Positions 1 through 64,000 of a DNA stretch of 64,000 bases are shown here, piece after piece; position 1 is the stretch's first letter, and the number at the start of each line of letters is the position of its first letter. Under the pieces are notes generated by a model that had not been told where the DNA came from, did not search any database, and worked only from the letters and a program-made list of their open reading frames with translations. A program made the position numbers and the translations under genes. The stretch is from Blautia sp. Marseille-P3087 (GTDB lineage Bacteria > Bacillota > Clostridia > Lachnospirales > Lachnospiraceae), in NCBI RefSeq assembly GCF_900120195.1, contig NZ_LT635539.1:1225257-1289256 (forward strand), read 5' to 3'.

Positions 1-95
1 GCAATATCCTCTCCGGAACGATTTTGCAGCCGTTTTACTGCTGCCTGCAACATTTCCTGAAATGCACGATTTTCTGTTTGATTTTTGTATTCCAT
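1..95 (-). CDS. Hypothetical protein, N-terminal part only
   Basis: A reading frame runs leftwards off the window edge. It starts with ATG at 95-93, preceded at good distance by AAAGGAG (about 100-106), and gives MEYKNQTENR and about 20 more polar residues. A promoter-like pair lies upstream. The family cannot be recognised from about 31 residues. It is divergent from the Rrf2-type regulator, which often sits beside its target gene, so it may be that regulator's target; that is inference. Confidence 0.55.
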   Translation of the reverse strand, partial: MEYKNQTENRAFQEMLQAAVKRLQNRSGEDI

Positions 96-149
96 AAGCT
101 CTCCTTTGCCATAAGTTTCATTACTGTGTTGACTTTTCCTTTAATCCCC

Positions 150-177
150 ATTATAGTTGTAATTATATTATTTACAA
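150..177 (-). promoter_or_regulatory. Promoter of the left-edge gene, with an inverted repeat over it
   Basis: On the minus strand, TTGTAA (177-172) and TATAAT (155-150) are separated by 16 nt. TTGTAA and TTACAA also form an inverted repeat with a 9-nt spacer (159-177), a possible operator for the divergent regulator. Confidence 0.45.
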
Positions 178-225
178 TCGTCAAAACATTAAAAAATGTA
201 CAGTTTATCAACACATAAAAAAAAC

Positions 226-252
226 TGTTGAAAACTTAGAATGTTTTCAACA
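226..252. promoter_or_regulatory. Perfect inverted repeat, candidate regulator operator
   Basis: TGTTGAAAAC and GTTTTCAACA are perfect 10-bp arms around a 7-nt centre, in the intergenic region between the left-edge gene and the Rrf2-type regulator. No T-run follows, so it is more likely a protein site than a terminator. Autoregulation by the adjacent regulator is inferred. Confidence 0.4.
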
Positions 253-323
253 AACCAGAAATATTTTCACCCCAAAAACGTGAAAACAAGATTAGTATAT
301 CATACTACAAGGAGCTTCTTATC

Positions 324-770
324 ATGAAATACTCGACGAAATTAAGTGATACTGTTCATGTGATGGTTCTGATTGCTATCAACCAGAAAAAATCCCTCTC
401 CAGTGCCTCAATTGCAGAAAGTGTCCATACAAATCCCGGCTTTGTACGCCAGCTTATGTTAAAACTAAAAAAAGCGGGACTTATGACCAGTGTAGCCGGA
501 CATGCCCGTCCCTCTCTTTCAAAACCAGCAGATCAGATTACATTGCTGGATATTTATAAAGCAGTTGAAGGTGATAAACCTTTGCTTCATTTAGATACTC
601 ATACCAATCCAGAGTGTGGTGTTGGCATTAACATTCAGTTATCTTTGCAGGGATTTTTCAATGAAATTCAAAAGGATGCCGAAGAAAAAATGAATACGAT
701 TACTTTACAGGATATCATAGATGCCTACTATCAGCGGACATCTATAGAAAATAACTTACAGAACACTTAA
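324..770 (+). CDS. Rrf2 family transcriptional regulator (YwnA-like)
   Basis: Winged-helix DNA-binding protein of 148 residues, the usual length for the family. Residues about 5-60 form the helix-turn-helix (LSSASIAESV followed by VRQLMLKLKKAGL) and residues 67-85 the conserved wing region (ADQITLLDIYKAVEG). Members that bind an Fe-S cluster have three closely spaced cysteines; here only Cys98 is present (NPECGVG), which matches the B. subtilis YwnA subgroup and argues against an iron-sulfur sensor. The start has AAGGAG (311-316) 7 nt upstream. The ligand is unknown. The inverted repeat at 226-252 is a plausible autoregulatory site. Confidence 0.9.
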   Translation: MKYSTKLSDTVHVMVLIAINQKKSLSSASIAESVHTNPGFVRQLMLKLKKAGLMTSVAGHARPSLSKPADQITLLDIYKAVEGDKPLLHLDTHTNPECGVGINIQLSLQGFFNEIQKDAEEKMNTITLQDIIDAYYQRTSIENNLQNT

Positions 771-1114
771 TGCAACTTTGAGATAACAAAAAAGCAACAT
801 TTACCTTTTTTTGTAAGAGTAAATGCCACTTTATAAATTACATTTTTCAAAGTGGAAATAAACTTTTCACTTCAGCATCTAAATCAAACCAAATGTTACC
901 TGTGAACAGTAACAACCAAATCCCTGTAAAGCAGGCACTTCCGAGAGGTAAGTTACGTTTATAAGCCCTACTGACAGATACATTCCCCATTTAATTATAC
1001 ACGCTTATAAATTATTGGTTCATCATATCCAAAAGTTCGCTTCCCATTAACTACTTTCATTATCAAGAGATGAGTGCTAATTAAACAAATTGCATTTCTA
1101 CGTAATTTGGTTCT
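771..1114. other. AT-rich intergenic region with weak hairpins
   Basis: No gene is supported here; a 65-codon minus-strand frame at 995-1192 lacks a ribosome site and overlaps the bioB control region. Weak hairpins follow the Rrf2 gene (CCACTTT at about 822 with AAAGTGG at about 850), which may end its transcript. A small palindrome, TGTTAC...GTAACA, lies near 893-913. Confidence 0.3.
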
Positions 1115-1150
1115 AATTGTAAACCTATTTTTGTTATATGGTTGACATTT
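1115..1150 (+). promoter_or_regulatory. BirA operator upstream of bioB
   Basis: AATTGTAAACC (1115-1125), 14 nt, then GGTTGACATTT (1140-1150). The right arm is the reverse complement of the left at 9 of 11 positions. The layout and arm sequence fit the Bacillota BirA site (TTGTTAACC, about 15 nt, GGTTAACAA). The right arm contains the TTGACA -35 box, so bound BirA-biotinyl-AMP would block RNA polymerase. Confidence 0.75.
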
Positions 1151-1170
1151 CATACTTTTATGTGTTAAAG
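1142..1170 (+). promoter_or_regulatory. bioB-bioY promoter
   Basis: A perfect -35 TTGACA (1142-1147), 17 nt, and a weak -10 TTAAAG (1165-1170). It overlaps the right half of the BirA operator. The weak -10 makes its exact position uncertain. Confidence 0.5.
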
Positions 1171-1194
1171 TGATACCCGTAGCAAAAATCAAAG

Positions 1195-1230
1195 GGCTTT
1201 TCCCCCTGCCAGAAGGCAGTGGGGAGAGCC
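1195..1230 (+). promoter_or_regulatory. Leader hairpin in front of bioB
   Basis: A GC-rich stem: CCCCCTGCC (1202-1210) pairs with GGCAGTGGGG (1215-1224), extended by GGC/GCC at the base. It is not followed by a T-run, so it looks like an mRNA-stabilising or translation-affecting hairpin rather than a terminator. Confidence 0.4.
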
Positions 1231-1253
1231 TGTGACAAATGAAAGGAAAATTT

Positions 1254-2225
1254 ATGAGTTCCGAATTTTATGAAGCAGAAACACCGGCTCTTTCCAGAGA
1301 GGATGCGATCGCCATCCTGAATACTCCTGACAAAGAACTGGATGCGCTGATCGATCGCGCGAAGAGTTTACGATATCAATATAAGGGAAATCGTGTAAGC
1401 ATTCATATTCTTACTAATGCCCGCAGCGGAAACTGTTCCCAGGATTGCGCTTACTGCGCACAGTCATGTCGCTCTACCGCAGATATTGATAAATACAAAT
1501 GGGTAGATGAAGATAAGCTGTATCAGGATAATGACTTTGTAAACGATTATCATTTATCCAGACACTGCATCGGTCTGAGCGGTATGAAATTTACAGATAA
1601 AGAAATTGAAGAACTTGCCCGCCGAATCCGTAAGATGAAAGAACATGGAACACATCTCTGCTGCTCCATCGGTTTTCTGACAGAAAAACAGGCCCGAATG
1701 CTCAAAGAAGCCGGCCTGGACCGAATAAATCACAATCTGAACAGCAGCCGTTCTTATTATCATAATATCTGCAGTACACATACTTTTGAGCAACGTGTAC
1801 AGAATATCCACATGCTGCAGGGACTTGGATTCGAAATCTGCAGCGGCGGAATCATTGGCATGGGCGAAAGTAAAGAAGATGTAGTTGACATGCTTCTTGA
1901 ACTCCGCGAAATCCAGCCGGAAGCACTGCCAATCAACTTCCTCCTGCCGATTAAAGGAACTCCGCTCGGAGATGCCGATATCTCCGTACTGACAACCGAA
2001 TACTGCATGAAAGTCCTCTGTCTTGCAAGACTTCTCGTACCAAAAGCAGATATCCGCTGTGCCGCCGGAAGAGAAGTATATTTCAAAGGGGAAGAAAAGA
2101 AACTGCTCAGTGTAGTCGACTCTATCTTTGCCTCAGGTTATCTGACAGAAGGCGGTCAGGGAATCGAAGATACTCTGAAAACTATCACAGATGCCGGATT
2201 TACTTATGAAATTGAATCCGCATAA
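1254..2225 (+). CDS. bioB: Biotin synthase
   Basis: Radical-SAM enzyme that inserts sulfur into dethiobiotin, the last step of biotin synthesis. Of two in-frame ATGs (1239 and 1254) the second has AAAGGA at the right distance and the first has no ribosome site, giving 323 residues. The [4Fe-4S]/SAM motif is Cys61-x3-Cys65-x2-Cys68. The ligands of the sacrificial [2Fe-2S] cluster are all present by comparison with E. coli BioB: Cys105, Cys136, Cys196 (in ICSGGIIGMGE) and Arg268 (in IRCAAGRE). It is followed after 30 nt by bioY. No bioA, bioD or bioF gene is present in the window, so the substrate is probably imported or made elsewhere. Confidence 0.95.
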   Translation: MSSEFYEAETPALSREDAIAILNTPDKELDALIDRAKSLRYQYKGNRVSIHILTNARSGNCSQDCAYCAQSCRSTADIDKYKWVDEDKLYQDNDFVNDYHLSRHCIGLSGMKFTDKEIEELARRIRKMKEHGTHLCCSIGFLTEKQARMLKEAGLDRINHNLNSSRSYYHNICSTHTFEQRVQNIHMLQGLGFEICSGGIIGMGESKEDVVDMLLELREIQPEALPINFLLPIKGTPLGDADISVLTTEYCMKVLCLARLLVPKADIRCAAGREVYFKGEEKKLLSVVDSIFASGYLTEGGQGIEDTLKTITDAGFTYEIESA

Positions 2226-2255
2226 CCGACAAACTTTAGAAGGAGAATTTTTAAC

Positions 2256-2801
2256 ATGAACCAGACACAAAGCATTACTGCACCCCGCAGCAAAACCTAC
2301 GAAATAACCATGACCGCACTGATGGCAGCGGTCACCTGCATTCTTGCTCCATTGTCCATCCCCATCGGACCGGTTCCGATCTCATTCACTAATCTGGCAA
2401 TCTATTTGTCCCTGTATCTTCTCGGATGGAAAAAAGGAACCATCAGCTATCTGATCTACCTTCTGCTCGGTCTCGTCGGTCTCCCGGTATTCTCCGGATT
2501 CACAGGCGGTCCGTCCAAGCTGGCAGGTCCTACAGGCGGATATATCATCGGATTTATCGTAATGGCAGTCATTGCCGGACTGGTAATCGACAACTGCCGT
2601 AAACCATGGATCCAGCTTATCGGCATGATCGTCGGAACCATCGTATGTTACCTTTTCGGAACCATATGGTTCTGCCTGGTCGCAAATTACACTTTCAAAG
2701 CGGCCCTTGCAGTCTGCGTAATCCCTTTCATACCGGCTGATCTGGTAAAAATGATCCTCGCCATGATCATCGGACCGCTGATAAAGAAGAGAATACGTTA
2801 A
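2256..2801 (+). CDS. bioY: Biotin ECF transporter S component BioY
   Basis: Membrane protein of 181 residues with about six hydrophobic segments, the substrate-binding subunit that captures biotin. Typical BioY features are the early LSIPIGPVPIS segment, the glycine-rich GGPSKLAGPTGGYIIGF loop (about residues 83-101), and the C-terminal FIPADLVKM segment. AAGGAGAA lies upstream of ATG 2256. It is cotranscribed with bioB behind the BirA operator. It should work with the general module EcfA1-EcfA2-EcfT at 26.8-29.3 kb, because no dedicated bioM/bioN is adjacent. Confidence 0.93.
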   Translation: MNQTQSITAPRSKTYEITMTALMAAVTCILAPLSIPIGPVPISFTNLAIYLSLYLLGWKKGTISYLIYLLLGLVGLPVFSGFTGGPSKLAGPTGGYIIGFIVMAVIAGLVIDNCRKPWIQLIGMIVGTIVCYLFGTIWFCLVANYTFKAALAVCVIPFIPADLVKMILAMIIGPLIKKRIR

Positions 2802-2808
2802 TATTTCC

Positions 2809-4041
2809 TTATGATCCTGACGGAATCCGCACAATCAGCTTCTTCCCGTCTTTTTGCACCAGAGTCAGTACCGGTATGTGTTTTTTTCGAAGTGAATGCA
2901 CGATCGGATATGCGGCAAACAGATTTTCTCCCGCAAAAACTGCCTCTGGTTTGTATTTCAGAATTTTCTTCACCTGTTCTTTGATCAGGCATTTCCACTC
3001 CTGCTTCTCCAGTGCAGCCTCGCCATATATTCCCTGAATTTCAAGCTCCGGAAGCTCAGGGAACTCGAGATGTACCACTTTTGCAGATGATACTCCCGGT
3101 AACTGTACGAGAAGTTCATCCGCTTCTTCTGTTCCGCCTAAGTTTACGATCACCGGTTTTTCCTGAAACTGTTCCATGCTGATATGGCATGCCTGCACAG
3201 CATCAGCAAGCTCTCCTGTTGTCATAAGGAAGCCGCCTTTATGACAAAAGCCCGCCGATTTTAATCCGGTCGCTGCTGCCAGTTCTTCGTTTTCAAGTCC
3301 AAGCCACTCCACCGGAAAGCTGCATTTATAATTCATGGAATATTCTTTTTTCTGTGGCTGAATACAATAGCCGCCTCTGTTTGATGGAAAGATCACAAAT
3401 GCAATTTCCGTTTCGGAGAGAAATTTCTGGCACGGCACAAATTCTGGAAGAATCAGAATACGTGCATCATCTCTGTGTTTTTCTCTGTCATGCACTGCCT
3501 GTTCATGGTGGGCATAAATTTCTTCTATACGTTTGTCTGCACGTTCGTTTCCTCTGAAACGTTCGAATTTATTTTCCAGAATCATCCCTGCGACACTTAC
3601 CGCCTGAAAAAATGCTTCGTCATTGCTTCCTTCTGCATCCCATGTCGGGTTGAAATTGCCGATCAATGTGGCAAGCTCGTTCTTTTCACCTGTATTGTCA
3701 TTGTTATCAAGTGGCTGCACGAAGGATTCGTCGAATTTCTGCGCAAGTTCTTCCCCAAGGATGTCTGCACCAAGCTCCTCCCATAAAAGACCAAATGCCG
3801 CGTACGGAATACCGTTTTCACGAATCCTGCTGTCTTTCTGGTGATGATCGTATTGACCTCTTCCGATGTCAAATACGATCCCGTCAAAGTCTTCCGGTAC
3901 ACGATTGCCGCGTGTGATCATAATTTCCGGGTTCAGATATAATAATAATGCCGCCGAAAAAACATCATCTGCATGAAATTTCCCGCTGTGCGTAAATGCA
4001 GAGGCGCCCGGGCGGTGGATCTGGTATAATAAATTGTTCAT
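2809..4041 (-). CDS. MYG1 family (DHH-like) hydrolase with a C-terminal extension
   Basis: Residues about 10-290 match the MYG1/UPF0160 family of metal-dependent DHH-related hydrolases, of which eukaryotic MYG1 is a 3'-5' exoribonuclease. Metal-site motifs are visible: THSGKFHADD (17-26), DIGRGQYDHHQ (about 58-68) and LDNNDN (111-116). Most family members stop near residue 300; this protein continues for about 115 residues (294-410) with alternating hydrophobic strands and helices (KPVIVNLGG, PEAVFAGENLFAAYPIVHSL, IPVLTLVQKDG) that look like a small alpha/beta fold. Start ATG at 4041 has AGGAGA upstream. It converges with bioY with 7 nt between stops. The physiological substrate in bacteria is not known. 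Confidence 0.85.
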   Translation of the reverse strand: MNNLLYQIHRPGASAFTHSGKFHADDVFSAALLLYLNPEIMITRGNRVPEDFDGIVFDIGRGQYDHHQKDSRIRENGIPYAAFGLLWEELGADILGEELAQKFDESFVQPLDNNDNTGEKNELATLIGNFNPTWDAEGSNDEAFFQAVSVAGMILENKFERFRGNERADKRIEEIYAHHEQAVHDREKHRDDARILILPEFVPCQKFLSETEIAFVIFPSNRGGYCIQPQKKEYSMNYKCSFPVEWLGLENEELAAATGLKSAGFCHKGGFLMTTGELADAVQACHISMEQFQEKPVIVNLGGTEEADELLVQLPGVSSAKVVHLEFPELPELEIQGIYGEAALEKQEWKCLIKEQVKKILKYKPEAVFAGENLFAAYPIVHSLRKKHIPVLTLVQKDGKKLIVRIPSGS

Positions 4042-4109
4042 GTATATTCTCCTGTGAGTTGGGTTTTTGTAGTAAAATAAAATATTTTCAGTATAGCACA
4101 GAATTGCAA

Positions 4110-6161
4110 TTACTTATTTTTTTCTTTATTTTCGCTGATGTTGATACATTCTTTGAATACATTCAGAACGCTTTCCGCATCAAGCGGCTTTGCAATATGG
4201 CGGTTCATGCCGGAAATCCGGCTGTTGATGATATCTTCGGCAAATGCGTTTGCACTCATTGCTATGATTGGAATCGTTCCTGCATCTGGTCTTTGCATGG
4301 AGCGGATTTTTCTGGTCGCATCCCATCCGTTCATATTTGGCATCATGATATCCATGTAAATCACATCATAATATCCCGGTTCATTTTCTTCGAATTTTTT
4401 TACAGCTTCCAGACCGTCTTCTGCACAATCCACTATGATTCCATGATCTTCCAGCATAAATTTTACAATTTCCATGTTCAGTTCATTGTCCTCTGCAACA
4501 AGTGCACGTTTTCCTTCTAAAGATATTCCCTCATGCACTGTTCTTTTTTCAAATGGCGCTGTTATACCGATTCTGAACGGAACTGTCATGATCACGGTCG
4601 TTCCGACTCCCTTTCTGCTCTCCAGTTCTATCTTACCGCCAAGATACCCGACAATCTTCTTTGCAATTGAAAGTCCCAGGCCGGAGCCCTCATACTGTGT
4701 TCTGCTGGTTTGATTTTCCTGCGAAAACATCTCAAATGCATGCCCGATAAACTCCTCACTCATACCGATTCCGTTATCCGCACAACCGAACTCACACAGC
4801 ACATGTTCGTTATCCGCTTTCTTTTGCTTACACCATACCTTTACACAGCCTCCCGGATTCGTGAACTTCACTGCATTATCTGAAACCGCGGCAAGTAATC
4901 TTTCCAGATACACAGGATTCCCACTCAGGTTCACATATGTTAAATCTGAATTTTCCCAATCTACTATATAAGAAACATTTTTCTTCTCCGCCAGTATCTG
5001 CCTTTCAGTATTCGCCTGCTTCAGCACATCTGCAAGATTAAACGAGATTTCCTTATCTGTATACTCCTCTGCTTCCAGCTTATTCATCTCCAGAATATTA
5101 TTCACAAGAGAAAGCAGGTATTTTGATGATTCCATCATCTTATCTCTGAATTTCTGCTGCATTTCAAGATTATCCGGGTAATGGTTTGCCTGATCGAGCA
5201 TACCCATAATTCCGTTTAACGGTGTGCGGATGTCATGACTCATATTCGATAAAAATCTGGCTTTCAGAGCAGCATCCTTTTTGGCTTCTGCTACCTGTGA
5301 AATCAGCATCTGCTCCTTTTTCTTTGCATCACTGACACTTCTTATCGCACAGAGAACATGTGTCAGCTTTCCGTTTTTATCTCGTTTTTTTTCGATAAAA
5401 CGGAGTTTGTGCCAGTTTCCGTCTTTCATCCGGTATTCCATCGCAATTGTTTCTTCCTTTTTCATCCGCTCCGGAAGTGTAGAAAGATCCGTAAATTTGA
5501 GAAAAGCTTCCTGATATTCCTCTGCAACAACGTCTTTGCAGATTTTTTTGTTGCCCTGAGATACGCATCCGCCTTTCAAAAATTTCATGTGTACCCTGTC
5601 TCTGTTGGATACTTCCTCAAACCAGTCCGCTTCAATATCGATTCTTGAAATATACTGATATGTTTTTGCAATGGACGATATAATCTCATTGCTTAGTCTT
5701 GTTTCATCCAGTGCTCTCTGAAGTTTCTCCTGAATTGCTTTCTCTTTATAAAGAATACTGTCTATATTCCGGTATCCCAGAAAAATATAAAATTTGCTTT
5801 TGTCCACATTCTCTTTTACTGCGTAGGCTTCATAATAACTGTCTTTTCCTTCTTTTGAAACGCTGTGATAATGATATGTAATCTTCTCGTTCTCAAGAAG
5901 TCGTTTTTTCATATTTTTGCATAAATGCCAGTCCAGAAATTCTTCTCTCTCCTCTTTCAGTATAAATGCTTCGGCATATTGTTGAGTATATTCATCAAAA
6001 GCCGGAATTGACTGCACCTGTTCTGCAATCAATCTGGCATTCGTATTGGATGCTATCCTCAGAATTTCATATTTTCCTGAATTGAGGTCTATATGATACA
6101 GAGAAACATATTCCGGCAATAATTTGTTTAAGGCATATTCTTCTTTATGTGAAAACATCAT
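4110..6161 (-). CDS. Hybrid sensor histidine kinase / response regulator
   Basis: A soluble-looking sensor of about 683 residues. Residues about 1-275 contain two PAS-like segments with no transmembrane helix. Then come the phosphoacceptor helix (SHDIRTPLNG, His309), the ATP-binding domain with N box (SDNAVKFTNPGG), G1 (DNGIGM) and G2 (GSGLGLSIAKK), and a receiver domain whose phosphorylated aspartate is about Asp604 (YMDIMMPNMNG). A longer frame opens with TTG at 6176, but AAAGGA lies inside it, 8 nt before ATG 6161, so 6161 is preferred. No partner regulator is adjacent. An output through the receiver or an Hpt protein is likely; the signal is unknown. Confidence 0.88.
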   Translation of the reverse strand: MMFSHKEEYALNKLLPEYVSLYHIDLNSGKYEILRIASNTNARLIAEQVQSIPAFDEYTQQYAEAFILKEEREEFLDWHLCKNMKKRLLENEKITYHYHSVSKEGKDSYYEAYAVKENVDKSKFYIFLGYRNIDSILYKEKAIQEKLQRALDETRLSNEIISSIAKTYQYISRIDIEADWFEEVSNRDRVHMKFLKGGCVSQGNKKICKDVVAEEYQEAFLKFTDLSTLPERMKKEETIAMEYRMKDGNWHKLRFIEKKRDKNGKLTHVLCAIRSVSDAKKKEQMLISQVAEAKKDAALKARFLSNMSHDIRTPLNGIMGMLDQANHYPDNLEMQQKFRDKMMESSKYLLSLVNNILEMNKLEAEEYTDKEISFNLADVLKQANTERQILAEKKNVSYIVDWENSDLTYVNLSGNPVYLERLLAAVSDNAVKFTNPGGCVKVWCKQKKADNEHVLCEFGCADNGIGMSEEFIGHAFEMFSQENQTSRTQYEGSGLGLSIAKKIVGYLGGKIELESRKGVGTTVIMTVPFRIGITAPFEKRTVHEGISLEGKRALVAEDNELNMEIVKFMLEDHGIIVDCAEDGLEAVKKFEENEPGYYDVIYMDIMMPNMNGWDATRKIRSMQRPDAGTIPIIAMSANAFAEDIINSRISGMNRHIAKPLDAESVLNVFKECINISENKEKNK

Positions 6162-6399
6162 ATCTAATCCTTTCAAAGTAACTCTGCCGGAAGAATCCTC
6201 TTTCCGTTAAAGTCTTTAGCTGCTCCTGTCTGTCTGATATCTTCCCAGTTGCCGCATAATGTCTGATTTTTTTCAAGTATAGCATTTCTGTATAATATTT
6301 TCTACCCAAAAGAGCATTCTTATGTTTGTCTTCTGATCCCCGCTGCAATTACTTTTTCATAATCTATTTCTCAACTTTCCACATGAATTTTTCCTGTGA

Positions 6400-6794
6400 T
6401 CATTCCCATCCAGCAAGTATACCTCCAATCATGGAATAAGAAATCACACGTCCAATGTTGTATTGCAGTGAATTACGGAACATTGAGCCATTTTTTTCAC
6501 TTGACAAAGTCTGTGATAAATTAATTCCACCGCACATGGCTATACAGTGTACGGAAGTGATCAGTCCAATCACAAACAATGCACCATATCCCATCTCACT
6601 GTCCGCAAGCTTTCCCGGTGCCAGACGGTTCAGAATTCCCAAATGCTGCAAAAGTAAAAATATGACTGCGATGATTGCAATTTCTAGCTGACGGAAGCTT
6701 CTGTGATTCCACTGGTCTGCTGCAGTGTGGATGTAATTCTGTTCTGACAGTTAATACAGGTCATTCCATTAACGTATATTTTCTGATGTTTCAT
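6400..6794 (-). pseudogene. Decayed HMA-domain / TauE-SafE (UreH-like) membrane protein
   Basis: Two fragments of one gene family lie in different frames. The first begins at ATG 6794 with AAAGGAAAC upstream. It reads about 36 residues of a heavy-metal-associated domain, including the metal motif GMTCINC, and stops at TAG. The second (about 6690-6400) picks up in another frame with FLLLQHLGILNRLAPGK and reads TSVHCIAMCGGINLSQ, typical of the UreH-like/TauE-SafE membrane domain. It ends early after about 95 residues where intact relatives continue for several more helices. The second half of the HMA domain and the C-terminal helices are therefore missing. The intact protein would probably have handled copper or a similar metal. 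Confidence 0.8.
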
Positions 6795-6814
6795 TTTGTT
6801 TCCTTTCTGATGAA

Positions 6815-6861
6815 GTCAAAACAAAAGACTGTCACAATAGTTTATCTACTGTAACAGTCTT
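6815..6861 (-). terminator. Terminator after the rsmH gene
   Basis: A 16-bp stem with a few mismatches (AAGACTGTCACAATAG, loop, CTACTGTAACAGTCTT; 6825-6861). On the minus strand it is followed by TTTTGTTTT. It sits between rsmH and the decayed TauE gene. Confidence 0.8.
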
Positions 6862-6966
6862 GTTTAACATATCTTTATAATAGGTTTATTGTAATAATTC
6901 TTTGTTTTACTGTCAATACTTTTGATTCGCTTCACAAAATCTTCATTTTTAGCATATAGGACGTAC

Positions 6967-8019
6967 TCATGCCTTAACCGCCCAGCGCATTTTTGTGGAT
7001 CTGGCTCTGCCGTTCTGGGCACATTCCTGCGCGGAAGGGCGAATCACATCTTTGGCATAGTCGGAATAGATTCCTGCTTTATAGCCGGCCTTAAGTGCTT
7101 TCTTTACAAGCTTGTCTTCTCCTGAATGGAACGTCAGGATTGCCACACGTCCGCCCGGTTTGAGAGCATCCGGCAGTTTTTCCATAAATTCATACAGGAC
7201 CTCAAACTCGCGGTTTACGTCGATACGCAGCGCCTGGAATACTCTCTGGCAGGTCTTGCGGACGGTATCTTTACGTTCTTTTTCCGGAATAAAAGAAAGT
7301 GTCTTCTCGATAATCTCACGCAATTTTGTCGTAGTATCTACACGATTTCCCCTGCGGATCTCGTCCGTAATTGCTTTTGCAATCTCCTCACAATATGGCT
7401 CATCGGAATTTTCATAAAGCATTCCGGCAAGTTCATCTCTGCTGATCGTATCAAGTCTCTCTGCCGCGCTGATTCCCTTTTCCTGATTCAGTCGAAGATC
7501 AAGCGGTCCGTCTGCGCGGAAAGAAAAACCACGCTTCGGATTGTCAATCTGCATGGACGATACCCCAAGATCTGCAAGAATAAAATCAAATCCACCGGCT
7601 TCTTTTGCAATCTCATCGATCGTACAGAAATTCTGAAGTTTAACCGTCAGAATGTCCTCTCCAAAGCCCTGCTCTGCCAGACGCTTACGGGTCTTTGCTG
7701 ATTCCTCCGGATCCACATCTGTTGCATACATATGGCCTTCACCATGCAGGCATTCCATCATTGCTTTTGTATGTCCGCCATAGCCAAGTGTCGCATCAAA
7801 TCCTGTCTCGCCCGGCTGGATCTTCAGGAAATCAAGGATTTCCTTTACCATGATGGAAATATGCATTCCTGCCGGAGTGTTGCCCTTACTGATGACATGT
7901 TCGATCGTATCCTTATATTTCTCCGGATTCAGCTCTTTATATTTTTCCTCAAATTTGCGCGGATATTTTCCCTTATATCGTACTCTTCGTTTGTGTGGTG
8001 TCTGTGTTTCCTGTTCCAT
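6967..8019 (-). CDS. rsmH: 16S rRNA (cytosine-1402 N4)-methyltransferase, RsmH family
   Basis: SAM-dependent methyltransferase of 350 residues. The SAM motif DATLGYGGHT is at 75-84, ADLGVSSMQIDN at about 149-160, and the C-terminal ILTFHSGEDKLVK near 295. The N-terminal 45 residues are a basic extension (HKRRVRYKGKYPRKF) longer than in the E. coli enzyme. The family gene usually lies in the cell-division cluster after mraZ; here there is no ftsL, mraY or penicillin-binding protein gene nearby. It may therefore be a second RsmH paralogue, as found in some Clostridia, and its exact target base is less certain. Confidence 0.9.
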   Translation of the reverse strand: MEQETQTPHKRRVRYKGKYPRKFEEKYKELNPEKYKDTIEHVISKGNTPAGMHISIMVKEILDFLKIQPGETGFDATLGYGGHTKAMMECLHGEGHMYATDVDPEESAKTRKRLAEQGFGEDILTVKLQNFCTIDEIAKEAGGFDFILADLGVSSMQIDNPKRGFSFRADGPLDLRLNQEKGISAAERLDTISRDELAGMLYENSDEPYCEEIAKAITDEIRRGNRVDTTTKLREIIEKTLSFIPEKERKDTVRKTCQRVFQALRIDVNREFEVLYEFMEKLPDALKPGGRVAILTFHSGEDKLVKKALKAGYKAGIYSDYAKDVIRPSAQECAQNGRARSTKMRWAVKA

Positions 8020-8037
8020 TTTGTTCTCCCTGTATTT

Positions 8038-8955
8038 TTAATTAATTTTCTTCTTTATAAATTCTTCTACTATATCCAGTGCCGCCTCACTCATAAAACC
8101 GCCCCATCCATGTCCGGCATTCCTGAGCTTGACAAACTCCACTTCCTTATCCATCCGTTTTAAAGCCTCATATAAAATACAGGACTGATTAAACGGAACC
8201 AGCGGGTCACTGCCACCATGCATAATAAGAACAGGCGGTGTTTTTCGATTGCGGTGCAGATGCACCACAGGATTTGCCGGATAAGCATCCTCCGGATGAT
8301 CATGAAGTGTTTTTCCGCCAATCAGTACTCCTGACGGACTTTTGGCTGAATCATGATCGATTGCAGACGGATACTGTGATGCTGCCATAAGATCTGTCGG
8401 CCCAAACCAGTCTATGATGCAGTCCACTTCTGTTGTTGTCTGTGGATATTTTTCCGGAAGATACTCCGCATCTCCGGTAATTCCAGCCATCAGCGCTGTA
8501 TGTGCCCCGCTTGAATCGCCCCAGAGTACCACTTTGCTCACATTGATGCCATAATGTGCTCCATTCATCCTCAAAAAACGAATTGCAGCTTTGGTGTCTA
8601 TCACCTGAGCGGGAAATGGTGCCAGCTCGCTTTCTCTGTGCTCCACAATTGCCACGGCATATCCTCTTTCGCACATCCTGACCAGTGTCGGAAGACTCTG
8701 AAACAATTTCTGCTTATGCCAGGAAGATCCCTGTACATATACGATCAGCGGCCATTTTAGATCTTTTCCATAAACGAGCGGTGCCATGATCTGAAGATGC
8801 AGCTTCCTGCCACTGTGCTCTGCGTATTCAACATCCGGATAAAGTTCGGTACAATATCCGAATGTGTCCTTTACGTCGATTTCTTTCACTCCCTCCGGAA
8901 GCTCTTCACTTTCCGGAAATCGAATTTTTTCCATCGGAGACAATATTTTTTTCAC
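8038..8955 (-). CDS. Alpha/beta hydrolase (carboxylesterase, HSL/BD-FAE-like)
   Basis: Cytoplasmic hydrolase of 305 residues with the full fold signature. The nucleophile elbow is GDSSG with Ser148, the acid is Asp250 in HGGSDPLVP, and the base is His282 in NAGHGWGG. An oxyanion-type motif, YVQGSSWHK, is at 73-81. The start codon is GTG 8955, chosen because GGAGG lies 6 nt upstream. It follows rsmH's upstream end by 18 nt, so the two may be cotranscribed. No secretion signal is visible; the substrate is probably a short acyl or acetyl ester. Confidence 0.87.
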   Translation of the reverse strand: MKKILSPMEKIRFPESEELPEGVKEIDVKDTFGYCTELYPDVEYAEHSGRKLHLQIMAPLVYGKDLKWPLIVYVQGSSWHKQKLFQSLPTLVRMCERGYAVAIVEHRESELAPFPAQVIDTKAAIRFLRMNGAHYGINVSKVVLWGDSSGAHTALMAGITGDAEYLPEKYPQTTTEVDCIIDWFGPTDLMAASQYPSAIDHDSAKSPSGVLIGGKTLHDHPEDAYPANPVVHLHRNRKTPPVLIMHGGSDPLVPFNQSCILYEALKRMDKEVEFVKLRNAGHGWGGFMSEAALDIVEEFIKKKIN

Positions 8956-9132
8956 GTTTTTCCTCCGTAATCTGTTTTATTTGTAAGCTGTTTCATATTT
9001 TCATTTTGTATAAAAATCTGTTTTGATCTTAGATTATCATACCATGTCGTCCTGTTCATCTCAACTATAAATCTACGGTCTGTCAATGCCTCCCAAACAA
9101 CCAAATACAAATTAAACCAACAAATTTTCGTG
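8956..9132. other. Intergenic sequence without a recognised gene
   Basis: AT-rich sequence upstream of the esterase. A 65-codon minus frame (8952-9149) overlaps the esterase start, has no ribosome site and resembles nothing recognised. Confidence 0.3.
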
Positions 9133-9390
9133 TCAAAAATGACCACCAAAAAAGCAAGTCCAGAACAAGTCCACGAATTCTCAAGCTACCAATGACTCCA
9201 GCAACAGTAAGTACAAACAAAGTCCACAAAATCCGAGTAAAACAGATGATTTAAATAGAAGTAAGTACTCCGAAAGTCAATAAATCCGTCGAAAAAAGAT
9301 GGTCTAAATAAAAGCAAGTATCCTGGTAGTCAAAAAGTACACCGAAAATAGATGGTCTAAACAAGTACAAATACCAACAAGGTCATTCAC
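9133..9390 (-). repeat. 53-bp degenerate tandem repeat array 1
   Basis: Read on the minus strand, this holds about five units of 53-54 bp. Each begins with GACT, carries TACTTACTT or ACTTGCTTTT about 12 nt later and GTCATC or ACCATC about 28 nt in. The units are diverged, so spacing and the short cores are what identify them. The same unit makes up arrays at about 17.5, 42.8 and 45.4 kb. The array lies between the divergent esterase and ECF S-component genes. Confidence 0.7.
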
Positions 9391-9533
9391 ATTTGGGTAC
9401 CGCAAACTGTCCCCTTATTTTTTCTTCAAATTGCCTCTTTATTCATGTACAGTTCTATTGTAAAGTATACACAATCAAAAAACATAAGAAATAGGGAGGT
9501 TTTATATTACTTCCCGGGAAAGGAATAATTATC
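9391..9533 (+). other. Leader region of the first ECF S-component gene
   Basis: AT-rich region carrying TATTGT/TATACA promoter-like elements near 9451-9470. A 6-bp hairpin (GGGAGG with CTTCCC, about 9494-9516) stands just before the start codon at 9534. No riboswitch consensus could be matched. Confidence 0.3.
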
Positions 9534-10100
9534 ATGGCAAACACAAACGTACAGACAGCAGCAGCTGAGCGTGAGATTACTTCTTCCGTTCAGTTTCTTA
9601 CCGTGACCGCTATCTTTGTAGCTCTTACTTACATCTTTACAGCATTCATCAACGTCCGTCTTCCGATTGCAGCCAACGGAGGACTTATCCATCTCGGCAA
9701 TGTTCCGCTGTTTATCGGCGCGATCATCTTCGGCAAAAAGACCGGAGCGATCGCAGGTGGTGTCGGAATGGGACTGTTTGACCTGCTTTCCGGTTGGACT
9801 TTATGGGCTCCATTTACTTTTGTAATCGTTGCTCTCATGGGCTTCACCGTAGGCAGATTTACCGAAGACGAAAAACACCAGAACTTCAAGTGGTATGTAA
9901 TCGCACTCATCGCAGCCTGCGTAATCAAAGTTGCAGGATACTATATCGCGGAAGTCGTAATCTACGGTAATCCACTTGCACCGGTTGCTTCCATTCCGGG
10001 AAACCTCGTACAGATTGGTGTTGCAGCAGTCATCACACTTGTTGTGATCGCACCTCTGAACGTTGCTGCTAAAAGAGTCGGTTTACGTAAATTCAAGTAA
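9534..10100 (+). CDS. ECF transporter S component (vitamin-type), first copy
   Basis: Membrane protein of 188 residues with five to six hydrophobic helices. A family hallmark is the segment NGGLIHLGNVPLFIGAIIFGKKTGAIAGG (broadly residues 48-77) that binds ligand and contacts EcfT; it resembles the PF07155 type S components. AAAGGAA precedes ATG 9534. It is followed by a PLP aminotransferase and then by a second S component of the same type, which suggests a common substrate such as an amine, B6 vitamer or amino-acid-derived compound. The substrate cannot be read from the sequence. The energising module would be EcfA1/A2/T at 26.8-29.3 kb. Confidence 0.87.
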   Translation: MANTNVQTAAAEREITSSVQFLTVTAIFVALTYIFTAFINVRLPIAANGGLIHLGNVPLFIGAIIFGKKTGAIAGGVGMGLFDLLSGWTLWAPFTFVIVALMGFTVGRFTEDEKHQNFKWYVIALIAACVIKVAGYYIAEVVIYGNPLAPVASIPGNLVQIGVAAVITLVVIAPLNVAAKRVGLRKFK

Positions 10101-10262
10101 TATCCCGCGAGGTGTTTTGACATGTATATGTCAAAATCCCGAGATATACAAGTCAAAATGCCATCACCAAAGGTGATCTGGAATGCATTTTGGCTCGTAA
10201 CTGTGAAAGTACTGAACAGTTACACCGGATTAAAAAAATAATAAGAAAAAGGACTTGATCTT
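10101..10262 (+). repeat. Cluster of small palindromes between ECF S component and aminotransferase
   Basis: Several hairpins in 160 bp: TTTTGACATGTATATGTCAAAA (about 10116-10137, nearly perfect), ATCACCAAAGGTGAT (about 10162-10176), and AACTGT...ACAGTT (about 10199-10221). TCAAAATGCC and GCATTTTGGC form a longer pair around the second. The look is of a dispersed extragenic repeat rather than a terminator, since no clear T-run follows. Confidence 0.5.
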
Positions 10263-11393
10263 ATGTATAAAATTATGACACCGGGCCCGACACAGGTTGC
10301 CGAAAACGTGCGTCTCGCCCGCAGCAGAGAATGTACCAACCCTGATCTTGACGAAAACTTCGTAGAATTTTATAAGGAAACCTGCGAAGAGATCAGCCGG
10401 CTTCTCCACACCGACAACGAAACACTCATCCTCAGCGGAGAGGGAATCCTCGGACTGGAAGCCGCCTGTGCGTCCATGACCGAACCAGGTGACCGCGTCC
10501 TCGTTCTGGACAACGGCATCTATGGCAAAGGATTCGCAGATTTTGTTTCCATGTACGGCGGATGTCCGGAGCTCTACTCCAGAGATTACCGTGAAACCCT
10601 TGACGTACAGGAACTCGAAAACTTCCTCAAAGAAAATCATGATTACAAATACGCAACCGTTGTCCATGGAGATACACCAAGCGGTATGCTGAACGATGTT
10701 TCCGCAATCTGTCCGCTTCTTAAGAAATACGGCATCATGACAGTTGTCGATTCCGTATCTGCTTCTTTCGGCGAACCGATGCGTATCTCTGACTGGCAGA
10801 TTGACATTATGTGCGGCGGTTCCCAGAAAGTTGTTTCCGCACCTCCGGGACTCACCTTCGTAGTGATCAGTAATGATGCAAAAAAAGCCATGACAGACCG
10901 TAAGACACCAATTGCATCTTTCTACGCAAATCTGACGACTTTTGCACATTATTATGAAGAAAAATGGTTCCCGTACACCATGCCGATCAGTGATATCTAC
11001 GGACTCCGTGCCGCGATCGACAACATTGCAGCCGACCCGGACATCCTGACACGACATGAAAAAATCGCCGAAGCTTCCCGCAAAGCAATCACCGGTGCCG
11101 GCCTGAACCTTTATCTTAAGAGTGGTTTTTCCAGCACTGTTACTGTATTTGAGATCCCGGAAGGAACCACCGCCAAAGCAATCCTTGATGGTGTCAGAAA
11201 TGACTACAACATCATGCTTGCAGGTTCTTTTGATGTACTTGCAGGCAAAGTCATCCGCATCGGACATATGGGAAACAATGCTGATTACTACAATGTTCGT
11301 GAAGTCTTTGCAGCTCTGGACGGAACGCTCGCCAAACTTGGTGTTCCACTTAAAGCAAGCATGGAAAAACTCTTCTGCGACAGCATGAAATAA
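10263..11393 (+). CDS. Class V PLP-dependent aminotransferase (alanine-glyoxylate type)
   Basis: 376 residues, the normal length for the class V alanine-/serine-glyoxylate aminotransferase group. It begins with the family signature MTPGPT. The PLP lysine is Lys189 in GGSQKVVSAPPG and the pyridine-binding aspartate Asp163 in VVDSVSA. This group also contains pyridoxamine-pyruvate aminotransferase and 2-aminoethylphosphonate aminotransferase, so the substrate is open. Being sandwiched between two ECF S components, it may act on the transported compound or supply its partner; B6 salvage is one testable idea. AAAAAGGA lies upstream of ATG 10263. Confidence 0.87.
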   Translation: MYKIMTPGPTQVAENVRLARSRECTNPDLDENFVEFYKETCEEISRLLHTDNETLILSGEGILGLEAACASMTEPGDRVLVLDNGIYGKGFADFVSMYGGCPELYSRDYRETLDVQELENFLKENHDYKYATVVHGDTPSGMLNDVSAICPLLKKYGIMTVVDSVSASFGEPMRISDWQIDIMCGGSQKVVSAPPGLTFVVISNDAKKAMTDRKTPIASFYANLTTFAHYYEEKWFPYTMPISDIYGLRAAIDNIAADPDILTRHEKIAEASRKAITGAGLNLYLKSGFSSTVTVFEIPEGTTAKAILDGVRNDYNIMLAGSFDVLAGKVIRIGHMGNNADYYNVREVFAALDGTLAKLGVPLKASMEKLFCDSMK

Positions 11394-11426
11394 AATTTAC
11401 ACCAATAGAAAAGAGGCTCATTTACT

Positions 11427-11954
11427 ATGAATAACAATCTGAAAAAATTAATTCTCGCAGCTTTGTTTGCTGCACTTTCCTGCGTGGCAACCATGTCCAT
11501 CCGCATCCCTACTCCGGGAACCGGCGGATACATTCACCCGGGGGACGCTATCGTGATCCTCTCCGGTGTAATTCTCGGACCGGTCTGGGGCTTCCTTGCA
11601 GGCGGTATCGGATCTGCACTTTCTGACCTGATCGGTGGATATTTCATTTATGTTCCGATTACTTTCGTGATAAAAGGTCTTGTTGCACTTGCTGCCGGAC
11701 TTCTTTATCAGAAAATCGGTAAAAACCAGAAGAGCCGCTACATTGCAGTCATTCTTGGCGGTGTTGCAGACATCATCCTCGTTGCAGGCGGATATTTCGT
11801 ATGTGAATTCTTCATCTACGGAGCAGGCGCAGCTGCCAGCATCCCTGCAAACATCATTCAGGGTACCGGCGGACTTGTTATTTCCTGTATCCTTTACCCG
11901 ATCCTGATTTCCATTCCAAATGTACGTCAGACCGCAGTTGCTGCAGGTAAATAA
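11427..11954 (+). CDS. ECF transporter S component, second copy
   Basis: 175-residue membrane protein with about six helices, of the same general family as the protein at 9534. The corresponding ligand/coupling segment is GGYIHPGDAIVILSGVILGP, followed by a GFLAGGIGSALSDLIGGYF segment. AGAGG precedes ATG 11427. It is separated from the aminotransferase by 33 nt and ended by a strong terminator, so the three genes form one transcription unit. Two S components of one type in one operon suggest related but not identical ligands. Confidence 0.87.
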   Translation: MNNNLKKLILAALFAALSCVATMSIRIPTPGTGGYIHPGDAIVILSGVILGPVWGFLAGGIGSALSDLIGGYFIYVPITFVIKGLVALAAGLLYQKIGKNQKSRYIAVILGGVADIILVAGGYFVCEFFIYGAGAAASIPANIIQGTGGLVISCILYPILISIPNVRQTAVAAGK

Positions 11955-11973
11955 ATAATTTATCAATAACCTC

Positions 11974-12031
11974 AAAAGGATTCCCGTTCTATGGTTCATT
12001 CACATCTCCATAGATTCGGAAATCCTTTTTT
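11974..12031 (+). terminator. Bidirectional-looking terminator after the ECF operon
   Basis: Long stem: AAAAGGATTCCCG...CTATGG with CCATAG...CGGAAATCCTTTT, then TTTTTTATT. It lies between converging genes; A-residues before the stem would also serve the opposite strand. Confidence 0.85.
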
Positions 12032-12036
12032 ATTCC

Positions 12037-12660
12037 TCAGATAAAGTACTCTATTACTTCCTCCGGTACGGTCTTCGTCTTTTCGTTGAATATCAGAACC
12101 GCCTCACGTTCCTCCACCGGACCAAGAGCGTATATTGTTTCTTTGTTTTCCTGATTAAAGTACTTAAACGGCACTATGCGGTTGTATTCCTTAGGATGTT
12201 TATCATCCATCAGAATATCTTTCTGTTCATATGGTTTATCCCAGTAATACGGATCGAAGAGAAGAATATTTTCATTCTGTATTCCAGTCATCAAAACATA
12301 ATGCTCTTCCTCAAGATACAGACGCACTACCGCCACACCCCCATGATTCAGCGCATGATTGATGCGACTTTCTCCATCTATGTACACGCCTCGTCCTGAC
12401 AGATATTCACTGCTCACAGACATGATGCCGAGGTCTCCGTATTCGTTCAGCCAATTGCTGAGGAACATCATCGCTGCTCTGGAAGTGCCTCTTTTGCCTG
12501 GGATTCCTTCTTTGCTGTGGCAGTCCAGACAATAAAGCATCGTATTTCGGACTGCCTCCGGAGGGATCTCCTCCCGCTCGAACAGATAGGCAAGCGCATT
12601 CATCATGGAAGTCGGTCCACAGTCGTATTCAGATAATTGATAATGTAACGGATTTTTCAT
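12037..12660 (-). CDS. C39-like papain-fold peptidase
   Basis: 207-residue protein with the papain-like arrangement of peptidase C39 domains: Cys14 in EYDCGPTSMMNAL, His120 in EEEHYVLMTG, and Asp136 in LLFDPYYW. There is no ABC transporter, transmembrane segment or leader peptide gene around it, so it is a free-standing C39-like protein rather than a bacteriocin exporter. The substrate is unknown. The start at 12660 places the active-site Cys close to the N-terminus, as is usual in this group. Confidence 0.8.
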   Translation of the reverse strand: MKNPLHYQLSEYDCGPTSMMNALAYLFEREEIPPEAVRNTMLYCLDCHSKEGIPGKRGTSRAAMMFLSNWLNEYGDLGIMSVSSEYLSGRGVYIDGESRINHALNHGGVAVVRLYLEEEHYVLMTGIQNENILLFDPYYWDKPYEQKDILMDDKHPKEYNRIVPFKYFNQENKETIYALGPVEEREAVLIFNEKTKTVPEEVIEYFI

Positions 12661-12697
12661 AATAATCTCTCTCTTCGGTAAGTAAAATTTAATGCAG

Positions 12698-13171
12698 TCA
12701 GTTTATATCTGACTTCTCTCTTTTTTGTATTACTGTTCGGATTTCTTTTTTATTCTTCGCATCAAGCAGTCCTTGCAGGATTTCTTCATCCTTGATCATA
12801 TCAAGGACCTGCAGCAGTCGGTCAATATGCTTATCTTTTCCGGCCACAGTAAACATGATCACAATTTTCACCGGAATCCTGCAGTCTTCCTCCCCCATTG
12901 CATCAAATTCAATTGGCGGATTCAGCACTGCAATTGAAATACCTTCTTTTTTTACATGTTCCGCGTCTGTATGTGGAATTGCCACTCCAATCCCGTTCAC
13001 ATCCAGCCCTGTCGGATAATCCTTTTCTCTTTTCAGAACAGCCTCTGTGAACCCTTCTTCTCCATACCCTTCCTGTATCATGGCATCTCCCATGAGCTGC
13101 AGCACCTCTATATTGTCGGATGCCTTTAAATTATGAAAAATCAAATTGTCGTTTAGCTCTTTCCAGATCAT
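12698..13171 (-). CDS. Orphan PTS EIIA domain protein (fructose/galactitol type)
   Basis: 157-residue phosphotransferase IIA protein of the type-2 fold. The phosphorylated histidine is His67 in GVAIPHTDAEHV. The overall look is closest to galactitol-type IIA proteins, but no IIB or IIC gene lies nearby, so it may serve a transporter elsewhere or act in regulation. It lies between the C39-like gene and the LOG gene on the same strand. Confidence 0.88.
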   Translation of the reverse strand: MIWKELNDNLIFHNLKASDNIEVLQLMGDAMIQEGYGEEGFTEAVLKREKDYPTGLDVNGIGVAIPHTDAEHVKKEGISIAVLNPPIEFDAMGEEDCRIPVKIVIMFTVAGKDKHIDRLLQVLDMIKDEEILQGLLDAKNKKEIRTVIQKREKSDIN

Positions 13172-13218
13172 TTTTTACCTGCTTTCTGTTGTATTCCTTT
13201 TTCATCCCCCTTAACCGG

Positions 13219-13758
13219 TTACCTGTAATTTTCTATGTAAGATAAGATCTGCTCCGGATCATCCATAAATTCACAGAGTTTCAGATTGGACGGATCCATG
13301 AATTTCTCATCAGCCGTATGGCGCAACAGAACTTCCATTCCGTCATAGTAGCCGTTGATATTGTAGAGAACGATCGGGCGATCCAGTCTGTGTAGACTTT
13401 TAAGCGTCAGGATCTCAAAAAATTCTTCATAGGTTCCGATTCCGCCTGGTGTAACGATTGTTGCATCAGAGCGCTCCTCGAGAAGTTTTTTGCGCTCACG
13501 CATGGTATCTGTAAAAATAAATTCACTGCAGTTCTGATACAGAACACCCGGTTTATCAAAAAATCGTGGTGCAATACCAAGAATATAACCTCCTTCGACA
13601 TCCACACCTCGCGCCGCTGATCCCATCATTCCTGTCGCGCCGCCGCCGAACACCAGCCCGTGTCCACGCTTCGCCATCATTTTTCCGAGTTCTTCTGTTT
13701 TGTCATAATAAATCTGCTCCAGCTGCGCACTGGAAGCGCCATAGATACATATATTCAT
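13219..13758 (-). CDS. LOG family protein (nucleoside monophosphate phosphoribohydrolase)
   Basis: 179-residue Rossmann-like protein with both family signatures: MRERK at 86-90 and PGGIGTYEE at 104-112. LOG proteins cleave the N-glycosidic bond of AMP or cytokinin riboside monophosphates; bacterial members are often annotated as lysine decarboxylases in error. The gene starts 3 nt after the end of the small Nif11-like gene, so the two are probably translated together. Confidence 0.92.
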   Translation of the reverse strand: MNICIYGASSAQLEQIYYDKTEELGKMMAKRGHGLVFGGGATGMMGSAARGVDVEGGYILGIAPRFFDKPGVLYQNCSEFIFTDTMRERKKLLEERSDATIVTPGGIGTYEEFFEILTLKSLHRLDRPIVLYNINGYYDGMEVLLRHTADEKFMDPSNLKLCEFMDDPEQILSYIENYR

Positions 13759-13761
13759 AAT

Positions 13762-14043
13762 TTACTCCAGTCCTGCAAAGAATAATTCGTAAAAATCATC
13801 CTCGCCTTCAAGCATTGGTGAGTTCTCGCCACCGCCATTAGTGCTCCTGCGCATCGTAGCATAAAATTCTTCACCTGCAGTGATCAGATCCATATCGTAG
13901 ATCTCATATCCCAGTTCTCTGCATTTCCGACAAAATGCGCTGAGAGGCTGTGCATCTTTCCTTGTTTCCAGAAGTTCTGCCCGAAGCTTCTCGTCACGAC
14001 ATGCTTTGCTTTTCAATTCATCCAACATTTCTGTAATTCCCAT
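13762..14043 (-). CDS. Small Nif11-like protein
   Basis: 93 residues from ATG 14043, which has GGGAGG 8 nt upstream; an upstream in-frame extension to 14139 has no ribosome site. The N-terminal half (EMLDELKSKACRDEKLRAEL, then LSAFCRKCRELGYEIYDMDL) resembles the Nif11 helical domain. The C-terminal half has a striking conserved-looking motif, STNGGGENSP, followed by EDDFYELF. Nif11 proteins include leaders of ribosomal peptide natural products, but there is no double-glycine cleavage site or modifying enzyme here, so it may be an ordinary small protein. It is coupled to the LOG gene. Confidence 0.7.
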   Translation of the reverse strand: MGITEMLDELKSKACRDEKLRAELLETRKDAQPLSAFCRKCRELGYEIYDMDLITAGEEFYATMRRSTNGGGENSPMLEGEDDFYELFFAGLE

Positions 14044-14168
14044 GGTGTCGCCCTCCCTTATTGTAAACATCTTTGCTGGTAGCCACAAATATGAAGTATT
14101 CTGCATCTTATTTCTCTTAAAATGCAGAAATGCAGACACACACCAACGTATATGTCTGCATTTCTTTT

Positions 14169-15497
14169 CTAATTTTGTGGTGTTGTCTGAATATAAGATA
14201 CCACATCTTCCTTATATAATTCAAGAAGAGTCTTCTTCTTTGTACTGATTGCAAAGCCGTGGATCTTCAGGCCGTTTTTCTTTACATAATCAATCATATT
14301 CTGATAGTCTTCCTGATAATCAGTTGACTGCCCCATCATGGAAAGGATGTCATCATGATCCTGCATATAGGAAAGTATACTGGTAAAATGTGTCTGCATG
14401 ATATCTGCATCGGTCACTTCTGCCTCATTATAAGGATCTGCATTATCCAGAAGCGACAGATACGGATATTTTTCTTTGTCCCAGCTCATGCCTGAACCAG
14501 ATGCATACGGACAAAAACCAATGTTTGGCTCGCTGCAGTATCCGTCTTCTTCTGTGTGAACTGCACACCAGAGATTTCCCCACTCCAGACCTTTTTTATC
14601 AGAAAGTTTTTCAAACCAGTCAATAAAAGCTTTGTAGTCCATAAGTTTGTTTATGGAAACATATGCCGTGTACCAGTCATTATCGTTGTATCCGGAAATT
14701 TCTTCTTTTGAATACTGAATACTCTCCTGTTTGCGAGCCTCTGTATCCACTTTTGTTTCCTTTCCGTTCTCATCTGTCTCCCATGCTTCCCATGCATTCT
14801 CATCTCCCGGAAGGTAAAACATCAGCGCCGGACGGCTCAGAATATTGTTATCATACAAAGTAAGTTTGCCCCGCACCAATCGGCCACTGACAGAAGTAAA
14901 TTTTCCCGTCCAGGTGTAAGTCTGTGGGATAACGATATCATATTCGCCATAGCCTCTGGAAACTGCATTTACCTGATCACGGTAATTTCCCGGCAAAAAC
15001 AGTTCCGAATATACGGAAAGATCCAGAGACATTCTGGTCGTCGTCATTCCTTCATACGCTCCTGCTGCTTCGTTTGGATCGTAGTAAAATTTTGAGACTG
15101 CTTTCGGAAGGATAAAGACTGCACAGAAAACAAGGAGTAAAACAACAGCCCCTACGATTGTTCCCATTTTGATAAAAGCCTTGCGGATAGAGTGCCGGAT
15201 TTCCTTCATGAACTGCTCGTTAAAAGCTTCCTCTTGCTTCTCCGGCTGATTTCTCTGTTGTTCTTCTATGCTGTTATCGTTTTTACTATTTTGTCGTTCT
15301 GTCTTCTGTGTTTCGTCATTCAACCCATTGAAACATCCCTGTTCATTCTCCAAATCAGAAAAATCAGGTATCTCTCCCTCTTCATAAAGAAATTCACTGA
15401 TTGCATCTTGTTTTTCGATTTCCGCTTCTATCTGTTTTTTTGCGCTGTCTTCCAACTTTCCCTGCTTATATAGCCTCAATAACTCGCGATATGTCAT
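14169..15497 (-). CDS. Membrane-anchored anti-sigma factor
   Basis: 442 residues with one transmembrane segment at about 112-133 (MGTIVGAVVLLLVFCAVFIL region). The cytoplasmic N-terminus (about 1-105) is charged and polar and would hold the sigma factor. The extracytoplasmic part is a large beta-rich domain. The layout matches sigma factor regulators with Sigma_reg_N and Sigma_reg_C domains. The ECF sigma gene lies directly upstream (86 nt gap), which supports the pairing. A signal sensed at the cell surface is likely, but which one is unknown. Confidence 0.82.
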   Translation of the reverse strand: MTYRELLRLYKQGKLEDSAKKQIEAEIEKQDAISEFLYEEGEIPDFSDLENEQGCFNGLNDETQKTERQNSKNDNSIEEQQRNQPEKQEEAFNEQFMKEIRHSIRKAFIKMGTIVGAVVLLLVFCAVFILPKAVSKFYYDPNEAAGAYEGMTTTRMSLDLSVYSELFLPGNYRDQVNAVSRGYGEYDIVIPQTYTWTGKFTSVSGRLVRGKLTLYDNNILSRPALMFYLPGDENAWEAWETDENGKETKVDTEARKQESIQYSKEEISGYNDNDWYTAYVSINKLMDYKAFIDWFEKLSDKKGLEWGNLWCAVHTEEDGYCSEPNIGFCPYASGSGMSWDKEKYPYLSLLDNADPYNEAEVTDADIMQTHFTSILSYMQDHDDILSMMGQSTDYQEDYQNMIDYVKKNGLKIHGFAISTKKKTLLELYKEDVVSYIQTTPQN

Positions 15498-15583
15498 TTC
15501 ACGTCCTCCTCTCTGCCAACTATATTTCTATCTAATTCTACTTACATATTTCATACTATTTTTTACGCTTTTCACTTATCTGC

Positions 15584-16084
15584 CTATTCTCCTTTTAACT
15601 CTTCTAAGTCTTTCTTCAATTCTTTCTTTGCCCGATATGCCAACACACGGACATTCTCCGGAGTAATATGTAAAACTGCGGCAATCTCTTTCTGCGACAT
15701 TCCGCCGAAATACTGCATCTGAATGATCTCGCGTTTTTTTAAATCCAGGTTCTGAAGTGCCCGGTAAAGCATTCGCCTGCTTTCTTCAGCAAGAATGTTT
15801 TCGAGCAGGTCTCCTTTTTCGCAATCTTCCGGCACAACATTTTGTTCCTTACTGAGAATCTCTTTTGACCTCTTTTTCTGCTGATTATAAAACAGATTCC
15901 TCGCAACCATATAAAGCCATGCCCGCATATTTGTATGTCCGTCCGGCAACGCCAGAAGCGCTTTCAAAAATGTCTCATGCAACAGATCCTCTGCCTGATG
16001 CCGGTTCCTGCAAAGGGAATACAAATACAGATATAATTCTTTTTGATATGCGCCATATAACTTCATTAAAAGCTCATTATCCAC
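15584..16084 (-). CDS. ECF-type RNA polymerase sigma factor
   Basis: 166 residues with region 2 (residues about 8-75, RNRHQAEDLLHETFLKALLAL and MRAWLYMVARNLFYNQQKK) and region 4 (about 108-160, LDLKKREIIQMQYFGGMSQKEIA then ITPENVRVLAYRAKKEL). Region 3 is absent, as expected for extracytoplasmic-function sigma factors. It lies directly upstream of its likely anti-sigma factor. An inverted repeat/TGTAAC element upstream may be its own promoter. Confidence 0.93.
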   Translation of the reverse strand: MDNELLMKLYGAYQKELYLYLYSLCRNRHQAEDLLHETFLKALLALPDGHTNMRAWLYMVARNLFYNQQKKRSKEILSKEQNVVPEDCEKGDLLENILAEESRRMLYRALQNLDLKKREIIQMQYFGGMSQKEIAAVLHITPENVRVLAYRAKKELKKDLEELKGE

Positions 16085-16172
16085 ATCTGTTTTCCCCCTT
16101 TCCGAAATTCTGCACCGGCTGATGCTTTCCTGTCCACGTTTCCCACCGGCATTTTTACCTCTTTCAACAATA

Positions 16173-16199
16173 TAACATTTGAGCAGGAAAAATGTTACA
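16173..16199 (-). promoter_or_regulatory. Candidate ECF-sigma autoregulatory promoter / inverted repeat
   Basis: TAACATTT (16173-16180) and AAATGTTA (16190-16197) are perfect 8-bp arms. On the minus strand this begins TGTAACATTTTT, which resembles the -35 element recognised by ECF sigma factors (TGAAAC then T-rich). It lies about 90-115 nt upstream of the sigma gene start. Confidence 0.4.
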
Positions 16200-16240
16200 A
16201 AAATAAATATCTACCCGCATAGCGGGTAAGCTGACTGTAA

Positions 16241-16427
16241 AGAACAAAGCGGACAAGTCCGCTTCAAACTCCCTGAATCCCTCAATCTTTGAGGGACTTG
16301 TTACGCTTTGCGCGCCAGATGCCGTCTGCTTCAGCAGACATATTCCTCATGCATCTGGTCGCATCCTCGCGGAGCGTTTTTGTGTAATAGGAACATTACG
16401 GAGTAATTTCCTATTACATAAAAAATC
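16241..16427. repeat. Structured 186-bp repeat, copy 1
   Basis: Almost identical to 17791-17978; I count two base changes and one extra A. It contains four hairpins in order: GCGGACAAGTCCGC; CCCTCAA...TTGAGGG; CCAGATGC...GCATCTGG enclosing TCTGCT/AGCAGA and closed by ACGCT/AGCGT; and GTAATAGGAA...TTCCTATTAC. It lies between the hicB 3' end and the ECF sigma gene. It has no coding capacity. A partial copy of the last hairpin is at 57075-57137. Confidence 0.85.
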
Positions 16428-16447
16428 AGCACCCATAAAGAGTGCTG
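16419..16447 (-). terminator. Terminator after hicB
   Basis: CAGCAC (16427-16432) pairs with GTGCTG (16442-16447); on the minus strand the stem is followed by ATTTTTT. It ends just before the hicB stop codon. Confidence 0.75.
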
Positions 16448-16453
16448 ACTGAT

Positions 16454-16855
16454 TTATCTGTTCATCCCAAGCTTTGCCATCAACGCATCCTGAAGAACCT
16501 GAGAAAAATTCAGGTTTTCACGTATGGCAGCTTCATTAAGCCATTCTGGAATACTGAGTGTTTTCTTTACAGCTCTGGAACGGTTCTTTCGCCGGTATTC
16601 TGCTATATCAAATTCAACAATTACAAGTATACCATCTTCCACTGTAATTTCATCTGCAGAAGATGCCTTCGGAAGCGTTTCTCCCTCATTATCTATTGTA
16701 GTCAAAGATAAGCCCAGTGCATCTGCTGCCATCTCATATGCTTCCTGCATATCTTCTCCCTGTGTCATACATTCCGGAATATCCGGAAATGTTACCCAGA
16801 ATCCGCCTTCTTCTGCTCTATGAAAAACTGCCGGATAAAATAAACGTTTGTTCAT
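16454..16855 (-). CDS. hicB: HicB family antitoxin
   Basis: 133 residues from ATG 16855, chosen because TGGAGG lies just upstream (inside a longer frame opening at 16873). The N-terminal half is the HicB partial RNase-H-like fold (FYPAVFHRAEEGGFWVTFPDIPECMTQGED). The C-terminal part (KKTLSIPEWLNEAAIRENLNF region) is a ribbon-helix-helix type DNA-binding domain, so it should repress its own operon as well as neutralise HicA. It follows hicA by 27 nt. Confidence 0.93.
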   Translation of the reverse strand: MNKRLFYPAVFHRAEEGGFWVTFPDIPECMTQGEDMQEAYEMAADALGLSLTTIDNEGETLPKASSADEITVEDGILVIVEFDIAEYRRKNRSRAVKKTLSIPEWLNEAAIRENLNFSQVLQDALMAKLGMNR

Positions 16856-16882
16856 ACGTAAGCCTCCATTCACACAACAAAA

Positions 16883-17071
16883 CTATCTGATTCCCGCCTG
16901 TTTAAGAATTGCCTGTTCCAGACCTTTCTTTAAATCTTTTGAATGATATGGAACAATTACAGATTTTCCAGTATGTACATTTTTCATTTTCATATGTGAA
17001 CCATTTTGACTTATTGTTTCATATCCATTTTCTTTCAGGAGCTTTATCATCTCCCTTGGCGTCATTGGCAA
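16883..17071 (-). CDS. hicA: HicA family toxin (mRNA interferase)
   Basis: 62-residue double-stranded-RNA-binding-like toxin. The catalytic histidine is in NGSHMKM (about residue 26), and the family pattern MTPREMIKLLKENGYE is followed by VIVPYHSKDLKKG. The start is TTG 17071, with AAGGAGG 7 nt upstream; an ATG two codons later is also possible. The order toxin then antitoxin is the usual one for hicAB. Confidence 0.93.
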   Translation of the reverse strand: MPMTPREMIKLLKENGYETISQNGSHMKMKNVHTGKSVIVPYHSKDLKKGLEQAILKQAGIR

Positions 17072-17086
17072 TTCATATCCTCCTTT

Positions 17087-17115
17087 ATTTTAACACGTAT
17101 CATTACGTATTTCAA
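17087..17115 (-). promoter_or_regulatory. hicAB promoter with direct repeat operator
   Basis: On the minus strand, TTGAAA (17115-17110), 17 nt, TAAAAT (17092-17087). The spacer holds two copies of ATACGT 4 nt apart (17095-17110), a plausible HicB binding site. Confidence 0.65.
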
Positions 17116-17333
17116 TTTATTTTTCTGTTTTCCCGCTCCCATAATGTTAACAGTAAATATCATATATAACAAACAAATTCGTTCTTCTTTTTCCGACAAA
17201 ATTTCACTAAACGCTTATTTACAACTTTTTCATTTATACTGTCATTCCATTTAAGAATTGTCTTTTTCGTTACCTTTGTTTATGACTGTTATAGAATTAT
17301 GATAGTATTTTTTGCCGTTGCACTTAATATCCC

Positions 17334-17465
17334 TGTCGTTATGTGGGCAAGGAGCCGATAAGCCTCGTCACCGGAATCTACAATTAAATTATATCCGAAA
17401 AACTGCCTGAAAACGGTCTTGAATGTATCATCGTTCCACGTAAAGAAAATGACAGAAAAATCGGT
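17334..17465 (+). pseudogene. citC: Relic of citrate lyase ligase CitC
   Basis: The frame starting at 17334 reads YVGKEPISLVTGIYN, a TAA stop, then SEKLPENGLECIIVPRKEN. This matches the C-terminal nucleotidyltransferase part of [citrate (pro-3S)-lyase] ligase, where the order is GEEP...VT..YN...LP..G.....PRKE followed by an SAS motif. The SAS motif and both ends are missing, and repeat array 2 begins at the break. Only about 42 codons remain. Confidence 0.65.
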
Positions 17466-17775
17466 TTGGTTGACTTGGTTTTGTGTAACTCTGGATCAAG
17501 TCATCCATTTTCGGAGCTTCCATTGACTCCCAGATGACTTTCCTATTTCACAGGCATCCGATTTGAACGATTTTGGGTACTCTCCTCTTACTTACTCCTT
17601 GTATAGTCATCCTTTTTTACAAATTCTGTTGACCTCCTGGTAACTTGCTTTTCTCCTAGTCAACCGATGCTACGAATTCCGGTACCTCTCTGGTAACTTG
17701 CTTTTCTCCTAGTCAACCGGTGCTACATATTCTGCGGACTTTCACTTAACTTACTCTTCCCCCGGTCATCCAATC
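17466..17775 (+). repeat. 53-bp degenerate tandem repeat array 2
   Basis: Six units of 52-54 bp. Each begins with GACT, GACC or GTAC, has an AACTTGCTTTTC or ACTTACTCC type core about 12 nt in, and an AGTCAACC or AGTCATCC core about 28 nt in. Two adjacent units (about 17631-17735) are nearly the same, which points to recent duplication inside the array. It interrupts the citC relic and runs up to structured repeat copy 2. Confidence 0.75.
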
Positions 17776-17790
17776 CCCTTCCCCGCCCGT

Positions 17791-17978
17791 AGAACAAAGC
17801 GGACAAGTCCGCTTCAAACTCCCTGAATTCCTCAATCTTTGAGGGACTTGCTACGCTTTGCGCGCCAGATGCCGTCTGCTTCAGCAGACATATTCCTCAT
17901 GCATCTGGTCGCATCCTCGCGGAGCGTTTTTGTGTAATAGGAACATTACGGAGTAATTTCCTATTACATAAAAAAATC
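17791..17978. repeat. Structured 186-bp repeat, copy 2
   Basis: Second copy of the element at 16241-16427, in the same orientation and with the same four hairpins. It lies directly before the rplY terminator, so both complete copies sit at the 3' end of a minus-strand gene. Confidence 0.85.
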
Positions 17979-18006
17979 CCTCCTGTGAACCAACTCTACA
18001 GGAGGG
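17971..18006 (-). terminator. Terminator after rplY
   Basis: CCCTCCTGT (17978-17986) pairs with ACAGGAGGG (17998-18006); the minus strand continues ATTTTTTT. Confidence 0.88.
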
Positions 18007-18052
18007 AACTTTTATCATATATTTTGTTGGTGTGAGTTTCTGATCAGGCAGA

Positions 18053-18652
18053 TTACTTTGCTTCTTCTGTCTCTGCTTCCTCAGGTGTCTCTGTTTCCGG
18101 TACTGCTCCGTTATGAACTGCAACAACTGTCAGTACTACAGCTTCCAGATCATCTTTAATGTCGATATCTTTGTCTTTTGCAAGGCCCAGATCTTTGACA
18201 CGGATCGTGTCACCGACCTTCAGACCGGCTACATCGACTTCTACTTTGTCAACCAGTGCTGACGGATAAGCTTTATAATTTACTTCTTCCATGTTTTCCT
18301 GAAGAACACCATCTGCTACTTTGTCATGGTTTACAATCACGATTTCAGCAACAGAATGTACTTTTTCATTGCTTACCAGTGCCTGGAAATCAATCTCATC
18401 AACTCTGCCTGCCAGTGGGTTAAAATCAACCTCTTTAATCAGTGCATCGTATGTCTGACCATCTACCTCAAGCATAACCTGACTTCCTTTGTGGTCAGTC
18501 TTTAACAGTTTGTCAACCTCCGTCTTCAGCATTTTTACCGGGATGGAACCTTCGATCTCACGACCGAATACATTACCTGTAACGTATCCTTCTCTTCTCA
18601 GTCTTTTTGCCTTAACGTCCATGCTTCTTTTTTCAGCTTTTAAAGTATTCAT
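18053..18652 (-). CDS. rplY: 50S ribosomal protein L25 / general stress protein Ctc
   Basis: 199 residues, the two-domain TL5/CTC form of L25. It has the N-terminal 5S-rRNA-binding L25 domain (residues about 1-90, starting LKAEKRSMDVKAKRLRREGYV) and the C-terminal beta domain (about 95-185). It ends with an acidic, Glu/Pro/Thr-rich tail of about 18 residues. The single gene is closed by its own terminator. Neighbours are relics and repeats rather than ribosomal genes. Confidence 0.95.
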   Translation of the reverse strand: MNTLKAEKRSMDVKAKRLRREGYVTGNVFGREIEGSIPVKMLKTEVDKLLKTDHKGSQVMLEVDGQTYDALIKEVDFNPLAGRVDEIDFQALVSNEKVHSVAEIVIVNHDKVADGVLQENMEEVNYKAYPSALVDKVEVDVAGLKVGDTIRVKDLGLAKDKDIDIKDDLEAVVLTVVAVHNGAVPETETPEEAETEEAK

Positions 18653-18927
18653 TTGTCTTTTCCTCCAAAAATCTGATGCTTAGCAGCCTTCAACTTTGTT
18701 TTGTGAAAGGAGGTTTTGTTAAGTTCTGTTTACTTTTTACGGTTAGAAGTATAGCACTGAGTATAGAAACAGATTAACCAAATATTATTTTTTTTTACTT
18801 TAAAATTTGTTGATATTTTAAAATTGTATACATTATATAGATTTTTCTGATTTTTCTTATATTCAAACGCTAAAGAATGTAAATCTCAAATCTTACCGGA
18901 TTCTTTTTTATGATATAATCATTATAG

Positions 18928-19606
18928 GAATTGATCCGATCCTGCACTTCCTGCGTGTGCCGGCCGAGGTCTGGGATGGCATGAAGTCCTACCTGCTCGT
19001 AATCTTTGCAGGAATCATTGCAACATCTTTGTACAATTATTTTTCCTGTCTTTTACGGGCACTTGGAAATTCTACGATTCCTCTGGTATTTCTGGCTGTT
19101 TCCGCCATTCTGAACATCGGATTGGATCTTTTATTTATTGCGGTACTCCCATGGGGCATCCGCGGTGTAGCATTTGCAACAGTCATCGCACAGTATGTTT
19201 CCGGAATCGGCATCACATTGTATGTACTTCTCAAATGCCGGGATCTGCTGCCGTCAAGATTGACACCTTTGCCTATCTTCCGGTGCAGGATTTCGGTAAT
19301 GCTTACTCTACTTTTATTGCACAGAACTACGGTGCCGGTAAAAAAGATCGTATCCGCAAAAGAACAAAGGAATCCTTCCTGCTCAGTTTTATTTTCTGTA
19401 TAATTATTTCCGCTATTGTCTGCATTTTTGCAGCTCCGCTAATGACTATTTTTGTGAGTGCAAAAGAAACTGCCGTCATCACCTGTGGTGTACAGTATCT
19501 CCTCTCCAACTATATCGGTGAGATTGGTATCTGGATGGCAATTCCAATCGGATGGGTACTCGCTGATGCCGTCGGACTGATCCACATGAAATTTCATAAA
19601 ATATGA
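18928..19606 (+). pseudogene. MATE family efflux transporter, internally deleted
   Basis: The remnant begins in mid-protein with DPILHFLRVPAEVWDGMKSY and continues through typical MATE helices (NYFSCLLRALGNSTIPLVFL, LPWGIRGVAFATVIAQYVSG). At about 19235-19250 the frame changes and sequence jumps to KIDTFAYLPVQDFGNAYSTF, losing roughly two helices. A second jump near 19500 joins VQYLLSNYIG to the very end of the protein (IPIGWVLADAVGLI). Intact relatives have about 450 residues. The N-terminal third, two internal parts and the reading frame are lost, so it cannot make a working exporter. Confidence 0.85.
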
Positions 19607-19732
19607 AGTTTTAAAATACCTTCAACATTACTGCTCCCGATGCTCTTTCCGGCATCGGGAATTCTTGAAAGCCGCTATTTCCGTTGCTTTTCTTCCACTT
19701 TTCACACAGCACTCCCCTTTTGATTCAACCGT

Positions 19733-19968
19733 CAGGGATACCCGTAAATTTCCCCTGCCTGCAATATAGATAAGCCATGTAAGAAACCTGCGAGGCTTTT
19801 GAGATTTCGAATGCTCTAATTATCACTGCGTTGCACTGTCTGAGCACCTTCAGGTGCGAGTTTGCAAAAGCAGTGATTAATAAATGAGCAGAGAAATCCA
19901 AAAACACAGCACGTTTCATCCATGGCTTATCTATATTAAAAGGCAGGGATATTTTTTCGTCATCCCTG
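19733..19968. repeat. 236-bp imperfect palindrome
   Basis: CAGGGAT (19733-19739) pairs with ATCCCTG (19962-19968). Inside, CCTGCCT...AATATAGATAAGCCATG (19754-19779) pairs almost perfectly with CATGGCTTATCTATATT...AGGCAGG (19921-19947). Further inside, roughly 60 more nt per side pair imperfectly down to GCACCTTCAGGTGC (about 19845-19858). An 84-codon minus frame covers it but appears to be chance coding across the hairpin. It looks like a MITE-type element or a long structured RNA. Confidence 0.75.
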
Positions 19969-19996
19969 CCCGTTCTCATAAACTACTCTCTTTTAT

Positions 19997-21454
19997 TTAC
20001 TTTTTCTCTTTTGCTTTTTCATTTGCCAGTATCTCTTCTGCCATCTCCACTTCCGTCTTTTCATCTTTCGGAAGGATGATATTCAGAATAATCGCAAACA
20101 GCGCTGCCGGCACGATACCTGAACCACCAAAGATCAGATTAATACTTTCCGGAAGCTGTGCAAGTACGGCTGAATTGGAGCCAAGTCCATAGCCAACACC
20201 AAGTGCAACAGACACAATCGTCACATTTCTCGGAGACAGTGGCCATTTTGTGATAAGCTGAATACCACTGATTACGATTGATGAGAACATCATAACCGCT
20301 GCGCCACCCAGTACACTCTGCGGCATAATGGAAATCAGTGCTGCAAGCTTCGGAAACAGACCACATGCGATCAGGAAAATACCGCCGATTCCGATTGAAT
20401 AACGGTTCACGACCTTATTCATGGCAACCAGACCAACGTTCTGGCTGAAAGAAGTATTCGGAAGAACACCAAGCAGTGCTGCAAAAGAAGATCCAAGACC
20501 ATCACACATAACACCACCGGAAAGCTCTTTGTCAGTAGCCTCACGGCCAAGACCACCTTCTGTAATACCAGAAATATCACCAACTGTTTCAACAGCGGTA
20601 ACGACAAACATGATACAGATCGGAACAATTGCTTTTGCATCAAATACCCATTTGACCGGCATGATCTTCGGAATTGCAAACCAGGATGCGTCTGCTACCT
20701 TACTCCAGTTGACTACCCAGGACTTTGTTGCTTCAACAACAGCACCTGTTTCATCGGTGTATGTAAAAGTAGTCGGCAACACCATTGCCATGATGGATAC
20801 CAAAATATATCCTACAATGATGCCCAGCAAAATCGATGAAAAACTGGTGAATCCCTTTGTGCCGTGTTTCAGTGCTATGATCACAACCAGAACTACCGTA
20901 CCTACAAAAAGATTTTCGAGAGAACCATAATCCGGTGCTGTACTTCCACCGCCGAAAGAACCGATTCCGACAGAAATCAGTGAAAGTCCGATAGACAGTA
21001 CAACTGTACCAGTTACAACTGCAGGGAAAAATTTACGCAGTGGCTTTAAGAAACCTCCAAGTACGGTTTCAAACAGACCACCGATAAAGCTGGCTGCCAA
21101 AATTGCTCCATAACCGGCAACTCCGCTTCCCATCGTAACTGCCACGCTTTTGCAGACACCGATAAATCCGGAACTTGTTCCCATAACGATCGGAAGTTTA
21201 CCACCAACAGGTCCGATCGTGTAGATCTGAATCAATGTAACGATACCTGCTACCAGCATGGCATTCTGCAAAAGCGCTACCTGCAGGGCACTTCCTGATT
21301 CGATACCACAGACTCCTGTGATGATCAGAAGTGGGGTCAGGTTTCCGACAAACATTGCCAGAACATGCTGTAATCCAAGCGGAATCGCAAGTTTCAGCGG
21401 TGGCTTACCGTCAAGATCATACGGTGTTGCAGTGTTTTTTTCTTTTGTTTCCAT
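19997..21454 (-). CDS. Purine (xanthine/uric acid type) permease, NCS2 family
   Basis: 485-residue membrane protein with about 14 helices of the nucleobase-cation symporter-2 family. Signature regions are QHVLAMFVGNLTPLLI near the N-terminus, GTSSGFIGVCKS around 90-101, and AVETVGDISGIT with the following NTSFSQNVGLV motif. The two polar motifs fit the xanthine/urate branch better than the uracil branch. It is expressed from an extended -10 promoter through a leader with an intrinsic terminator, so transcription attenuation is likely. Confidence 0.9.
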   Translation of the reverse strand: METKEKNTATPYDLDGKPPLKLAIPLGLQHVLAMFVGNLTPLLIITGVCGIESGSALQVALLQNAMLVAGIVTLIQIYTIGPVGGKLPIVMGTSSGFIGVCKSVAVTMGSGVAGYGAILAASFIGGLFETVLGGFLKPLRKFFPAVVTGTVVLSIGLSLISVGIGSFGGGSTAPDYGSLENLFVGTVVLVVIIALKHGTKGFTSFSSILLGIIVGYILVSIMAMVLPTTFTYTDETGAVVEATKSWVVNWSKVADASWFAIPKIMPVKWVFDAKAIVPICIMFVVTAVETVGDISGITEGGLGREATDKELSGGVMCDGLGSSFAALLGVLPNTSFSQNVGLVAMNKVVNRYSIGIGGIFLIACGLFPKLAALISIMPQSVLGGAAVMMFSSIVISGIQLITKWPLSPRNVTIVSVALGVGYGLGSNSAVLAQLPESINLIFGGSGIVPAALFAIILNIILPKDEKTEVEMAEEILANEKAKEKK

Positions 21455-21540
21455 TTAGTTTCTCCTTTTCTCCTCTCTCGTTCGAGCCCTGATAAAATCA
21501 GCGGACATGTTACCGGCACTTCCACTATACGCGTGCAGCA

Positions 21541-21593
21541 AAAAAGGAAACAACAACCATCTTCATCTTTGAAGTTCTCTGTCGTTTCCTTTC
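21541..21593 (-). promoter_or_regulatory. Leader terminator (attenuator) of the purine permease gene
   Basis: In the 5' untranslated region on the minus strand, AAAGGAAACGACA pairs with TGTTGTTTCCTTT (12 of 13), then TTTTTT. Between the arms a nested CTTCA/TGAAG hairpin occurs. Just upstream are two mutually exclusive small stems (ATGTTA/TAACAT and GTGCG/CGCAC, about 21597-21631) that could form the sensing part. It does not fit the classic purine aptamer consensus. Confidence 0.65.
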
Positions 21594-21643
21594 AAGGTGC
21601 GATTTCTCATGTTAGCGCACTAAATAACATCTCGATTATTTAA

Positions 21644-21670
21644 TTATACCAGATTATTTTTATCTGTCAA
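21644..21670 (-). promoter_or_regulatory. Promoter of the purine permease gene
   Basis: On the minus strand, TTGACA (21670-21665), 15 nt, and an extended -10, TGGTATAAT (-10 hexamer at 21649-21644). The TG element compensates for the short spacer. Confidence 0.7.
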
Positions 21671-21679
21671 TTTCTTTAC

Positions 21680-22849
21680 TCAATAGTATTCATGATCGAT
21701 CTGTATCACCGCGAAATACTTGCTTCCCGGCAATTCGTGTATCCGCTCTTTCAGCCAGTTCACGATCTCGTTGTCTGTATAGGAAGTTTTTCTCGGAACC
21801 TCCACATCAAAGATCAGATTTGTTCTGGTCGAACCTTTTACCATTCGGAAATCATGCATACTGAAGGATTCATCCAGAAAATGTACCATCTCTTCTACTT
21901 TTGCCTTCATCGCAAGAACTTCCTCATCATCTGTCACAATCGGATCCATATGGATCGTTGCGGAACAATGCAGTTTTTCCTGCAGTTCATGTTCAATATG
22001 ATCGATCTGTTCGTGGATATCCTGAATATTTCCGTTCACATCCACTTCTGCGTGAAGTGAGATCATCACACGTCCCGGACCATAATCATGAACGATCAGA
22101 TCATGTACACCATGAACCATCGAATGTCCCAGAACGATTTCACGAATTTCATTGATAAATTCCTGCTTCGGCGGCTGTCCGATAAGAAGGTCAATGGTTT
22201 CTTTCAGTGTAGAACCACCTGTATAAAGAATAAAGCATCCTACCAGGATTCCGAACCAGCCATCAAGAAGCAGTCCCGTATATTTGCTGATCAGTGTGGC
22301 GATCAGAACAAGTGTCGTTGCCACAGTGTCGCTCAAACTGTCAACAGATGTTGCTTTCATTGCTGCACTATCCAGTTTTTTACTCAGTGAACGATTATAA
22401 AAAAACATATATACTTTCACAAGAATGGATGCGATCAGAATCACACATACCAGTGCACTGCTCTCAATCGGTTCCGGGGAACGCAGTTTACCAAGTGATG
22501 ACCAGATGAGTTCGAATCCCATGACAAGTATTGCTACCGATACCAAAAGTCCGGAAATATATTCCATCCTGCCATGTCCGAATGGATGCTCCGGATCAGG
22601 CTCCTGTCCGGAAAGCCGAAAACCGATTAACGTAATGATCGAAGAGCCCGCATCCGACAGGTTGTTAAACGCATCTGCCGTAATAGCGATAGAACCACTC
22701 ACCGTTCCTGCAATCCATTTTCCGAGAAAAAGCAGAATGTTCAGTCCAATTCCGACTGCACCACTTAAAACGCCATATGCCTGCCGGACTTCCGGCGAAT
22801 TATAATTGCGGCGATCCTTAATAAAAAGGGATGCCAAAAATGTAATCAT
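21680..22849 (-). CDS. Cation diffusion facilitator family transporter
   Basis: 389 residues: six transmembrane helices in the first 215, then a cytoplasmic domain. Metal-site residues are visible in helix 2 (ITADAFNNLSD, about 36-46) and helix 5 (SVDSLSDT, about 168-175), and the HPFGHGRMEY motif is at about 88-97. The C-terminal part is longer than in the basic family (about 175 residues) and contains a histidine-rich metal-binding ferredoxin-like domain. It should export zinc, manganese or iron by proton exchange. The gene stands alone, convergent with nothing. Confidence 0.92.
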   Translation of the reverse strand: MITFLASLFIKDRRNYNSPEVRQAYGVLSGAVGIGLNILLFLGKWIAGTVSGSIAITADAFNNLSDAGSSIITLIGFRLSGQEPDPEHPFGHGRMEYISGLLVSVAILVMGFELIWSSLGKLRSPEPIESSALVCVILIASILVKVYMFFYNRSLSKKLDSAAMKATSVDSLSDTVATTLVLIATLISKYTGLLLDGWFGILVGCFILYTGGSTLKETIDLLIGQPPKQEFINEIREIVLGHSMVHGVHDLIVHDYGPGRVMISLHAEVDVNGNIQDIHEQIDHIEHELQEKLHCSATIHMDPIVTDDEEVLAMKAKVEEMVHFLDESFSMHDFRMVKGSTRTNLIFDVEVPRKTSYTDNEIVNWLKERIHELPGSKYFAVIQIDHEYY

Positions 22850-22994
22850 ATAGATTCCCCCTGTCTGTATTCCCTCGATCTTACCACATTTCTGTGAATA
22901 AATCCAGATTTCCCGGAATCCATCTGGAAAAAGATTTCAGAAAATGATATAGTTTTATTAATAAGGTTTACATATTACGAGGAGACTTATTTCT

Positions 22995-23762
22995 ATGAAA
23001 AATCTCAAAAATATTGCAATGCTGATAGATGCTGATAATACACAGCTTTCCAAACTGGAATCTGTTATACAGGAAATCTCAACAAATGGCCGTATCGTCG
23101 TCAAACGTGCTTACGGTAACTGGCGCAAAGGTTCTCTCAAAAACTGGGAAAATGAATTAAAACGTCTTGCAATCAAAGCGGAACAGCAGTTTGACTATGT
23201 TGCCGGCAAAAATGCGACAGACATGGCACTCGTTATTGATACGCTTGATCTTCTCCACAGCGGCATTTACGATGCCTTTGTCATTGTCGCAAGTGACAGT
23301 GACTACACACCTCTCGCGATCAAACTTCGTGAATCCGGAGTCTTCGTTATGGGAGTCGGTGAAAAAAAGACACCGGAACCTTTCCGCAATGCCTGTGACG
23401 AATTTGTCTATCTTGAAAACTTAAGCAAAGATACGGATACGCAGACTGCCGCCGTTCAGAAACCGGCAGAAACTGCAAAACGCAATGCGCAGGAAAGTGC
23501 CGAAGAACGCCGCAAAGCAAAAGAGCTCAAAGAGATCCACAAGCTTCTTCGTATCGCCTGGGACAAATACCAGGATGATGACGGTTATGTCAATGTAAGT
23601 TCTGCCGGTCAGTATATCAAACGTGCCAGACCGGATTTCGATGCCCGTACCTACGGTTATGTCAAACTTCCGGAACTGATCGAAGCTTTCCCTAAAAGAT
23701 ATTCAATGAAGCGCTACCCCGGCAAGGGCACGGTAACGATCATTGCATATAAGTGTCTCTGA
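22995..23762 (+). CDS. NYN-domain RNase-like protein with OST-HTH/LOTUS domain
   Basis: 255 residues. The N-terminal NYN (PIN-like) domain, residues about 5-145, has the acidic catalytic positions in MLIDADNTQ, GKNATDMALVIDTLDLL and VASDSDYTPLAI. A charged, alanine-rich linker (about 146-180) leads to an OST-HTH/LOTUS type domain (about 180-255), a fold that binds RNA, often G-rich. It is the LabA/limkain-like arrangement. GAGGAG lies upstream of ATG 22995. The single gene has no toxin or CRISPR partner; a role in RNA turnover is inferred. Confidence 0.88.
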   Translation: MKNLKNIAMLIDADNTQLSKLESVIQEISTNGRIVVKRAYGNWRKGSLKNWENELKRLAIKAEQQFDYVAGKNATDMALVIDTLDLLHSGIYDAFVIVASDSDYTPLAIKLRESGVFVMGVGEKKTPEPFRNACDEFVYLENLSKDTDTQTAAVQKPAETAKRNAQESAEERRKAKELKEIHKLLRIAWDKYQDDDGYVNVSSAGQYIKRARPDFDARTYGYVKLPELIEAFPKRYSMKRYPGKGTVTIIAYKCL

Positions 23763-23792
23763 TTTCTTTCTCAGATATACAATTTCTTTTCT

Positions 23793-24180
23793 TTATTTAC
23801 GTCCAAACAGTCTCTTTACTGCTTTTACTACTTCATTCAGAATGATAACTGTAAAAGCAGTCAGGAGCATCTTTCCCCACATTCCCACCGAAAGCGGAAC
23901 CGTTTCAAATACAACTGTACCAAGGAAGTTTTTGAAATGCTGGAGCATAAAGTTTAACTGTCCGTTCATCACAAACTGGATCACTTCGATGGCAAAAACA
24001 ATAGCTGCGGCAGAAGCACCAAGTACTGTGATCTGTTTTCCGAGTTTATCCAGTTTTTCCTGAATCGGTGTCGTCTCCTGACAGACAGCTTCGGCATCTT
24101 TATTCACCGGTGAAATAGCGAGTGATGTTGACTGCCAGTGTGATAATAGCGGCAAAAATCAACACTTTTTATTTATTACA
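23793..24180 (-). pseudogene. P-type (calcium-type) ATPase remnant with large internal deletions
   Basis: The readable frame joins widely separated parts of one P-type ATPase. They are the actuator-domain end (PVNKDAEAVCQE), the third membrane helix (TPIQEKLDKLGKQITVLG), and the extreme C-terminus (VPLSVGMWGKMLLTAFTVIILNEVVKAVK). The whole phosphorylation and nucleotide-binding region, with its DKTGT motif, is absent. Upstream, another frame ends RYFTGE before a stop, consistent with a small deletion between copies of CCGGTGAA. About 115 codons remain of some 850-900. Confidence 0.8.
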
Positions 24181-24202
24181 GCCTTTCAAAGCAGTTCTTT
24201 CT

Positions 24203-25846
24203 TTATCCAATCAGGTTTGCAAGATCCTCTTCTACTGTCCCGATTCCACTGATTCCGAAGTTATCTACCAGAATCTTTGCTACATTCGGAGAAAGGAATG
24301 CCGGCAGTGTCGGTCCGAGATGGATATTTTTGACTCCAAGCGCGAGAAGCGCCAGAAGGACGATGACCGCTTTCTGCTCATACCATGCAATATTGTAGAC
24401 GATTGGAAGCTCATTGATATCGTTCAGTTCAAAAATTTCTTTCAGTTTCAGTGCAATGACTGCAAGTGAATAGGAATCGTTGCACTGTCCTGCATCCAGA
24501 ACTCTCGGAATGCCACCGATATCTCCGAGATTCAGCTTATTGTATTTATATTTTGCACATCCTGCAGTAAGAATTACAGTATCTTTCGGCAGTCCTTTTG
24601 CAAAATCAGTATAATAATTTCGGGACTTTGCACGTCCGTCGCAGCCTGCCATTACGACAAATTTGCGGATTGCTCCGGATTTTACTGCTTCTACGATCTT
24701 ATCTGCCAGCGCGAAGACCTGCGCATGTGCAAACCCACCGATGATCTCACCATGTTCGATCTCTTCCGGCGCCTGACACTGCTTCGCCTTAGCAATGATT
24801 TCTGAAAAATCTTTTTCTTCTCCGACACCGCCCGGAATATGGGTGCATCCCGGATAAGAAGCTGCACCCGTCGTATACATACGGTCTTTGTAGCTGTCCT
24901 TTGGCGGAACGATGCAGTTCGTTGTCATCAGGATCGGACCATGGAAACTCTCAAACTCCTCTTTCTGTTTCCACCATGCATTTCCATAATTTCCGATAAA
25001 ATTCGGATATTTTTTGAACGCCGGATAGTAATGCGCCGGAAGCATTTCGGAATGAGTGTAGATATCCACACCCGTTCCCTGCGTCTGTTCAAGAAGCATT
25101 TCCAAATCATGCAGGTCATGTCCCGAAACAAGGATACCCGAATTTTTGCCGACTCCGATATTGACCTTTGTGATCTCAGGATTTCCGTAAGCTGCTGTAT
25201 TAGCCTTGTCAAGAAGTTCCATCACACGAACACCGAACTTTCCTGTCTCGAGAGTCAATGCGGTAAGTTCTTCTGCCAAGAGAGCATCATCCGCTGTTGC
25301 CGCAAGTGCTTTCTGGAGAAACGCGTCGATTTCCTCATCCGTATGCGCAAGTGCTGCTGCATGTTTCGCATAGGCTGCCAGTCCTTTCAGACCGTAAGTG
25401 ATCAGTTCTCGAAGACTTCGGATATCTTCATTCTCTGTGGCAAGAATTCCTACGTGCGAAGCTTTATCTTCAAAAGTATCTTCTGTACCGTTCCAGAATG
25501 CAGCTTCCGGGACACCATCTCTGTTTTCGACTTTTTTCAGAAGTTCTTCTTTGATCTCCAGCGTTTCTTTGATTCGTGTAATGATAGATTCTTTATCAAA
25601 ATTTGCATTTGTGATTGTTGTAAACAGATTCACAATAATTTGATGATTGACATTATCATCTATTTCTTTTTCTTCGCTTCGAAGCTGTGTGGTCACTGCT
25701 GAAATGCCTTTTGTCACATAGACCAGCAGATCCTGCATAGCTGCAACATCCGGTTTCTTTCCACATACCCCTGATACTGTACATCCGCTGCAGCCTGCAG
25801 TTTCCTGACACTGAAAGCAAAACATCTTATTTTCTTTTTTATCCAT
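24203..25846 (-). CDS. hcp: Hydroxylamine reductase / hybrid-cluster protein
   Basis: 547 residues. N-terminal cluster ligands follow C-x2-C-x8-C-x5-C (Cys10, Cys13, Cys22, Cys28), the class I type spacing. Hybrid-cluster ligand regions are also present, including [50 protein letters not shown] and [10 protein letters not shown]. Hcp acts in nitric oxide and hydroxylamine detoxification and as an S-nitrosylase. AAGGAGG precedes ATG 25846. No hcr reductase gene is adjacent. It stands behind an FNR-like palindrome, indicating control by a CRP/FNR family regulator such as HcpR. Confidence 0.96.
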
Positions 25847-25895
25847 GGTTAAACCTCCTTATGGTCTCTCTGTATAGTTTCTTTGTGAATCCAAT

Positions 25896-25934
25896 ATAAT
25901 ATACATCTCACTATAAAGACGTGGTTATAACCAC
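25896..25934 (-). promoter_or_regulatory. hcp promoter and CRP/FNR-type operator
   Basis: Perfect palindrome GTGGTTATAACCAC (25921-25934). The likely -10, TATTAT, is at 25901-25896, with no good -35 box. The palindrome centre is about 38-40 bp upstream of the predicted start of transcription, the place for a class II activator. An HcpR/FNR-like protein is the expected regulator of hcp. Confidence 0.65.
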
Positions 25935-25950
25935 ATACATAAAAACGCAA

Positions 25951-25977
25951 AAAAGACGGACATAAAAATCCGTCTTC
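25951..25977 (-). terminator. Terminator after truA
   Basis: AAGACGGA (25953-25960) pairs with TCCGTCTT (25969-25976); on the minus strand TTTTTTGC follows. It ends the long tig-to-truA block. Confidence 0.88.
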
Positions 25978-26008
25978 TTTCAATGCATATAATAATTAAA
26001 TTTTATTT

Positions 26009-26749
26009 TCAGTCAAAAAATTCAATTCCTATCAGTGTCAGTCCGTGTGCCGGCGCGGTCGGTCCGGATACAGAACGGTCGCAGGCATCGAGGATCTTTT
26101 TCACACGTTCCGGCGGATACTGCCCGTTTCCGACCTGAATCAGTGTTCCGGCAATGATGCGAACCATATTGTAAAGAAATCCCTCTCCCTTTACACGAAT
26201 CGTCACAATGTCACCGTCTCTCCACACATCAATTCCTGTAATGGTACGGACTGTGGATTTTACCTGCGCACCTGTTCCACAGAAACTTGCAAAATCATGT
26301 CGTCCGATCAGATAAGAGGTTGCTTCCCGCATCTTATCTACATCAAGTTTATAATGATAAAAATAAGAATACAAACGCTCTGTCGGCACCGGGAATTTAC
26401 GGTTCAGTATCCGGTATTCATATGTTTTTTCACTGTCGCAGTATCTCGGATGAAAATCCGGTTCCACTTCTTCTGATAACTGAATACGGATATCTTCCGG
26501 CAGTCTCTGATTCAGTGCATAGGAAATCTTTTCTCCCGGAATGCGTGTATTCGTATCAAACACAGCTACATTTCCGAGTGCATGGACACCCGCGTCGGTA
26601 CGGCTTGCACCCATGATCTCAATCTTTTCTCCGAGAAGGTCAGAAAGTGTATCATTAAGCACACCCTGAATCGTGATTCCGTTTGGCTGAATCTGCCATC
26701 CACTGTAATTCGTTCCGTCATAGGCAACTACAAGTCCAACTCTTTTCAT
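26009..26749 (-). CDS. truA: tRNA pseudouridine(38-40) synthase
   Basis: Modifies uridines 38-40 in the anticodon arm of many tRNAs. Start ATG 26749 is preferred over ATG 26761 because GGAGG lies between them, 6 nt upstream of the second; this gives 246 residues. Motifs are VAYDGTNYSGWQIQ at the N-terminus, GASRTDAGVHALG with the catalytic aspartate, and FLYNMVRIIAGTL near the C-terminus. It is the last gene of the ecfA1-ecfA2-ecfT-truA group, a common order in Bacillota. Confidence 0.96.
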   Translation of the reverse strand: MKRVGLVVAYDGTNYSGWQIQPNGITIQGVLNDTLSDLLGEKIEIMGASRTDAGVHALGNVAVFDTNTRIPGEKISYALNQRLPEDIRIQLSEEVEPDFHPRYCDSEKTYEYRILNRKFPVPTERLYSYFYHYKLDVDKMREATSYLIGRHDFASFCGTGAQVKSTVRTITGIDVWRDGDIVTIRVKGEGFLYNMVRIIAGTLIQVGNGQYPPERVKKILDACDRSVSGPTAPAHGLTLIGIEFFD

Positions 26750-26809
26750 CTTGTCCTCCATTTATGGTAAAAATGGCTCCCGCCTTTTACAGCAAGAACC
26801 ATCCTTATT

Positions 26810-27613
26810 TTATAACCCGGCCACACGAAATCCGATCGCTACTGCAAGATACGCAAACAGGATCAGGTATGCAATATGGTCTCGTTTCTTATATTTCAGC
26901 GGTTTCATCTGGGTACGGTGATCGCCCCCGTGATAACATCTCGCTTCCATCGCCATTGCAAGATCATTTGCACGGCGGAAAGCCGAAATAAACAGCGGTA
27001 CCAGAAGCGGTACCATATTTTTTACTTTCTGGATCAGATTTCCATTTTCAAAATCTGCGCCTCGCGCGATCTGTGCTTTCATGATCTTGTCCGTTTCTTC
27101 CAGAAGAATAGGAATAAAACGAAGTGCAATCGACATCATCATTGCGATCTCATGTACCGGAACATGGATCTTATTCAGTGGACGAAGGCTTTTTTCCAGT
27201 CCGTCGGTCAGCTGATTCGGGGTAGTCGTCAGTGTCATAAGCGAGGAGCCGATTACCAGATAGATCAGTCGGATTGCCATGCGGACTGCCATTGTAATAC
27301 CTTCTTTTGTGATCTTGAAAATTCCAAGCGTAACGATCGCCTCACCCGGTGTCAGAAGAATATTAAACACCATCGTGATCAGCAGGATCATAAAGATTGC
27401 TTTCAGTCCCTTGAAAATAAACTTCACCGGAACTGTGGAAATCAATATCATTCCTGCCAGAAATACGGTCGCTACCGCATATCCGACTACAGTATGAAAT
27501 AAAAATACCGATATAATAAAAATCAGTGTACCGGCAAGTTTTGTTCGTGGATCCAGCTTATGGATCGGGGACTTTGCCGGATAATACTGTCCGATTGTAA
27601 TATCTCTAATCAT
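26810..27613 (-). CDS. ecfT: ECF transporter transmembrane subunit EcfT
   Basis: 267 residues with about five to six membrane helices and the cytoplasmic coupling helices carrying the paired Ala-Arg motifs (QIARGADFE and EARCYHGGD) that dock on the ATPases. It is the shared scaffold that picks up different S components, such as BioY here. It overlaps the end of ecfA2 by 8 bp. Confidence 0.95.
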   Translation of the reverse strand: MIRDITIGQYYPAKSPIHKLDPRTKLAGTLIFIISVFLFHTVVGYAVATVFLAGMILISTVPVKFIFKGLKAIFMILLITMVFNILLTPGEAIVTLGIFKITKEGITMAVRMAIRLIYLVIGSSLMTLTTTPNQLTDGLEKSLRPLNKIHVPVHEIAMMMSIALRFIPILLEETDKIMKAQIARGADFENGNLIQKVKNMVPLLVPLFISAFRRANDLAMAMEARCYHGGDHRTQMKPLKYKKRDHIAYLILFAYLAVAIGFRVAGL

Positions 27614-28493
27614 TCAGAACCCCTCCTTTCAGTAAAGGAGAGTTCATTTTCTTAAGCGCACGCAGGATATCCGCTCTCGCTTCCTCAACAGTTGTATCAG
27701 AAGGATCTACCGGAAGTCCTTTTTCTTTCAAAGCATGCATGATATAGGTGATCTGCGGTGCAGCAAGTCCCATCTCTTCCAGCTCTTTGTAATGCGCAAA
27801 AACCTTTTTCGGAGTATCGTCAAATGCAATCTTACCGTGATTTACCACTATCAGACGTTCTACATATTTCGCAACGTCTTCCATGCTGTGTGAAACCAGA
27901 ATGATCGTGATTCCACGGACTTTATGAAGTTCTGCAATCTGATCAAGGATCTCATCCCTTCCCTTCGGATCAAGTCCTGCAGTCGGCTCATCCAGAATCA
28001 GGATCTTCGGATTCATTGCAAGAACACCGGCGATCGCCACACGCTTTTTCTGTCCGCCAGACAGATCAAATGGAGATTTGTCAAAATTTTTTTCTTTGAA
28101 GCCTACCTGAAGAAGTGCTTTTCTTGCTTCTTCCTCAGCTTCTTCTCTGCTTTTGCCCTGATTCATCGGTCCATAGCAGACATCCGAAAGAACATCACTC
28201 TCAAAAAGCTGATGTTCCGGATACTGGAAAACAAGTCCGACTTCACTTCGAAGTGCTCTTCTGTTGTAGTTTTCTGCCCAGACATCCTCACCATTGTATG
28301 ATACTGTGCCGGAAGTCGGCTTAATCAATGCATTCAGATGCTGGATCAATGTAGATTTCCCGCTTCCTGTATGTCCGATCACACCGATAAACTGTCCATC
28401 CGGAATGTTCAGATTAATGTCTTTCAGTGCGTGGATCTCATAAGAAGTTCCCGGGCTGTATGTGTAAGTTACGTTTTTCAGTTCTATTGACAT
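27606..28493 (-). CDS. ecfA2: ECF transporter ATPase EcfA2
   Basis: 295-residue ABC ATPase. Walker A GHTGSGKST is at about 40-48, Q-loop VFQYPEHQLFE, signature LSGGQKKRVAIAG, Walker B ILILDEPTAGLD, and the switch histidine in ILVSHSME. The paired paralogue EcfA1 lies directly upstream with a 10-bp overlap and EcfT follows, so this is the complete group II energising module. Confidence 0.95.
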   Translation of the reverse strand: MSIELKNVTYTYSPGTSYEIHALKDINLNIPDGQFIGVIGHTGSGKSTLIQHLNALIKPTSGTVSYNGEDVWAENYNRRALRSEVGLVFQYPEHQLFESDVLSDVCYGPMNQGKSREEAEEEARKALLQVGFKEKNFDKSPFDLSGGQKKRVAIAGVLAMNPKILILDEPTAGLDPKGRDEILDQIAELHKVRGITIILVSHSMEDVAKYVERLIVVNHGKIAFDDTPKKVFAHYKELEEMGLAAPQITYIMHALKEKGLPVDPSDTTVEEARADILRALKKMNSPLLKGGVLND

Positions 28494-29329
28494 AAGGCAT
28501 TTACCAACTCTTCCGTAGTAAGGATTCCATCCGGAATGTCTACACCGGACTGTTTCAGTTCATGTGCAAGCAGCGTTACCTGCGGCACATCCAGACGATA
28601 TTTCTTCAGTGTCTCCACCTGTGAAAAGATCTCCTTCGGAGTTCCCTCCATCACGACATGACCGTCATCCATGACAACCACACGATCGGCATCGATCACT
28701 TCTTCCATGTAGTGTGTGATCAGAACGACCGTCACATTTTCCTGACGATTCAGCTGATGAACTGCTTCCAGTACTTCTTTTCGTCCGTTCGGATCCAGCA
28801 TGGCAGTCGGTTCATCCAGAACGATACACTGCGGACGCATCGCCATGACACCTGCGATCGCCACACGCTGCTTCTGTCCACCTGAAAGCTTATTCGGTGA
28901 ATGATGACGATATGCAGTCATTCCTGTCTTTGCAAGGCTTTCATCCACACGTTTCCAGATATCTCCTGTAGATATCCCCATATTTTCCGGTCCGAATCCC
29001 ACATCTTCCTCAACCACGGTACCAATGATCTGGTTATCCGGATTCTGAAATACCATACCTGCTTTTTGCCGTACCTTCCAGAGTTCCGGCTCTTTCGCCG
29101 TGTCGATTCCGTCGATCCAGATGGTTCCCTCTGTCGGGAGCAACAACGCATTGATGTGCTTAGCAAACGTAGATTTGCCTGAGCCGTTATGTCCAAGCAC
29201 TGCAACAAATTCACCCGGTTGTATATCAAGGTCAACGCCGTCAACCGCTCTCTGCGTATCTTCGACATTTCCATCTTCATCATATCTCAAATAGTCAAAT
29301 GCAAGTTTTGCTGCTTTGATGATTCCCAT
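28484..29329 (-). CDS. ecfA1: ECF transporter ATPase EcfA1
   Basis: 281 residues from ATG 29329, chosen because AAAGGA lies 8 nt upstream; a longer frame to 29368 would run into engB. Motifs are Walker A GHNGSGKST, Q-loop VFQNPDNQIIG, signature LSGGQKQRVAIAG, Walker B CIVLDEPTAMLD and switch histidine ITHYMEE. The start of this gene lies 13 nt after the engB stop, so it is in the same transcript as engB and lon, an uncommon placement for the ecf module. Confidence 0.95.
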   Translation of the reverse strand: MGIIKAAKLAFDYLRYDEDGNVEDTQRAVDGVDLDIQPGEFVAVLGHNGSGKSTFAKHINALLLPTEGTIWIDGIDTAKEPELWKVRQKAGMVFQNPDNQIIGTVVEEDVGFGPENMGISTGDIWKRVDESLAKTGMTAYRHHSPNKLSGGQKQRVAIAGVMAMRPQCIVLDEPTAMLDPNGRKEVLEAVHQLNRQENVTVVLITHYMEEVIDADRVVVMDDGHVVMEGTPKEIFSQVETLKKYRLDVPQVTLLAHELKQSGVDIPDGILTTEELVNALCQ

Positions 29330-29342
29330 CTTTTTAGTCCTT

Positions 29343-29948
29343 TCAGGCTTCCTCGGAAGGTTCGCCACCGGTCAGAGATTCGATCAGTTCCCAGATTTCA
29401 TCTCTTCCCTGCTTTGTCTCAGCAGAATACGGAATCACAGTTGTTCCTTTTCTTAACTGAAGGCCTTCTCTTATCGCCTTCAGATTCTTCTGAACCTGAC
29501 TGCGTTTCAGTTTATCCAGTTTCGTTGCAATAATTATCGGCTCATAGCCATTATGAAGGATCCATTCATACATCTGTCTGTCATTTGCAGACGGATCATG
29601 ACGGATATCGATCAGAAGAAAAACGGCTTTGAGATTACGGGAAGTATGCAGATAATTCTCGATCATCTTTCCCCATTTTTCTTTTTCTGCCGGTGTCACA
29701 CGGGCATATCCATATCCCGGAAGATCGACCAGATCCAATTCATCATTGATCTTATAAAAATTGATCGTCTGTGTCTTGCCCGGCTGTGCACTGGTACGCG
29801 CCAGTGCCTTCCGGTTCATCAGACCATTGATCAGTGAAGATTTGCCGACGTTGGATTTGCCGGCAAAAGCCACTTCCGGCAAACCGGTATCCGGAATCTT
29901 ACTTGTGATTCCGCATACGATATCTAAAACTGCGCTTTTTATAACCAT
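29343..29948 (-). CDS. engB: Ribosome biogenesis GTPase EngB (YsxC/YihA)
   Basis: 201 residues from ATG 29948, which has AGAGGA upstream; the extension to 30026 overlaps the end of lon and has no ribosome site. G1 is AGKSNVGKSS, G3 DLPGYGYA, G4 ATKLDKL. It acts in late assembly of the 50S subunit. It directly follows lon, an order often seen in Bacillota (clpX-lon-engB). Confidence 0.95.
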   Translation of the reverse strand: MVIKSAVLDIVCGITSKIPDTGLPEVAFAGKSNVGKSSLINGLMNRKALARTSAQPGKTQTINFYKINDELDLVDLPGYGYARVTPAEKEKWGKMIENYLHTSRNLKAVFLLIDIRHDPSANDRQMYEWILHNGYEPIIIATKLDKLKRSQVQKNLKAIREGLQLRKGTTVIPYSAETKQGRDEIWELIESLTGGEPSEEA

Positions 29949-29994
29949 AAAGTCCTCTTTCGATAACTGTTCAAGTCTCTGCAAGTTACTTCTG

Positions 29995-32310
29995 TCAATT
30001 CGCAAGTGCCTCGTGAAGCACTTCATTCATATTTTCTACAAAGGAGATTTTCAGACCGTCAAGGATCTCATCGTCCATCTCCTGAATATCCGGTTTGTTC
30101 TGCTTCGGTACAAGTACCTGCCTGATCTTGGCGTATTTGGCTGCAAGAAGTTTTTCTTTCAGTCCGCCGATCGGAAGTACATGACCACGGAGTGTGATTT
30201 CACCGGTCATTGCTACATCTGCGCGCACTTCTCTTCCGATGATCGCAGAAAGCATAGCTGTCGCCATGGTAATACCCGCAGAAGGTCCGTCTTTCGGAAC
30301 TGCCCCTTCCGGAATATGTACGTGAATATCATTTTCCTGGAAAAATTCCGGCGAAATATCATAATCGGATGCTACAGAACGAATGTAAGAAATACCTGCC
30401 TGAGCAGATTCTTTCATAACATCTCCGAGCTGTCCGGTAAGTACAAGTTCTCCCTTGCCCGGCATGACATTGACCTCGATCTGAAGTGTATCACCACCGA
30501 CCTGTGTCCATGCAAGTCCTCTGGCAATTCCGACTTCGTCTTTCTTATTTGCCATCAGATAACTGTATCTGGCTTTGCCGAGAAAATCTTCAAGGTTTTT
30601 GCCTTTGACCGTGATCTTCTTCTGGTTATTTTCCATGATCTCACGAGCCGCCTTACGGCAGATCTGACCGATCTTACGCTCCAGTCCACGCACACCTGCC
30701 TCGCGGGTGTAGAGTGTGATAATCTTGCGAAGTGCAGACGGCTGGATCGTCAGTGCTCCTTTCGGAATACCGTTTACTTCCAACTGTTTCGGGATCAGAT
30801 GCTCTTTCGCAATGTGTTCTTTTTCGTTTTCAGTATAACCTGAGATCTCGATGACTTCCATACGGTCAAGAAGTGGTCTCGGAATACTGTCCATATCATT
30901 TGCGGTCGCAATAAATAATACTTCGGAAAGATCCTGAGGAACCTCTACATAATGGTCATTGAAGCGGTTGTTCTGCTCCGGATCGAGCACTTCGAGAAGT
31001 GCTGCAGAAGTATCACCTTTATAGTCACTGCTTGTCTTATCAATCTCATCAAGAAGCATCAGCGGATTGCTGACACCTGCCTGTGAAAGTGCTTCCGTGA
31101 TACGTCCCGGCATAGCACCTACATAAGTCTTTCTGTGTCCGCGGATCTCCGCCTCATCACGGACACCGCCGAGACAGATGCGGACGTATTTTTTATTCAA
31201 TGCCTCTGCTACAGACTTCGCGATGGAGGTCTTACCTGTTCCCGGAGGGCCTACAAGACAGAGGATCGGGCTCTTGCCGCCACCTGTCAGCTTACGGACA
31301 GCAAGGAATTCCATGATGCGTTCCTTGACATCTTTGAGCCCGTAATGTCCTTCTTCGAGAATTTCCCAGGCCTTCTTTAAGTCTGTGGAATCTTCAGACT
31401 TTTTGTCCCACGGAAGCGCAAGAAGTGTCTCGATATAAGTGCTCAGTACACTGCTTTCTGCTGCACTGCTGTTCATGCTCTTAAAACGGTCAATTTCTTT
31501 GTTCAGTTTGTCTTTAACTTCCTGAGAAGCCTGAAGTTCACCAACTTTTTGGCGGTATTCTTCCGCGGCATCACTGGTACTTTCCTCTCCCAGTTCCTCA
31601 CGGATGACTTTAAGCTGCTCTCGCAGAATATAATCTCTCTGATTCTTATCCACACGGGATTTAAGCTTGCGCTGCAGATCGTGTCCGACCTGGAACACTT
31701 CGATCTCATTTGTGAGGATTGCAGCAAGTACCTCATAGCGATCTTCAAGGCTGACTGCCTCGAGGATTTTCTGTTTGTTCTGATAACTCAGCGGAACATT
31801 TACCGAGACCTGTGTGATCAGCTGATCGATATCCTCAATGTTCAGGATTTTTGCTGCCAGATCTTTGCTGATTTTTCCGCTTTCCATGCAATATCTCTGA
31901 AAGAGTTCCTGAATACTCCGGAACATTGCTTCATTCAGAGATTTCGTATATTTCGTACTGTCAGGCTCAAAAAGTGCCGTCTCTGCTTTCAGAAACGGCT
32001 CCTCCTGATCAAGACTTAGAAGTTCTGCACGTTCAATTCCTTCTACCAGCACTCTGAGCAGATCCTGCGGAAGTTTTACTACCTGCTTGATGTAGGCAAC
32101 AGTTCCCACCTGATACAGATCTGATAACTTCGGAGATTCCATCTCAGGATCTTTCTGTGTAACCAGAAAAATCTTCTGATCATGAAGCATTGCCGCCTCT
32201 ATCGCTTTGATTGAACGTTCTCTGCTCACATCAAAGTGAACGATCATTTCCGGAAGGATCGTTGTGCCGCGCAGAGCGATTGCCGGAAGAATGCTGATTG
32301 GCTGTTTCAT
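29995..32310 (-). CDS. lon: ATP-dependent protease Lon
   Basis: 771 residues. N-terminal substrate-binding domain (about 1-300), AAA+ domain with Walker [10 protein letters not shown] (about 350-358) and Walker [10 protein letters not shown], and a C-terminal protease domain. The Ser-Lys dyad is seen in [10 protein letters not shown] and [11 protein letters not shown]. It degrades misfolded and regulatory proteins in the cytoplasm. It begins 18 nt after the clpX stop. Confidence 0.97.
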
Positions 32311-32328
32311 CTATTTTCAATCCCTTCT

Positions 32329-33642
32329 TTAGGCCGTCTCCGGCTTTCCTGTCTTTCTGGAACGGGAATTTCTTCTTGTGGTATTTTGCTGCATGGCAGG
32401 CTGTTCCCCATGAACCACTTCCGGTTCTCCGGTTCCGTCTACTGCATCTTTTGTGATGATGCACTTACATATCGTATTGTCGGAAGGAGTACGGTACATC
32501 AGATCCATCAGAGATTTCTCCATGATGGAACGAAGTCCTCTGGCACCGGTCTTACGCTCCAGAGATTTTCTCGCTACTTCTTTGAGGGCATCTTCCTCAA
32601 ATTCAAGCTCTACTCCATCCAGCTCGAATAATTTGTGATACTGTCTGGTCAGAGAGTTCTTAGGCTCTTTAAGGATACGGATCAGTGCTTCCTCATCCAG
32701 TCCATCTAAAGTAACTACGATCGGAACACGACCGATAAACTCCGGAATCAGACCATATTTGATAAAGTCTTCCGGCATAACGTCCTTCAGGACTTCTCCG
32801 ATGTTTCTTTCTTCCTGTACAGAAACATCTGCACCGAATCCAATGGACTTGGTGTCCTGACGTGCTTCAATCGTCTTTTCGATACCGTCAAATGCACCAC
32901 CGCAGATAAACAGGATGTTGGTGGTATCAATCTGAATAAACTCCTGATGCGGATGTTTACGTCCACCCTGCGGCGGAACGCTTGCAACTGTACCTTCAAG
33001 GATCTTCAGGAGTGCCTGCTGTACACCTTCACCGGATACATCTCTGGTGATGGATGCGTTCTCGGATTTACGTGTGATCTTGTCGATCTCATCGATGTAG
33101 ATGATACCGTACTGCGCACGTTCGATATCATAATCTGCTGCCTGAATGATCTTCAGAAGAATGTTCTCAACATCTTCGCCAACATAACCTGCTTCGGTAA
33201 GTGTGGTTGCATCTGCGATTGCGAAAGGCACATTCAGAAGTCTGGCAAGTGTCTGCGCAAGCAGTGTCTTACCGGATCCTGTCGGTCCAAGCATCAGAAT
33301 GTTGCTTTTCTGTAACTCCACATCCAGATTTTTGGATGCTGTAATTCTCTTGTAATGATTATATACAGCCACAGACAGAGCTTTCTTAGCTTCGTCCTGT
33401 CCAATGACATAATCGTCCAGAATCTTATGGATCTCCTCAGGTTTTAAAAGGTTGATGTCTGAATCATAAACATCCTCCGTATCATACTGAGCCAGTTCCT
33501 CTTCCATAATTTCCGAGCAGATACCAATGCATTCGTCACAGATAAAAACACCATCCGGTCCTGCGATCAGCTTACGTACCTGATCCTCAGATTTGTGACA
33601 AAAAGAGCATCTGACTTTTCCTTCTCTCATTTTTTCTGCCAT
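32329..33642 (-). CDS. clpX: ClpX, ATP-binding unfoldase of ClpXP
   Basis: 437 residues from ATG 33642. The N-terminal zinc-binding domain has CSFC and CDEC pairs, followed by the AAA+ module with Walker A GPTGSGKT and Walker [11 protein letters not shown]. The ClpP-docking loop is in the expected region. An upstream in-frame extension to 33678 lacks the zinc-finger family start. It follows clpP after a hairpin that may lower its expression relative to clpP. Confidence 0.97.
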
Positions 33643-33678
33643 AAATAGTTCTCGTTTCCTTTCAGTTTGATATGGCAC

Positions 33679-33709
33679 AAAAGGAACCCCCTGAAAAGAG
33701 GTTCCTTCT
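33679..33709 (-). terminator. Intercistronic hairpin between clpP and clpX
   Basis: AAGGAACC (33681-33688) pairs with GGTTCCTT (33700-33707), followed on the minus strand by TTTTG. The short T-run suggests partial termination, giving more clpP than clpX mRNA. Confidence 0.65.
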
Positions 33710-33716
33710 GTCTGCT

Positions 33717-34298
33717 TTATTTATGCTCGACAACACCATCGATCAGTCCGTATGCCTTTGCTTCTTCAGCAGTCATATAATTATCGCGGTCTGTGTCTTT
33801 TTCCACTACTTCGTAAGGCTGTCCTGTGTTTTCTGCCAGGATCTCATTCAAAGTCCGTTTCGTCTGGGCAATGTGATCAGCCACGATCTGAATCTCGGTT
33901 GCCTGACCCTGTGCTCCGCCTGACGGCTGATGAATCATGATCGTTGAGTGTGGCAGGGCATATCTCTTGCCCTTTGTTCCGCCTGCCAGAAGGAAAGCTC
34001 CCATGCTGGCTGCCATTCCGAGACAGATTGTAGAAACATCACACTTAATGTATTTCATGGTATCATAAATAGCCATGCCTGCAGTTACAGAACCACCCGG
34101 GCTGTTGATATATAACTGAATATCCTTGCTCGGATCCTCTGCCTCAAGAAACAGAAGCTGTGCCACGATAATGCTTGCACTTACATCATTTACTTCCTCG
34201 CCAAGAAAGATAATACGATCTTTCAGAAGACGGGAGTAAATGTCATAGCTTCTTTCTCCTCTGCTTGTCTGTTCAATGACATATGGTACTAAACTCAT
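33717..34298 (-). CDS. clpP: ClpP, proteolytic subunit
   Basis: 193-residue serine peptidase with the full triad: Ser98 in GMAASMGAF, His123 in MIHQPSGG, and Asp172 in DTDRDN. It forms tetradecamers that work with ClpX. It lies between tig and clpX, the conserved order tig-clpP-clpX. Confidence 0.97.
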
Positions 34299-34349
34299 AT
34301 ATAAATGCCTCCATTCGTCGATTCCAGTGGTTCAGGATCTAACGTCTGC

Positions 34350-35636
34350 TCAGGCTTCCTTTGCTTCGTCAGCAATGAGAGTTACGGCTTTCTGTACAGC
34401 CATATCTTTCTTCATCTGCTCTAACTCGCGGTCACCAAGCAGTTCTTTGATCTTCTCCACTTCCATCTTGTATGCATCAGCCATTTTCTTAAATTCTTCT
34501 TCAACTTCTTCTTCTGTTGGCTGAATGTTTTCAACTTCTGCGATCTTTTCAAGAACAAGTCTTGTCTGGATTCTCTTGAGAGCCTGTGGTTTCATTTCTT
34601 CCTGCATCTTGTCAAGAGTCATTCCTGTAAACTGGAAGTACTGTTCCATGGTAAGTCCCTGAGACTGCATTCTTCTGGAGAAATCATCCAGCATCTGACG
34701 AACCTGTGTATTCAGCATAGCATCCGGAATATCCATCTCAGCGTTTTCGATTGCTTTATCTACTGCTGCATTTTCTTTTGCAGTACGTGCAGCTTTTTCT
34801 TTCTTTTCTGTCAGGTTTTTCTTAACGTCTTCTTTGTACTCTGCAAGAGTGTCAAATTCAGAAACGTCCTGTGCGAAATCATCGTCAAGTTCCGGAAGCT
34901 CTTTTGCTTCTACTTTCTTAACGTCACACTGGAATACAGCTTCTTTGCCTGCAAGCTCTTTTGCCTGATATTCTTCCGGGAATGTAACCTTAACTTCTAC
35001 GTGGTCACCTGCTCTGGAGCCAACGAGCTGATCTTCGAATCCCGGAATGAAAGAATTGGAACCAAGTGTCAGCGGGTAATCTGTACCTTTGCCGCCTTCA
35101 AATGCTTCTCCGTCAACAAATCCTTCGAAGTCGATTGTTGTGATGTCGCCGTTTTCTGCTCCACGTTCTTCAACTGTAACTGTTCTGGAGTTTTTCTCCT
35201 GCTCTTTCTTCATCTCAGCATCAACGTCTTCGTCTGTTACTTCTGTCTCAGACTTCGGAACTTCTACACCTTTGTACTCACCAAGAGTAACTTCCGGTTT
35301 AACAGCAACTTCTGCTGTGAAGATGAATGCTTTTCCTGGCTCAGCCTGTGTTACATCGATTTCCGGCTGGGAAACGATTTCAAGATCACATTCTTCCAGT
35401 GCTTTGCTGTAGTGCTCCGGAATAAGAGCGTTTGCAGCGTCTTCAAGGAAGATTCCTTTTCCGTACATCTGCTCGATCATTTTTCTCGGTGCTTTACCTT
35501 TACGGAAGCCAGGAAGAGTGATTCTTCCTTTTGCTTTCTGGTATGCAGCCTGCATAGCTTTCTCTAAATCTTCAGCAGAAACCTCGATTGTCAGTTTCGC
35601 CATGTTTTTTTCCAGTTTTTCCACCTGTAAACTCAT
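34350..35636 (-). CDS. tig: Trigger factor
   Basis: 428 residues: N-terminal ribosome-binding domain (about 1-110, with the GFRKGKAPRKMIEQ signature loop), peptidyl-prolyl isomerase domain (about 150-240), and C-terminal helical chaperone arms. It binds nascent chains at the ribosome exit. First gene of the folding/proteolysis block. AGGAGGAA lies upstream of ATG 35636. Confidence 0.97.
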   Translation of the reverse strand: MSLQVEKLEKNMAKLTIEVSAEDLEKAMQAAYQKAKGRITLPGFRKGKAPRKMIEQMYGKGIFLEDAANALIPEHYSKALEECDLEIVSQPEIDVTQAEPGKAFIFTAEVAVKPEVTLGEYKGVEVPKSETEVTDEDVDAEMKKEQEKNSRTVTVEERGAENGDITTIDFEGFVDGEAFEGGKGTDYPLTLGSNSFIPGFEDQLVGSRAGDHVEVKVTFPEEYQAKELAGKEAVFQCDVKKVEAKELPELDDDFAQDVSEFDTLAEYKEDVKKNLTEKKEKAARTAKENAAVDKAIENAEMDIPDAMLNTQVRQMLDDFSRRMQSQGLTMEQYFQFTGMTLDKMQEEMKPQALKRIQTRLVLEKIAEVENIQPTEEEVEEEFKKMADAYKMEVEKIKELLGDRELEQMKKDMAVQKAVTLIADEAKEA

Positions 35637-35759
35637 GTTTCCTGTTCCTCCTTAATTTTCAGGTTAGATCTCTTATATTGTAACCGTTCTGTACTTCTGC
35701 AGTTACTTATATTCTAACTTTTCCTTTATTCCTGCGCCTTCTGGCGGCATCAGGCAACT

Positions 35760-35783
35760 GTATCTCTATATAATGAGATACAA
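35760..35783. promoter_or_regulatory. Palindrome in the tig leader
   Basis: TGTATCTC and GAGATACA pair around an AT-rich 8-nt loop. It lies about 20 bp downstream of a TATACT box on the minus strand (35805-35800), so it may be an operator or leader hairpin of the tig-clpP block. Confidence 0.35.
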
Positions 35784-35860
35784 TTACAGTCATTATCGTA
35801 GTATAGCACAATGTCTTTAAAAACACCAGTATTTTTTTATGAAAAAGCCTTGTTTTTCCT

Positions 35861-36418
35861 TTATTTTCGGCTATATACCACGGATTCCGCAATTTCATCC
35901 GCTGTTTTTTCACCTAGAAGCTGTCCAATCAGGCTGAGTGCGAAGTCAACCGCTGTTCCGAGGCCGCGGCTCGTTGTGACATTGCCGTCGATGACAACAC
36001 TGTCCAGAGAACGCTCTGCTCCTTTTAATCCGTCCATGCAGGATGGATATGCGGTCGCTTTTCTGCCCTCAAGAAATCCCAGTGCGGCAAATACGGTCGG
36101 TGCTGCACAGATGGCTGCGACCTTTTTGCCCTGTTTATAAAAATCTGTCAGGAGATCACAGAGCGGCTGATATTCTCCGAGATATTTTGTGCCCGGCATG
36201 CCACCCGGGATTACAAGCATGTCCGCATCAGAAAAATCGGTTTCTTTAAAAACAAGATCTGTCTGCATATGGATTCCGTGAGAAGTGGTGATGTCCCTGA
36301 TGTCCTTAATAGAAACTGTCTTTATATCGATCTGTGCGCGGCGCATCAGATCGACTACAGTCAGTCCTTCAATGTCTTCAAATCCGTCTGCCAGAAAAAT
36401 ATATACTTTTTTGCTCAT
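35861..36418 (-). CDS. DJ-1/PfpI family protein
   Basis: 185 residues from ATG 36418, which has GGGAGGAA upstream. Conserved Glu14 (DGFEDIE) and nucleophilic Cys104 in the elbow AAICAAPTVF are the DJ-1 signature, as in the DJ-1/YajL/ThiJ subgroup. Members have been described as redox sensors, chaperones or glyoxalase-like enzymes; the sequence cannot tell which. It is divergent from the CYTH gene. Confidence 0.92.
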   Translation of the reverse strand: MSKKVYIFLADGFEDIEGLTVVDLMRRAQIDIKTVSIKDIRDITTSHGIHMQTDLVFKETDFSDADMLVIPGGMPGTKYLGEYQPLCDLLTDFYKQGKKVAAICAAPTVFAALGFLEGRKATAYPSCMDGLKGAERSLDSVVIDGNVTTSRGLGTAVDFALSLIGQLLGEKTADEIAESVVYSRK

Positions 36419-36559
36419 AAAAAATTCCTCCCTTATTGACATATTGGCTTTGCTGCCTGCCCGTTGTTTTATCGCCATTCTGTCATTCAGTATAGCATTT
36501 CACGTCCAAAAGGGATATACTAAATCTGAAAATATCATAATTTATCAAGGAGTTTTACT

Positions 36560-37015
36560 ATGGAAATCGAAAGAAAATATCTGATAGAAAAAGAACAGCT
36601 TCCGGCGGATCTTGCATCTTATCCGTTTCATAAGATCGAGCAGGGATATCTCTGTACTTCACCTGTCGTTCGCATCCGCAGACAGGATGACGATTATTTT
36701 CTCACTTACAAATCAAAAGGCCTCATGGCCAGAGAGGAATATAATCTTCCGCTGCCGCAGGAGGCCTATGAACATCTGAAATCTAAGGCAGACGGTCTTG
36801 TCATCTCCAAGATACGTTATCTGATTCCGGAAAAAAACGGTCTGACGATCGAGCTCGACGTTTTTCATGAAGATTATGAGGGACTGCTTCTGGCAGAAGT
36901 AGAATTTCCATCCGAAGAAGCAGCGAATTCCTACACACCGCCGGCATGGTTCGGACGTGATGTTACCTTCTCTTCCGATTATCATAACAGTACATTGAGC
37001 AAGGGCAGGAAATAA
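36560..37015 (+). CDS. CYTH domain protein (triphosphate-handling)
   Basis: 151 residues. Begins with the family motif ExExK (MEIERKYLI). Alternating acidic and basic strands (VRIRRQDDDYFLTYKSKG, ISKIRYLIP, LTIELDVFHEDYEGLLLAEVEF) form the triphosphate tunnel. The family includes class IV adenylate cyclase, thiamine triphosphatase and inorganic triphosphatase; this short bacterial form is most often a triphosphatase. AAGGAG is upstream. Confidence 0.93.
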   Translation: MEIERKYLIEKEQLPADLASYPFHKIEQGYLCTSPVVRIRRQDDDYFLTYKSKGLMAREEYNLPLPQEAYEHLKSKADGLVISKIRYLIPEKNGLTIELDVFHEDYEGLLLAEVEFPSEEAANSYTPPAWFGRDVTFSSDYHNSTLSKGRK

Positions 37016-37030
37016 TCCCGCCCTTACTTT
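37001..37030 (+). terminator. Terminator after the CYTH gene
   Basis: AAGGGC (37001-37006) pairs with GCCCTT (37020-37025), followed by ACTTTTATTT; it overlaps the last codons and the stop. Confidence 0.65.
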
Positions 37031-37052
37031 TATTTACATTCTGTTTTCTCTG

Positions 37053-37142
37053 TTATCTCATCTTTGCTTCTTTGTATCTGGCAACATTGTAGATTCCCTC
37101 GTTAAAATGTTTCCTTATTCTGTGGTTGATTTCTTTATGCAT
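37053..37142 (-). CDS. Possible 29-residue basic protein
   Basis: ATG 37142 with GGGGAAGG 5 nt upstream opens a 29-codon frame (MHKEINHRIRKHFNEG, then IYNVARYKEAKMR) just after the ABC-F stop. It is basic and amphipathic. It does not look like an ABC-F C-terminus, which ends normally at 37160. It could be a real small protein or a remnant. Confidence 0.3.
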   Translation of the reverse strand: MHKEINHRIRKHFNEGIYNVARYKEAKMR

Positions 37143-37159
37143 AAAGACCTTCCCCGTAC

Positions 37160-38716
37160 TTAAAAGATTTTGGTGGTCCACTTGCTCATATCCCAGACCT
37201 CATTTACCACATCCTGATAAAACTCCGGTTCATGGCAGATCAGAAGGATACTGCCCCTGTATTCCTTAAGTGCACTTTTCAGCGCCTCCTTTGCATCTAC
37301 ATCAAGGTGGTTGGTTGGCTCATCCAGAAGCAGGACATTTGTGTCTCTGTTTACAAGCTTGCACAGACGTACCTTCGCCTGCTCACCACCACTTAAGACA
37401 CGTACCTGGCTCTCGATATGTTTGGTAGTCAGTCCGCATTTCGCAAGGGCTGAACGGATCTCATACTGTGTATAAGACGGAAATTCCTGCCAGAGTTCCT
37501 CGATACAGGTTGTCTTATTGTCGCCTTTTACTTCCTGCTCAAAATAGCCAAGTTCCAGATTTTCACCTCGTTCGCAGTTTCCTTTGAGTGCCGGGATCAA
37601 TCCGAGAATACTCTTTAAAAGTGTCGTTTTTCCGATTCCGTTTGTTCCGACCAGTGCGATCTTCTGTCCACGCTCCATAATAAAATTCAATGGTCTGGAC
37701 AGTGGCTCATCATAGCCAATCACAAGGTCATGCGTCTCAAACAGCATTTTTCCCGGAGTACGTCCATAACGGAAATTAAACTCCGGCTTCGGCTTTTCTG
37801 CCGCCAGCTCGATCACATCCATCTTGTCCAGCTTTTTCTGACGGGACATCGCCATGTTTCTGGTGGAAACACGTGCTTTGTTTCTTGCAACAAAATCTTT
37901 CAGTTCGCTGATTTCCTGCTGCTGACGACGGTATGCCGCTTCCAGCTGTGCTTTCTTCACTGCATACACTTCCTGGAAATGATCGTAGTCGCCGACATAA
38001 CGGTTCAGCTCCTGATTCTCCATATGATAGATGATATTTACTACCTCATTGAGAAACGGGATGTCATGTGAGATCAGAATAAATGCGTTTTCATAATCAA
38101 GAAGATAGCGTTTCAGCCACGCAATATGTTCTTCATCAAGATAGTTGGTCGGCTCATCCAGAAGCAGGATATCCGGTTTTTCCAAAAGGAGTTTTCCGAG
38201 AAGGACTTTTGTTCTCTGTCCGCCACTCAGGTCTGTAACATCACGGTCAAGTCCCAGATCCAGAAGCCCGAGTGCTCTTGCAACTTCTTCGACTTTGGAA
38301 TCAATAATATAAAAATCATGTAATGTCAGTTCATCCTGAATTGTTCCCAGTTCTTCCATCAGGACATTCATTTCTTCTTCATCCGCACTTCCGAGAAGAT
38401 CACAGATTTCATTCATTCTCTGTTCTTTCTGAAGGAGCGGGTCAAAAGCAGATTTCAGCACTTCCTGGATCGTCATTCCTTTTTCCAGAACCGCATGCTG
38501 ATCGAGATAACCTGCGCGGACGTTTTTGGCCCATTCTACCTTGCCCTCATCCGGCATCAGTTTTCCGGTGACAATACTCATAAAAGTAGACTTACCTTCG
38601 CCATTCGCACCGACAAGTCCGATATGCTCTCCTTTCAGGAGTCTGAAAGAAACATCTGAGAAGATTGCTCTGTCGCCAAAGCCATGTGTCAGATGTTCAA
38701 CATTCAATATACTCAT
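37160..38716 (-). CDS. ABC-F family ATPase
   Basis: 518-residue soluble protein with two ABC domains and no membrane part. Walker A motifs are GANGEGKST and GTNGIGKTT, signatures LSGGQRTK and LSGGEQAK, and Walker B LLLDEPTN twice. The interdomain linker (about 240-310) is charged and helical and ends KPKPEFNFRYGR. ABC-F proteins act on the ribosome; this one resembles the housekeeping YkpA/EttA-like types more than antibiotic-resistance types, but that is only by overall look. Confidence 0.92.
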   Translation of the reverse strand: MSILNVEHLTHGFGDRAIFSDVSFRLLKGEHIGLVGANGEGKSTFMSIVTGKLMPDEGKVEWAKNVRAGYLDQHAVLEKGMTIQEVLKSAFDPLLQKEQRMNEICDLLGSADEEEMNVLMEELGTIQDELTLHDFYIIDSKVEEVARALGLLDLGLDRDVTDLSGGQRTKVLLGKLLLEKPDILLLDEPTNYLDEEHIAWLKRYLLDYENAFILISHDIPFLNEVVNIIYHMENQELNRYVGDYDHFQEVYAVKKAQLEAAYRRQQQEISELKDFVARNKARVSTRNMAMSRQKKLDKMDVIELAAEKPKPEFNFRYGRTPGKMLFETHDLVIGYDEPLSRPLNFIMERGQKIALVGTNGIGKTTLLKSILGLIPALKGNCERGENLELGYFEQEVKGDNKTTCIEELWQEFPSYTQYEIRSALAKCGLTTKHIESQVRVLSGGEQAKVRLCKLVNRDTNVLLLDEPTNHLDVDAKEALKSALKEYRGSILLICHEPEFYQDVVNEVWDMSKWTTKIF

Positions 38717-38876
38717 ATTTATTCTCGCTTTCGTTAAAGTGATATGTGTGGATTCCTGCCGGAATTTATTCCTCAGTAATCCGGCTCTCTCGTATTATAG
38801 CCGAAGCCCTGTGACAAATGCAACCTGTTTTGTGTTTACATGATTCTCCATATCGGTCTGTTTATTGCATATGGTG

Positions 38877-38916
38877 CAAAAAACGGCCGCACACTTCCTG
38901 TGTACAGCCGTTTTTG
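38877..38916 (-). terminator. Terminator after the symporter gene
   Basis: AACGGC...ACAC and GTGT...GCCGTT form a stem (38882-38912); on the minus strand GTTTTTTGC follows. It precedes the ABC-F promoter region. Confidence 0.82.
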
Positions 38917-38936
38917 CTGAAATCAATGTAAAAAGA

Positions 38937-40235
38937 TTATGCTGTTTCGTTAAATACTTTTTTGTCCAGCGCGCCATTCTGATGTGCAACGATAGTTGTG
39001 CAGACAGCATCACCTGTAATGTTGACTGCAGTTCTGGTCATATCCAGGATACGGTCAATACCCATGATGAGACCGATTGCCTCAACCGGAAGGCCTACGG
39101 AGTTAAATACCATAGTCAGGGTTACAAGACCAACACTCGGAACACCTGCCGTACCTACAGAGGCAAGTGTTGCAGTTCCGATAACCGTCACGTAATCCAT
39201 CGGACTTAAATGAATACCGAATGCCTGGGCTGCAAAAACTACAGCCACACCCTGCATGATGGAAGTACCATCCATGTTGATGGTCGCACCCAGCGGAATA
39301 GTAAAGGACGAAATCTTCTTGGATACACCGACTTTTTTGGACAGCGTATCAATAGACATAGGAATGGTCGCATTAGACGTTGCAGTAGAAAATGCGAATG
39401 CCATAACCGGGAAAAATTTCTTGATGAACCGAATCGGATTCAGACCTGTAAAGATCTTGAGCAGGATCTGATATACGCCGAAACACTGAATAGCCAGTGC
39501 CAGCAATACACCGATCATATACTTCGCCAGCGGGATAAATGCACTGAAACCGATATTCGCAAATGTACGGCTGATCAGACAGAATACACCGATTGGGGCA
39601 AGGCTCATGATCATCATGGTCATTTCCATCATGATATCATTAAACTGGCTGAAGAAGTTTGCAACTGTCTCTGCACGCTCGCCCATTTTTGCAAGAATCA
39701 CACCGACGATCAATGCAAATACGATAACCTGAAGCATGCTTCCGCTTGCCAGAGAATTGATCGGGTTGTCCGGAATGATATTCAGGATCGTATCAGTAAG
39801 GGATGTTGCTTCCATGGTTTCTACAGAAGCTGCCGAAGACTGAATCGCGCTCATATCAAGGCCGATACCAGGATTGATCAGATTACCGACACCAAGTGCA
39901 ACGCAAACTGCCATTGCTGTAGTTGCAAGATAAAATACCAGGGTTCTCACACCCACCGTACCGAGTTTTTTTGTATCTCCAATTGCCATACTTCCGCAGA
40001 CCAGAGAGCAGAATACCAGCGGTACAACCAGCATCTTCATCAGACGGATAAATCCCTGTCCAATGACATAGAGAACACCTTCAATAATTACATCTTTTTT
40101 GAAACTGCTGTCCGGAACCAGATAGCAGAGCACGATACCAAGAATCGCTCCCGCGATCAGCGCGATAAAGATCTTGGTCGTCAGCCCTATCGCTTTTTTG
40201 TTCGGAGTTTTTGCTTGTGTGTTTTTTTCTTTCAT
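38937..40235 (-). CDS. Dicarboxylate/amino acid:cation symporter (DAACS family)
   Basis: 432 residues from ATG 40235, which has GGAGGG 8 nt upstream. About eight helices and two re-entrant loops, with transport-site motifs SNATIPMS (serine-rich loop), GATINMDGTSI, and DMTRTAVNITGD. The family moves glutamate, aspartate, serine/threonine or C4-dicarboxylates with sodium or protons. Directly follows rfbD (stop and start practically adjoin), so the two share a transcript. Confidence 0.94.
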   Translation of the reverse strand: MKEKNTQAKTPNKKAIGLTTKIFIALIAGAILGIVLCYLVPDSSFKKDVIIEGVLYVIGQGFIRLMKMLVVPLVFCSLVCGSMAIGDTKKLGTVGVRTLVFYLATTAMAVCVALGVGNLINPGIGLDMSAIQSSAASVETMEATSLTDTILNIIPDNPINSLASGSMLQVIVFALIVGVILAKMGERAETVANFFSQFNDIMMEMTMMIMSLAPIGVFCLISRTFANIGFSAFIPLAKYMIGVLLALAIQCFGVYQILLKIFTGLNPIRFIKKFFPVMAFAFSTATSNATIPMSIDTLSKKVGVSKKISSFTIPLGATINMDGTSIMQGVAVVFAAQAFGIHLSPMDYVTVIGTATLASVGTAGVPSVGLVTLTMVFNSVGLPVEAIGLIMGIDRILDMTRTAVNITGDAVCTTIVAHQNGALDKKVFNETA

Positions 40236-40236
40236 T

Positions 40237-41088
40237 TTAACCCTCCGTTCTCTCATCCATGTATTCTTTCAGGGACTCTTTCCATTCCGGCATATCATAC
40301 ATTTCAATAATACGAAGGATAAAATTGTCCAGAACTGCATATGGCGGTCTGACAGATGAAAGGTCTGACTGCTCGGTAGGAACAGCTTTAAGTTCGATTG
40401 TTTTGCCGGCAAGTCTTAATATCTCCTGTGCAAACTCATAACGGTTACAGATACCGCTGCAGGTCACGTGATATGTTCCATATTCATTTGTGCTGATCAG
40501 ATACAGAATCATTCTTGCAAGATCTTTGGCGCTGGTTGGAGAGCCAAACTGGTCTGATGCCACAGAAAGTGCTCTTCCGGACTCTGCCGCTTCCAATACA
40601 CGGTTTACAAAGTTGCGTCCACCGTGTCCGTATACCCAGTTACTGCGGATGACAAAGTGCTTGTGTGTAAACTCTTTTACATAATTTTCGCCGGCTCTTT
40701 TAGATCTGCCATATACAGTCAGCGGATTCGTATCATCAAACTCTGTATACGGTTTCTTACTCTGTCCGTCAAATACGTCATCTGTAGAAAGCTGAACGAT
40801 TTTTGATCCACACTTACGTGCAACGATACTTAAGTTTCTTGCACCAAGTGCATTGACACGGTATGCATGTTCCGGATTTTCCTCACACTCATCAGTATCT
40901 GTGATACCTGTACAGTTGATGATCACATCCGGTCGATTAACAGTACCGAAATTGATGACTTCATCTGTGTCCGTAATATCCAATTCATCGACATCTGTAT
41001 TCAGTGCCTCAATCTGCATCGGATCCAGTACATCATTCAGTGCCCGTCCGATCTGTCCGCCGGCACCTGCAATCCATACTTTTAACAT
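40237..41088 (-). CDS. rfbD: dTDP-4-dehydrorhamnose reductase (RmlD)
   Basis: 283-residue short-chain dehydrogenase of the RmlD type: NAD(P)-binding GAGGQIG at 8-14, catalytic YGRSK (about 126-130), and the family segments STDDVFDGQSKKPYTE and RSNWVYGHGGRNFV. It would make dTDP-L-rhamnose. No rfbA, rfbB or rfbC is next to it; it lies upstream of a symporter gene. Confidence 0.92.
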   Translation of the reverse strand: MLKVWIAGAGGQIGRALNDVLDPMQIEALNTDVDELDITDTDEVINFGTVNRPDVIINCTGITDTDECEENPEHAYRVNALGARNLSIVARKCGSKIVQLSTDDVFDGQSKKPYTEFDDTNPLTVYGRSKRAGENYVKEFTHKHFVIRSNWVYGHGGRNFVNRVLEAAESGRALSVASDQFGSPTSAKDLARMILYLISTNEYGTYHVTCSGICNRYEFAQEILRLAGKTIELKAVPTEQSDLSSVRPPYAVLDNFILRIIEMYDMPEWKESLKEYMDERTEG

Positions 41089-41108
41089 CTCTTTTACCTC
41101 CCTAACAT

Positions 41109-41146
41109 AAAAGGAGCGTTGATTCAGATCAAAATCAACGCCCTTT
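41109..41146. terminator. Stem-loop upstream of rfbD
   Basis: AAAGG.GCGTTGATT (41109-41124) pairs with AATCAACGC.CCTTT (41133-41146). It may end transcripts from the amidase remnant/FUSC side, with TCCTTTTAT following on the minus strand. Confidence 0.55.
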
Positions 41147-41332
41147 AATCTTTATATCTTTTAAAATTTTAGCAAGTCAAAGTATTTCTGTCAAGAAAAA
41201 GGTGCACTACAGGCAGATTTTCCCACCCGCCGCACTTTTCTTATTCTCCCTGCGCCTTTCAGAATCTTCTCAACTCTCTTTGGCGTAGTTGCAGGCATGC
41301 CTCCTGTTTATTTTTATATGCATTCAGAGACA
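41147..41332. other. Short intergenic stretch
   Basis: Nothing coding is supported between rfbD and the amidase remnant. A small frame near 41305-41200 has GGAGG only 1 nt before its ATG and resembles nothing recognised. Confidence 0.3.
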
Positions 41333-41640
41333 TCACTGCCCCAGTAAATACGCTTTGATTCCATTTGCCATCCCATTTACCATCTTTTTCTGGCAGGCCG
41401 CATTCTGCATACGGCGGTCTTCCGCCGGATTGGACATATATCCGAGTTTGATCAGTGTCGTCGGTACCTTACTCCAGTTGTTTCCGCTCATTGTATCCGT
41501 CTCCCAGATATATTCTTTGCGGCATCCGGTCTCTTTTACATAGGCACTCAGGACAGCTTTGGAAAGATTATAAGATTGTTTATACATACTTGATGAAACA
41601 AATCGATTTCTTCTGGTCACGCAGATTGTCATGGCCCCAG
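41333..41640 (-). pseudogene. N-acetylmuramoyl-L-alanine amidase, C-terminal remnant
   Basis: About 98 codons matching the end of an Amidase_3 domain: SYNLSKAVLSAYVKETG, then NWSKVPTTLIKLGYMSNPAEDRRM, containing the Leu/Ile-K/E-x-GYMSNP family motif. The zinc-binding first half and any leader are missing, and the readable frame simply runs out of the 3' end of the FUSC gene. Family members carry Glu in the position read here as Lys (LIKLGYMSN rather than LVExGYMSN), which would also kill catalysis. Confidence 0.72.
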
Positions 41641-41642
41641 TT

Positions 41643-42701
41643 TCAGGCTTCTGCGCCTTTTCTTTCTCCACAAGCGTCTGTCAGTCTGTCAATCACTTTG
41701 TTACAGATTACTGTGTAAAATGCGCCGAACACATTCAGTCCAACTCGAAGCGCTACTGCCATCGGCATTCCAAACATACCTGCTGCAATCGAAAGAGCTC
41801 CGAATGTATTAAACGCGGTCTGCCATGCGTAACCTGCTGAATAGCCGACACCGATTCCTCCGATCATTCCGATATACGGGTACATAGATTCCGGTAAAAT
41901 CAGGTATAGTGCGATAAACAATACACATCCGACAATGTTAAACTGCCATCTTTTGCCTGACCTGGCGATGCAGTCATCTGTAAAAGGAAGGCACACAGAC
42001 ATACAGGCAATTCCTGCCCACATTGCTCTCGGCAATCCCAAAAGAGACACAATTAGCATTGCACTTGAAACGATCAGTGTCAGTTTCAGGTACCATCTGC
42101 CTCTCGCTGAATGCAGATCGAATTCACGGAACAGATCCAGAAAACTTCTTCTGTATGGACGATTTTCCTGGTTTTTGTAGAAGATAATCATGCAGAGAAC
42201 CATTCCGACTGCAAGTCCTTCAACTCTCCTTATGTATTCCGCTCCGGTCACATCATATCCCAGAAGCAGAAGATATCCCAGCACAAATGTCGAATGATTA
42301 TACATAATCACATTGTGGCATCCCAGAATCATCAAAAGAAGGATAGCTGCCGCATTTACAACAAATGCCCCGATCGGATTAAGGGTGTTGGCAAATCGCG
42401 GCGCAATCATAAGAATCACAAAAATTCCCACGATACTGAATAGTCCATGTGTCGTTTTGATTCCGAAATCCGCCTGCCGAAGCACAAGCACTGCAAGCAG
42501 TACCGTTACTCCCACGACGCTGTTGCCACTCCCGATCAGATTTGTATACAACGTTACCACCGCCACACAGAATGCCATCACAAGGTATACCTTAAAATTG
42601 TAGATCAGAATATGGCGGTGTTTTTCTTTCGGGTCTGCGGTATTTTTGATCAGTTGTTTCGAACCCACCGAACTCAGCTGAAGTTCCTGATAAAAAGTCA
42701 T
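41643..42701 (-). CDS. FUSC family (aromatic acid exporter-like) membrane protein
   Basis: 352 residues with about ten hydrophobic segments in two groups of helices separated by a cytoplasmic stretch near 183-205 (FYKNQENRPYRRSFLDLF). This matches the FUSC/YccC-like family of putative aromatic compound exporters, though without the long C-terminal cytoplasmic domain of the enteric proteins. Function is not established from sequence. Its 3' end adjoins the amidase remnant. Confidence 0.78.
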   Translation of the reverse strand: MTFYQELQLSSVGSKQLIKNTADPKEKHRHILIYNFKVYLVMAFCVAVVTLYTNLIGSGNSVVGVTVLLAVLVLRQADFGIKTTHGLFSIVGIFVILMIAPRFANTLNPIGAFVVNAAAILLLMILGCHNVIMYNHSTFVLGYLLLLGYDVTGAEYIRRVEGLAVGMVLCMIIFYKNQENRPYRRSFLDLFREFDLHSARGRWYLKLTLIVSSAMLIVSLLGLPRAMWAGIACMSVCLPFTDDCIARSGKRWQFNIVGCVLFIALYLILPESMYPYIGMIGGIGVGYSAGYAWQTAFNTFGALSIAAGMFGMPMAVALRVGLNVFGAFYTVICNKVIDRLTDACGERKGAEA

Positions 42702-42810
42702 AAGTCTCGCTCCTTTTTTGTAAAGTGTAGAGAACTATACCGCAAATCCGCCGGAAGGTCAAGAGGAGATTTTCAATTGGACTTTTCTGTAATGGCTCTG
42801 TCTGTGATTT

Positions 42811-43225
42811 GTGGACTTAGCATCTATTTACTCATTCTTAGGGTATTCAATTTCAAGGCAATTTTTGACTCACTTTGCACTTACTCTTCCCTGGACCATC
42901 CAATCCCAGATCAGTTTTTGACTCACTTTGCACTTACCCTTCCCTGGACCATCCAGTTTACAAGTATTTTGTTGACTTTGCATGTATTTTCCCATACTAT
43001 GGTCATTCACATCCGTAATTTTCGTGTACTTTTAACAAACTTACTTATTTACAGGTCATTTCTCACCTGAATTTCTGTTGGTCGCAGCTAGGCTTCCCCT
43101 CCCACAGGTCATTCCCAAACCGTAGTTACAAAGCTGAACAACTCTTACTTTTTTTCATTAGACAGGTCTATCCTGAATTTGTATTTACCTGCTCTGTCAT
43201 ATCCTTTTCCCAGGTCATTCATATT
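42811..43225 (+). repeat. 53-bp degenerate tandem repeat array 3
   Basis: About eight units of 50-54 bp. The first clear pair (from about 42872) begin GACTCACTTTGCACTTAC and are nearly identical for about 36 nt; later units keep GACTT or GTACTT at position 1, ACTTACT about 12 nt in, and GGTCATTC or GGACCATCC about 28 nt in. Positions 42947-43083 are practically the same as 45592-45728 in array 4. The array separates FUSC from the accessory gene pair. Confidence 0.8.
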
Positions 43226-43254
43226 CTGCCGGTCCGTACAGTCGGCTTTCCTTT

Positions 43255-44268
43255 TTACATAAATCTCCTCATTCCTTCGCGAAACTCTTCTATAATCGGC
43301 AATTTTTTTACCCGTCTTAATTTAATCCCACATATCTGGCAGATTTGCTGCACTCCAGCTTCAACTAAAATATTCGATACTCTCACTTCTTTTGGTGCAC
43401 CATACTGAAAAATAAATCCTATCAATTCTTCTGCCAGAGAAACAATGGTATCATCCTCCGGTTGCTGCAATTCACATTTCAGCATCATTCCAGATTTAGC
43501 ATCCGCAATCATGCAAGTCGCCGGATTAGCAGGTCGCTTATATTTTTTATCATTCACCGAAACTCCAAGAATTGCTATATCTGCTTCTAAAACAGCATTA
43601 CATTTTGATGCTTTTCTCAAATCTGCCATCAATTCCTCATCTGTAATAATCAGATTTCCAAATTGGAATGATGAAAATGGTAGTGGTTTAGCGCCAAAAT
43701 TCCATGACTTTTTATCTTCTCCAAACTCAAAATAGTACATTTCACCCTTTTCGAAATCCACATCAACCTGTACACTTTCATATTGTTGCAATGCTAATTC
43801 CAGATTAAGAAAATAATTAGTCATTCGAATAACTTCATCCTGATTCATATTATAGGGATAATACCCTGCCTCAAAAGACTGAAAATATAACCATTGGTTC
43901 TTTCCTCTGTATTTATATCCCATTTCTTTGATATTTTTTCTCTGTTTATCCGTTAATTCCTCTCTGTTACCCCAATAACATGTCAGATTATTTTGAGAAA
44001 ACATAACATAATCTATCGACAGATTTAGCTGCTCCTGCATTGTAAGCATCATGAAATCATTTAGTCCTTCATATCCTTCATATACAACAATCCCATAACA
44101 GTCCCCACCATGTCCCAGTATACTGTAAAACGTTGTGTCTTCTTCGTTTCCCTACCGTATTCCGATAATATCCAGATCCCAGAATTTATTCCATGGCTTC
44201 ATTTCTTTTATTCTGGTTGCAACTTCATACAATTCTTTCCATTGCTCAATCGTAGCTTCTTTTCTCAT
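43255..44268 (-). pseudogene. DUF7309/DUF6930-like protein gene with one in-frame TAG
   Basis: Reading from ATG 44268, which has AAAGGGGAAC just upstream, gives 338 codons in one frame to the stop at 43255, broken only by a TAG at 44154-44152 (codon 39). Before it: MRKEATIEQWKELYEVATRI and on to WDLDIIGIR; after it: GNEEDTTFYSILGHGG. The coding look is the same on both sides and no frameshift is needed. Downstream ATGs at 44052 would give a 265-residue fragment but have no ribosome site. The family is one of uncharacterised Clostridia proteins resembling DUF7309/DUF6930; that assignment is tentative. It may be a fresh nonsense mutation, a sequencing error, or a read-through codon. Confidence 0.75.
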
Positions 44269-44448
44269 ATGTTCCCCTTTACCTTAATTCTGGATTTGAA
44301 TTTCAGTTTTCTGCATATTCATATTCTTATCGTAGTCAAATACAATATTACTCCTACCTGAATTATTACATATGCACTCCAAAGCCACAACAACATTTTA
44401 CAATACTTCAAATAATTTTCAAAATCATCTGCTGTAACGGTGTCTACA

Positions 44449-45249
44449 CTATAACAGATATTCCTTTACAAGACTCTCCACAACTTTCATATCCAATCCA
44501 TCCTGCAAAGTCTCAAATGTCAGAATCAACTTTTGTCCTGGAAAAATCCCATTTTTCTCGTAAGTTTCAATCTTCCTGATAGCATTTCTTGCATACTCAG
44601 GATCATCCATTCTCCCATCATGCTCCCAGTAGATTTCTTCTCCTGTTTTCCGGGATAAAAATGTAAAATCCGGATAAACTATGCCAAATCCTTTCAGGAA
44701 AATTGGATGCTCGTATTTATACGAAATGCCTGCATGATAAAAATAGTCTGCCAGAATCTTCTCTGATTTTGAGCGTACACGCTCCCCTTTTGCAGTTGTT
44801 ATGATCGGAATATTTTCAGCAAACGCTTTACTCTTGTACGCTTCTTTTTCCCATTCATTTAAACGCTGTTCCCATGTTGGTCGCACTGGCTGAATCAGCT
44901 TCTGTCTCTCAGGATGTTCTTTCGTATATAATTGTTCAATTTCATTATCCTCATAATCCTTCAAAAGTCTTCGAAGCTGCTCCAGACGTTTCTTCACCAG
45001 ATTGCGCAGTTTATTGTCATATGTATTTTGCGCCAGTCTGGTCGGAAGTTCTTTGTCTGACTTTGAAATATAGATATCCTTTTTCTTATTATTTTCATTC
45101 GGAAAATGATGAAAGTAACGTACTTTATTCTTGTCCATTGAAATTCGTAAAGTCCCTTCCAGCGCATCTGCCTTCGGCTCCCCAATTCCGCTCAGAATCT
45201 CTTTCAAACACTTTTCTTCCTCTAATAATTTCTGTTTTAATCCATACAT
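44449..45249 (-). CDS. PD-(D/E)XK nuclease-like protein
   Basis: 267 residues from ATG 45249, which has AAGGAGG upstream; the longer frame to 45291 is less likely. The first 140 residues are charged and probably coiled-coil (LKQKLLEEEKCLKEIL; LVKKRLEQLRRLLKDYED). The C-terminal 120 show a restriction-endonuclease-like pattern: SKSEKILADYFYHAGI, then YPDFTFLSRKTGEEIYWEHDG, giving the E...D...ExH/K metal site. No methyltransferase or helicase is nearby. It may be a stand-alone nuclease of a defence or mobile unit; it sits between repeat array 4 and the TAG-broken gene. Confidence 0.72.
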   Translation of the reverse strand: MYGLKQKLLEEEKCLKEILSGIGEPKADALEGTLRISMDKNKVRYFHHFPNENNKKKDIYISKSDKELPTRLAQNTYDNKLRNLVKKRLEQLRRLLKDYEDNEIEQLYTKEHPERQKLIQPVRPTWEQRLNEWEKEAYKSKAFAENIPIITTAKGERVRSKSEKILADYFYHAGISYKYEHPIFLKGFGIVYPDFTFLSRKTGEEIYWEHDGRMDDPEYARNAIRKIETYEKNGIFPGQKLILTFETLQDGLDMKVVESLVKEYLL

Positions 45250-45395
45250 GTGGTGTCCCTCCTTTATTTTTATTGTGATTCTGTAGAACATTAGAGATTC
45301 AAATTAGAATGAACATATAAATATATGAAAGCTTGATTATTTCATTAATTTATTTGAAACATACCTGAATTATAGCCATTTCTATAGGAACCGTA

Positions 45396-45757
45396 TTGAC
45401 TTATTTTAGACTTACTCCTACGTAAATCATCCGATTTTCCATTATAAACATGTTCGGTGACTTTCAGATAACTTCCTCTTCCCGTAGCACACCATTTCCG
45501 ACATTTTTATGGACTTCCACAGCACTTACTCTTCTATAGATCATCTGATTTACATTCATTTTTTGACCTGTTCAATACATACTCATCTTCAGACCATCCA
45601 GTTTACAAGTATTTTGTTGACTTTGCATGTATTTTCCCATACTATGGTCATTCGCATCCGTAATTTTCGTGTACTTTTAACAAACTTACTTATTTACAGG
45701 TCATTTCTCACCTGAATTTCTGTTGGTCTATCCTGTATCTACTTTTTTCCAAGTCAT
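45396..45757 (+). repeat. 53-bp degenerate tandem repeat array 4
   Basis: About seven units. The pattern is the same as in the other arrays: GACTT or GACC at unit start, ACTTACT or ATACATACT in the middle, and GATCATC, GACCATCC or GGTCATTC near position 28. Contains the second copy (45592-45728) of the 137-bp segment of array 3, with one base different. It lies between the nuclease-like gene and rpsI. Confidence 0.8.
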
Positions 45758-45933
45758 TACATCTACATTACTTCGTGGAGCAGCTCTGCAAATGCTCCTG
45801 TCCGGATCATTCAAGCGTCGCAGATTTGATGAGTCAGCTTCAAGATTTCTTAAATTTAATCGTTACTAACCGGTAATAAGTTTTTTGGGAATAGAGATAT
45901 TAGAGATATTAGAAATAATTGGAATGTTTTTAG
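45758..45933. other. Spacer between repeat array 4 and the rpsI terminator
   Basis: AT-rich with repeated ATTAGAGATATTAGA motifs near 45890-45912; no gene seen. Confidence 0.3.
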
Positions 45934-45961
45934 AAAAACCCCGGAACCAAAGATTCCGGGG
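45934..45961 (-). terminator. Terminator after rpsI
   Basis: CCCCGGAA (45939-45946) pairs perfectly with TTCCGGGG (45954-45961); TTTTTCTA follows on the minus strand. Confidence 0.92.
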
Positions 45962-46020
45962 CCTGATGATTTCCGTATTCGATAATAAACTTGAAAAGCT
46001 CTGCTCTTCTTCGTTCCTGA

Positions 46021-46413
46021 TTATCGTTTAGAGAACTGAGGTGCTCTACGAGCTGCTTTGAGACCGTATTTCTTACGTTCTTTCATACGTGGATCACGAG
46101 TAAGGAATCCAGCAGCTTTAAGAACTGGTCTGTATTCAGCGTCTGCTTCAAGAAGGGCTCTTGCAACACCATGTCTGATGGCACCAGCCTGTCCTGTGTA
46201 TCCGCCGCCTGTTACGTTAACGAGAACGTCAAATTTGCCTTCTGTTTCTGTTGCAGCAAATGGCTGACGAACGATAACTTTCAGAGTCTCTAATCCGAAG
46301 TATTCGTCGATATCTCTTTTATTGATTGTGATTTTGCCTGTACCAGGTGTAAGGTAAACTCTTGCGATTGATTTTTTTCTTCTTCCTGTTCCGTAGAATT
46401 TTGCGCTAGCCAA
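46021..46413 (-). CDS. rpsI: 30S ribosomal protein S9
   Basis: 130 residues with the canonical beginning ([16 protein letters not shown]), [20 protein letters not shown] in the middle, and the C-terminal tail ending in QFSKR that reaches the P-site. It follows rplM by 16 nt, the universal bacterial pair. Confidence 0.98.
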
Positions 46414-46429
46414 TGTCTCCTACCTCCTA

Positions 46430-46858
46430 TTAAAATGTTAAGGTTTCCGGTTTCTGAGCTTCATGTTTGTGCTCTGGTCCGGCATAAACGAAAAGTTTCT
46501 TGTACATGGTTCTTCCCAGAGGTCCTTTTGGAAGCATACCTTTAACTGCCAGCTCAACAACCTTTTCCGGTTTCTTAGCCATCATTTCTTTTAATGTGGT
46601 CTCTTTCATTCCACCAACATAGTCGGAGTGATGATAATAAATCTTCTGGTCCATTTTCTTACCAGTAACTTTTACTTTGTCAGCGTTAACGATGATTACA
46701 TAATCACCTGTATCAACGTGTGGTGTAAACTGAGGTTTGTTCTTTCCTCTTAAAACGCTAGCAACACCAGATGCCAGACGGCCCAGTGTACAGCCTTCAG
46801 CGTCAACTACATACCATTTTCTTTCGATTTTATCTGGATTAGCCATATAAGTCTGCAT
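46430..46858 (-). CDS. rplM: 50S ribosomal protein L13
   Basis: 142 residues: [17 protein letters not shown] near the N-terminus, then [15 protein letters not shown], and [16 protein letters not shown] is upstream of ATG 46858. In many Bacillota it follows truA; here truA lies 20 kb away and rplM has its own promoter and leader. Confidence 0.98.
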
Positions 46859-47036
46859 GGTTTTACCTCCTGTTATTTATCAACGATAGTTTGTTTAATC
46901 ACGGTCTCCCGCAATATCATGTATAAAAATCCCTGGTGAACAGTGCAAATCTATATACTGCGGAAATGTCCGAAACCGCTGATAAAAACACCTTCGCCGG
47001 GGCTTTGGCTTAAGCGTTATCGCACTATGTCACATT
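46859..47036 (-). promoter_or_regulatory. Leader of rplM-rpsI (candidate L13 leader)
   Basis: About 175 nt of untranslated leader between the promoter and rplM. It contains a possible stem (GCGGGAGACCGT near 46905-46918) and other self-complementary parts. Autoregulatory L13 leaders are known in Bacillota; the position fits, but I could not confirm the consensus structure. Confidence 0.4.
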
Positions 47037-47041
47037 GGGTT

Positions 47042-47070
47042 ATTTTACTATAATGCCCTTTGCATGTCAA
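47042..47070 (-). promoter_or_regulatory. rplM-rpsI promoter
   Basis: On the minus strand, TTGACA (47070-47065), 17 nt, TAAAAT (47047-47042). It lies divergent to the TetR gene. Confidence 0.85.
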
Positions 47071-47193
47071 CAGTTATTTCCGATTTTTTTACATTTTTTT
47101 TACACCGTAAAACAGTTGTATTTTTTATCCCGAAAAACAGTTATAATATATCTATTATTATAGAAGAAAATATTTTACAGCGGAGAATATGCC

Positions 47194-47757
47194 ATGTCCA
47201 ACATTACCAAAAAAGCTCTTATGGAGTCTCTGAAAAAACTTATGCTCCAGAAACCTTTAAACAAAATCACGATCAACGACCTGACCACCGACTGCGGAAT
47301 CAGCCGTATGGCCTTTTATTATCATTTCAGGGACATCTATGATCTCGTAGAATGGGCATGTCTGGAAGAATCCACTAAAGCCCTGCAGGGTAAAAAAACA
47401 TACGAAACATGGCAGGAAGGGCTTTTGCAGATTTTTGAAGCAGTCTACGAAAACAAAGCCTTCATTATAAATGCTTATCATGCTGTAAGCCGTGAACAGA
47501 TTGAAAACTATCTTTTCCATCTCACACATGATCTCATTATGGGTGTTGTACTGGAGCAGTCAAAAGAAACCATGCTTTCCGATGCACAGAAAAATTTTAT
47601 CGCTGATTTTTATAAATACAGTTTTGTCGGGATCATGCTCGACTGGATTCACCAGGGCATGAAAGATGATTACACTTCCATCTGCAACAATATGTGCACC
47701 ACCATCCAGGGAAATATTACAAATTCTATCAAAAACTTTACAAATGTATCCAAATGA
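47194..47757 (+). CDS. TetR family transcriptional regulator (DhaS-like)
   Basis: 187 residues. The N-terminal helix-turn-helix (about 1-55) includes KITINDLTTDCGISRMAFYYHF, where YYHF is the family hallmark. The C-terminal domain resembles that of DhaS-like TetR proteins. It lies directly upstream of the oleate hydratase gene in the same direction, so it probably responds to fatty acids and controls that gene. A TATAAT box (47142-47147) lies upstream, and AAAACAGTT occurs twice nearby, which might be its operator. Confidence 0.9.
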   Translation: MSNITKKALMESLKKLMLQKPLNKITINDLTTDCGISRMAFYYHFRDIYDLVEWACLEESTKALQGKKTYETWQEGLLQIFEAVYENKAFIINAYHAVSREQIENYLFHLTHDLIMGVVLEQSKETMLSDAQKNFIADFYKYSFVGIMLDWIHQGMKDDYTSICNNMCTTIQGNITNSIKNFTNVSK

Positions 47758-47874
47758 TAAGATTTTGCTCATCCGGCATTTTTTGTCAATTGAATTGAAC
47801 GGCAAATGGCAATACTATAGGAGACAGAAACAGAACAACAGATCATCATAAACAAATGAAAGGTGGTTTTTTAT

Positions 47875-49851
47875 ATGTCCAAAAAAAGTCTAAAACTTGG
47901 TGTTGCCCTTGCAGCCGGAGCAGGTGTTGCTGCCGTCCTCGCCAAAAATTCCAAATGTAATCCAGTCACTTCAAAGGCCCCAAACAAATCAGCTTCATCA
48001 AAAAATTCTGTAAACTCCGACTACCGCAATACAGAACGCGGAAAATACGAAAAAAACAGTAAAGGTATCTATTATACAAACGGAAACTACGAGGCTTTCG
48101 CCCGTCCGGAAAAGCCGGAAGGCGTTGATGACAAACATGCATACATCGTAGGAAGCGGACTTGCTTCTCTCGCTGCTGCCTGCTTCCTCGTCCGTGATGC
48201 TCAGATGCCCGGTTCCCACATCCACATTCTGGAAGCTATGGATATTGCCGGCGGCGCCTGCGACGGAATCTTTGATCCGACACGCGGTTACGTCATGAGA
48301 GGCGGCCGTGAAATGGAAAACCATTTTGAATGCCTCTGGGATCTGTTCCGTAGCATCCCTTCAATCGAAACGCCGGATGTTTCCGTACTGGATGAATATT
48401 ACTGGCTGAATAAGCATGACCCGAATTATTCTCTCTGCCGTGCAACTGTAAACCGTGGCAAAGATGCCCACACAGACGGTAAATTCAATTTAAGCCAGAA
48501 AGGCTGCATGGAGATCATGAAACTCTTCATGACAAAAGATGAAGACCTCTATGATAAGACCATCGAAGATGTTTTCGACGATGAAGTATTTAATTCCACC
48601 TTCTGGCTGTACTGGAGAACCATGTTCGCATTCGAAAACTGGCACAGTGCGTTAGAAATGAAGCTATATTTCCAGCGTTTCATCCATCACATTGCAGGAC
48701 TTCCGGATTTCAGTGCCCTGAAATTCACCAAATACAATCAGTACGAATCCCTGATTCTTCCGATGCAGAAATATCTGGAAGCTGCAGGCGTGGATTTTCA
48801 ATTCAATACCGAAGTCACCAACGTTATCTTCGAATTCAAAGAAGGCAAAAAAATTGCATCTGCGATCGAATGCAAAGTAAATGGAGTGGAAAAGGGCATC
48901 GTCCTTACTGAAAACGACCTCGTATTTGTCACAAACGGAAGCTGTACAGAAGGTACGATCTACGGTGATCAGAACCATGCGCCAAACGGTGATGCAGAAG
49001 TCCGTACAAGCGGCTGCTGGTCCCTCTGGAAAAATATCGCAGCACAGGATCCATCTTTCGGACATCCGGAAAAATTCTGCTCCGATATCAGCAAGACCAA
49101 CTGGGAATCTGCAACCATCACCACACTGGATGACAAAATCATTCCTTATATCACGGATATCTGCAAACGTGATCCACGCACCGGCAAAGTTGTTACCGGC
49201 GGTATCGTAAGCTGTCAGGATTCCAAATGGCTTTTAAGCTGGACGATCAACCGTCAGGGACAGTTCAAAGATCAGGACAAAGATAAAGTCTGCGTATGGG
49301 TTTATGGTTTATTTACAGATGTACCTGGTGATTATATCAAGAAACCGATGAAAGACTGCACCGGAAAAGAAATTACCGAAGAATGGCTTTACCACCTCGG
49401 TGTGCCGGAAGACCAGATTGAAGATCTTGCAGAAAACAGTGCCGTATGCGTTCCGACCATGATGCCTTATATCACTGCATTCTTCATGCCAAGAACAAAA
49501 GGCGACCGCCCGGACGTTATCCCGGATGGATGTGTAAACTTCGCATTCCTCGGTCAGTTTGCAGATACACCACGTGACACTGTCTTCACCACAGAATACT
49601 CTGTCAGAACTGCTATGGAAGCCGTTTATGGACTTCTCGGTGTTGACCGCGGTGTACCGGAGGTATGGGGAAGCGTTTACGATATCCGTGAACTCTTAAG
49701 CAGCAGTGTAAAGCTGATGGACGGCAAATCTCCTCTTGAAATTGACATTCCGGGAGCAAATCTCATCAAAAAACCTCTGCTCCACTTCATCAGGGGAACT
49801 GTGATTGAGAAAGTCTTACGTGATTACGATGTCCTGAAAGACGGAATGTAA
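47875..49851 (+). CDS. ohyA: Oleate hydratase (FAD-dependent fatty acid hydratase)
   Basis: 658 residues from ATG 47875, which has AAAGGTGG about 10 nt upstream; a GTG at 47863 is less likely. It adds water to cis-9 double bonds, turning oleic into 10-hydroxystearic acid. FAD-binding GSGLASLAAA and ILEAMDIAGGACDG; active-site loop MRGGREMENHFECLWD; and a C-terminal FAIRFLGQ-type stretch (VNFAFLGQFADTPRDTVFTTEYSVRTAMEAV region). Unusual is the N-terminal 60 residues: a hydrophobic stretch (about 6-23) followed by a lysine/serine-rich linker, which would anchor the enzyme to the membrane. Confidence 0.95.
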   Translation: MSKKSLKLGVALAAGAGVAAVLAKNSKCNPVTSKAPNKSASSKNSVNSDYRNTERGKYEKNSKGIYYTNGNYEAFARPEKPEGVDDKHAYIVGSGLASLAAACFLVRDAQMPGSHIHILEAMDIAGGACDGIFDPTRGYVMRGGREMENHFECLWDLFRSIPSIETPDVSVLDEYYWLNKHDPNYSLCRATVNRGKDAHTDGKFNLSQKGCMEIMKLFMTKDEDLYDKTIEDVFDDEVFNSTFWLYWRTMFAFENWHSALEMKLYFQRFIHHIAGLPDFSALKFTKYNQYESLILPMQKYLEAAGVDFQFNTEVTNVIFEFKEGKKIASAIECKVNGVEKGIVLTENDLVFVTNGSCTEGTIYGDQNHAPNGDAEVRTSGCWSLWKNIAAQDPSFGHPEKFCSDISKTNWESATITTLDDKIIPYITDICKRDPRTGKVVTGGIVSCQDSKWLLSWTINRQGQFKDQDKDKVCVWVYGLFTDVPGDYIKKPMKDCTGKEITEEWLYHLGVPEDQIEDLAENSAVCVPTMMPYITAFFMPRTKGDRPDVIPDGCVNFAFLGQFADTPRDTVFTTEYSVRTAMEAVYGLLGVDRGVPEVWGSVYDIRELLSSSVKLMDGKSPLEIDIPGANLIKKPLLHFIRGTVIEKVLRDYDVLKDGM

Positions 49852-49946
49852 TTCTTATAAAATAGAAAATGTGCAATATTTCTATAATATGTGCTACTGC
49901 ATCTGAGGATCAGATATGATATCTTAAGAATGCACACATATTCAAG

Positions 49947-49985
49947 AAAACACCGGAACAGATTTTAACCTGCTCCGGTGTTTTT
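49947..49985. terminator. Bidirectional terminator between ohyA and lacI-type gene
   Basis: AAACACCGGA with TCCGGTGTTTTT, with A-run and T-run on opposite sides; serves the converging ohyA (+) and regulator (-) genes. Confidence 0.9.
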
Positions 49986-50021
49986 CTGCAAATTCATATA
50001 TTCTGTTAATAAATTCTCTTA

Positions 50022-51011
50022 TTATGTTGATTCTCTGATCACCAGTTCTGTATCAAGCAAAAGAGATTTCATCTCCTCCTGTGGATCCTCGATCAGTTCC
50101 AGAAGCATTTCACATGCTGTATAACCCATCTGAAATTTCGGCTGATTCACAGTTGTGATCGAAGGTGACGTCATAGAGGATAACTCAATATTATCAAATC
50201 CAACCACCAGAATATCCCGCGGTACATGAAGATGAAAACGCTTCGCCGCACGGATCACTGCCGCTGCAAAAACATCAGATATGGTAAAAAATGCATTCGG
50301 TCTGCTGTCAGAATTCAGAAGTCTGCACACCGCTGCATAAGCCATCTCGTAACTTACTTCCGGCAGCTGCACGATCCACTGCTTCGGGATCATGACCTCC
50401 GCGTTACGAAGTGCATTCATAAATCCTTCCTGACGTCTTCTTGCATATTTGAAGTTTCCCGGTCCGTTGATCAGCGCGATCTTACTTCCTCCATTTGACA
50501 GAAGATATTCCGTTGCAAGTTCTGCAGCTCTGGTGTCATCAATACTGACATACGGGTAATCCGCATGTTCATTATATTCACAGCACTGTACCAGCGGAGC
50601 GATCACCCGTATCTGATTCAGGCCCTCTTCCGAAACACGATTCAGAAGAATCACGCCTGCTGCATCCACTCTCCGCAGAAGATTGCAGAAATCCAGCAGA
50701 TTGCCTTTATTCAGATGTGATTCATGGATCAGCAGATGGCATCCATGTGCCTTTGCAGATACTCTCGCACCTCGGATGATTTCCTGATAAAATACATTCT
50801 CGATTCCCGGAATGTTCAGAACGATCAACGGCTGTGTCTCCTTCGAAACTGTGACCGTATTTTCTATCTGACAGCCCAGAGAACGCATTGCTTCCTCTAC
50901 CCGTCGTATCGTCGGCTCTTTTACCAGTTCTCTGTGATTCAGGACTCTCGATACCGTTGCCGGTGATACCTGCGCTTTTTCCGCAATTAATGAAACAGTT
51001 ATCTTCTTCAT
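50022..51011 (-). CDS. LacI family transcriptional regulator
   Basis: 329 residues. N-terminal helix-turn-helix with the family signature (VSLIAEKAQVSPATVSRVLNHRELV), hinge, and periplasmic-binding-protein-like sensor domain (about 60-329). It is the last gene on the minus strand of the carbohydrate operon, 79 nt after the permease stop, and probably controls it. The ligand should be the imported sugar or a phosphate of it. Confidence 0.93.
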   Translation of the reverse strand: MKKITVSLIAEKAQVSPATVSRVLNHRELVKEPTIRRVEEAMRSLGCQIENTVTVSKETQPLIVLNIPGIENVFYQEIIRGARVSAKAHGCHLLIHESHLNKGNLLDFCNLLRRVDAAGVILLNRVSEEGLNQIRVIAPLVQCCEYNEHADYPYVSIDDTRAAELATEYLLSNGGSKIALINGPGNFKYARRRQEGFMNALRNAEVMIPKQWIVQLPEVSYEMAYAAVCRLLNSDSRPNAFFTISDVFAAAVIRAAKRFHLHVPRDILVVGFDNIELSSMTSPSITTVNQPKFQMGYTACEMLLELIEDPQEEMKSLLLDTELVIREST

Positions 51012-51089
51012 ATTTTCTCTCTTTTTCAGGTTTTCTAAATTATTTCTATTATTAAGTATAAAGTATTTTTCGCCTGTTTAACAGAGATT

Positions 51090-52115
51090 TCATTCTGCTT
51101 TCTTAAATTTCTGTTTGATCTGAGGTCCCACGATCTGTACCATGATGACGATCAGAAGGATAATTCCCTTGATTGCATTATTGATAAGAGAATCCATTTT
51201 AAGGGACACAATAATCTTGTCAATGATCGTATAGGACATTGCACCAAACAGGATTCCGAGGCATTTTCCTTTACCACCTGACATGCTGATTCCGCCAAGT
51301 ACTGCTGCTGCGATCGCATACATTTCATAGCTGTTTCCTGTGGTTGCCGGGTCAGCAGAAGCATTCATGGCAATCCATAAGAAAGCACCGATGCCAACAA
51401 GCGCACCTGCAATCACAAATACAGAAATTTTTACAGCCGCTGTATTGATTCCTGCCATCTGCGCACCTTTCATATTGCTTCCTACTGCATAAACTTTTTT
51501 ACCGTATTTCGTGCTTGTTGTGATATACACAAAAACAAGTGTCATGATAATAAGGATCAGACCAACGATCGGGATCGTAGATACTTTTCCATTACCAAAA
51601 TTATAAAGCGTCTGATAAGAAGACTGGCTGTTTGCCATCTTATACACAGAACTCCCGCCGCCGATCAGGGCTTTATCCACATGCTGGCAGAAATACTGCG
51701 CAAAAGAACGATAGATCAGCATTGTTGCCAGAGTTACGATAAATGCAGGCATCTGGATCCATCCGACCATCACACCATTGATCAGTCCGCAGAATGCGCC
51801 AAACAGAACTGCAAATAAGAATGTAAGCACAATGCTGTTTGTCATGTTAAAAATGATAACGGAAAATCCACCATCCAGAGCCAGCATAGATCCTACAGAA
51901 AGGTCGATTTCACCTGTGATACAGATAAGTCCCATACCAAGACCAATGATACCGATTACTGCGGAATGGCGAAATACATTCATCATACCGCTCCAGGTCA
52001 GTCCGTTTGTTGTCAGTGCATATACAATAAAAATCGCTACAAAAACAATGATATAACTGTTTTCTCCCAAAAATCCTGCCACACGTCCAGGAACTGTTGT
52101 ATTCTTTTTACTCAT
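51090..52115 (-). CDS. Sugar ABC transporter permease (RbsC-like)
   Basis: 341 residues from ATG 52115, which has GAGGG upstream; stop codon of the ATPase gene practically touches it. About ten helices; GLGMGLICITGEIDLSVGSMLAL and GGISMSGGKG are typical of the RbsC/MglC/XylH family. Forms the membrane channel with the ATPase upstream. Confidence 0.93.
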   Translation of the reverse strand: MSKKNTTVPGRVAGFLGENSYIIVFVAIFIVYALTTNGLTWSGMMNVFRHSAVIGIIGLGMGLICITGEIDLSVGSMLALDGGFSVIIFNMTNSIVLTFLFAVLFGAFCGLINGVMVGWIQMPAFIVTLATMLIYRSFAQYFCQHVDKALIGGGSSVYKMANSQSSYQTLYNFGNGKVSTIPIVGLILIIMTLVFVYITTSTKYGKKVYAVGSNMKGAQMAGINTAAVKISVFVIAGALVGIGAFLWIAMNASADPATTGNSYEMYAIAAAVLGGISMSGGKGKCLGILFGAMSYTIIDKIIVSLKMDSLINNAIKGIILLIVIMVQIVGPQIKQKFKKAE

Positions 52116-52116
52116 T

Positions 52117-53616
52117 TTATTTTCCCTCCTCTGCCTGTGCTGCATTTGTTGAATACATCATAACTGTCATCTCGTCGATTTCCTGATGTTCCAGAATCTT
52201 AATGATTTCTCCGTTATAAAATACTGCACAGTAATCGGCAACCTTCTGAATCTCCGGTATTTCCAAAGTATTGATCAGAATCGTTTTGCCCTGCTTTGCA
52301 AGTTCCAGGATCAGTTTGTAGATTTCCGCTTTTGCGCCTACATCTATTCCCTGTGTCGGATTATCCAGAAGAAGGATTTCCGCATCTGTATTCAGCCAGC
52401 GTGCAAGAAAAACTTTCTGCTGATTTCCACCACTTAAGGAAGTGATCAGGTCTTCGCAGGAATTTGCCTTGATATTCAGCATTTCTTTATATTTTTTGTA
52501 ATTTTTAATCTCTTTCTTTTTGGAGATAGCCGGTTTCCATGCAGAAAGCGTATGTTCTGACAGATACATGTTCTCCAGAATACTCATATCCGGAATTACA
52601 GAATTTTCTTTTCTGTTGGATGCCAGCATAGCAATCTGGTCTTTCATTGCTGTATGGATGGAATGATCCCGCATGACTTTACCCATTGCACGCATTTCGC
52701 CGCTGTAGGCTCTCGTCACACCAAACATACACTGCATCAGTTCACTGCTTCCGGCACCCTGAAGTCCGGTCAGTCCGACGATGCTGCCTTTTTTTACCGT
52801 CAGATTTATATTGCGAAAACCTTCTCCGCTGAAATTCTTCAGTTCCAGGATCGTATCGCCGAGTGGTCGTTTTTCGTATACATCCTGATCCGAGTATTTC
52901 TCCCCAACCATCATACGTGTAACGTCTTCCGGTGTAGTATCTTTGATATTTCCAGAACCTATAAATTCTCCGTTTCGGAATACGGTATATCGGTCTGACA
53001 GACGGAAAATCTCCGGCATTTTATGTGAAATAAAGATAAAGGAAGTTCCCTTTTTCTTTAAATTGTTTACGATTTCAAACAGATGTGCCACCTCATCATT
53101 GTTTAAGGATGTTGTCGGCTCATCCAGAATCAGAAGTTTTGCTTTAAAAAACAGCGCTTTTGATATTTCAAGCAACTGTTTCTGGCTCGTTTTCAGTTTG
53201 GAAACCTGCTGTGTCGGATCAATATCCACTCCCAGTTCATGAAACAGTCTCTCTGCCTCCTGAATCATCTTTTTCTTATCCAGGCGGCCCAGTTTTGTTG
53301 TGTATTCTTTCTGAAGGAATATATTTTCATAAACTTTCAGATCATTAAACAAATTTAATTCCTGATGTACAAAAGCAATTCCCATATTTTCGGACTGCCT
53401 GATCGTAATATTTTTTAATTCGGTTCCATCAAATTCGATTTCGCCTTTATCTCGCGGAAATACACCTGTCAAAACATTCATAAGTGTTGATTTTCCCGCA
53501 CCATTCTCACCGAGAAGTGCATGCACTTCTCCTTGTTCTACTGTAAGCTGTACGTTTTTCAGTACAGGAATCCCACTGAAGGACTTACAGATATTCCTCA
53601 TCTGCAATAAACTCAT
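52117..53616 (-). CDS. Sugar ABC transporter ATPase (RbsA-like, two domains)
   Basis: 499 residues with two ABC domains. Domain 1: Walker A GENGAGKST, signature region LKTSQKQLLEISKALFF (degenerate), Walker B LLILDEPTT. Domain 2 has a degenerate Walker A (GLQGAGSSE), signature LSGGNQQKV, and Walker B ILLLDNPTQGID, as is normal in RbsA/MglA proteins. It is followed by the permease; the binding protein gene is upstream with a stem-loop between. Confidence 0.94.
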   Translation of the reverse strand: MSLLQMRNICKSFSGIPVLKNVQLTVEQGEVHALLGENGAGKSTLMNVLTGVFPRDKGEIEFDGTELKNITIRQSENMGIAFVHQELNLFNDLKVYENIFLQKEYTTKLGRLDKKKMIQEAERLFHELGVDIDPTQQVSKLKTSQKQLLEISKALFFKAKLLILDEPTTSLNNDEVAHLFEIVNNLKKKGTSFIFISHKMPEIFRLSDRYTVFRNGEFIGSGNIKDTTPEDVTRMMVGEKYSDQDVYEKRPLGDTILELKNFSGEGFRNINLTVKKGSIVGLTGLQGAGSSELMQCMFGVTRAYSGEMRAMGKVMRDHSIHTAMKDQIAMLASNRKENSVIPDMSILENMYLSEHTLSAWKPAISKKKEIKNYKKYKEMLNIKANSCEDLITSLSGGNQQKVFLARWLNTDAEILLLDNPTQGIDVGAKAEIYKLILELAKQGKTILINTLEIPEIQKVADYCAVFYNGEIIKILEHQEIDEMTVMMYSTNAAQAEEGK

Positions 53617-53692
53617 AATTCTCGCCTCCCCGCCCGGTCTGTCGGACTTTTTGATACACTGCTCTGATACACATTCACTTAATTATCTGACA

Positions 53693-53716
53693 GAAGGGAA
53701 CTTTTCAGTTCCCTTC
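53693..53716 (-). terminator. Stem-loop between binding protein and ATPase genes
   Basis: GAAGGGAAC and GTTCCCTTC form a perfect 9-bp stem with a 6-nt loop. It is at the 3' end of the binding protein gene with a weak T-run; it likely protects the mRNA or causes partial termination, so that the binding protein is made in excess. Confidence 0.7.
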
Positions 53717-53764
53717 GCCATTTCTGTCTTATTAAAAAGAATTATATCACAAAAAATGCTCGAT

Positions 53765-54823
53765 TTAGAAAGAAGGATAATCTTTTACGTTGTCCTTATT
53801 TACGATTTCGCAGGCAATTACGTGATCCTGTTCTACATCTTTTCCATCCAGATAATCAACCATATCCTGGATTGCTGTCTGGATCATTGCAGGGCTGTAA
53901 GTTACAGATACAATACCACCAAACTGATCTGCGATATCTGTGAAGGATTCACCACGAAGTACTGCATAAAGCTCATCCAGTCCGCCACAGCCTGTCAGAT
54001 AAGGTGTATTTCCGAGGAATTTTTCTTTTGTTGCATCGTCGATTCCGCCGCCCTGAAGAGCTTCAAGGATACCCATTGCAAGTTCATCGTCTTCTGCATA
54101 GAACCATTTGATATCTGCGTTGGATGCATCTCCGAGCAGAGATTCATAGGCTGTCTTTGTATCAGAACGGCTCCAGTTCATAGCACCTGAATATGTGATA
54201 GATTTCAGATCGTCTTCAGACCATTTTGCATCGTCTGCAATTGTTTTTCCATCGTATTCCAGTTCTCCGGTAAGATACTTTGTAAATCCTTCATCACGGA
54301 GAGTTGTTACAGAAGAAGTATCTCCTTCATATACATAAACTGCATCACCAGGTTTCATACCCTGCTCTGTATAGTAAGCTGCACATGCTGCTCCGATACC
54401 TTCATTGTCACCTTTTACATTGGATACTGCGCTGTCAGCCACACCATCGATGATACGGTCAAATGCTACGTATGGGATTTCTGCATCAACCAGCTGCTGG
54501 ATTGCAGACTGAACAGTGTCATCGATTGGCTGAATTACAACTGCAATGTTGTCTTCACCTGCTGCGATGATATCTTCGATGTTAACGATCTGCTCTGCTG
54601 CATCTGCAGATGTGATCAGTTCTGCACTGTATGTGCCATCATCATTTACTTCTTCAATTTTTTCTTTTGCAAATGTTGCTACGGAGCCGGTCCAGCCATG
54701 ATCTTCCGGAGCTGTCAGCACATAAATGTGTGTAGCATCTCCATCTCCATCTGCAAATACAGGAGTAACCATACTACCCATTGTCATAGCAGCGATCAGC
54801 ATGCAAACTACTGTTTTCTTCAT
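53765..54823 (-). CDS. Sugar ABC transporter substrate-binding protein
   Basis: 352 residues. Signal peptide about 1-25 ending PVFA before DGDGD; a type I cleavage site without a lipobox cysteine after it, although a lipoprotein would be usual in a Gram-positive. The mature part is a periplasmic-binding-protein type 4 domain (HIYVLTAPEDHGWTGSV; VVIQPIDDTVQSAIQQLVDAEIPYVAFDRII). It would deliver the sugar to the ATPase/permease downstream. AAGGAGG is upstream. Its relatives bind ribose, galactose, or other monosaccharides; the ligand is unknown. Confidence 0.9.
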   Translation of the reverse strand: MKKTVVCMLIAAMTMGSMVTPVFADGDGDATHIYVLTAPEDHGWTGSVATFAKEKIEEVNDDGTYSAELITSADAAEQIVNIEDIIAAGEDNIAVVIQPIDDTVQSAIQQLVDAEIPYVAFDRIIDGVADSAVSNVKGDNEGIGAACAAYYTEQGMKPGDAVYVYEGDTSSVTTLRDEGFTKYLTGELEYDGKTIADDAKWSEDDLKSITYSGAMNWSRSDTKTAYESLLGDASNADIKWFYAEDDELAMGILEALQGGGIDDATKEKFLGNTPYLTGCGGLDELYAVLRGESFTDIADQFGGIVSVTYSPAMIQTAIQDMVDYLDGKDVEQDHVIACEIVNKDNVKDYPSF

Positions 54824-54908
54824 AATTCATTTCCTCCTTTTGGAATGTTTTTGTTTTTAATAAGCGGCTTCTCCGCATTATTTCATTATTTAATGTTTCA
54901 ATTATTTT

Positions 54909-55823
54909 TCAGATCACAAACTGTCTCATGTATCTGAGCGAAAGCTTCAGGCTGTCCAGCACTCTTTCTTCGGATCCTTCAAAAGATTTGTCTTCGATTT
55001 CTATGCATGTATATCCTTCAAATCCAATGTCTGTTAATGCGGACACGTATTTGCCCCAGTCTACATCTCCCAGTCCCGGAAGTTTCGGTTTCATATACTG
55101 AAGCGGATATGCCATCGTACCGCACTCTTTCAGTTTGTCTTTGAAAAGCTTGATATCTTTGTAATGCACGTGGAAAATTTTGTCCTTAAACTCATAAAGC
55201 GGCTGGATATAATCAATCATCTGCCATACAAAATGAGACGGATCATAATTGATTCCGATGTAATCACTGTCCAGAATCTCAAAAACTTTTCTCCAGATCA
55301 CTGGTGTTGTCATCAGGTTCTGTCCACCCGGCCACTGATCTCCGTCAAAAAGCATCGGACAGTTTTCAATCGCAATGCGCACTTTCTTTTCTTCTGCATA
55401 ACGTACGATCGGAATCCAGATTTCTTTTACCAGCTCCAGATTTTCTTCTACTGTTTTTGTCTGGTCTCTTCCGATAAAAGTTGTAACAAGGTTAATTCCG
55501 AGTTTTTTGCTTGCATCGATCACTTTATATAAGTGTTCGATGTTGGCAGCTCTTTTTTTCAGATTTCCGTCCATGGTGTTCGGATAAAATGCCAGCGCGG
55601 AAATCTCCACATTCTTTTCTTTGCAATAAGAAAGGATTTCTTCTGCTTCTTTGTCTCCCAGATTTGCTACATCAATATGGCTGACACCCGCGTATCTGCG
55701 CTCTGCTTTTGCTTTCGGCCAGCATGCAACTTCCACACATTCGTAACCGATCTCAGAAACCGTATCGATCATCTTTTTGAAATCGTAATCTTCCAGTATT
55801 GCACTGACTAATCCTATCTTCAC
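54909..55823 (-). CDS. Sugar phosphate isomerase/epimerase (TIM-barrel, AP-endonuclease-2 family)
   Basis: 304 residues; (beta/alpha)8 fold of the xylose-isomerase-like type, including metal-site segments AIENCP (Glu), NYDPSHFVWQ (Asp and His), FHVHYKDIK (His) and TCIEIED (Glu). Start is GTG 55823, overlapping the stop of the preceding dehydrogenase gene by 4 bp (GTGA). The combination with a Gfo/Idh dehydrogenase resembles inositol or keto-sugar catabolism (IolE/IolG-like), but the substrate is open. Confidence 0.9.
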   Translation of the reverse strand: MKIGLVSAILEDYDFKKMIDTVSEIGYECVEVACWPKAKAERRYAGVSHIDVANLGDKEAEEILSYCKEKNVEISALAFYPNTMDGNLKKRAANIEHLYKVIDASKKLGINLVTTFIGRDQTKTVEENLELVKEIWIPIVRYAEEKKVRIAIENCPMLFDGDQWPGGQNLMTTPVIWRKVFEILDSDYIGINYDPSHFVWQMIDYIQPLYEFKDKIFHVHYKDIKLFKDKLKECGTMAYPLQYMKPKLPGLGDVDWGKYVSALTDIGFEGYTCIEIEDKSFEGSEERVLDSLKLSLRYMRQFVI

Positions 55824-56869
55824 TCTAATTCCTCCTCATCCACGCGAACAGATCTTCCAAGCTCGCTTGATTTCAGACTGCCGAAAATAGCTTTCATTGC
55901 ACTCAGGACACTCTTTCCTGAAACAGCAGGTTCTATATCATTTTCTACAGACTCTACAAACGCATCAATGATTCCTGATTTTGTCTGATTATCATTTGTC
56001 TGAATCTGGTCGATGTCGTAGAAAACTTTTCCACCGTCTTTACGGATCAGTTCGATGCAATATTTCGGATTATGATAAATCTTGAGCATTCCCTCTGTTC
56101 CATAGATAATCGTGGAATTATCTTCCTCACCATAATAAGTCCAGCTGGCGGTCATCGTTCCGATGATTCCGCTCTTCATTCTGTAAATGCAGATTGCATT
56201 GTCATCTACACCGATCAGATTTCCATTACTGTCTTTCTTATCCAGTGTCGTCACTTTCGCAGTTGTTTCTTCTACTGTATCATCAAGCAGGTACTGGATA
56301 AGGTCTGTCTTATGTACACCAAGGTCTGCCATAGCTCCCATAGCAGCTCTCTTTTTATCGAAGAACCAGTTCTGTGGGCCAGCATCTACGCTCCAGGTTT
56401 CCGGGCCGCCATGTCCGAATGTTGTTTTGAAAGTAAGAACCTTACCGATATCTCCATGTTCGATGAGTTTTCTTGCTTCTGCATGAGCTTTGGCAAATCT
56501 CTGATTCTGTCCGATCATGAGTTTCTTACCCATCTGCTCTGCTGTATCCACCATCATCTGACAGTCTTTTAATTTTGTTGCCATCGGTTTTTCACAAAGT
56601 ACATGTTTTCCTGCTTTTAATGCAGCAATCGTAATCTCGGCATGTACATGATTTGCCACACATACACTGACTGCATCAATTTCCGGATCTGCCAGCATTT
56701 CCTCAACACTTTCATAAGACTTGCAATTATATTTTTCAGCAAGGTCTTTTGCACGCTGCAGATTCAGATCATAAAGGCCAGTCAGTTTTGCATTCGGATT
56801 ATCCAGATATTCCGGAATATGACGAACCTGTGCAATCTTTCCACAGCCTATAATTCCGACTTTCACCAT
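55820..56869 (-). CDS. Gfo/Idh/MocA family oxidoreductase
   Basis: 349 residues. N-terminal NAD(P)-binding Rossmann domain (VGIIGCGKIAQVRHIPEYL), the ExKP motif in LCEKPMATK (about residues 93-101), and a C-terminal alpha/beta substrate domain with GAMADLGVHKTDLIQYLL. Oxidises or reduces a sugar or cyclitol. It is the first gene of the carbohydrate operon, right behind a strong promoter. Confidence 0.93.
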   Translation of the reverse strand: MVKVGIIGCGKIAQVRHIPEYLDNPNAKLTGLYDLNLQRAKDLAEKYNCKSYESVEEMLADPEIDAVSVCVANHVHAEITIAALKAGKHVLCEKPMATKLKDCQMMVDTAEQMGKKLMIGQNQRFAKAHAEARKLIEHGDIGKVLTFKTTFGHGGPETWSVDAGPQNWFFDKKRAAMGAMADLGVHKTDLIQYLLDDTVEETTAKVTTLDKKDSNGNLIGVDDNAICIYRMKSGIIGTMTASWTYYGEEDNSTIIYGTEGMLKIYHNPKYCIELIRKDGGKVFYDIDQIQTNDNQTKSGIIDAFVESVENDIEPAVSGKSVLSAMKAIFGSLKSSELGRSVRVDEEELE

Positions 56870-56880
56870 CTTATCTCCCC

Positions 56881-56958
56881 CTTTATGATTTCATTTTTTC
56901 TTTCATTTTTCGTTTCATTTTTCATATAAAACATATCATTTTTCATAAATACGGTCAA
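56881..56958 (-). promoter_or_regulatory. Carbohydrate operon promoter and leader repeats
   Basis: On the minus strand, TTGACC (56958-56953), 17 nt, TATGTT (56935-56930). On the + strand TCATTTTT occurs at 56891, 56903, 56915 and 56936, that is, 12, 12 and 21 bp apart, from the -10 to the ribosome site (GGGGGAGA before ATG 56869). These repeats may be a regulatory site. Confidence 0.7.
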
Positions 56959-57133
56959 TATTTTTATGCTATACGTATATTTTTTCTATGTTTTGCATCT
57001 TTTTATTATTTATTTTTGATATTTATTACCATATTTTATGTTTTATTTCTGAAAAGTTTTCATTTCTTTCACATATCCTCGCGGAGCGATTTTATGTAAC
57101 AGGAACATTACGGAGTAATTTCCTATTACATAA
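56959..57133. other. Intergenic region with partial structured repeat
   Basis: Very AT-rich upstream region of the carbohydrate operon. 57075-57137 is a partial copy (about 62 bp) of the last quarter of the 186-bp structured repeat, including CCTCGCGGAGCG and GGAACATTACGGAGTAATTTCC. No gene is seen. Confidence 0.6.
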
Positions 57134-57169
57134 AAAAGATCTCATGGTTTAATCACCACAAGATCTTTT
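57134..57169 (-). terminator. Terminator after the second Gfo/Idh gene
   Basis: AAAAGATCT with AGATCTTTT, inner TGGT/ACCA; followed on the minus strand by TTTTTTATG. Confidence 0.85.
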
Positions 57170-57189
57170 CTGATTTCGCATATATTCCA

Positions 57190-58182
57190 TTATCTCTCAT
57201 CCGCCGGAAACGTAATACCACACTGCCGTCTCAGTTCATCCATAAGTTTCATGGCATTCAGTGAACGTTCTGTATGACTTTCGGCTTTTTCTTCCCTTCG
57301 GATCATTTTTATAAAATATTCCAGCTCATATTTCATGTCATTCAATGGTTCTCTGTGATAAAGAACTTCCTCGGTTCCGTCCCGGTAAACAATCCTGACT
57401 GTTTCCGGACAGTCATTCGTCCCCTGAAAAAGAAGCATTCCATTCTCACCCTGAATTTCATTTGGCAGGCTGGAATCTGTAATCTTTGAATACGATACCT
57501 CTGCAATCTTGTCCTGATACTTCGCGAGGATATCTCCTGCCCCATCCACACCACTTCGAAGCATAACGGCAAAACCACTGATCTTCTCCGGCATTCCCAA
57601 AAGGTACAGCAGTGTGTGCACACAATAAACGCCAATATCCATCAATGCCCCGGCGGAACATTCTCTGCTGAATATATTGTGCTCCTGTCCTTCTTTGAAG
57701 CTGTCATATCGGCTGGAATACTGGCAATAAGAAATATTCGCTTTTCGAATTGCGCCCAGCTTATACAGACTATTTTTTATCGCCTGCATTCCCGGATCAA
57801 AGACCGGACGAACAGCTTCCAGAAGCACCAGATGTCTTTCCTGCGCTGTACGGAACATTTCTTCTGCTTCTGCATGATTAGATGCAATTGCTTTCTCGCA
57901 AAATACATGCTTACCTGCTTTCAGAAGTTTCATCACATGTTTATAATGCATATAATTGGGGCTGGCAACATAAACCGCCTCCACATCCTTATCTGCCACA
58001 AGCATGTCCAGACTGTCATAAAACCGCTCTGCTCCCTGCTCCCCGGCAAATTGTTCTGCCTTTTTAATATCACGGGAATATACCGCTACAAGCTTAAATC
58101 CTTCACATTCTTTTGCTGCACTTAAAAATTTCTGTGTAATTTTACTCGTTCCGATCGTTGCAAATCCAATAGTAGTATGCAT
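57190..58182 (-). CDS. Gfo/Idh/MocA family oxidoreductase, second copy
   Basis: 330 residues from ATG 58182, which has AAAGGAG upstream; the extension to 58236 lacks a ribosome site. NAD(P)-binding GFATIGTSKITQKFL, with the EKA variant of the catalytic EKP motif (FCEKAIASNHAE, about residues 96-107), and GALMDIGVYCVHTLLYLL in the second domain. This MviM-like subgroup includes trans-1,2-dihydrodiol dehydrogenase-like proteins. It stands alone, behind the BMC genes on the same strand. Confidence 0.9.
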   Translation of the reverse strand: MHTTIGFATIGTSKITQKFLSAAKECEGFKLVAVYSRDIKKAEQFAGEQGAERFYDSLDMLVADKDVEAVYVASPNYMHYKHVMKLLKAGKHVFCEKAIASNHAEAEEMFRTAQERHLVLLEAVRPVFDPGMQAIKNSLYKLGAIRKANISYCQYSSRYDSFKEGQEHNIFSRECSAGALMDIGVYCVHTLLYLLGMPEKISGFAVMLRSGVDGAGDILAKYQDKIAEVSYSKITDSSLPNEIQGENGMLLFQGTNDCPETVRIVYRDGTEEVLYHREPLNDMKYELEYFIKMIRREEKAESHTERSLNAMKLMDELRRQCGITFPADER

Positions 58183-58264
58183 AATATCTGTTTCTCCTTT
58201 CCCGTCTCTGCCTGACTTTCTGATAAAAAAAGACACACATCTCTGTATGTCTCTCTGTCATGTC

Positions 58265-58795
58265 TTATCGAATATTTTCCGGATATTCCACACCTTCCGG
58301 CAATGGCTGCCATTCGTTCAGTCCAAGGCTCTGCTTGAACTTAGCCTGTTCAAGTGTCAGCTTCGGAAGATCATCTTTCAGATATTCCATCAGCTCATCA
58401 ATTCCCTCACGTGTTACGTTGTTGACTTCAAAAATCTGCTCACATCCCATGTTCTCCATCCACTGTCGTACCATCGGAAGATTGGCGTGAGGAGAATCCA
58501 CCTTTGTGATGATTCCGATCAGCGGTCTCAGAAGAAAGTTTCTGCTGCCATCGCTGAACAGGTTAAAAGGCTCGTTTGCCGCCTGCACGATTGCAATGAC
58601 ATCGGCCTCAAAAGAAAAGCACGCAAGTCCCACACTGAAATGCTTGGACTCCGCGTATTCACCCGGAGAATCGATCGTATCTTCTTTTGTATTTGTATAC
58701 TGAGTCTTGTGATAGTGCAGCTCTTCTCCCTTCAGTGCCTGTGTCAGAGAAGTTTTGCCCGCCTCACTTCGTCCCATTAAAAAGATTTTTTTCAT
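58265..58795 (-). CDS. eutP: EutP/PduV-type microcompartment GTPase-like protein
   Basis: 176 residues from ATG 58795. P-loop MGRSEAGKTSLTQAL at residues 6-20, switch region EDTIDSPGEYAE, and ITKVDSPHA as the G4-like motif. EutP and PduV are small Ras-like proteins linked to ethanolamine and propanediol microcompartments. It begins 19 nt after the preceding shell protein gene. Confidence 0.9.
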   Translation of the reverse strand: MKKIFLMGRSEAGKTSLTQALKGEELHYHKTQYTNTKEDTIDSPGEYAESKHFSVGLACFSFEADVIAIVQAANEPFNLFSDGSRNFLLRPLIGIITKVDSPHANLPMVRQWMENMGCEQIFEVNNVTREGIDELMEYLKDDLPKLTLEQAKFKQSLGLNEWQPLPEGVEYPENIR

Positions 58796-58814
58796 TCTGT
58801 CATCCTGTCCTGTT

Positions 58815-59246
58815 TCAGCTTCTGTGGATCTCACAGACATCAAAATGTAGTTCGTCGCGGAAAAATCTCACAACTTCTTCAACTGCTGTCATTACCTGAG
58901 AGAACCCGCCTGTTATGATCAGTGCTCCGCTGAAACGATCCATAAATCCAACTTCAACATGTGCAGCCTTTACCGCCACATCCGTCGCAACCACAATGGC
59001 CTCCCACGGTGTCACACGCATGATCCCGATAGTTTCTCCTCTGTGGTCTTCGCCTTCATGTACTCCGATATGAAGCGCAAGATTCTCATAAACAGAACCA
59101 TCCGATGGAGTGAATACATGTGCAAAGTCAAGGGATTTACCCGGAACCCGTACCCGTGTCAGTCGAAGTTTCTTTCCTTTAAGATTTTCATAGTCGTCAT
59201 GAAACAGTCTCTCGAGAAGTTCCTCTCTCGTTATACGTTCTTCCAT
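58815..59246 (-). CDS. BMC shell protein, EutS/PduU type (extended)
   Basis: 143 residues from ATG 59246, which has AGGAAG upstream. The second half (GETIGIMRVTPWEAIVVATDVAVKAAHVEVGF, FSGALIITGGFSQVMTAVEEVVRFF regions) is the circularly permuted BMC fold. The first 65 residues are charged and carry the beta-barrel strands. A paralogue of the gene directly upstream. Would form a hexameric tile in a microcompartment shell. Confidence 0.87.
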   Translation of the reverse strand: MEERITREELLERLFHDDYENLKGKKLRLTRVRVPGKSLDFAHVFTPSDGSVYENLALHIGVHEGEDHRGETIGIMRVTPWEAIVVATDVAVKAAHVEVGFMDRFSGALIITGGFSQVMTAVEEVVRFFRDELHFDVCEIHRS

Positions 59247-59256
59247 GCTGTACTTC

Positions 59257-59622
59257 CTATCTCTTCGTGATGTCACAGACTACATATCCCAGCGTATCAC
59301 GGAAATACTCCACAACTTCTGTCATCGCAGACATGACATCGGAAATCTCTCCCGTAATAATCATGGTTCCTGTAAAACGGTCTGCAAATCCAAGATAAAC
59401 GTTACCGCTCTTTACTGCAATATCTGACGCGATAACCGCTGATTCTGACGGTGTCATATTCATGATCCCGATTGCAGATGAACCATAATCCACCTGCGGA
59501 TTCAGTCCGAGTTTCTGATATATGATCGGAGCCGGGCCGCCCATTACATGCGCAAAGGTAATTTCCTTACCTGCTACCGTCTCCTGTACGATTCTGATCT
59601 TATCGCTATGTTCACTTGCCAT
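59257..59622 (-). CDS. eutS: BMC shell protein EutS/PduU
   Basis: 121 residues, standard length for EutS/PduU. IGIMNMTPSESAVIASDIAVKSGNVYLGF and FTGTMIITGEISDVMSAM are typical; the N-terminal IRIVQETVAGKEITFAHVMG forms the central barrel. It is the first gene of the trio, behind a strong promoter, with GAGGAG upstream of ATG 59622. No enzymes of ethanolamine or propanediol breakdown are near. Confidence 0.93.
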   Translation of the reverse strand: MASEHSDKIRIVQETVAGKEITFAHVMGGPAPIIYQKLGLNPQVDYGSSAIGIMNMTPSESAVIASDIAVKSGNVYLGFADRFTGTMIITGEISDVMSAMTEVVEYFRDTLGYVVCDITKR

Positions 59623-59660
59623 TGACAGCTCCTCACTTTCGCTATAATGCCTTATACTAA

Positions 59661-59689
59661 ATTGTACTATTTTGTTAATACAAAGTCAA
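59661..59689 (-). promoter_or_regulatory. Promoter of the EutS-EutS-EutP trio
   Basis: On the minus strand, TTGACT (59689-59684), 17 nt, TACAAT (59666-59661). Very good sigma-A consensus and a short leader (about 30 nt), so no riboswitch or antiterminator is expected. Confidence 0.85.
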
Positions 59690-59783
59690 GGTAATTTTCC
59701 TTTAAATCAGCACAAAACAACATTTCCTCAAAATAAAATCCACATAAAACAACACTTTTTTCTTTTTATGTTTCTACAAAGTC

Positions 59784-59825
59784 AAAAAAGCAACTGTTTC
59801 AGATAGTTGTCCAAAACAGTTGCTT
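59784..59825 (-). terminator. Terminator after trpS
   Basis: AAGCAACTGTTT (59788-59799) pairs with AAACAGTTGCTT (59814-59825); TTTTTTGAC follows on the minus strand. Confidence 0.92.
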
Positions 59826-59869
59826 AATATTGTATCTATTATATTTCATTCATGTAGTGATATGGAATT

Positions 59870-60940
59870 TTATTTCTGGTACATATCAGACTGGTCACTG
59901 TCAAAATAGTTGATACGCATAGATGCCTTAACATCATTCAGTGTCTCAGCTGCTTTTGCTTGTGCAACCTTGCTTCCCTCTTTCAGGATATCAAGTACAT
60001 CCGGGATACGCTGTTCCCATTCTTTACGTCTTGCACGAATCGGGCCAAGCTCTGCCTGCATAACATTATTCAGAAATTTCTTGACTTTTACATCGCCAAG
60101 ACCGCCTCTGCGGTAATGATCCTCGAGTTCTTCAAGATTCTGATATTCCGGAAGGAATTCCGGGAAATATTCATCCCTGCAGAATGCTTCCAGATAAATA
60201 AATACCGGGTTGCCTTCCACACGTCCCGGATCCTGTACCCGAAGATGATTCGGATCGGTAAACATGGACATGATTTTTTTCTTAACATCGGCTTCTTCAT
60301 CAGAAAGATAGATGCAGTTGCCGAGAGATTTACTCATTTTAGCTTTGCCATCGATACCAGGCAGACGGAAGCATGCCTTATTTGACGGAAGCACGATCTT
60401 CGGATCTGTCAGTGTCTCACCGTAAACAGTATTGAATTTGTGTACAATTTCTTTGCACTGCTCGATCATCGGCATCTGATCCTCACCAACCGGTACATGT
60501 GTTGCACGGAAAGCGGTGATGTCTGCTGCCTGGCTGATCGGGTAACAGAAAAATCCAACAGGAATGCTGGCTTCAAAATTTCTCATCTGAATCTCGGATT
60601 TTACGGTAGGGTTACGCTGTACACGTGCCACTGTAACAAGATTCATATAATAAAATGTAAGCTCTGTCAGTTCCGGTACCATGGACTGGATAAAAATCGT
60701 AGATTTCGCCGGATCGATTCCGCATGCCAGATAATCCAGTGCAACCTGAATGATATTCTGACGTACTTTTTCCGGATGCTCTGCATTGTCCGTCAGTGCC
60801 TGTGCATCAGCGATCATAATATAAACTTCATCGTAATCACCGGAATTCTGAAGCTTCACACGCTCCTTCAGTGATCCTACGTAATGTCCTACGTGAAGTT
60901 TTCCGGTAGGACGATCCCCTGTTAAAATTACCTGTTTCAT
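59870..60940 (-). CDS. trpS: Tryptophan--tRNA ligase
   Basis: 356 residues, class I aminoacyl-tRNA synthetase. HIGH-like motif in PTGKLHVGHYVGSL (11-24), KMSKSLGN near residue 205. The start codon abuts the gltA stop codon, so the two genes are translated from one mRNA; no T-box leader precedes this pair. It is of the longer type with the substrate-binding PVGEDQMPMIE segment. Confidence 0.97.
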   Translation of the reverse strand: MKQVILTGDRPTGKLHVGHYVGSLKERVKLQNSGDYDEVYIMIADAQALTDNAEHPEKVRQNIIQVALDYLACGIDPAKSTIFIQSMVPELTELTFYYMNLVTVARVQRNPTVKSEIQMRNFEASIPVGFFCYPISQAADITAFRATHVPVGEDQMPMIEQCKEIVHKFNTVYGETLTDPKIVLPSNKACFRLPGIDGKAKMSKSLGNCIYLSDEEADVKKKIMSMFTDPNHLRVQDPGRVEGNPVFIYLEAFCRDEYFPEFLPEYQNLEELEDHYRRGGLGDVKVKKFLNNVMQAELGPIRARRKEWEQRIPDVLDILKEGSKVAQAKAAETLNDVKASMRINYFDSDQSDMYQK

Positions 60941-62455
60941 TTATTCCTTCTCCTCAGAGCGCTCTTTTGCAGCTTCAGGCGCCTCTTTCTCAGTATTTTC
61001 TCCCGTTTCTCCTGCTGCTTCTGTTGCTGCTCCTTTTTCCAGATCTCTCAAAACTTCCTCACAGCCTTCTTCCGGTGTTCTTTCTTCATACGGAACAAAA
61101 CCTGCATGATGTCCTACGTATTTGTATGCAGGACGGATGATCTTGCTTGCATTAAGGATTTCTTCAAGACGATGTGCACTCCATCCAGGAATACGCGCAA
61201 TGGCGAAAATCGGAGTAAACAGCTCTTTTGGGATTCCAAGCATAGTATATACGAAACCGCTGTAAAAGTCTACGTTTGCACAGACATTTTTGAAAAGTCT
61301 GCGCTGCTCCATAACAAGTCTTCCACCCAGACGTTCTACCAGTTCATACAATGCAAATTCTTTCATCATGCCCTTTTCCTGAGCAAGTTCTCTGGCAAAT
61401 CTCTTGAGGATCACTTCACGTGGATCGGAAAGTGTATAAACTGCATGTCCCATACCATAGATCAGACCGGTATGGTCAAATGCCTCTTTATCAAGGATCT
61501 TACGGAGATAATTTTCCACTTCTTTCTCATCGGACCAGTCTTTTACGTTTGCCTTGATGTCCTCGAACATATTCTGCACTTTCAGGTTTGCACCACCATG
61601 ACGAGGTCCCTTCAGAGAACCGATGGATGCTGCAATAGAAGAATACGTATCGGTGCCGGATGAAGTAACTACATGCGTAGTAAATGTAGAGTTGTTACCA
61701 CCACCATGCTCTGCATGAAGAATGAGTGCAATATCCAGAACCTTCGCTTCCAGTTCAGTGTATTTGCCATCCGGACGGAGCATCAGAAGGATGTTTTCCG
61801 CGAGGGACAATCCCCTCTGAGGATTACGGATAAACAGCGTCTCATCTTTACGGAAATGTCTGTAGGAATGATAGGAATATACCGCAATGAGCGGAAGCTT
61901 CGCAATCATCTCAATACTCTGACGAAGAACATTCTCTGCGGAAATATCTTCTGCTTTTGAATCGTAGGTATACAATGTCAGAATACATCTCTGCATTGCA
62001 TTCATGATATCACTGTTGGATGCTTTCATAACAACATCTCGAACAAAACGTCCTGAAAGTGTTTCGAAGTTTTCCATAACGTTTTTGAATATCTGCATAT
62101 CTTTTTCAGAAGGAAGTCTTCCGAATAATAAAAGATATATTGTCTCTTCGAAGCCGAATTTGCGGTCTTTCAGTCCATCTACGATATCGTTTACATTATA
62201 TCCCTGATAATAAAGTCTGCCGTGTGCCGGAATCTTACGCCCATTTACCAGATCATATCCTGTGACATCAGAAATCTCGGTAAGTCCTGTCAGGACACCT
62301 TTACCTGCTGAGTCACGGAGACCTCTTTTTACATCATATTCTACATACAGATTCGGGTTGATCCGGTGACCATTCATCAGCTCTTCCCCAAGCAGTTCCA
62401 TGCTGTCCCGCAGGCTGCCCATCTCTTCAAGATTCATCATTTCATGATCTGCCAT
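60941..62455 (-). CDS. gltA: Citrate synthase
   Basis: 504 residues from ATG 62455, which has GGAGG upstream. Catalytic residues are seen in HAEHGGGNNST, YGMGHAVYTLSDPR (histidine) and SGFVYTMLGIP (Asp-equivalent region with Phe/Tyr); conserved GPRHGGAN at about 290. It joins oxaloacetate and acetyl-CoA. A 30-residue tail rich in Glu, Ala and Thr (about 473-504) is not part of the family core. Cotranscribed with trpS. Confidence 0.95.
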   Translation of the reverse strand: MADHEMMNLEEMGSLRDSMELLGEELMNGHRINPNLYVEYDVKRGLRDSAGKGVLTGLTEISDVTGYDLVNGRKIPAHGRLYYQGYNVNDIVDGLKDRKFGFEETIYLLLFGRLPSEKDMQIFKNVMENFETLSGRFVRDVVMKASNSDIMNAMQRCILTLYTYDSKAEDISAENVLRQSIEMIAKLPLIAVYSYHSYRHFRKDETLFIRNPQRGLSLAENILLMLRPDGKYTELEAKVLDIALILHAEHGGGNNSTFTTHVVTSSGTDTYSSIAASIGSLKGPRHGGANLKVQNMFEDIKANVKDWSDEKEVENYLRKILDKEAFDHTGLIYGMGHAVYTLSDPREVILKRFARELAQEKGMMKEFALYELVERLGGRLVMEQRRLFKNVCANVDFYSGFVYTMLGIPKELFTPIFAIARIPGWSAHRLEEILNASKIIRPAYKYVGHHAGFVPYEERTPEEGCEEVLRDLEKGAATEAAGETGENTEKEAPEAAKERSEEKE

Positions 62456-62550
62456 TTTCTCTCTTCCTCCATCTCGCACTATTCTCCCGTGACACTTATA
62501 TTTCTTCAGGTGTATCACGCGTTCATACTTTACAAAGCTAAATTGCTTTC

Positions 62551-62579
62551 ATTTTACACGAATATACATAAAAATACAA
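62551..62579 (-). promoter_or_regulatory. gltA-trpS promoter
   Basis: On the minus strand, TTGTAT (62579-62574), 17 nt, TAAAAT (62556-62551). Confidence 0.65.
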
Positions 62580-62623
62580 TAGATATACGCAGAAAACTTT
62601 CATATTAAAAAGTTTTACAGCGC

Positions 62624-62662
62624 AAAAATACCGGTGGATAGATTTTCATCTTCCGCCGGTAT
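62624..62662 (-). terminator. Terminator after the HAD hydrolase gene
   Basis: ATACCGGTGGA pairs with TCCGCCGGTAT; on the minus strand TTTTTGCG follows. Confidence 0.88.
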
Positions 62663-62673
62663 CCATAGCACCA

Positions 62674-63336
62674 TTAGTTTTCTTTCATAATCTTAATGAG
62701 CTTATTGACATTTTCTACATTCCATTCACCAATCTCCAGCTCTGCATATGGAATATTCTGATCACCGGAGTCCGGATTATGATACCATACACATTTTGCT
62801 CCGGCGGCTTTTGCTGCCCTTCCGCCATTTGTAGAATCTTCAATGATCAGGCATTCCTGTGGGCTTACCCCCAGTTTTTCCATTGCACGCAGAAATACAT
62901 CTGGTGCCGGTTTTGGCTCGGCAACTTCCCTGCCGCTTGTTATGCTCTGGAAACAATCACGTACATCCAGTACATTCAGAGTTTCTTCTATTACATCTGT
63001 GGGAGAGGAAGATGCAACAGCCAGAATATACCCTGCCTCTTTAAGTTTACTTACAGCTTCTTTCACCCCTGAAAGAAAAGGAAAACCATCACGCTCAACA
63101 ATTTCTTTTTTCTTCTGCTGCATTTTTTTCAGAAGTTCATCCGGATCTCTTTTTAATTTTCCAAATCTTTCTTCAAGCAACTGTATCAGATATTCTCTTG
63201 TCGAACCGATGCATGGCTTATAAATATCATACGTCAGATTTATTCCATCTTCTTCCATAAGAATTTTCCAGCACTTAAAATGCAGTGGTTCTGTATTTAT
63301 CAGGACACCATCCATGTCAAAAATGATTGCTTTCAT
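62674..63336 (-). CDS. HAD superfamily phosphatase (beta-phosphoglucomutase-like)
   Basis: 220 residues. Motif I FDMDGVLINTE (about 6-16), motif II AVASSSP (serine), motif III lysine in EPKPAPD, motif IV IIEDSTNGG. A cap domain lies between I and II. Acts on a small phosphorylated sugar or nucleotide. It follows hxlB by 17 nt, so it may dephosphorylate a product of that pathway. Confidence 0.92.
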   Translation of the reverse strand: MKAIIFDMDGVLINTEPLHFKCWKILMEEDGINLTYDIYKPCIGSTREYLIQLLEERFGKLKRDPDELLKKMQQKKKEIVERDGFPFLSGVKEAVSKLKEAGYILAVASSSPTDVIEETLNVLDVRDCFQSITSGREVAEPKPAPDVFLRAMEKLGVSPQECLIIEDSTNGGRAAKAAGAKCVWYHNPDSGDQNIPYAELEIGEWNVENVNKLIKIMKEN

Positions 63337-63353
63337 ATCTTTCCTGCCTGTTT

Positions 63354-63911
63354 TTATTCAAGATTCGCATGCAATTTAAACATTTCTTCTTCTGTTCTTC
63401 CTGTTTTTTTCATCAGGATCATGATCACGGCATCGTATACAAGCCAGGTCATCTGCTCAAAAGCATTTCCCATAGGCTGTACAGACTTCACCGTATCTTC
63501 CAGATTGCTCTTTGGGGTTGCACCCGGAATGCAGATCCACGCCTCGGAAAGTTTTCCGATCGAAGCTTCCGGATGTATGGTAACTGTAATAACAGATGCT
63601 CCAATCTTCTTTGCCTTCTGTGCCATTACCACAAGGCTTCCTGTCTCTCCGCTTCCGGAGCCGATAACAAGAAGATCACTGGCCTTAATCGCCGGTGTTG
63701 TCGGTTCTCCGACAAAAAATACAGTCAGACCCATATGCATCAATCTGTTGGCAAAAGCACGTGCCACAAATCCGGAACGTCCTGCACCTGCAACAAAAAT
63801 TCTGTCAGCTTTCAGGATCGCGTCGGCAAATTTCTCCATTTCATCCTGTGAAACTCTTTTTTCATTTTCTGTAAGTTCCTGAAGTATACTCTTTAAAATA
63901 GTCTCTGCCAT
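63354..63911 (-). CDS. hxlB: 6-phospho-3-hexuloisomerase
   Basis: 185-residue SIS-domain isomerase. Signature GAGRSGFVARAFANRLMHMG at about 42-61, then GEPTTPAI, and GSGSGET at about 83-89. Converts hexulose 6-phosphate to fructose 6-phosphate. It follows hxlA by 12 nt. In non-methylotrophs the pair fixes formaldehyde or, run backwards, makes ribulose 5-phosphate. Confidence 0.95.
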   Translation of the reverse strand: MAETILKSILQELTENEKRVSQDEMEKFADAILKADRIFVAGAGRSGFVARAFANRLMHMGLTVFFVGEPTTPAIKASDLLVIGSGSGETGSLVVMAQKAKKIGASVITVTIHPEASIGKLSEAWICIPGATPKSNLEDTVKSVQPMGNAFEQMTWLVYDAVIMILMKKTGRTEEEMFKLHANLE

Positions 63912-63923
63912 GACCGTCTCCTT

Positions 63924-64000
63924 TTATTGTAACTGCATATAAATTTCTTTTGCTGCCGCTGCCGGATCCTCTGCATGGCAGATGCCGCCTCCTACGATCA
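63924..64000 (-). CDS. hxlA: 3-hexulose-6-phosphate synthase, C-terminal end
   Basis: Only the last 24-25 codons lie in the window: VGGGICHAEDPAAAAKEI and a few more before TAA at 63926-63924. This ending, with VGGGI and DPAAAA, is that of HPS/KGPDC family TIM barrels. The pairing with hxlB makes 3-hexulose-6-phosphate synthase the best reading. Confidence 0.85.
   Translation of the reverse strand, partial: IVGGGICHAEDPAAAAKEIYMQLQ

Follow-up and report, generated by a model that had tools for sequence, protein, structure and literature searches.

A predicted PD-(D/E)XK nuclease of Lachnospiraceae and its private array of tandem repeats

Two genes between repeat arrays

In the 64-kb window (the whole stretch of DNA that was analyzed, C2:1225257-1289256), two arrays of one degenerate unit of about 53 bp, both in the same orientation, enclose two genes between FUSC on one side and rpsI/rplM on the other (Table 1; rpsI and rplM were named from the sequence, and rpsI was matched in relatives). 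The first-pass annotation had described this layout together with its ordinary neighbors, and our profile and autocorrelation analyses confirm it, as does a stretch of 152 nt that arrays 3 and 4 have in common at 95% identity. The start of the nuclease gene at 45249 is conserved in relatives, and its open frame extends further to an ATG at 45291. The second gene, with DUF7309 and DUF6930, indeed has the early TAG noticed before: this in-frame stop at 44152-44154 truncates its 5′ end, and a further in-frame ATG lies upstream at 44268. No tblastn match to this gene was found in any of 86 other nuclease loci, a set that includes at least one gene twice (L104 and L152). By this comparison, the DUF7309/DUF6930 gene is apparently a passenger and the nuclease gene the core of the locus.

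Table 1. Features of the window and the evidence from which each was placed
Feature	Position	Strand	Description	Evidence
Array 1	9121-9386	-	Dispersed; unit shared with arrays 3 and 4, opposite orientation	TRF, profile, covariance model
Array 2	17470-17787	+	Dispersed; unit shared with arrays 3 and 4	TRF, profile, covariance model
Array 3	42812-43236	+	6 units with a degenerate stretch; downstream of nuclease gene and passenger	Profile and covariance model matches
Passenger gene, DUF7309+DUF6930	43255-44052	-	265-codon frame	Pfam
Nuclease gene	44449-45249	-	266 aa; N-terminal domain and predicted C-terminal PD-(D/E)XK-type domain	Open frame, family alignments
Array 4	45396-45722	+	6 units of ~53 bp, upstream of nuclease gene	Profile, covariance model, autocorrelation
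rpsI	46021-46413	-	Neighbor upstream of array 4	Named from sequence, matched in relatives

On the + strand, the unit consensus reads TTGACTT-N7-ACTTACTCTT-N5-AGTCATCC-..TTT..-AATTT with a period of 53. Autocorrelation of the window over periods of 20-119 ranks 53 first and its double, 106, second. An iterated 53-column profile gives 24 units in the four arrays, with scores of at least 28.9, whereas one shuffled window scored 6.0 at best; the 24 units scored had also served to train the profile. Weak unit(s) trail from array 4 as far as ~45828. Tandem Repeats Finder (TRF) at its default score reports arrays 1 and 2 and misses arrays 3 and 4. As a DNA query against its own genome (3.30 Mb), array 3 matched two places only, arrays 3 and 4, and Rfam gave zero matches in the window. 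A coding repeat is ruled out, since a period of 53 bp shifts the reading frame at each unit. CRISPR was likewise rejected: the entire unit repeats without spacers, and neither enclosed protein matches a Cas family in Pfam, NCBIfam or PADLOC.

The AlphaFold model of the nuclease has a mean pLDDT of 92 and a pTM of 0.77. Its best Foldseek matches are mostly PD-(D/E)XK nucleases, i.e., Bax1 entries (E 5.5e-3), DrdV, OkrAI and BamHI, none of them below 1e-3. The residues PDF and WEH-G are invariant in 61 family sequences, and the last residue of the PD-(D/E)XK-type motif is not lysine. The C-terminal half of the protein matches the C-terminal region of PADLOC PDC-S68 (E 1.5e-29) and also PDC-S69; further PADLOC matches were HEAT_CxxC_PD-DEXK and RTasRmuC, and there was none to BstA, for which PADLOC may not include a model. 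Homology and structure model together bear out the nuclease-like character read from the sequence at first, and the protein probably belongs to the PD-(D/E)XK superfamily, with predicted catalytic activity. Searches with the window protein gave no credible family in Pfam or NCBIfam and no toxin family in Pfam, NCBIfam or PADLOC. Pfam matches among 61 family members were weak and scattered, each in 1-3 members; PDB sequences held no relative below E 0.4, and PHROG gave a single weak match of unknown function (E 3.6e-5).

The nuclease gene and its array across genomes

In the window's family, Lachnospiraceae, 102 of 299 genomes (102 of 298 genera) have a nuclease match, 91 strong and 11 weak. 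A strong match to this nuclease, which is unnamed in Pfam and NCBIfam, thus occurs in roughly three of every ten genera sampled. At the level of the order, a match was found in 62 of 294 genomes, nine of them weak (E above 1e-20). Within the genus it occurs in 9 of 60 genomes, the window's own included; seven have a stand-alone gene, and in G041 and G051 the match lies inside a long frame (about 1237 or 936 aa). Some genomes hold at least eight matches. Among named genomes there are at least 561 relatives, from records of Mediterraneibacter, Butyrivibrio, Oribacterium, Blautia, Roseburia, Faecalicatena and others, and in the best 80 of these the frame is open in 78. Nine pattern matches in viral contigs included no confirmed relative of the nuclease.

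The array accompanies the gene. A TRF array (period 35-130) lies within 1.5 kb upstream in 56 of the same best 80 of at least 561 relatives, compared with 11 downstream, 58 on either side and 14 elsewhere in the locus. As a fairer comparison, stretches of 700 nt were scored by autocorrelation: a best period of 51-55 bp came out for 59 of the 67 stretches upstream, for 13 of 75 downstream and for 66 of 551 at a distance. The distant-window 95% level is exceeded upstream in 58/67, 54 of them at 51-55 bp, and at distance in 27/551, four of them at 51-55. As a control, 13 rpsI loci outside the system gave no autocorrelation score above 0.48, and their best period fell at 51-55 in five, which is noise level; twelve of these loci are from genomes without a nuclease match, and the thirteenth, G025, was outside the nuclease search. 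For a larger set, 234 loci were reduced to 191 genes less than 98% alike, 183 of them with at least 300 nt upstream. In 117 of these 183 upstream regions there is a TRF array (30-130 bp period, within 1.2 kb), at a median distance of 127 nt from the gene, and in 66 there is none. Of 40 divergent paralogues taken in list order, 19 have a TRF array and 21 do not.

A clear downstream array of the same unit was found in 7 of 54 loci tested (L117, L120, L124, L133, L148, L165 and L183), and also in L106 and in the window. Single genomes illustrate the range: arrays of 51, 63 and 84 bp adjoin the nuclease gene in G020, G066 and G075, 53-bp arrays flank it on both sides in G063, and G064 (L108) has the gene with no array found. 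An upstream array alone appears to be the common state. Judging from these sequence comparisons, the array belongs to the nuclease gene and not to a two-gene cassette, and the nuclease gene with its own array seems to form a two-part locus that recurs in many bacteria of gut and rumen. Of the cassette idea in the first-pass annotation, what stood is that the array goes with the nuclease gene, across many genera; that arrays border an accessory gene pair was not supported.

In the window's genome, the unit is also dispersed. There are about 15 arrays of it, including 11 outside the window (L033-L042, L111), with 2-8 units each; these 11 lie on both strands, mostly between ordinary genes. Units spread in this way, irrespective of accessory genes, were the first of two findings that the first-pass annotation had named as speaking against a cassette. 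A sequence-only covariance model from 23 units gave at least 69 matches at E <=1 (150 of 2096 candidates scored), and a second model from 59 units gave at least 67 at E <=0.05 (150 of 1222 candidates scored). When the second model was run on 40 relatives with stricter filters, scoring 142 candidates in each, 38 gave no match at E <=0.01 and two gave a single match. In G023 the match comprises a clear unit and a weak one, and the conserved genes next to them also adjoin an array in the window's genome. The nuclease was not found in G023 (genome 83% complete), and the array at this common position must hence be old. We considered whether the dispersed arrays might be scars of lost nuclease copies and rejected this, as the arrays that were fetched have no nuclease remnants beside them.

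Other genomes were searched as well. With a model of the AACCGTA-type unit and 150 candidates scored per genome, every match in six of seven other genomes lay at the gene locus; no off-locus array was found in 380 kb of G345. A second, solo array with cognate arms and no nuclease beside it exists in G603, and in L133 and L183 a third array lies near the gene on the opposite strand. In 343 kb of G063, which has the gene, one further 53-bp array was seen in addition to CRISPR-type repeats. G004 and G001, which lack the gene, contain in 400 kb a 53-bp row of 2.0 copies and a 54-bp row that looks by eye like collagen-like coding sequence. Since such rows also occur in genomes without the gene, a TRF period alone is no proof of dispersal. 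Wide dispersal was seen in the window's genome alone, and given the six genomes and the stretch of G345 without it, we do not claim it as a general feature of the system.

Architecture of the repeat units

The units are private to each nuclease, as comparison of their sequences shows. Related units occurred in none of 14 pairs of paralogues from the same genome, where the best score was 37 against a cut-off of 40 and about 14 in shuffles. They occurred in all 21 pairs at 85-98% protein identity; among 4435 pairs at 25-45% there were none. A cell whose paralogues have unrelated units would offer naturally orthogonal specificities of protein for DNA, and it raises the question of how several such nucleases can be tolerated together.

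Within the units there are inverted arms, AACCGTA/TACGGTT, TTGACT/AGTCAA and others. The longest stem has a mean of 6.0 compared with 3.7 in shuffled units and reaches p <=0.05 in 19 of 54; a score of whole-unit symmetry is weaker (mean z 1.0; 11 of 57 above 2). Seven Mediterraneibacter-type genomes have conserved arms and a variable loop. The unit of the window's genome has dyads at positions 18 and 44.5.

Unit lengths lie near 53, 63, 74, 84 and 95 bp, that is, at whole helical turns. The periods of the 117 upstream arrays are 51-54 (73 arrays), 61-64 (18), 70-75 (16), 83-84 (2) and 94-95 bp (2), with 108 (twice 54), 115, 36, 39, 41 and 58 bp once each. For periods above 56 bp, R was 0.76 (p 8.6e-11) in 40 genes, 0.69 (p 2.2e-7) in 32 clusters of 60% protein identity and 0.77 (p 1.9e-7) in 26 clusters of 50%. 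In the 60% clusters the best modulus was 10.5 bp with a phase near zero. The 19 arrays of divergent paralogues have periods of 53-54 (2), 62-64 (8), 73-75 (7), 70 (1) and 115 bp (1). A FastTree tree of 112 proteins requires at least 24 changes of turn class; the tree is rough, and we hence read these changes only as several independent shifts. Quantization of this kind yields a sharp and cheap prediction on spacing, in which changes of 5 bp are set against changes of 10 bp.

Does the array act as DNA or as RNA? RNA hairpins in the unit of the window's genome were considered and rejected: 23 units gave no consensus pairs, and no covariation was found in 70 units. Mismatches of the G-U type in the arms are distributed 48 v 45 between the strands in this genome and 73 v 64 across arrays (22 arrays v 14, p 0.24), i.e., with no significant strand bias. 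In type III toxin-antitoxin loci, a terminator lies between the repeats and the toxin gene. Here, terminator-like sites were found before the array in 36 of 100 cases (11.6 in shuffles) and between array and gene in 6 of 87 (1.2 in shuffles). From the 10.5-bp rule, the arrays on both sides of the gene and their dispersal on both strands, the lack of a significant G-U bias and the position of terminator-like sites mostly before the array, we lean toward an array that acts as DNA rather than RNA.

The purine fraction on the gene-sense strand is 0.581 in 114 arrays, above half in 93 of them, compared with 0.513 in 93 stretches just before the array. Such an excess is expected of a transcribed leader and speaks against a DNA site. 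Further points against a DNA site are a conserved hairpin that precedes the nuclease gene in seven related genomes, the upstream regions without an array and the off-turn periods (36, 39, 41, 58 and 70-72 bp).

A proposed cognate DNA site and its alternatives

We propose that the locus is a conserved two-part chromosomal system in which a PD-(D/E)XK nuclease would be paired with a private upstream array of dyad-symmetric DNA sites. The array may be the nuclease's cognate double-stranded DNA site, serving as operator, sink or self-mark, and we put the probability of this reading at roughly 0.47. The nuclease, probably as a dimer or larger assembly, would bind its own array; as the unit length corresponds to whole helical turns, the bound copies would align on the same face of the DNA, in the manner of iteron arrays. 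Binding could thus keep the nuclease at its own locus, with the gene shut down and the enzyme harmless, whereas free enzyme would attack other DNA, most likely of phages or plasmids. The additional arrays, downstream in the window and in some relatives and dispersed in the window's genome, might be duplicated or remnant sinks. Sequence comparison establishes the protein family, its link to arrays, the private units with their inverted arms and the helical quantization; binding, autoregulation or self-restraint, cleavage of DNA and defense are inferred from these. That the unit might be substrate or target of the nuclease-like protein had already been offered as an option, and the tie between array and nuclease gene across many genera favors it.

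A role in defense is suggested by the homology to the candidate-defense nuclease regions PDC-S68/S69 of PADLOC and by the patchy presence in the genus, in two genomes within long frames of other proteins; the gene neighbors gave no evidence of defense. More tentatively, and on balance doubtfully, self/non-self control might be written in DNA architecture: each nuclease would have its helically phased dyad array, with up to eight or more unrelated pairs per genome, and the enzyme would be restrained at home and attack DNA that lacks the array.

The main rival, which we consider unlikely, is a type III-like toxin-antitoxin system, in which transcription of the array would yield a series of RNA hairpins, and these would bind the nuclease, a toxin, and keep it silent. 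In type III loci, a nuclease-type gene is described as being directly preceded by tandem repeats (PMC4627078), and these repeats as varying greatly from locus to locus (PMC8860590). As far as these accounts go, the present locus is alike to ToxIN, CptIN and TenpIN in both respects, with private repeats that have hairpin arms directly upstream of the gene, and its layout equals that reported for CptIN of Eubacterium rectale (PMC4627078). The purine excess on the sense strand and the conserved hairpin before the gene also fit a transcribed antitoxin. However, the unit length tracks the 10.5-bp repeat of DNA, and the predicted fold is PD-(D/E)XK and not of the ToxN type, with no toxin family match for the window protein. 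The G-U-type mismatches without significant strand bias and the arrays of the same unit downstream and dispersed on either strand argue in the same direction, and the rarity of terminator-like sites between array and gene may do so too. Should the active part turn out to be array RNA, the system would be a variant within a known kind instead.

A cognate DNA site at the nuclease's own gene, as we prefer, has likenesses elsewhere. In the iteron arrays of plasmid replication initiators, direct repeats in helical phase precede the gene whose product binds them. The nuclease arrays resemble them in having direct repeats at whole helical turns upstream of the gene (with binding presumed here) but differ in that the protein is a chromosomal nuclease and no replication initiator, and in their longer units. 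The C-terminal nuclease domain is homologous to PDC-S68/PDC-S69, although PDC-S68 models span ~1200 aa and have a different N-terminal domain; to our knowledge, PDC-S68 and PDC-S69 have no array. BstA is reported to have a cognate DNA element, aba, at its own gene, which appears to act as DNA and has essential internal repeats; aba is described as a single element of 63 bp that overlaps the start codon and has a direct repeat at either end (PMC8585504). To the extent of that description, both systems have a protein whose own gene bears a DNA element cognate to it (for the nuclease array, predicted), whereas the arrays here are long and phased and the protein is unrelated. None of the known kinds compared appears established here on all its defining features, and the open-access literature searched held no description of the nuclease-array pairing.

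Could the array be a plain operator, by which a housekeeping, repair-type nuclease merely autoregulates, with no part in defense or self-restraint? The closeness of the array to the gene agrees with this, and so does the place of many nuclease genes behind rpsI, for which an upstream match was found in 25 of the 86 other loci, in one of them at 4.6 kb. We find it quite unlikely, in view of the patchy presence, the many paralogues per genome with unrelated units and the arrays away from the gene.

Distinctly improbable, too, is a selfish repeat system like REP/RAYT, with a nuclease that spreads or maintains arrays around the genome. REPIN/RAYT systems are described as dispersed palindromic repeats tied to one nuclease-type gene (PMC3116915). 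The many arrays of one unit in the window's genome would fit, and so would the solo array of G603 and the extra opposite-strand arrays of L133 and L183. Against it stand the six of seven genomes and the stretch of G345 without off-locus matches, the lack of nuclease remnants beside the dispersed arrays that were fetched, and the old position shared with G023. The system also differs in its tandem arrays, in wide dispersal in one genome only and in a predicted PD-(D/E)XK rather than HuH protein; in Pfam, NCBIfam and Foldseek, no HuH/Y1 transposase family or fold was among the nuclease matches.

That the arrays mark the recombination borders of an accessory cassette with two genes, as the first-pass annotation had also considered, is very improbable: the 152-nt direct repeat flanks the gene pair and 7 of 54 other loci have same-unit arrays at either side, but the unit recurs at 11 further sites mostly by ordinary genes, the passenger is confined to the window among the loci compared, the 13 rpsI loci of relatives show no empty site with one array, and an upstream array alone is common. 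In G017 and G063 the nuclease gene likewise lies behind rpsI, but with arrays of different sequence.

The rpsI locus and a second rpsI-like gene

In congeners that lack the nuclease gene (G021, G010, G008 and G009; loci L078, L083, L087 and L077, respectively), frames that we take to be integrase-like begin directly after rpsI, in some loci accompanied by what are presumably phage-like genes. This pattern suggests a hot spot for integration at the 3′ end of rpsI. The Blautia genome itself encodes a second rpsI-like gene with 61% identity to rpsI, which forms the C-terminal portion of a 258-aa frame and neighbors a gene that seems to encode a KAP-type ATPase.

Repeat arrays and the nuclease leader

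Two almost identical five-unit arrays lie 24.5 kb apart in the Blautia genome beside different genes, which points to recent array duplication. In seven related genomes (loci L117, L119, L120, L121, L132, L138 and L140), a strongly conserved leader of ~150 nt connects the last unit, a variant form, with the nuclease start codon; it carries an additional half-site one period beyond this unit and a hairpin preceding the start codon. Repeats in genome G063 that share the motif GTCACGTCCCGCAAGGGGCGTGTGAGTAGAAAT with a period of 65–67 bp are a probable CRISPR array.

Coordinates of repeat arrays and genes
Feature	Locus	Genome position	Strand
Five-unit array	L038:5050-5315	own genome	
Five-unit array	L039:5038-5303	own genome	
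Second rpsI-like gene (258-aa frame)	L112:2497-3273	G000:C2:282499-282876 (rpsI-like gene)	-
Probable CRISPR array	L199:355-1326	G063:C3	
Helicase-like protein gene	L110:4679-8056	G000:C2:2538678-2542055	

A nuclease-like stretch in a larger protein

One stretch of a 1125-aa helicase-like Blautia protein matches the nuclease domain (E 2.4e-6). We may speculate that this protein resembles the candidate-defence model PDC-S68.
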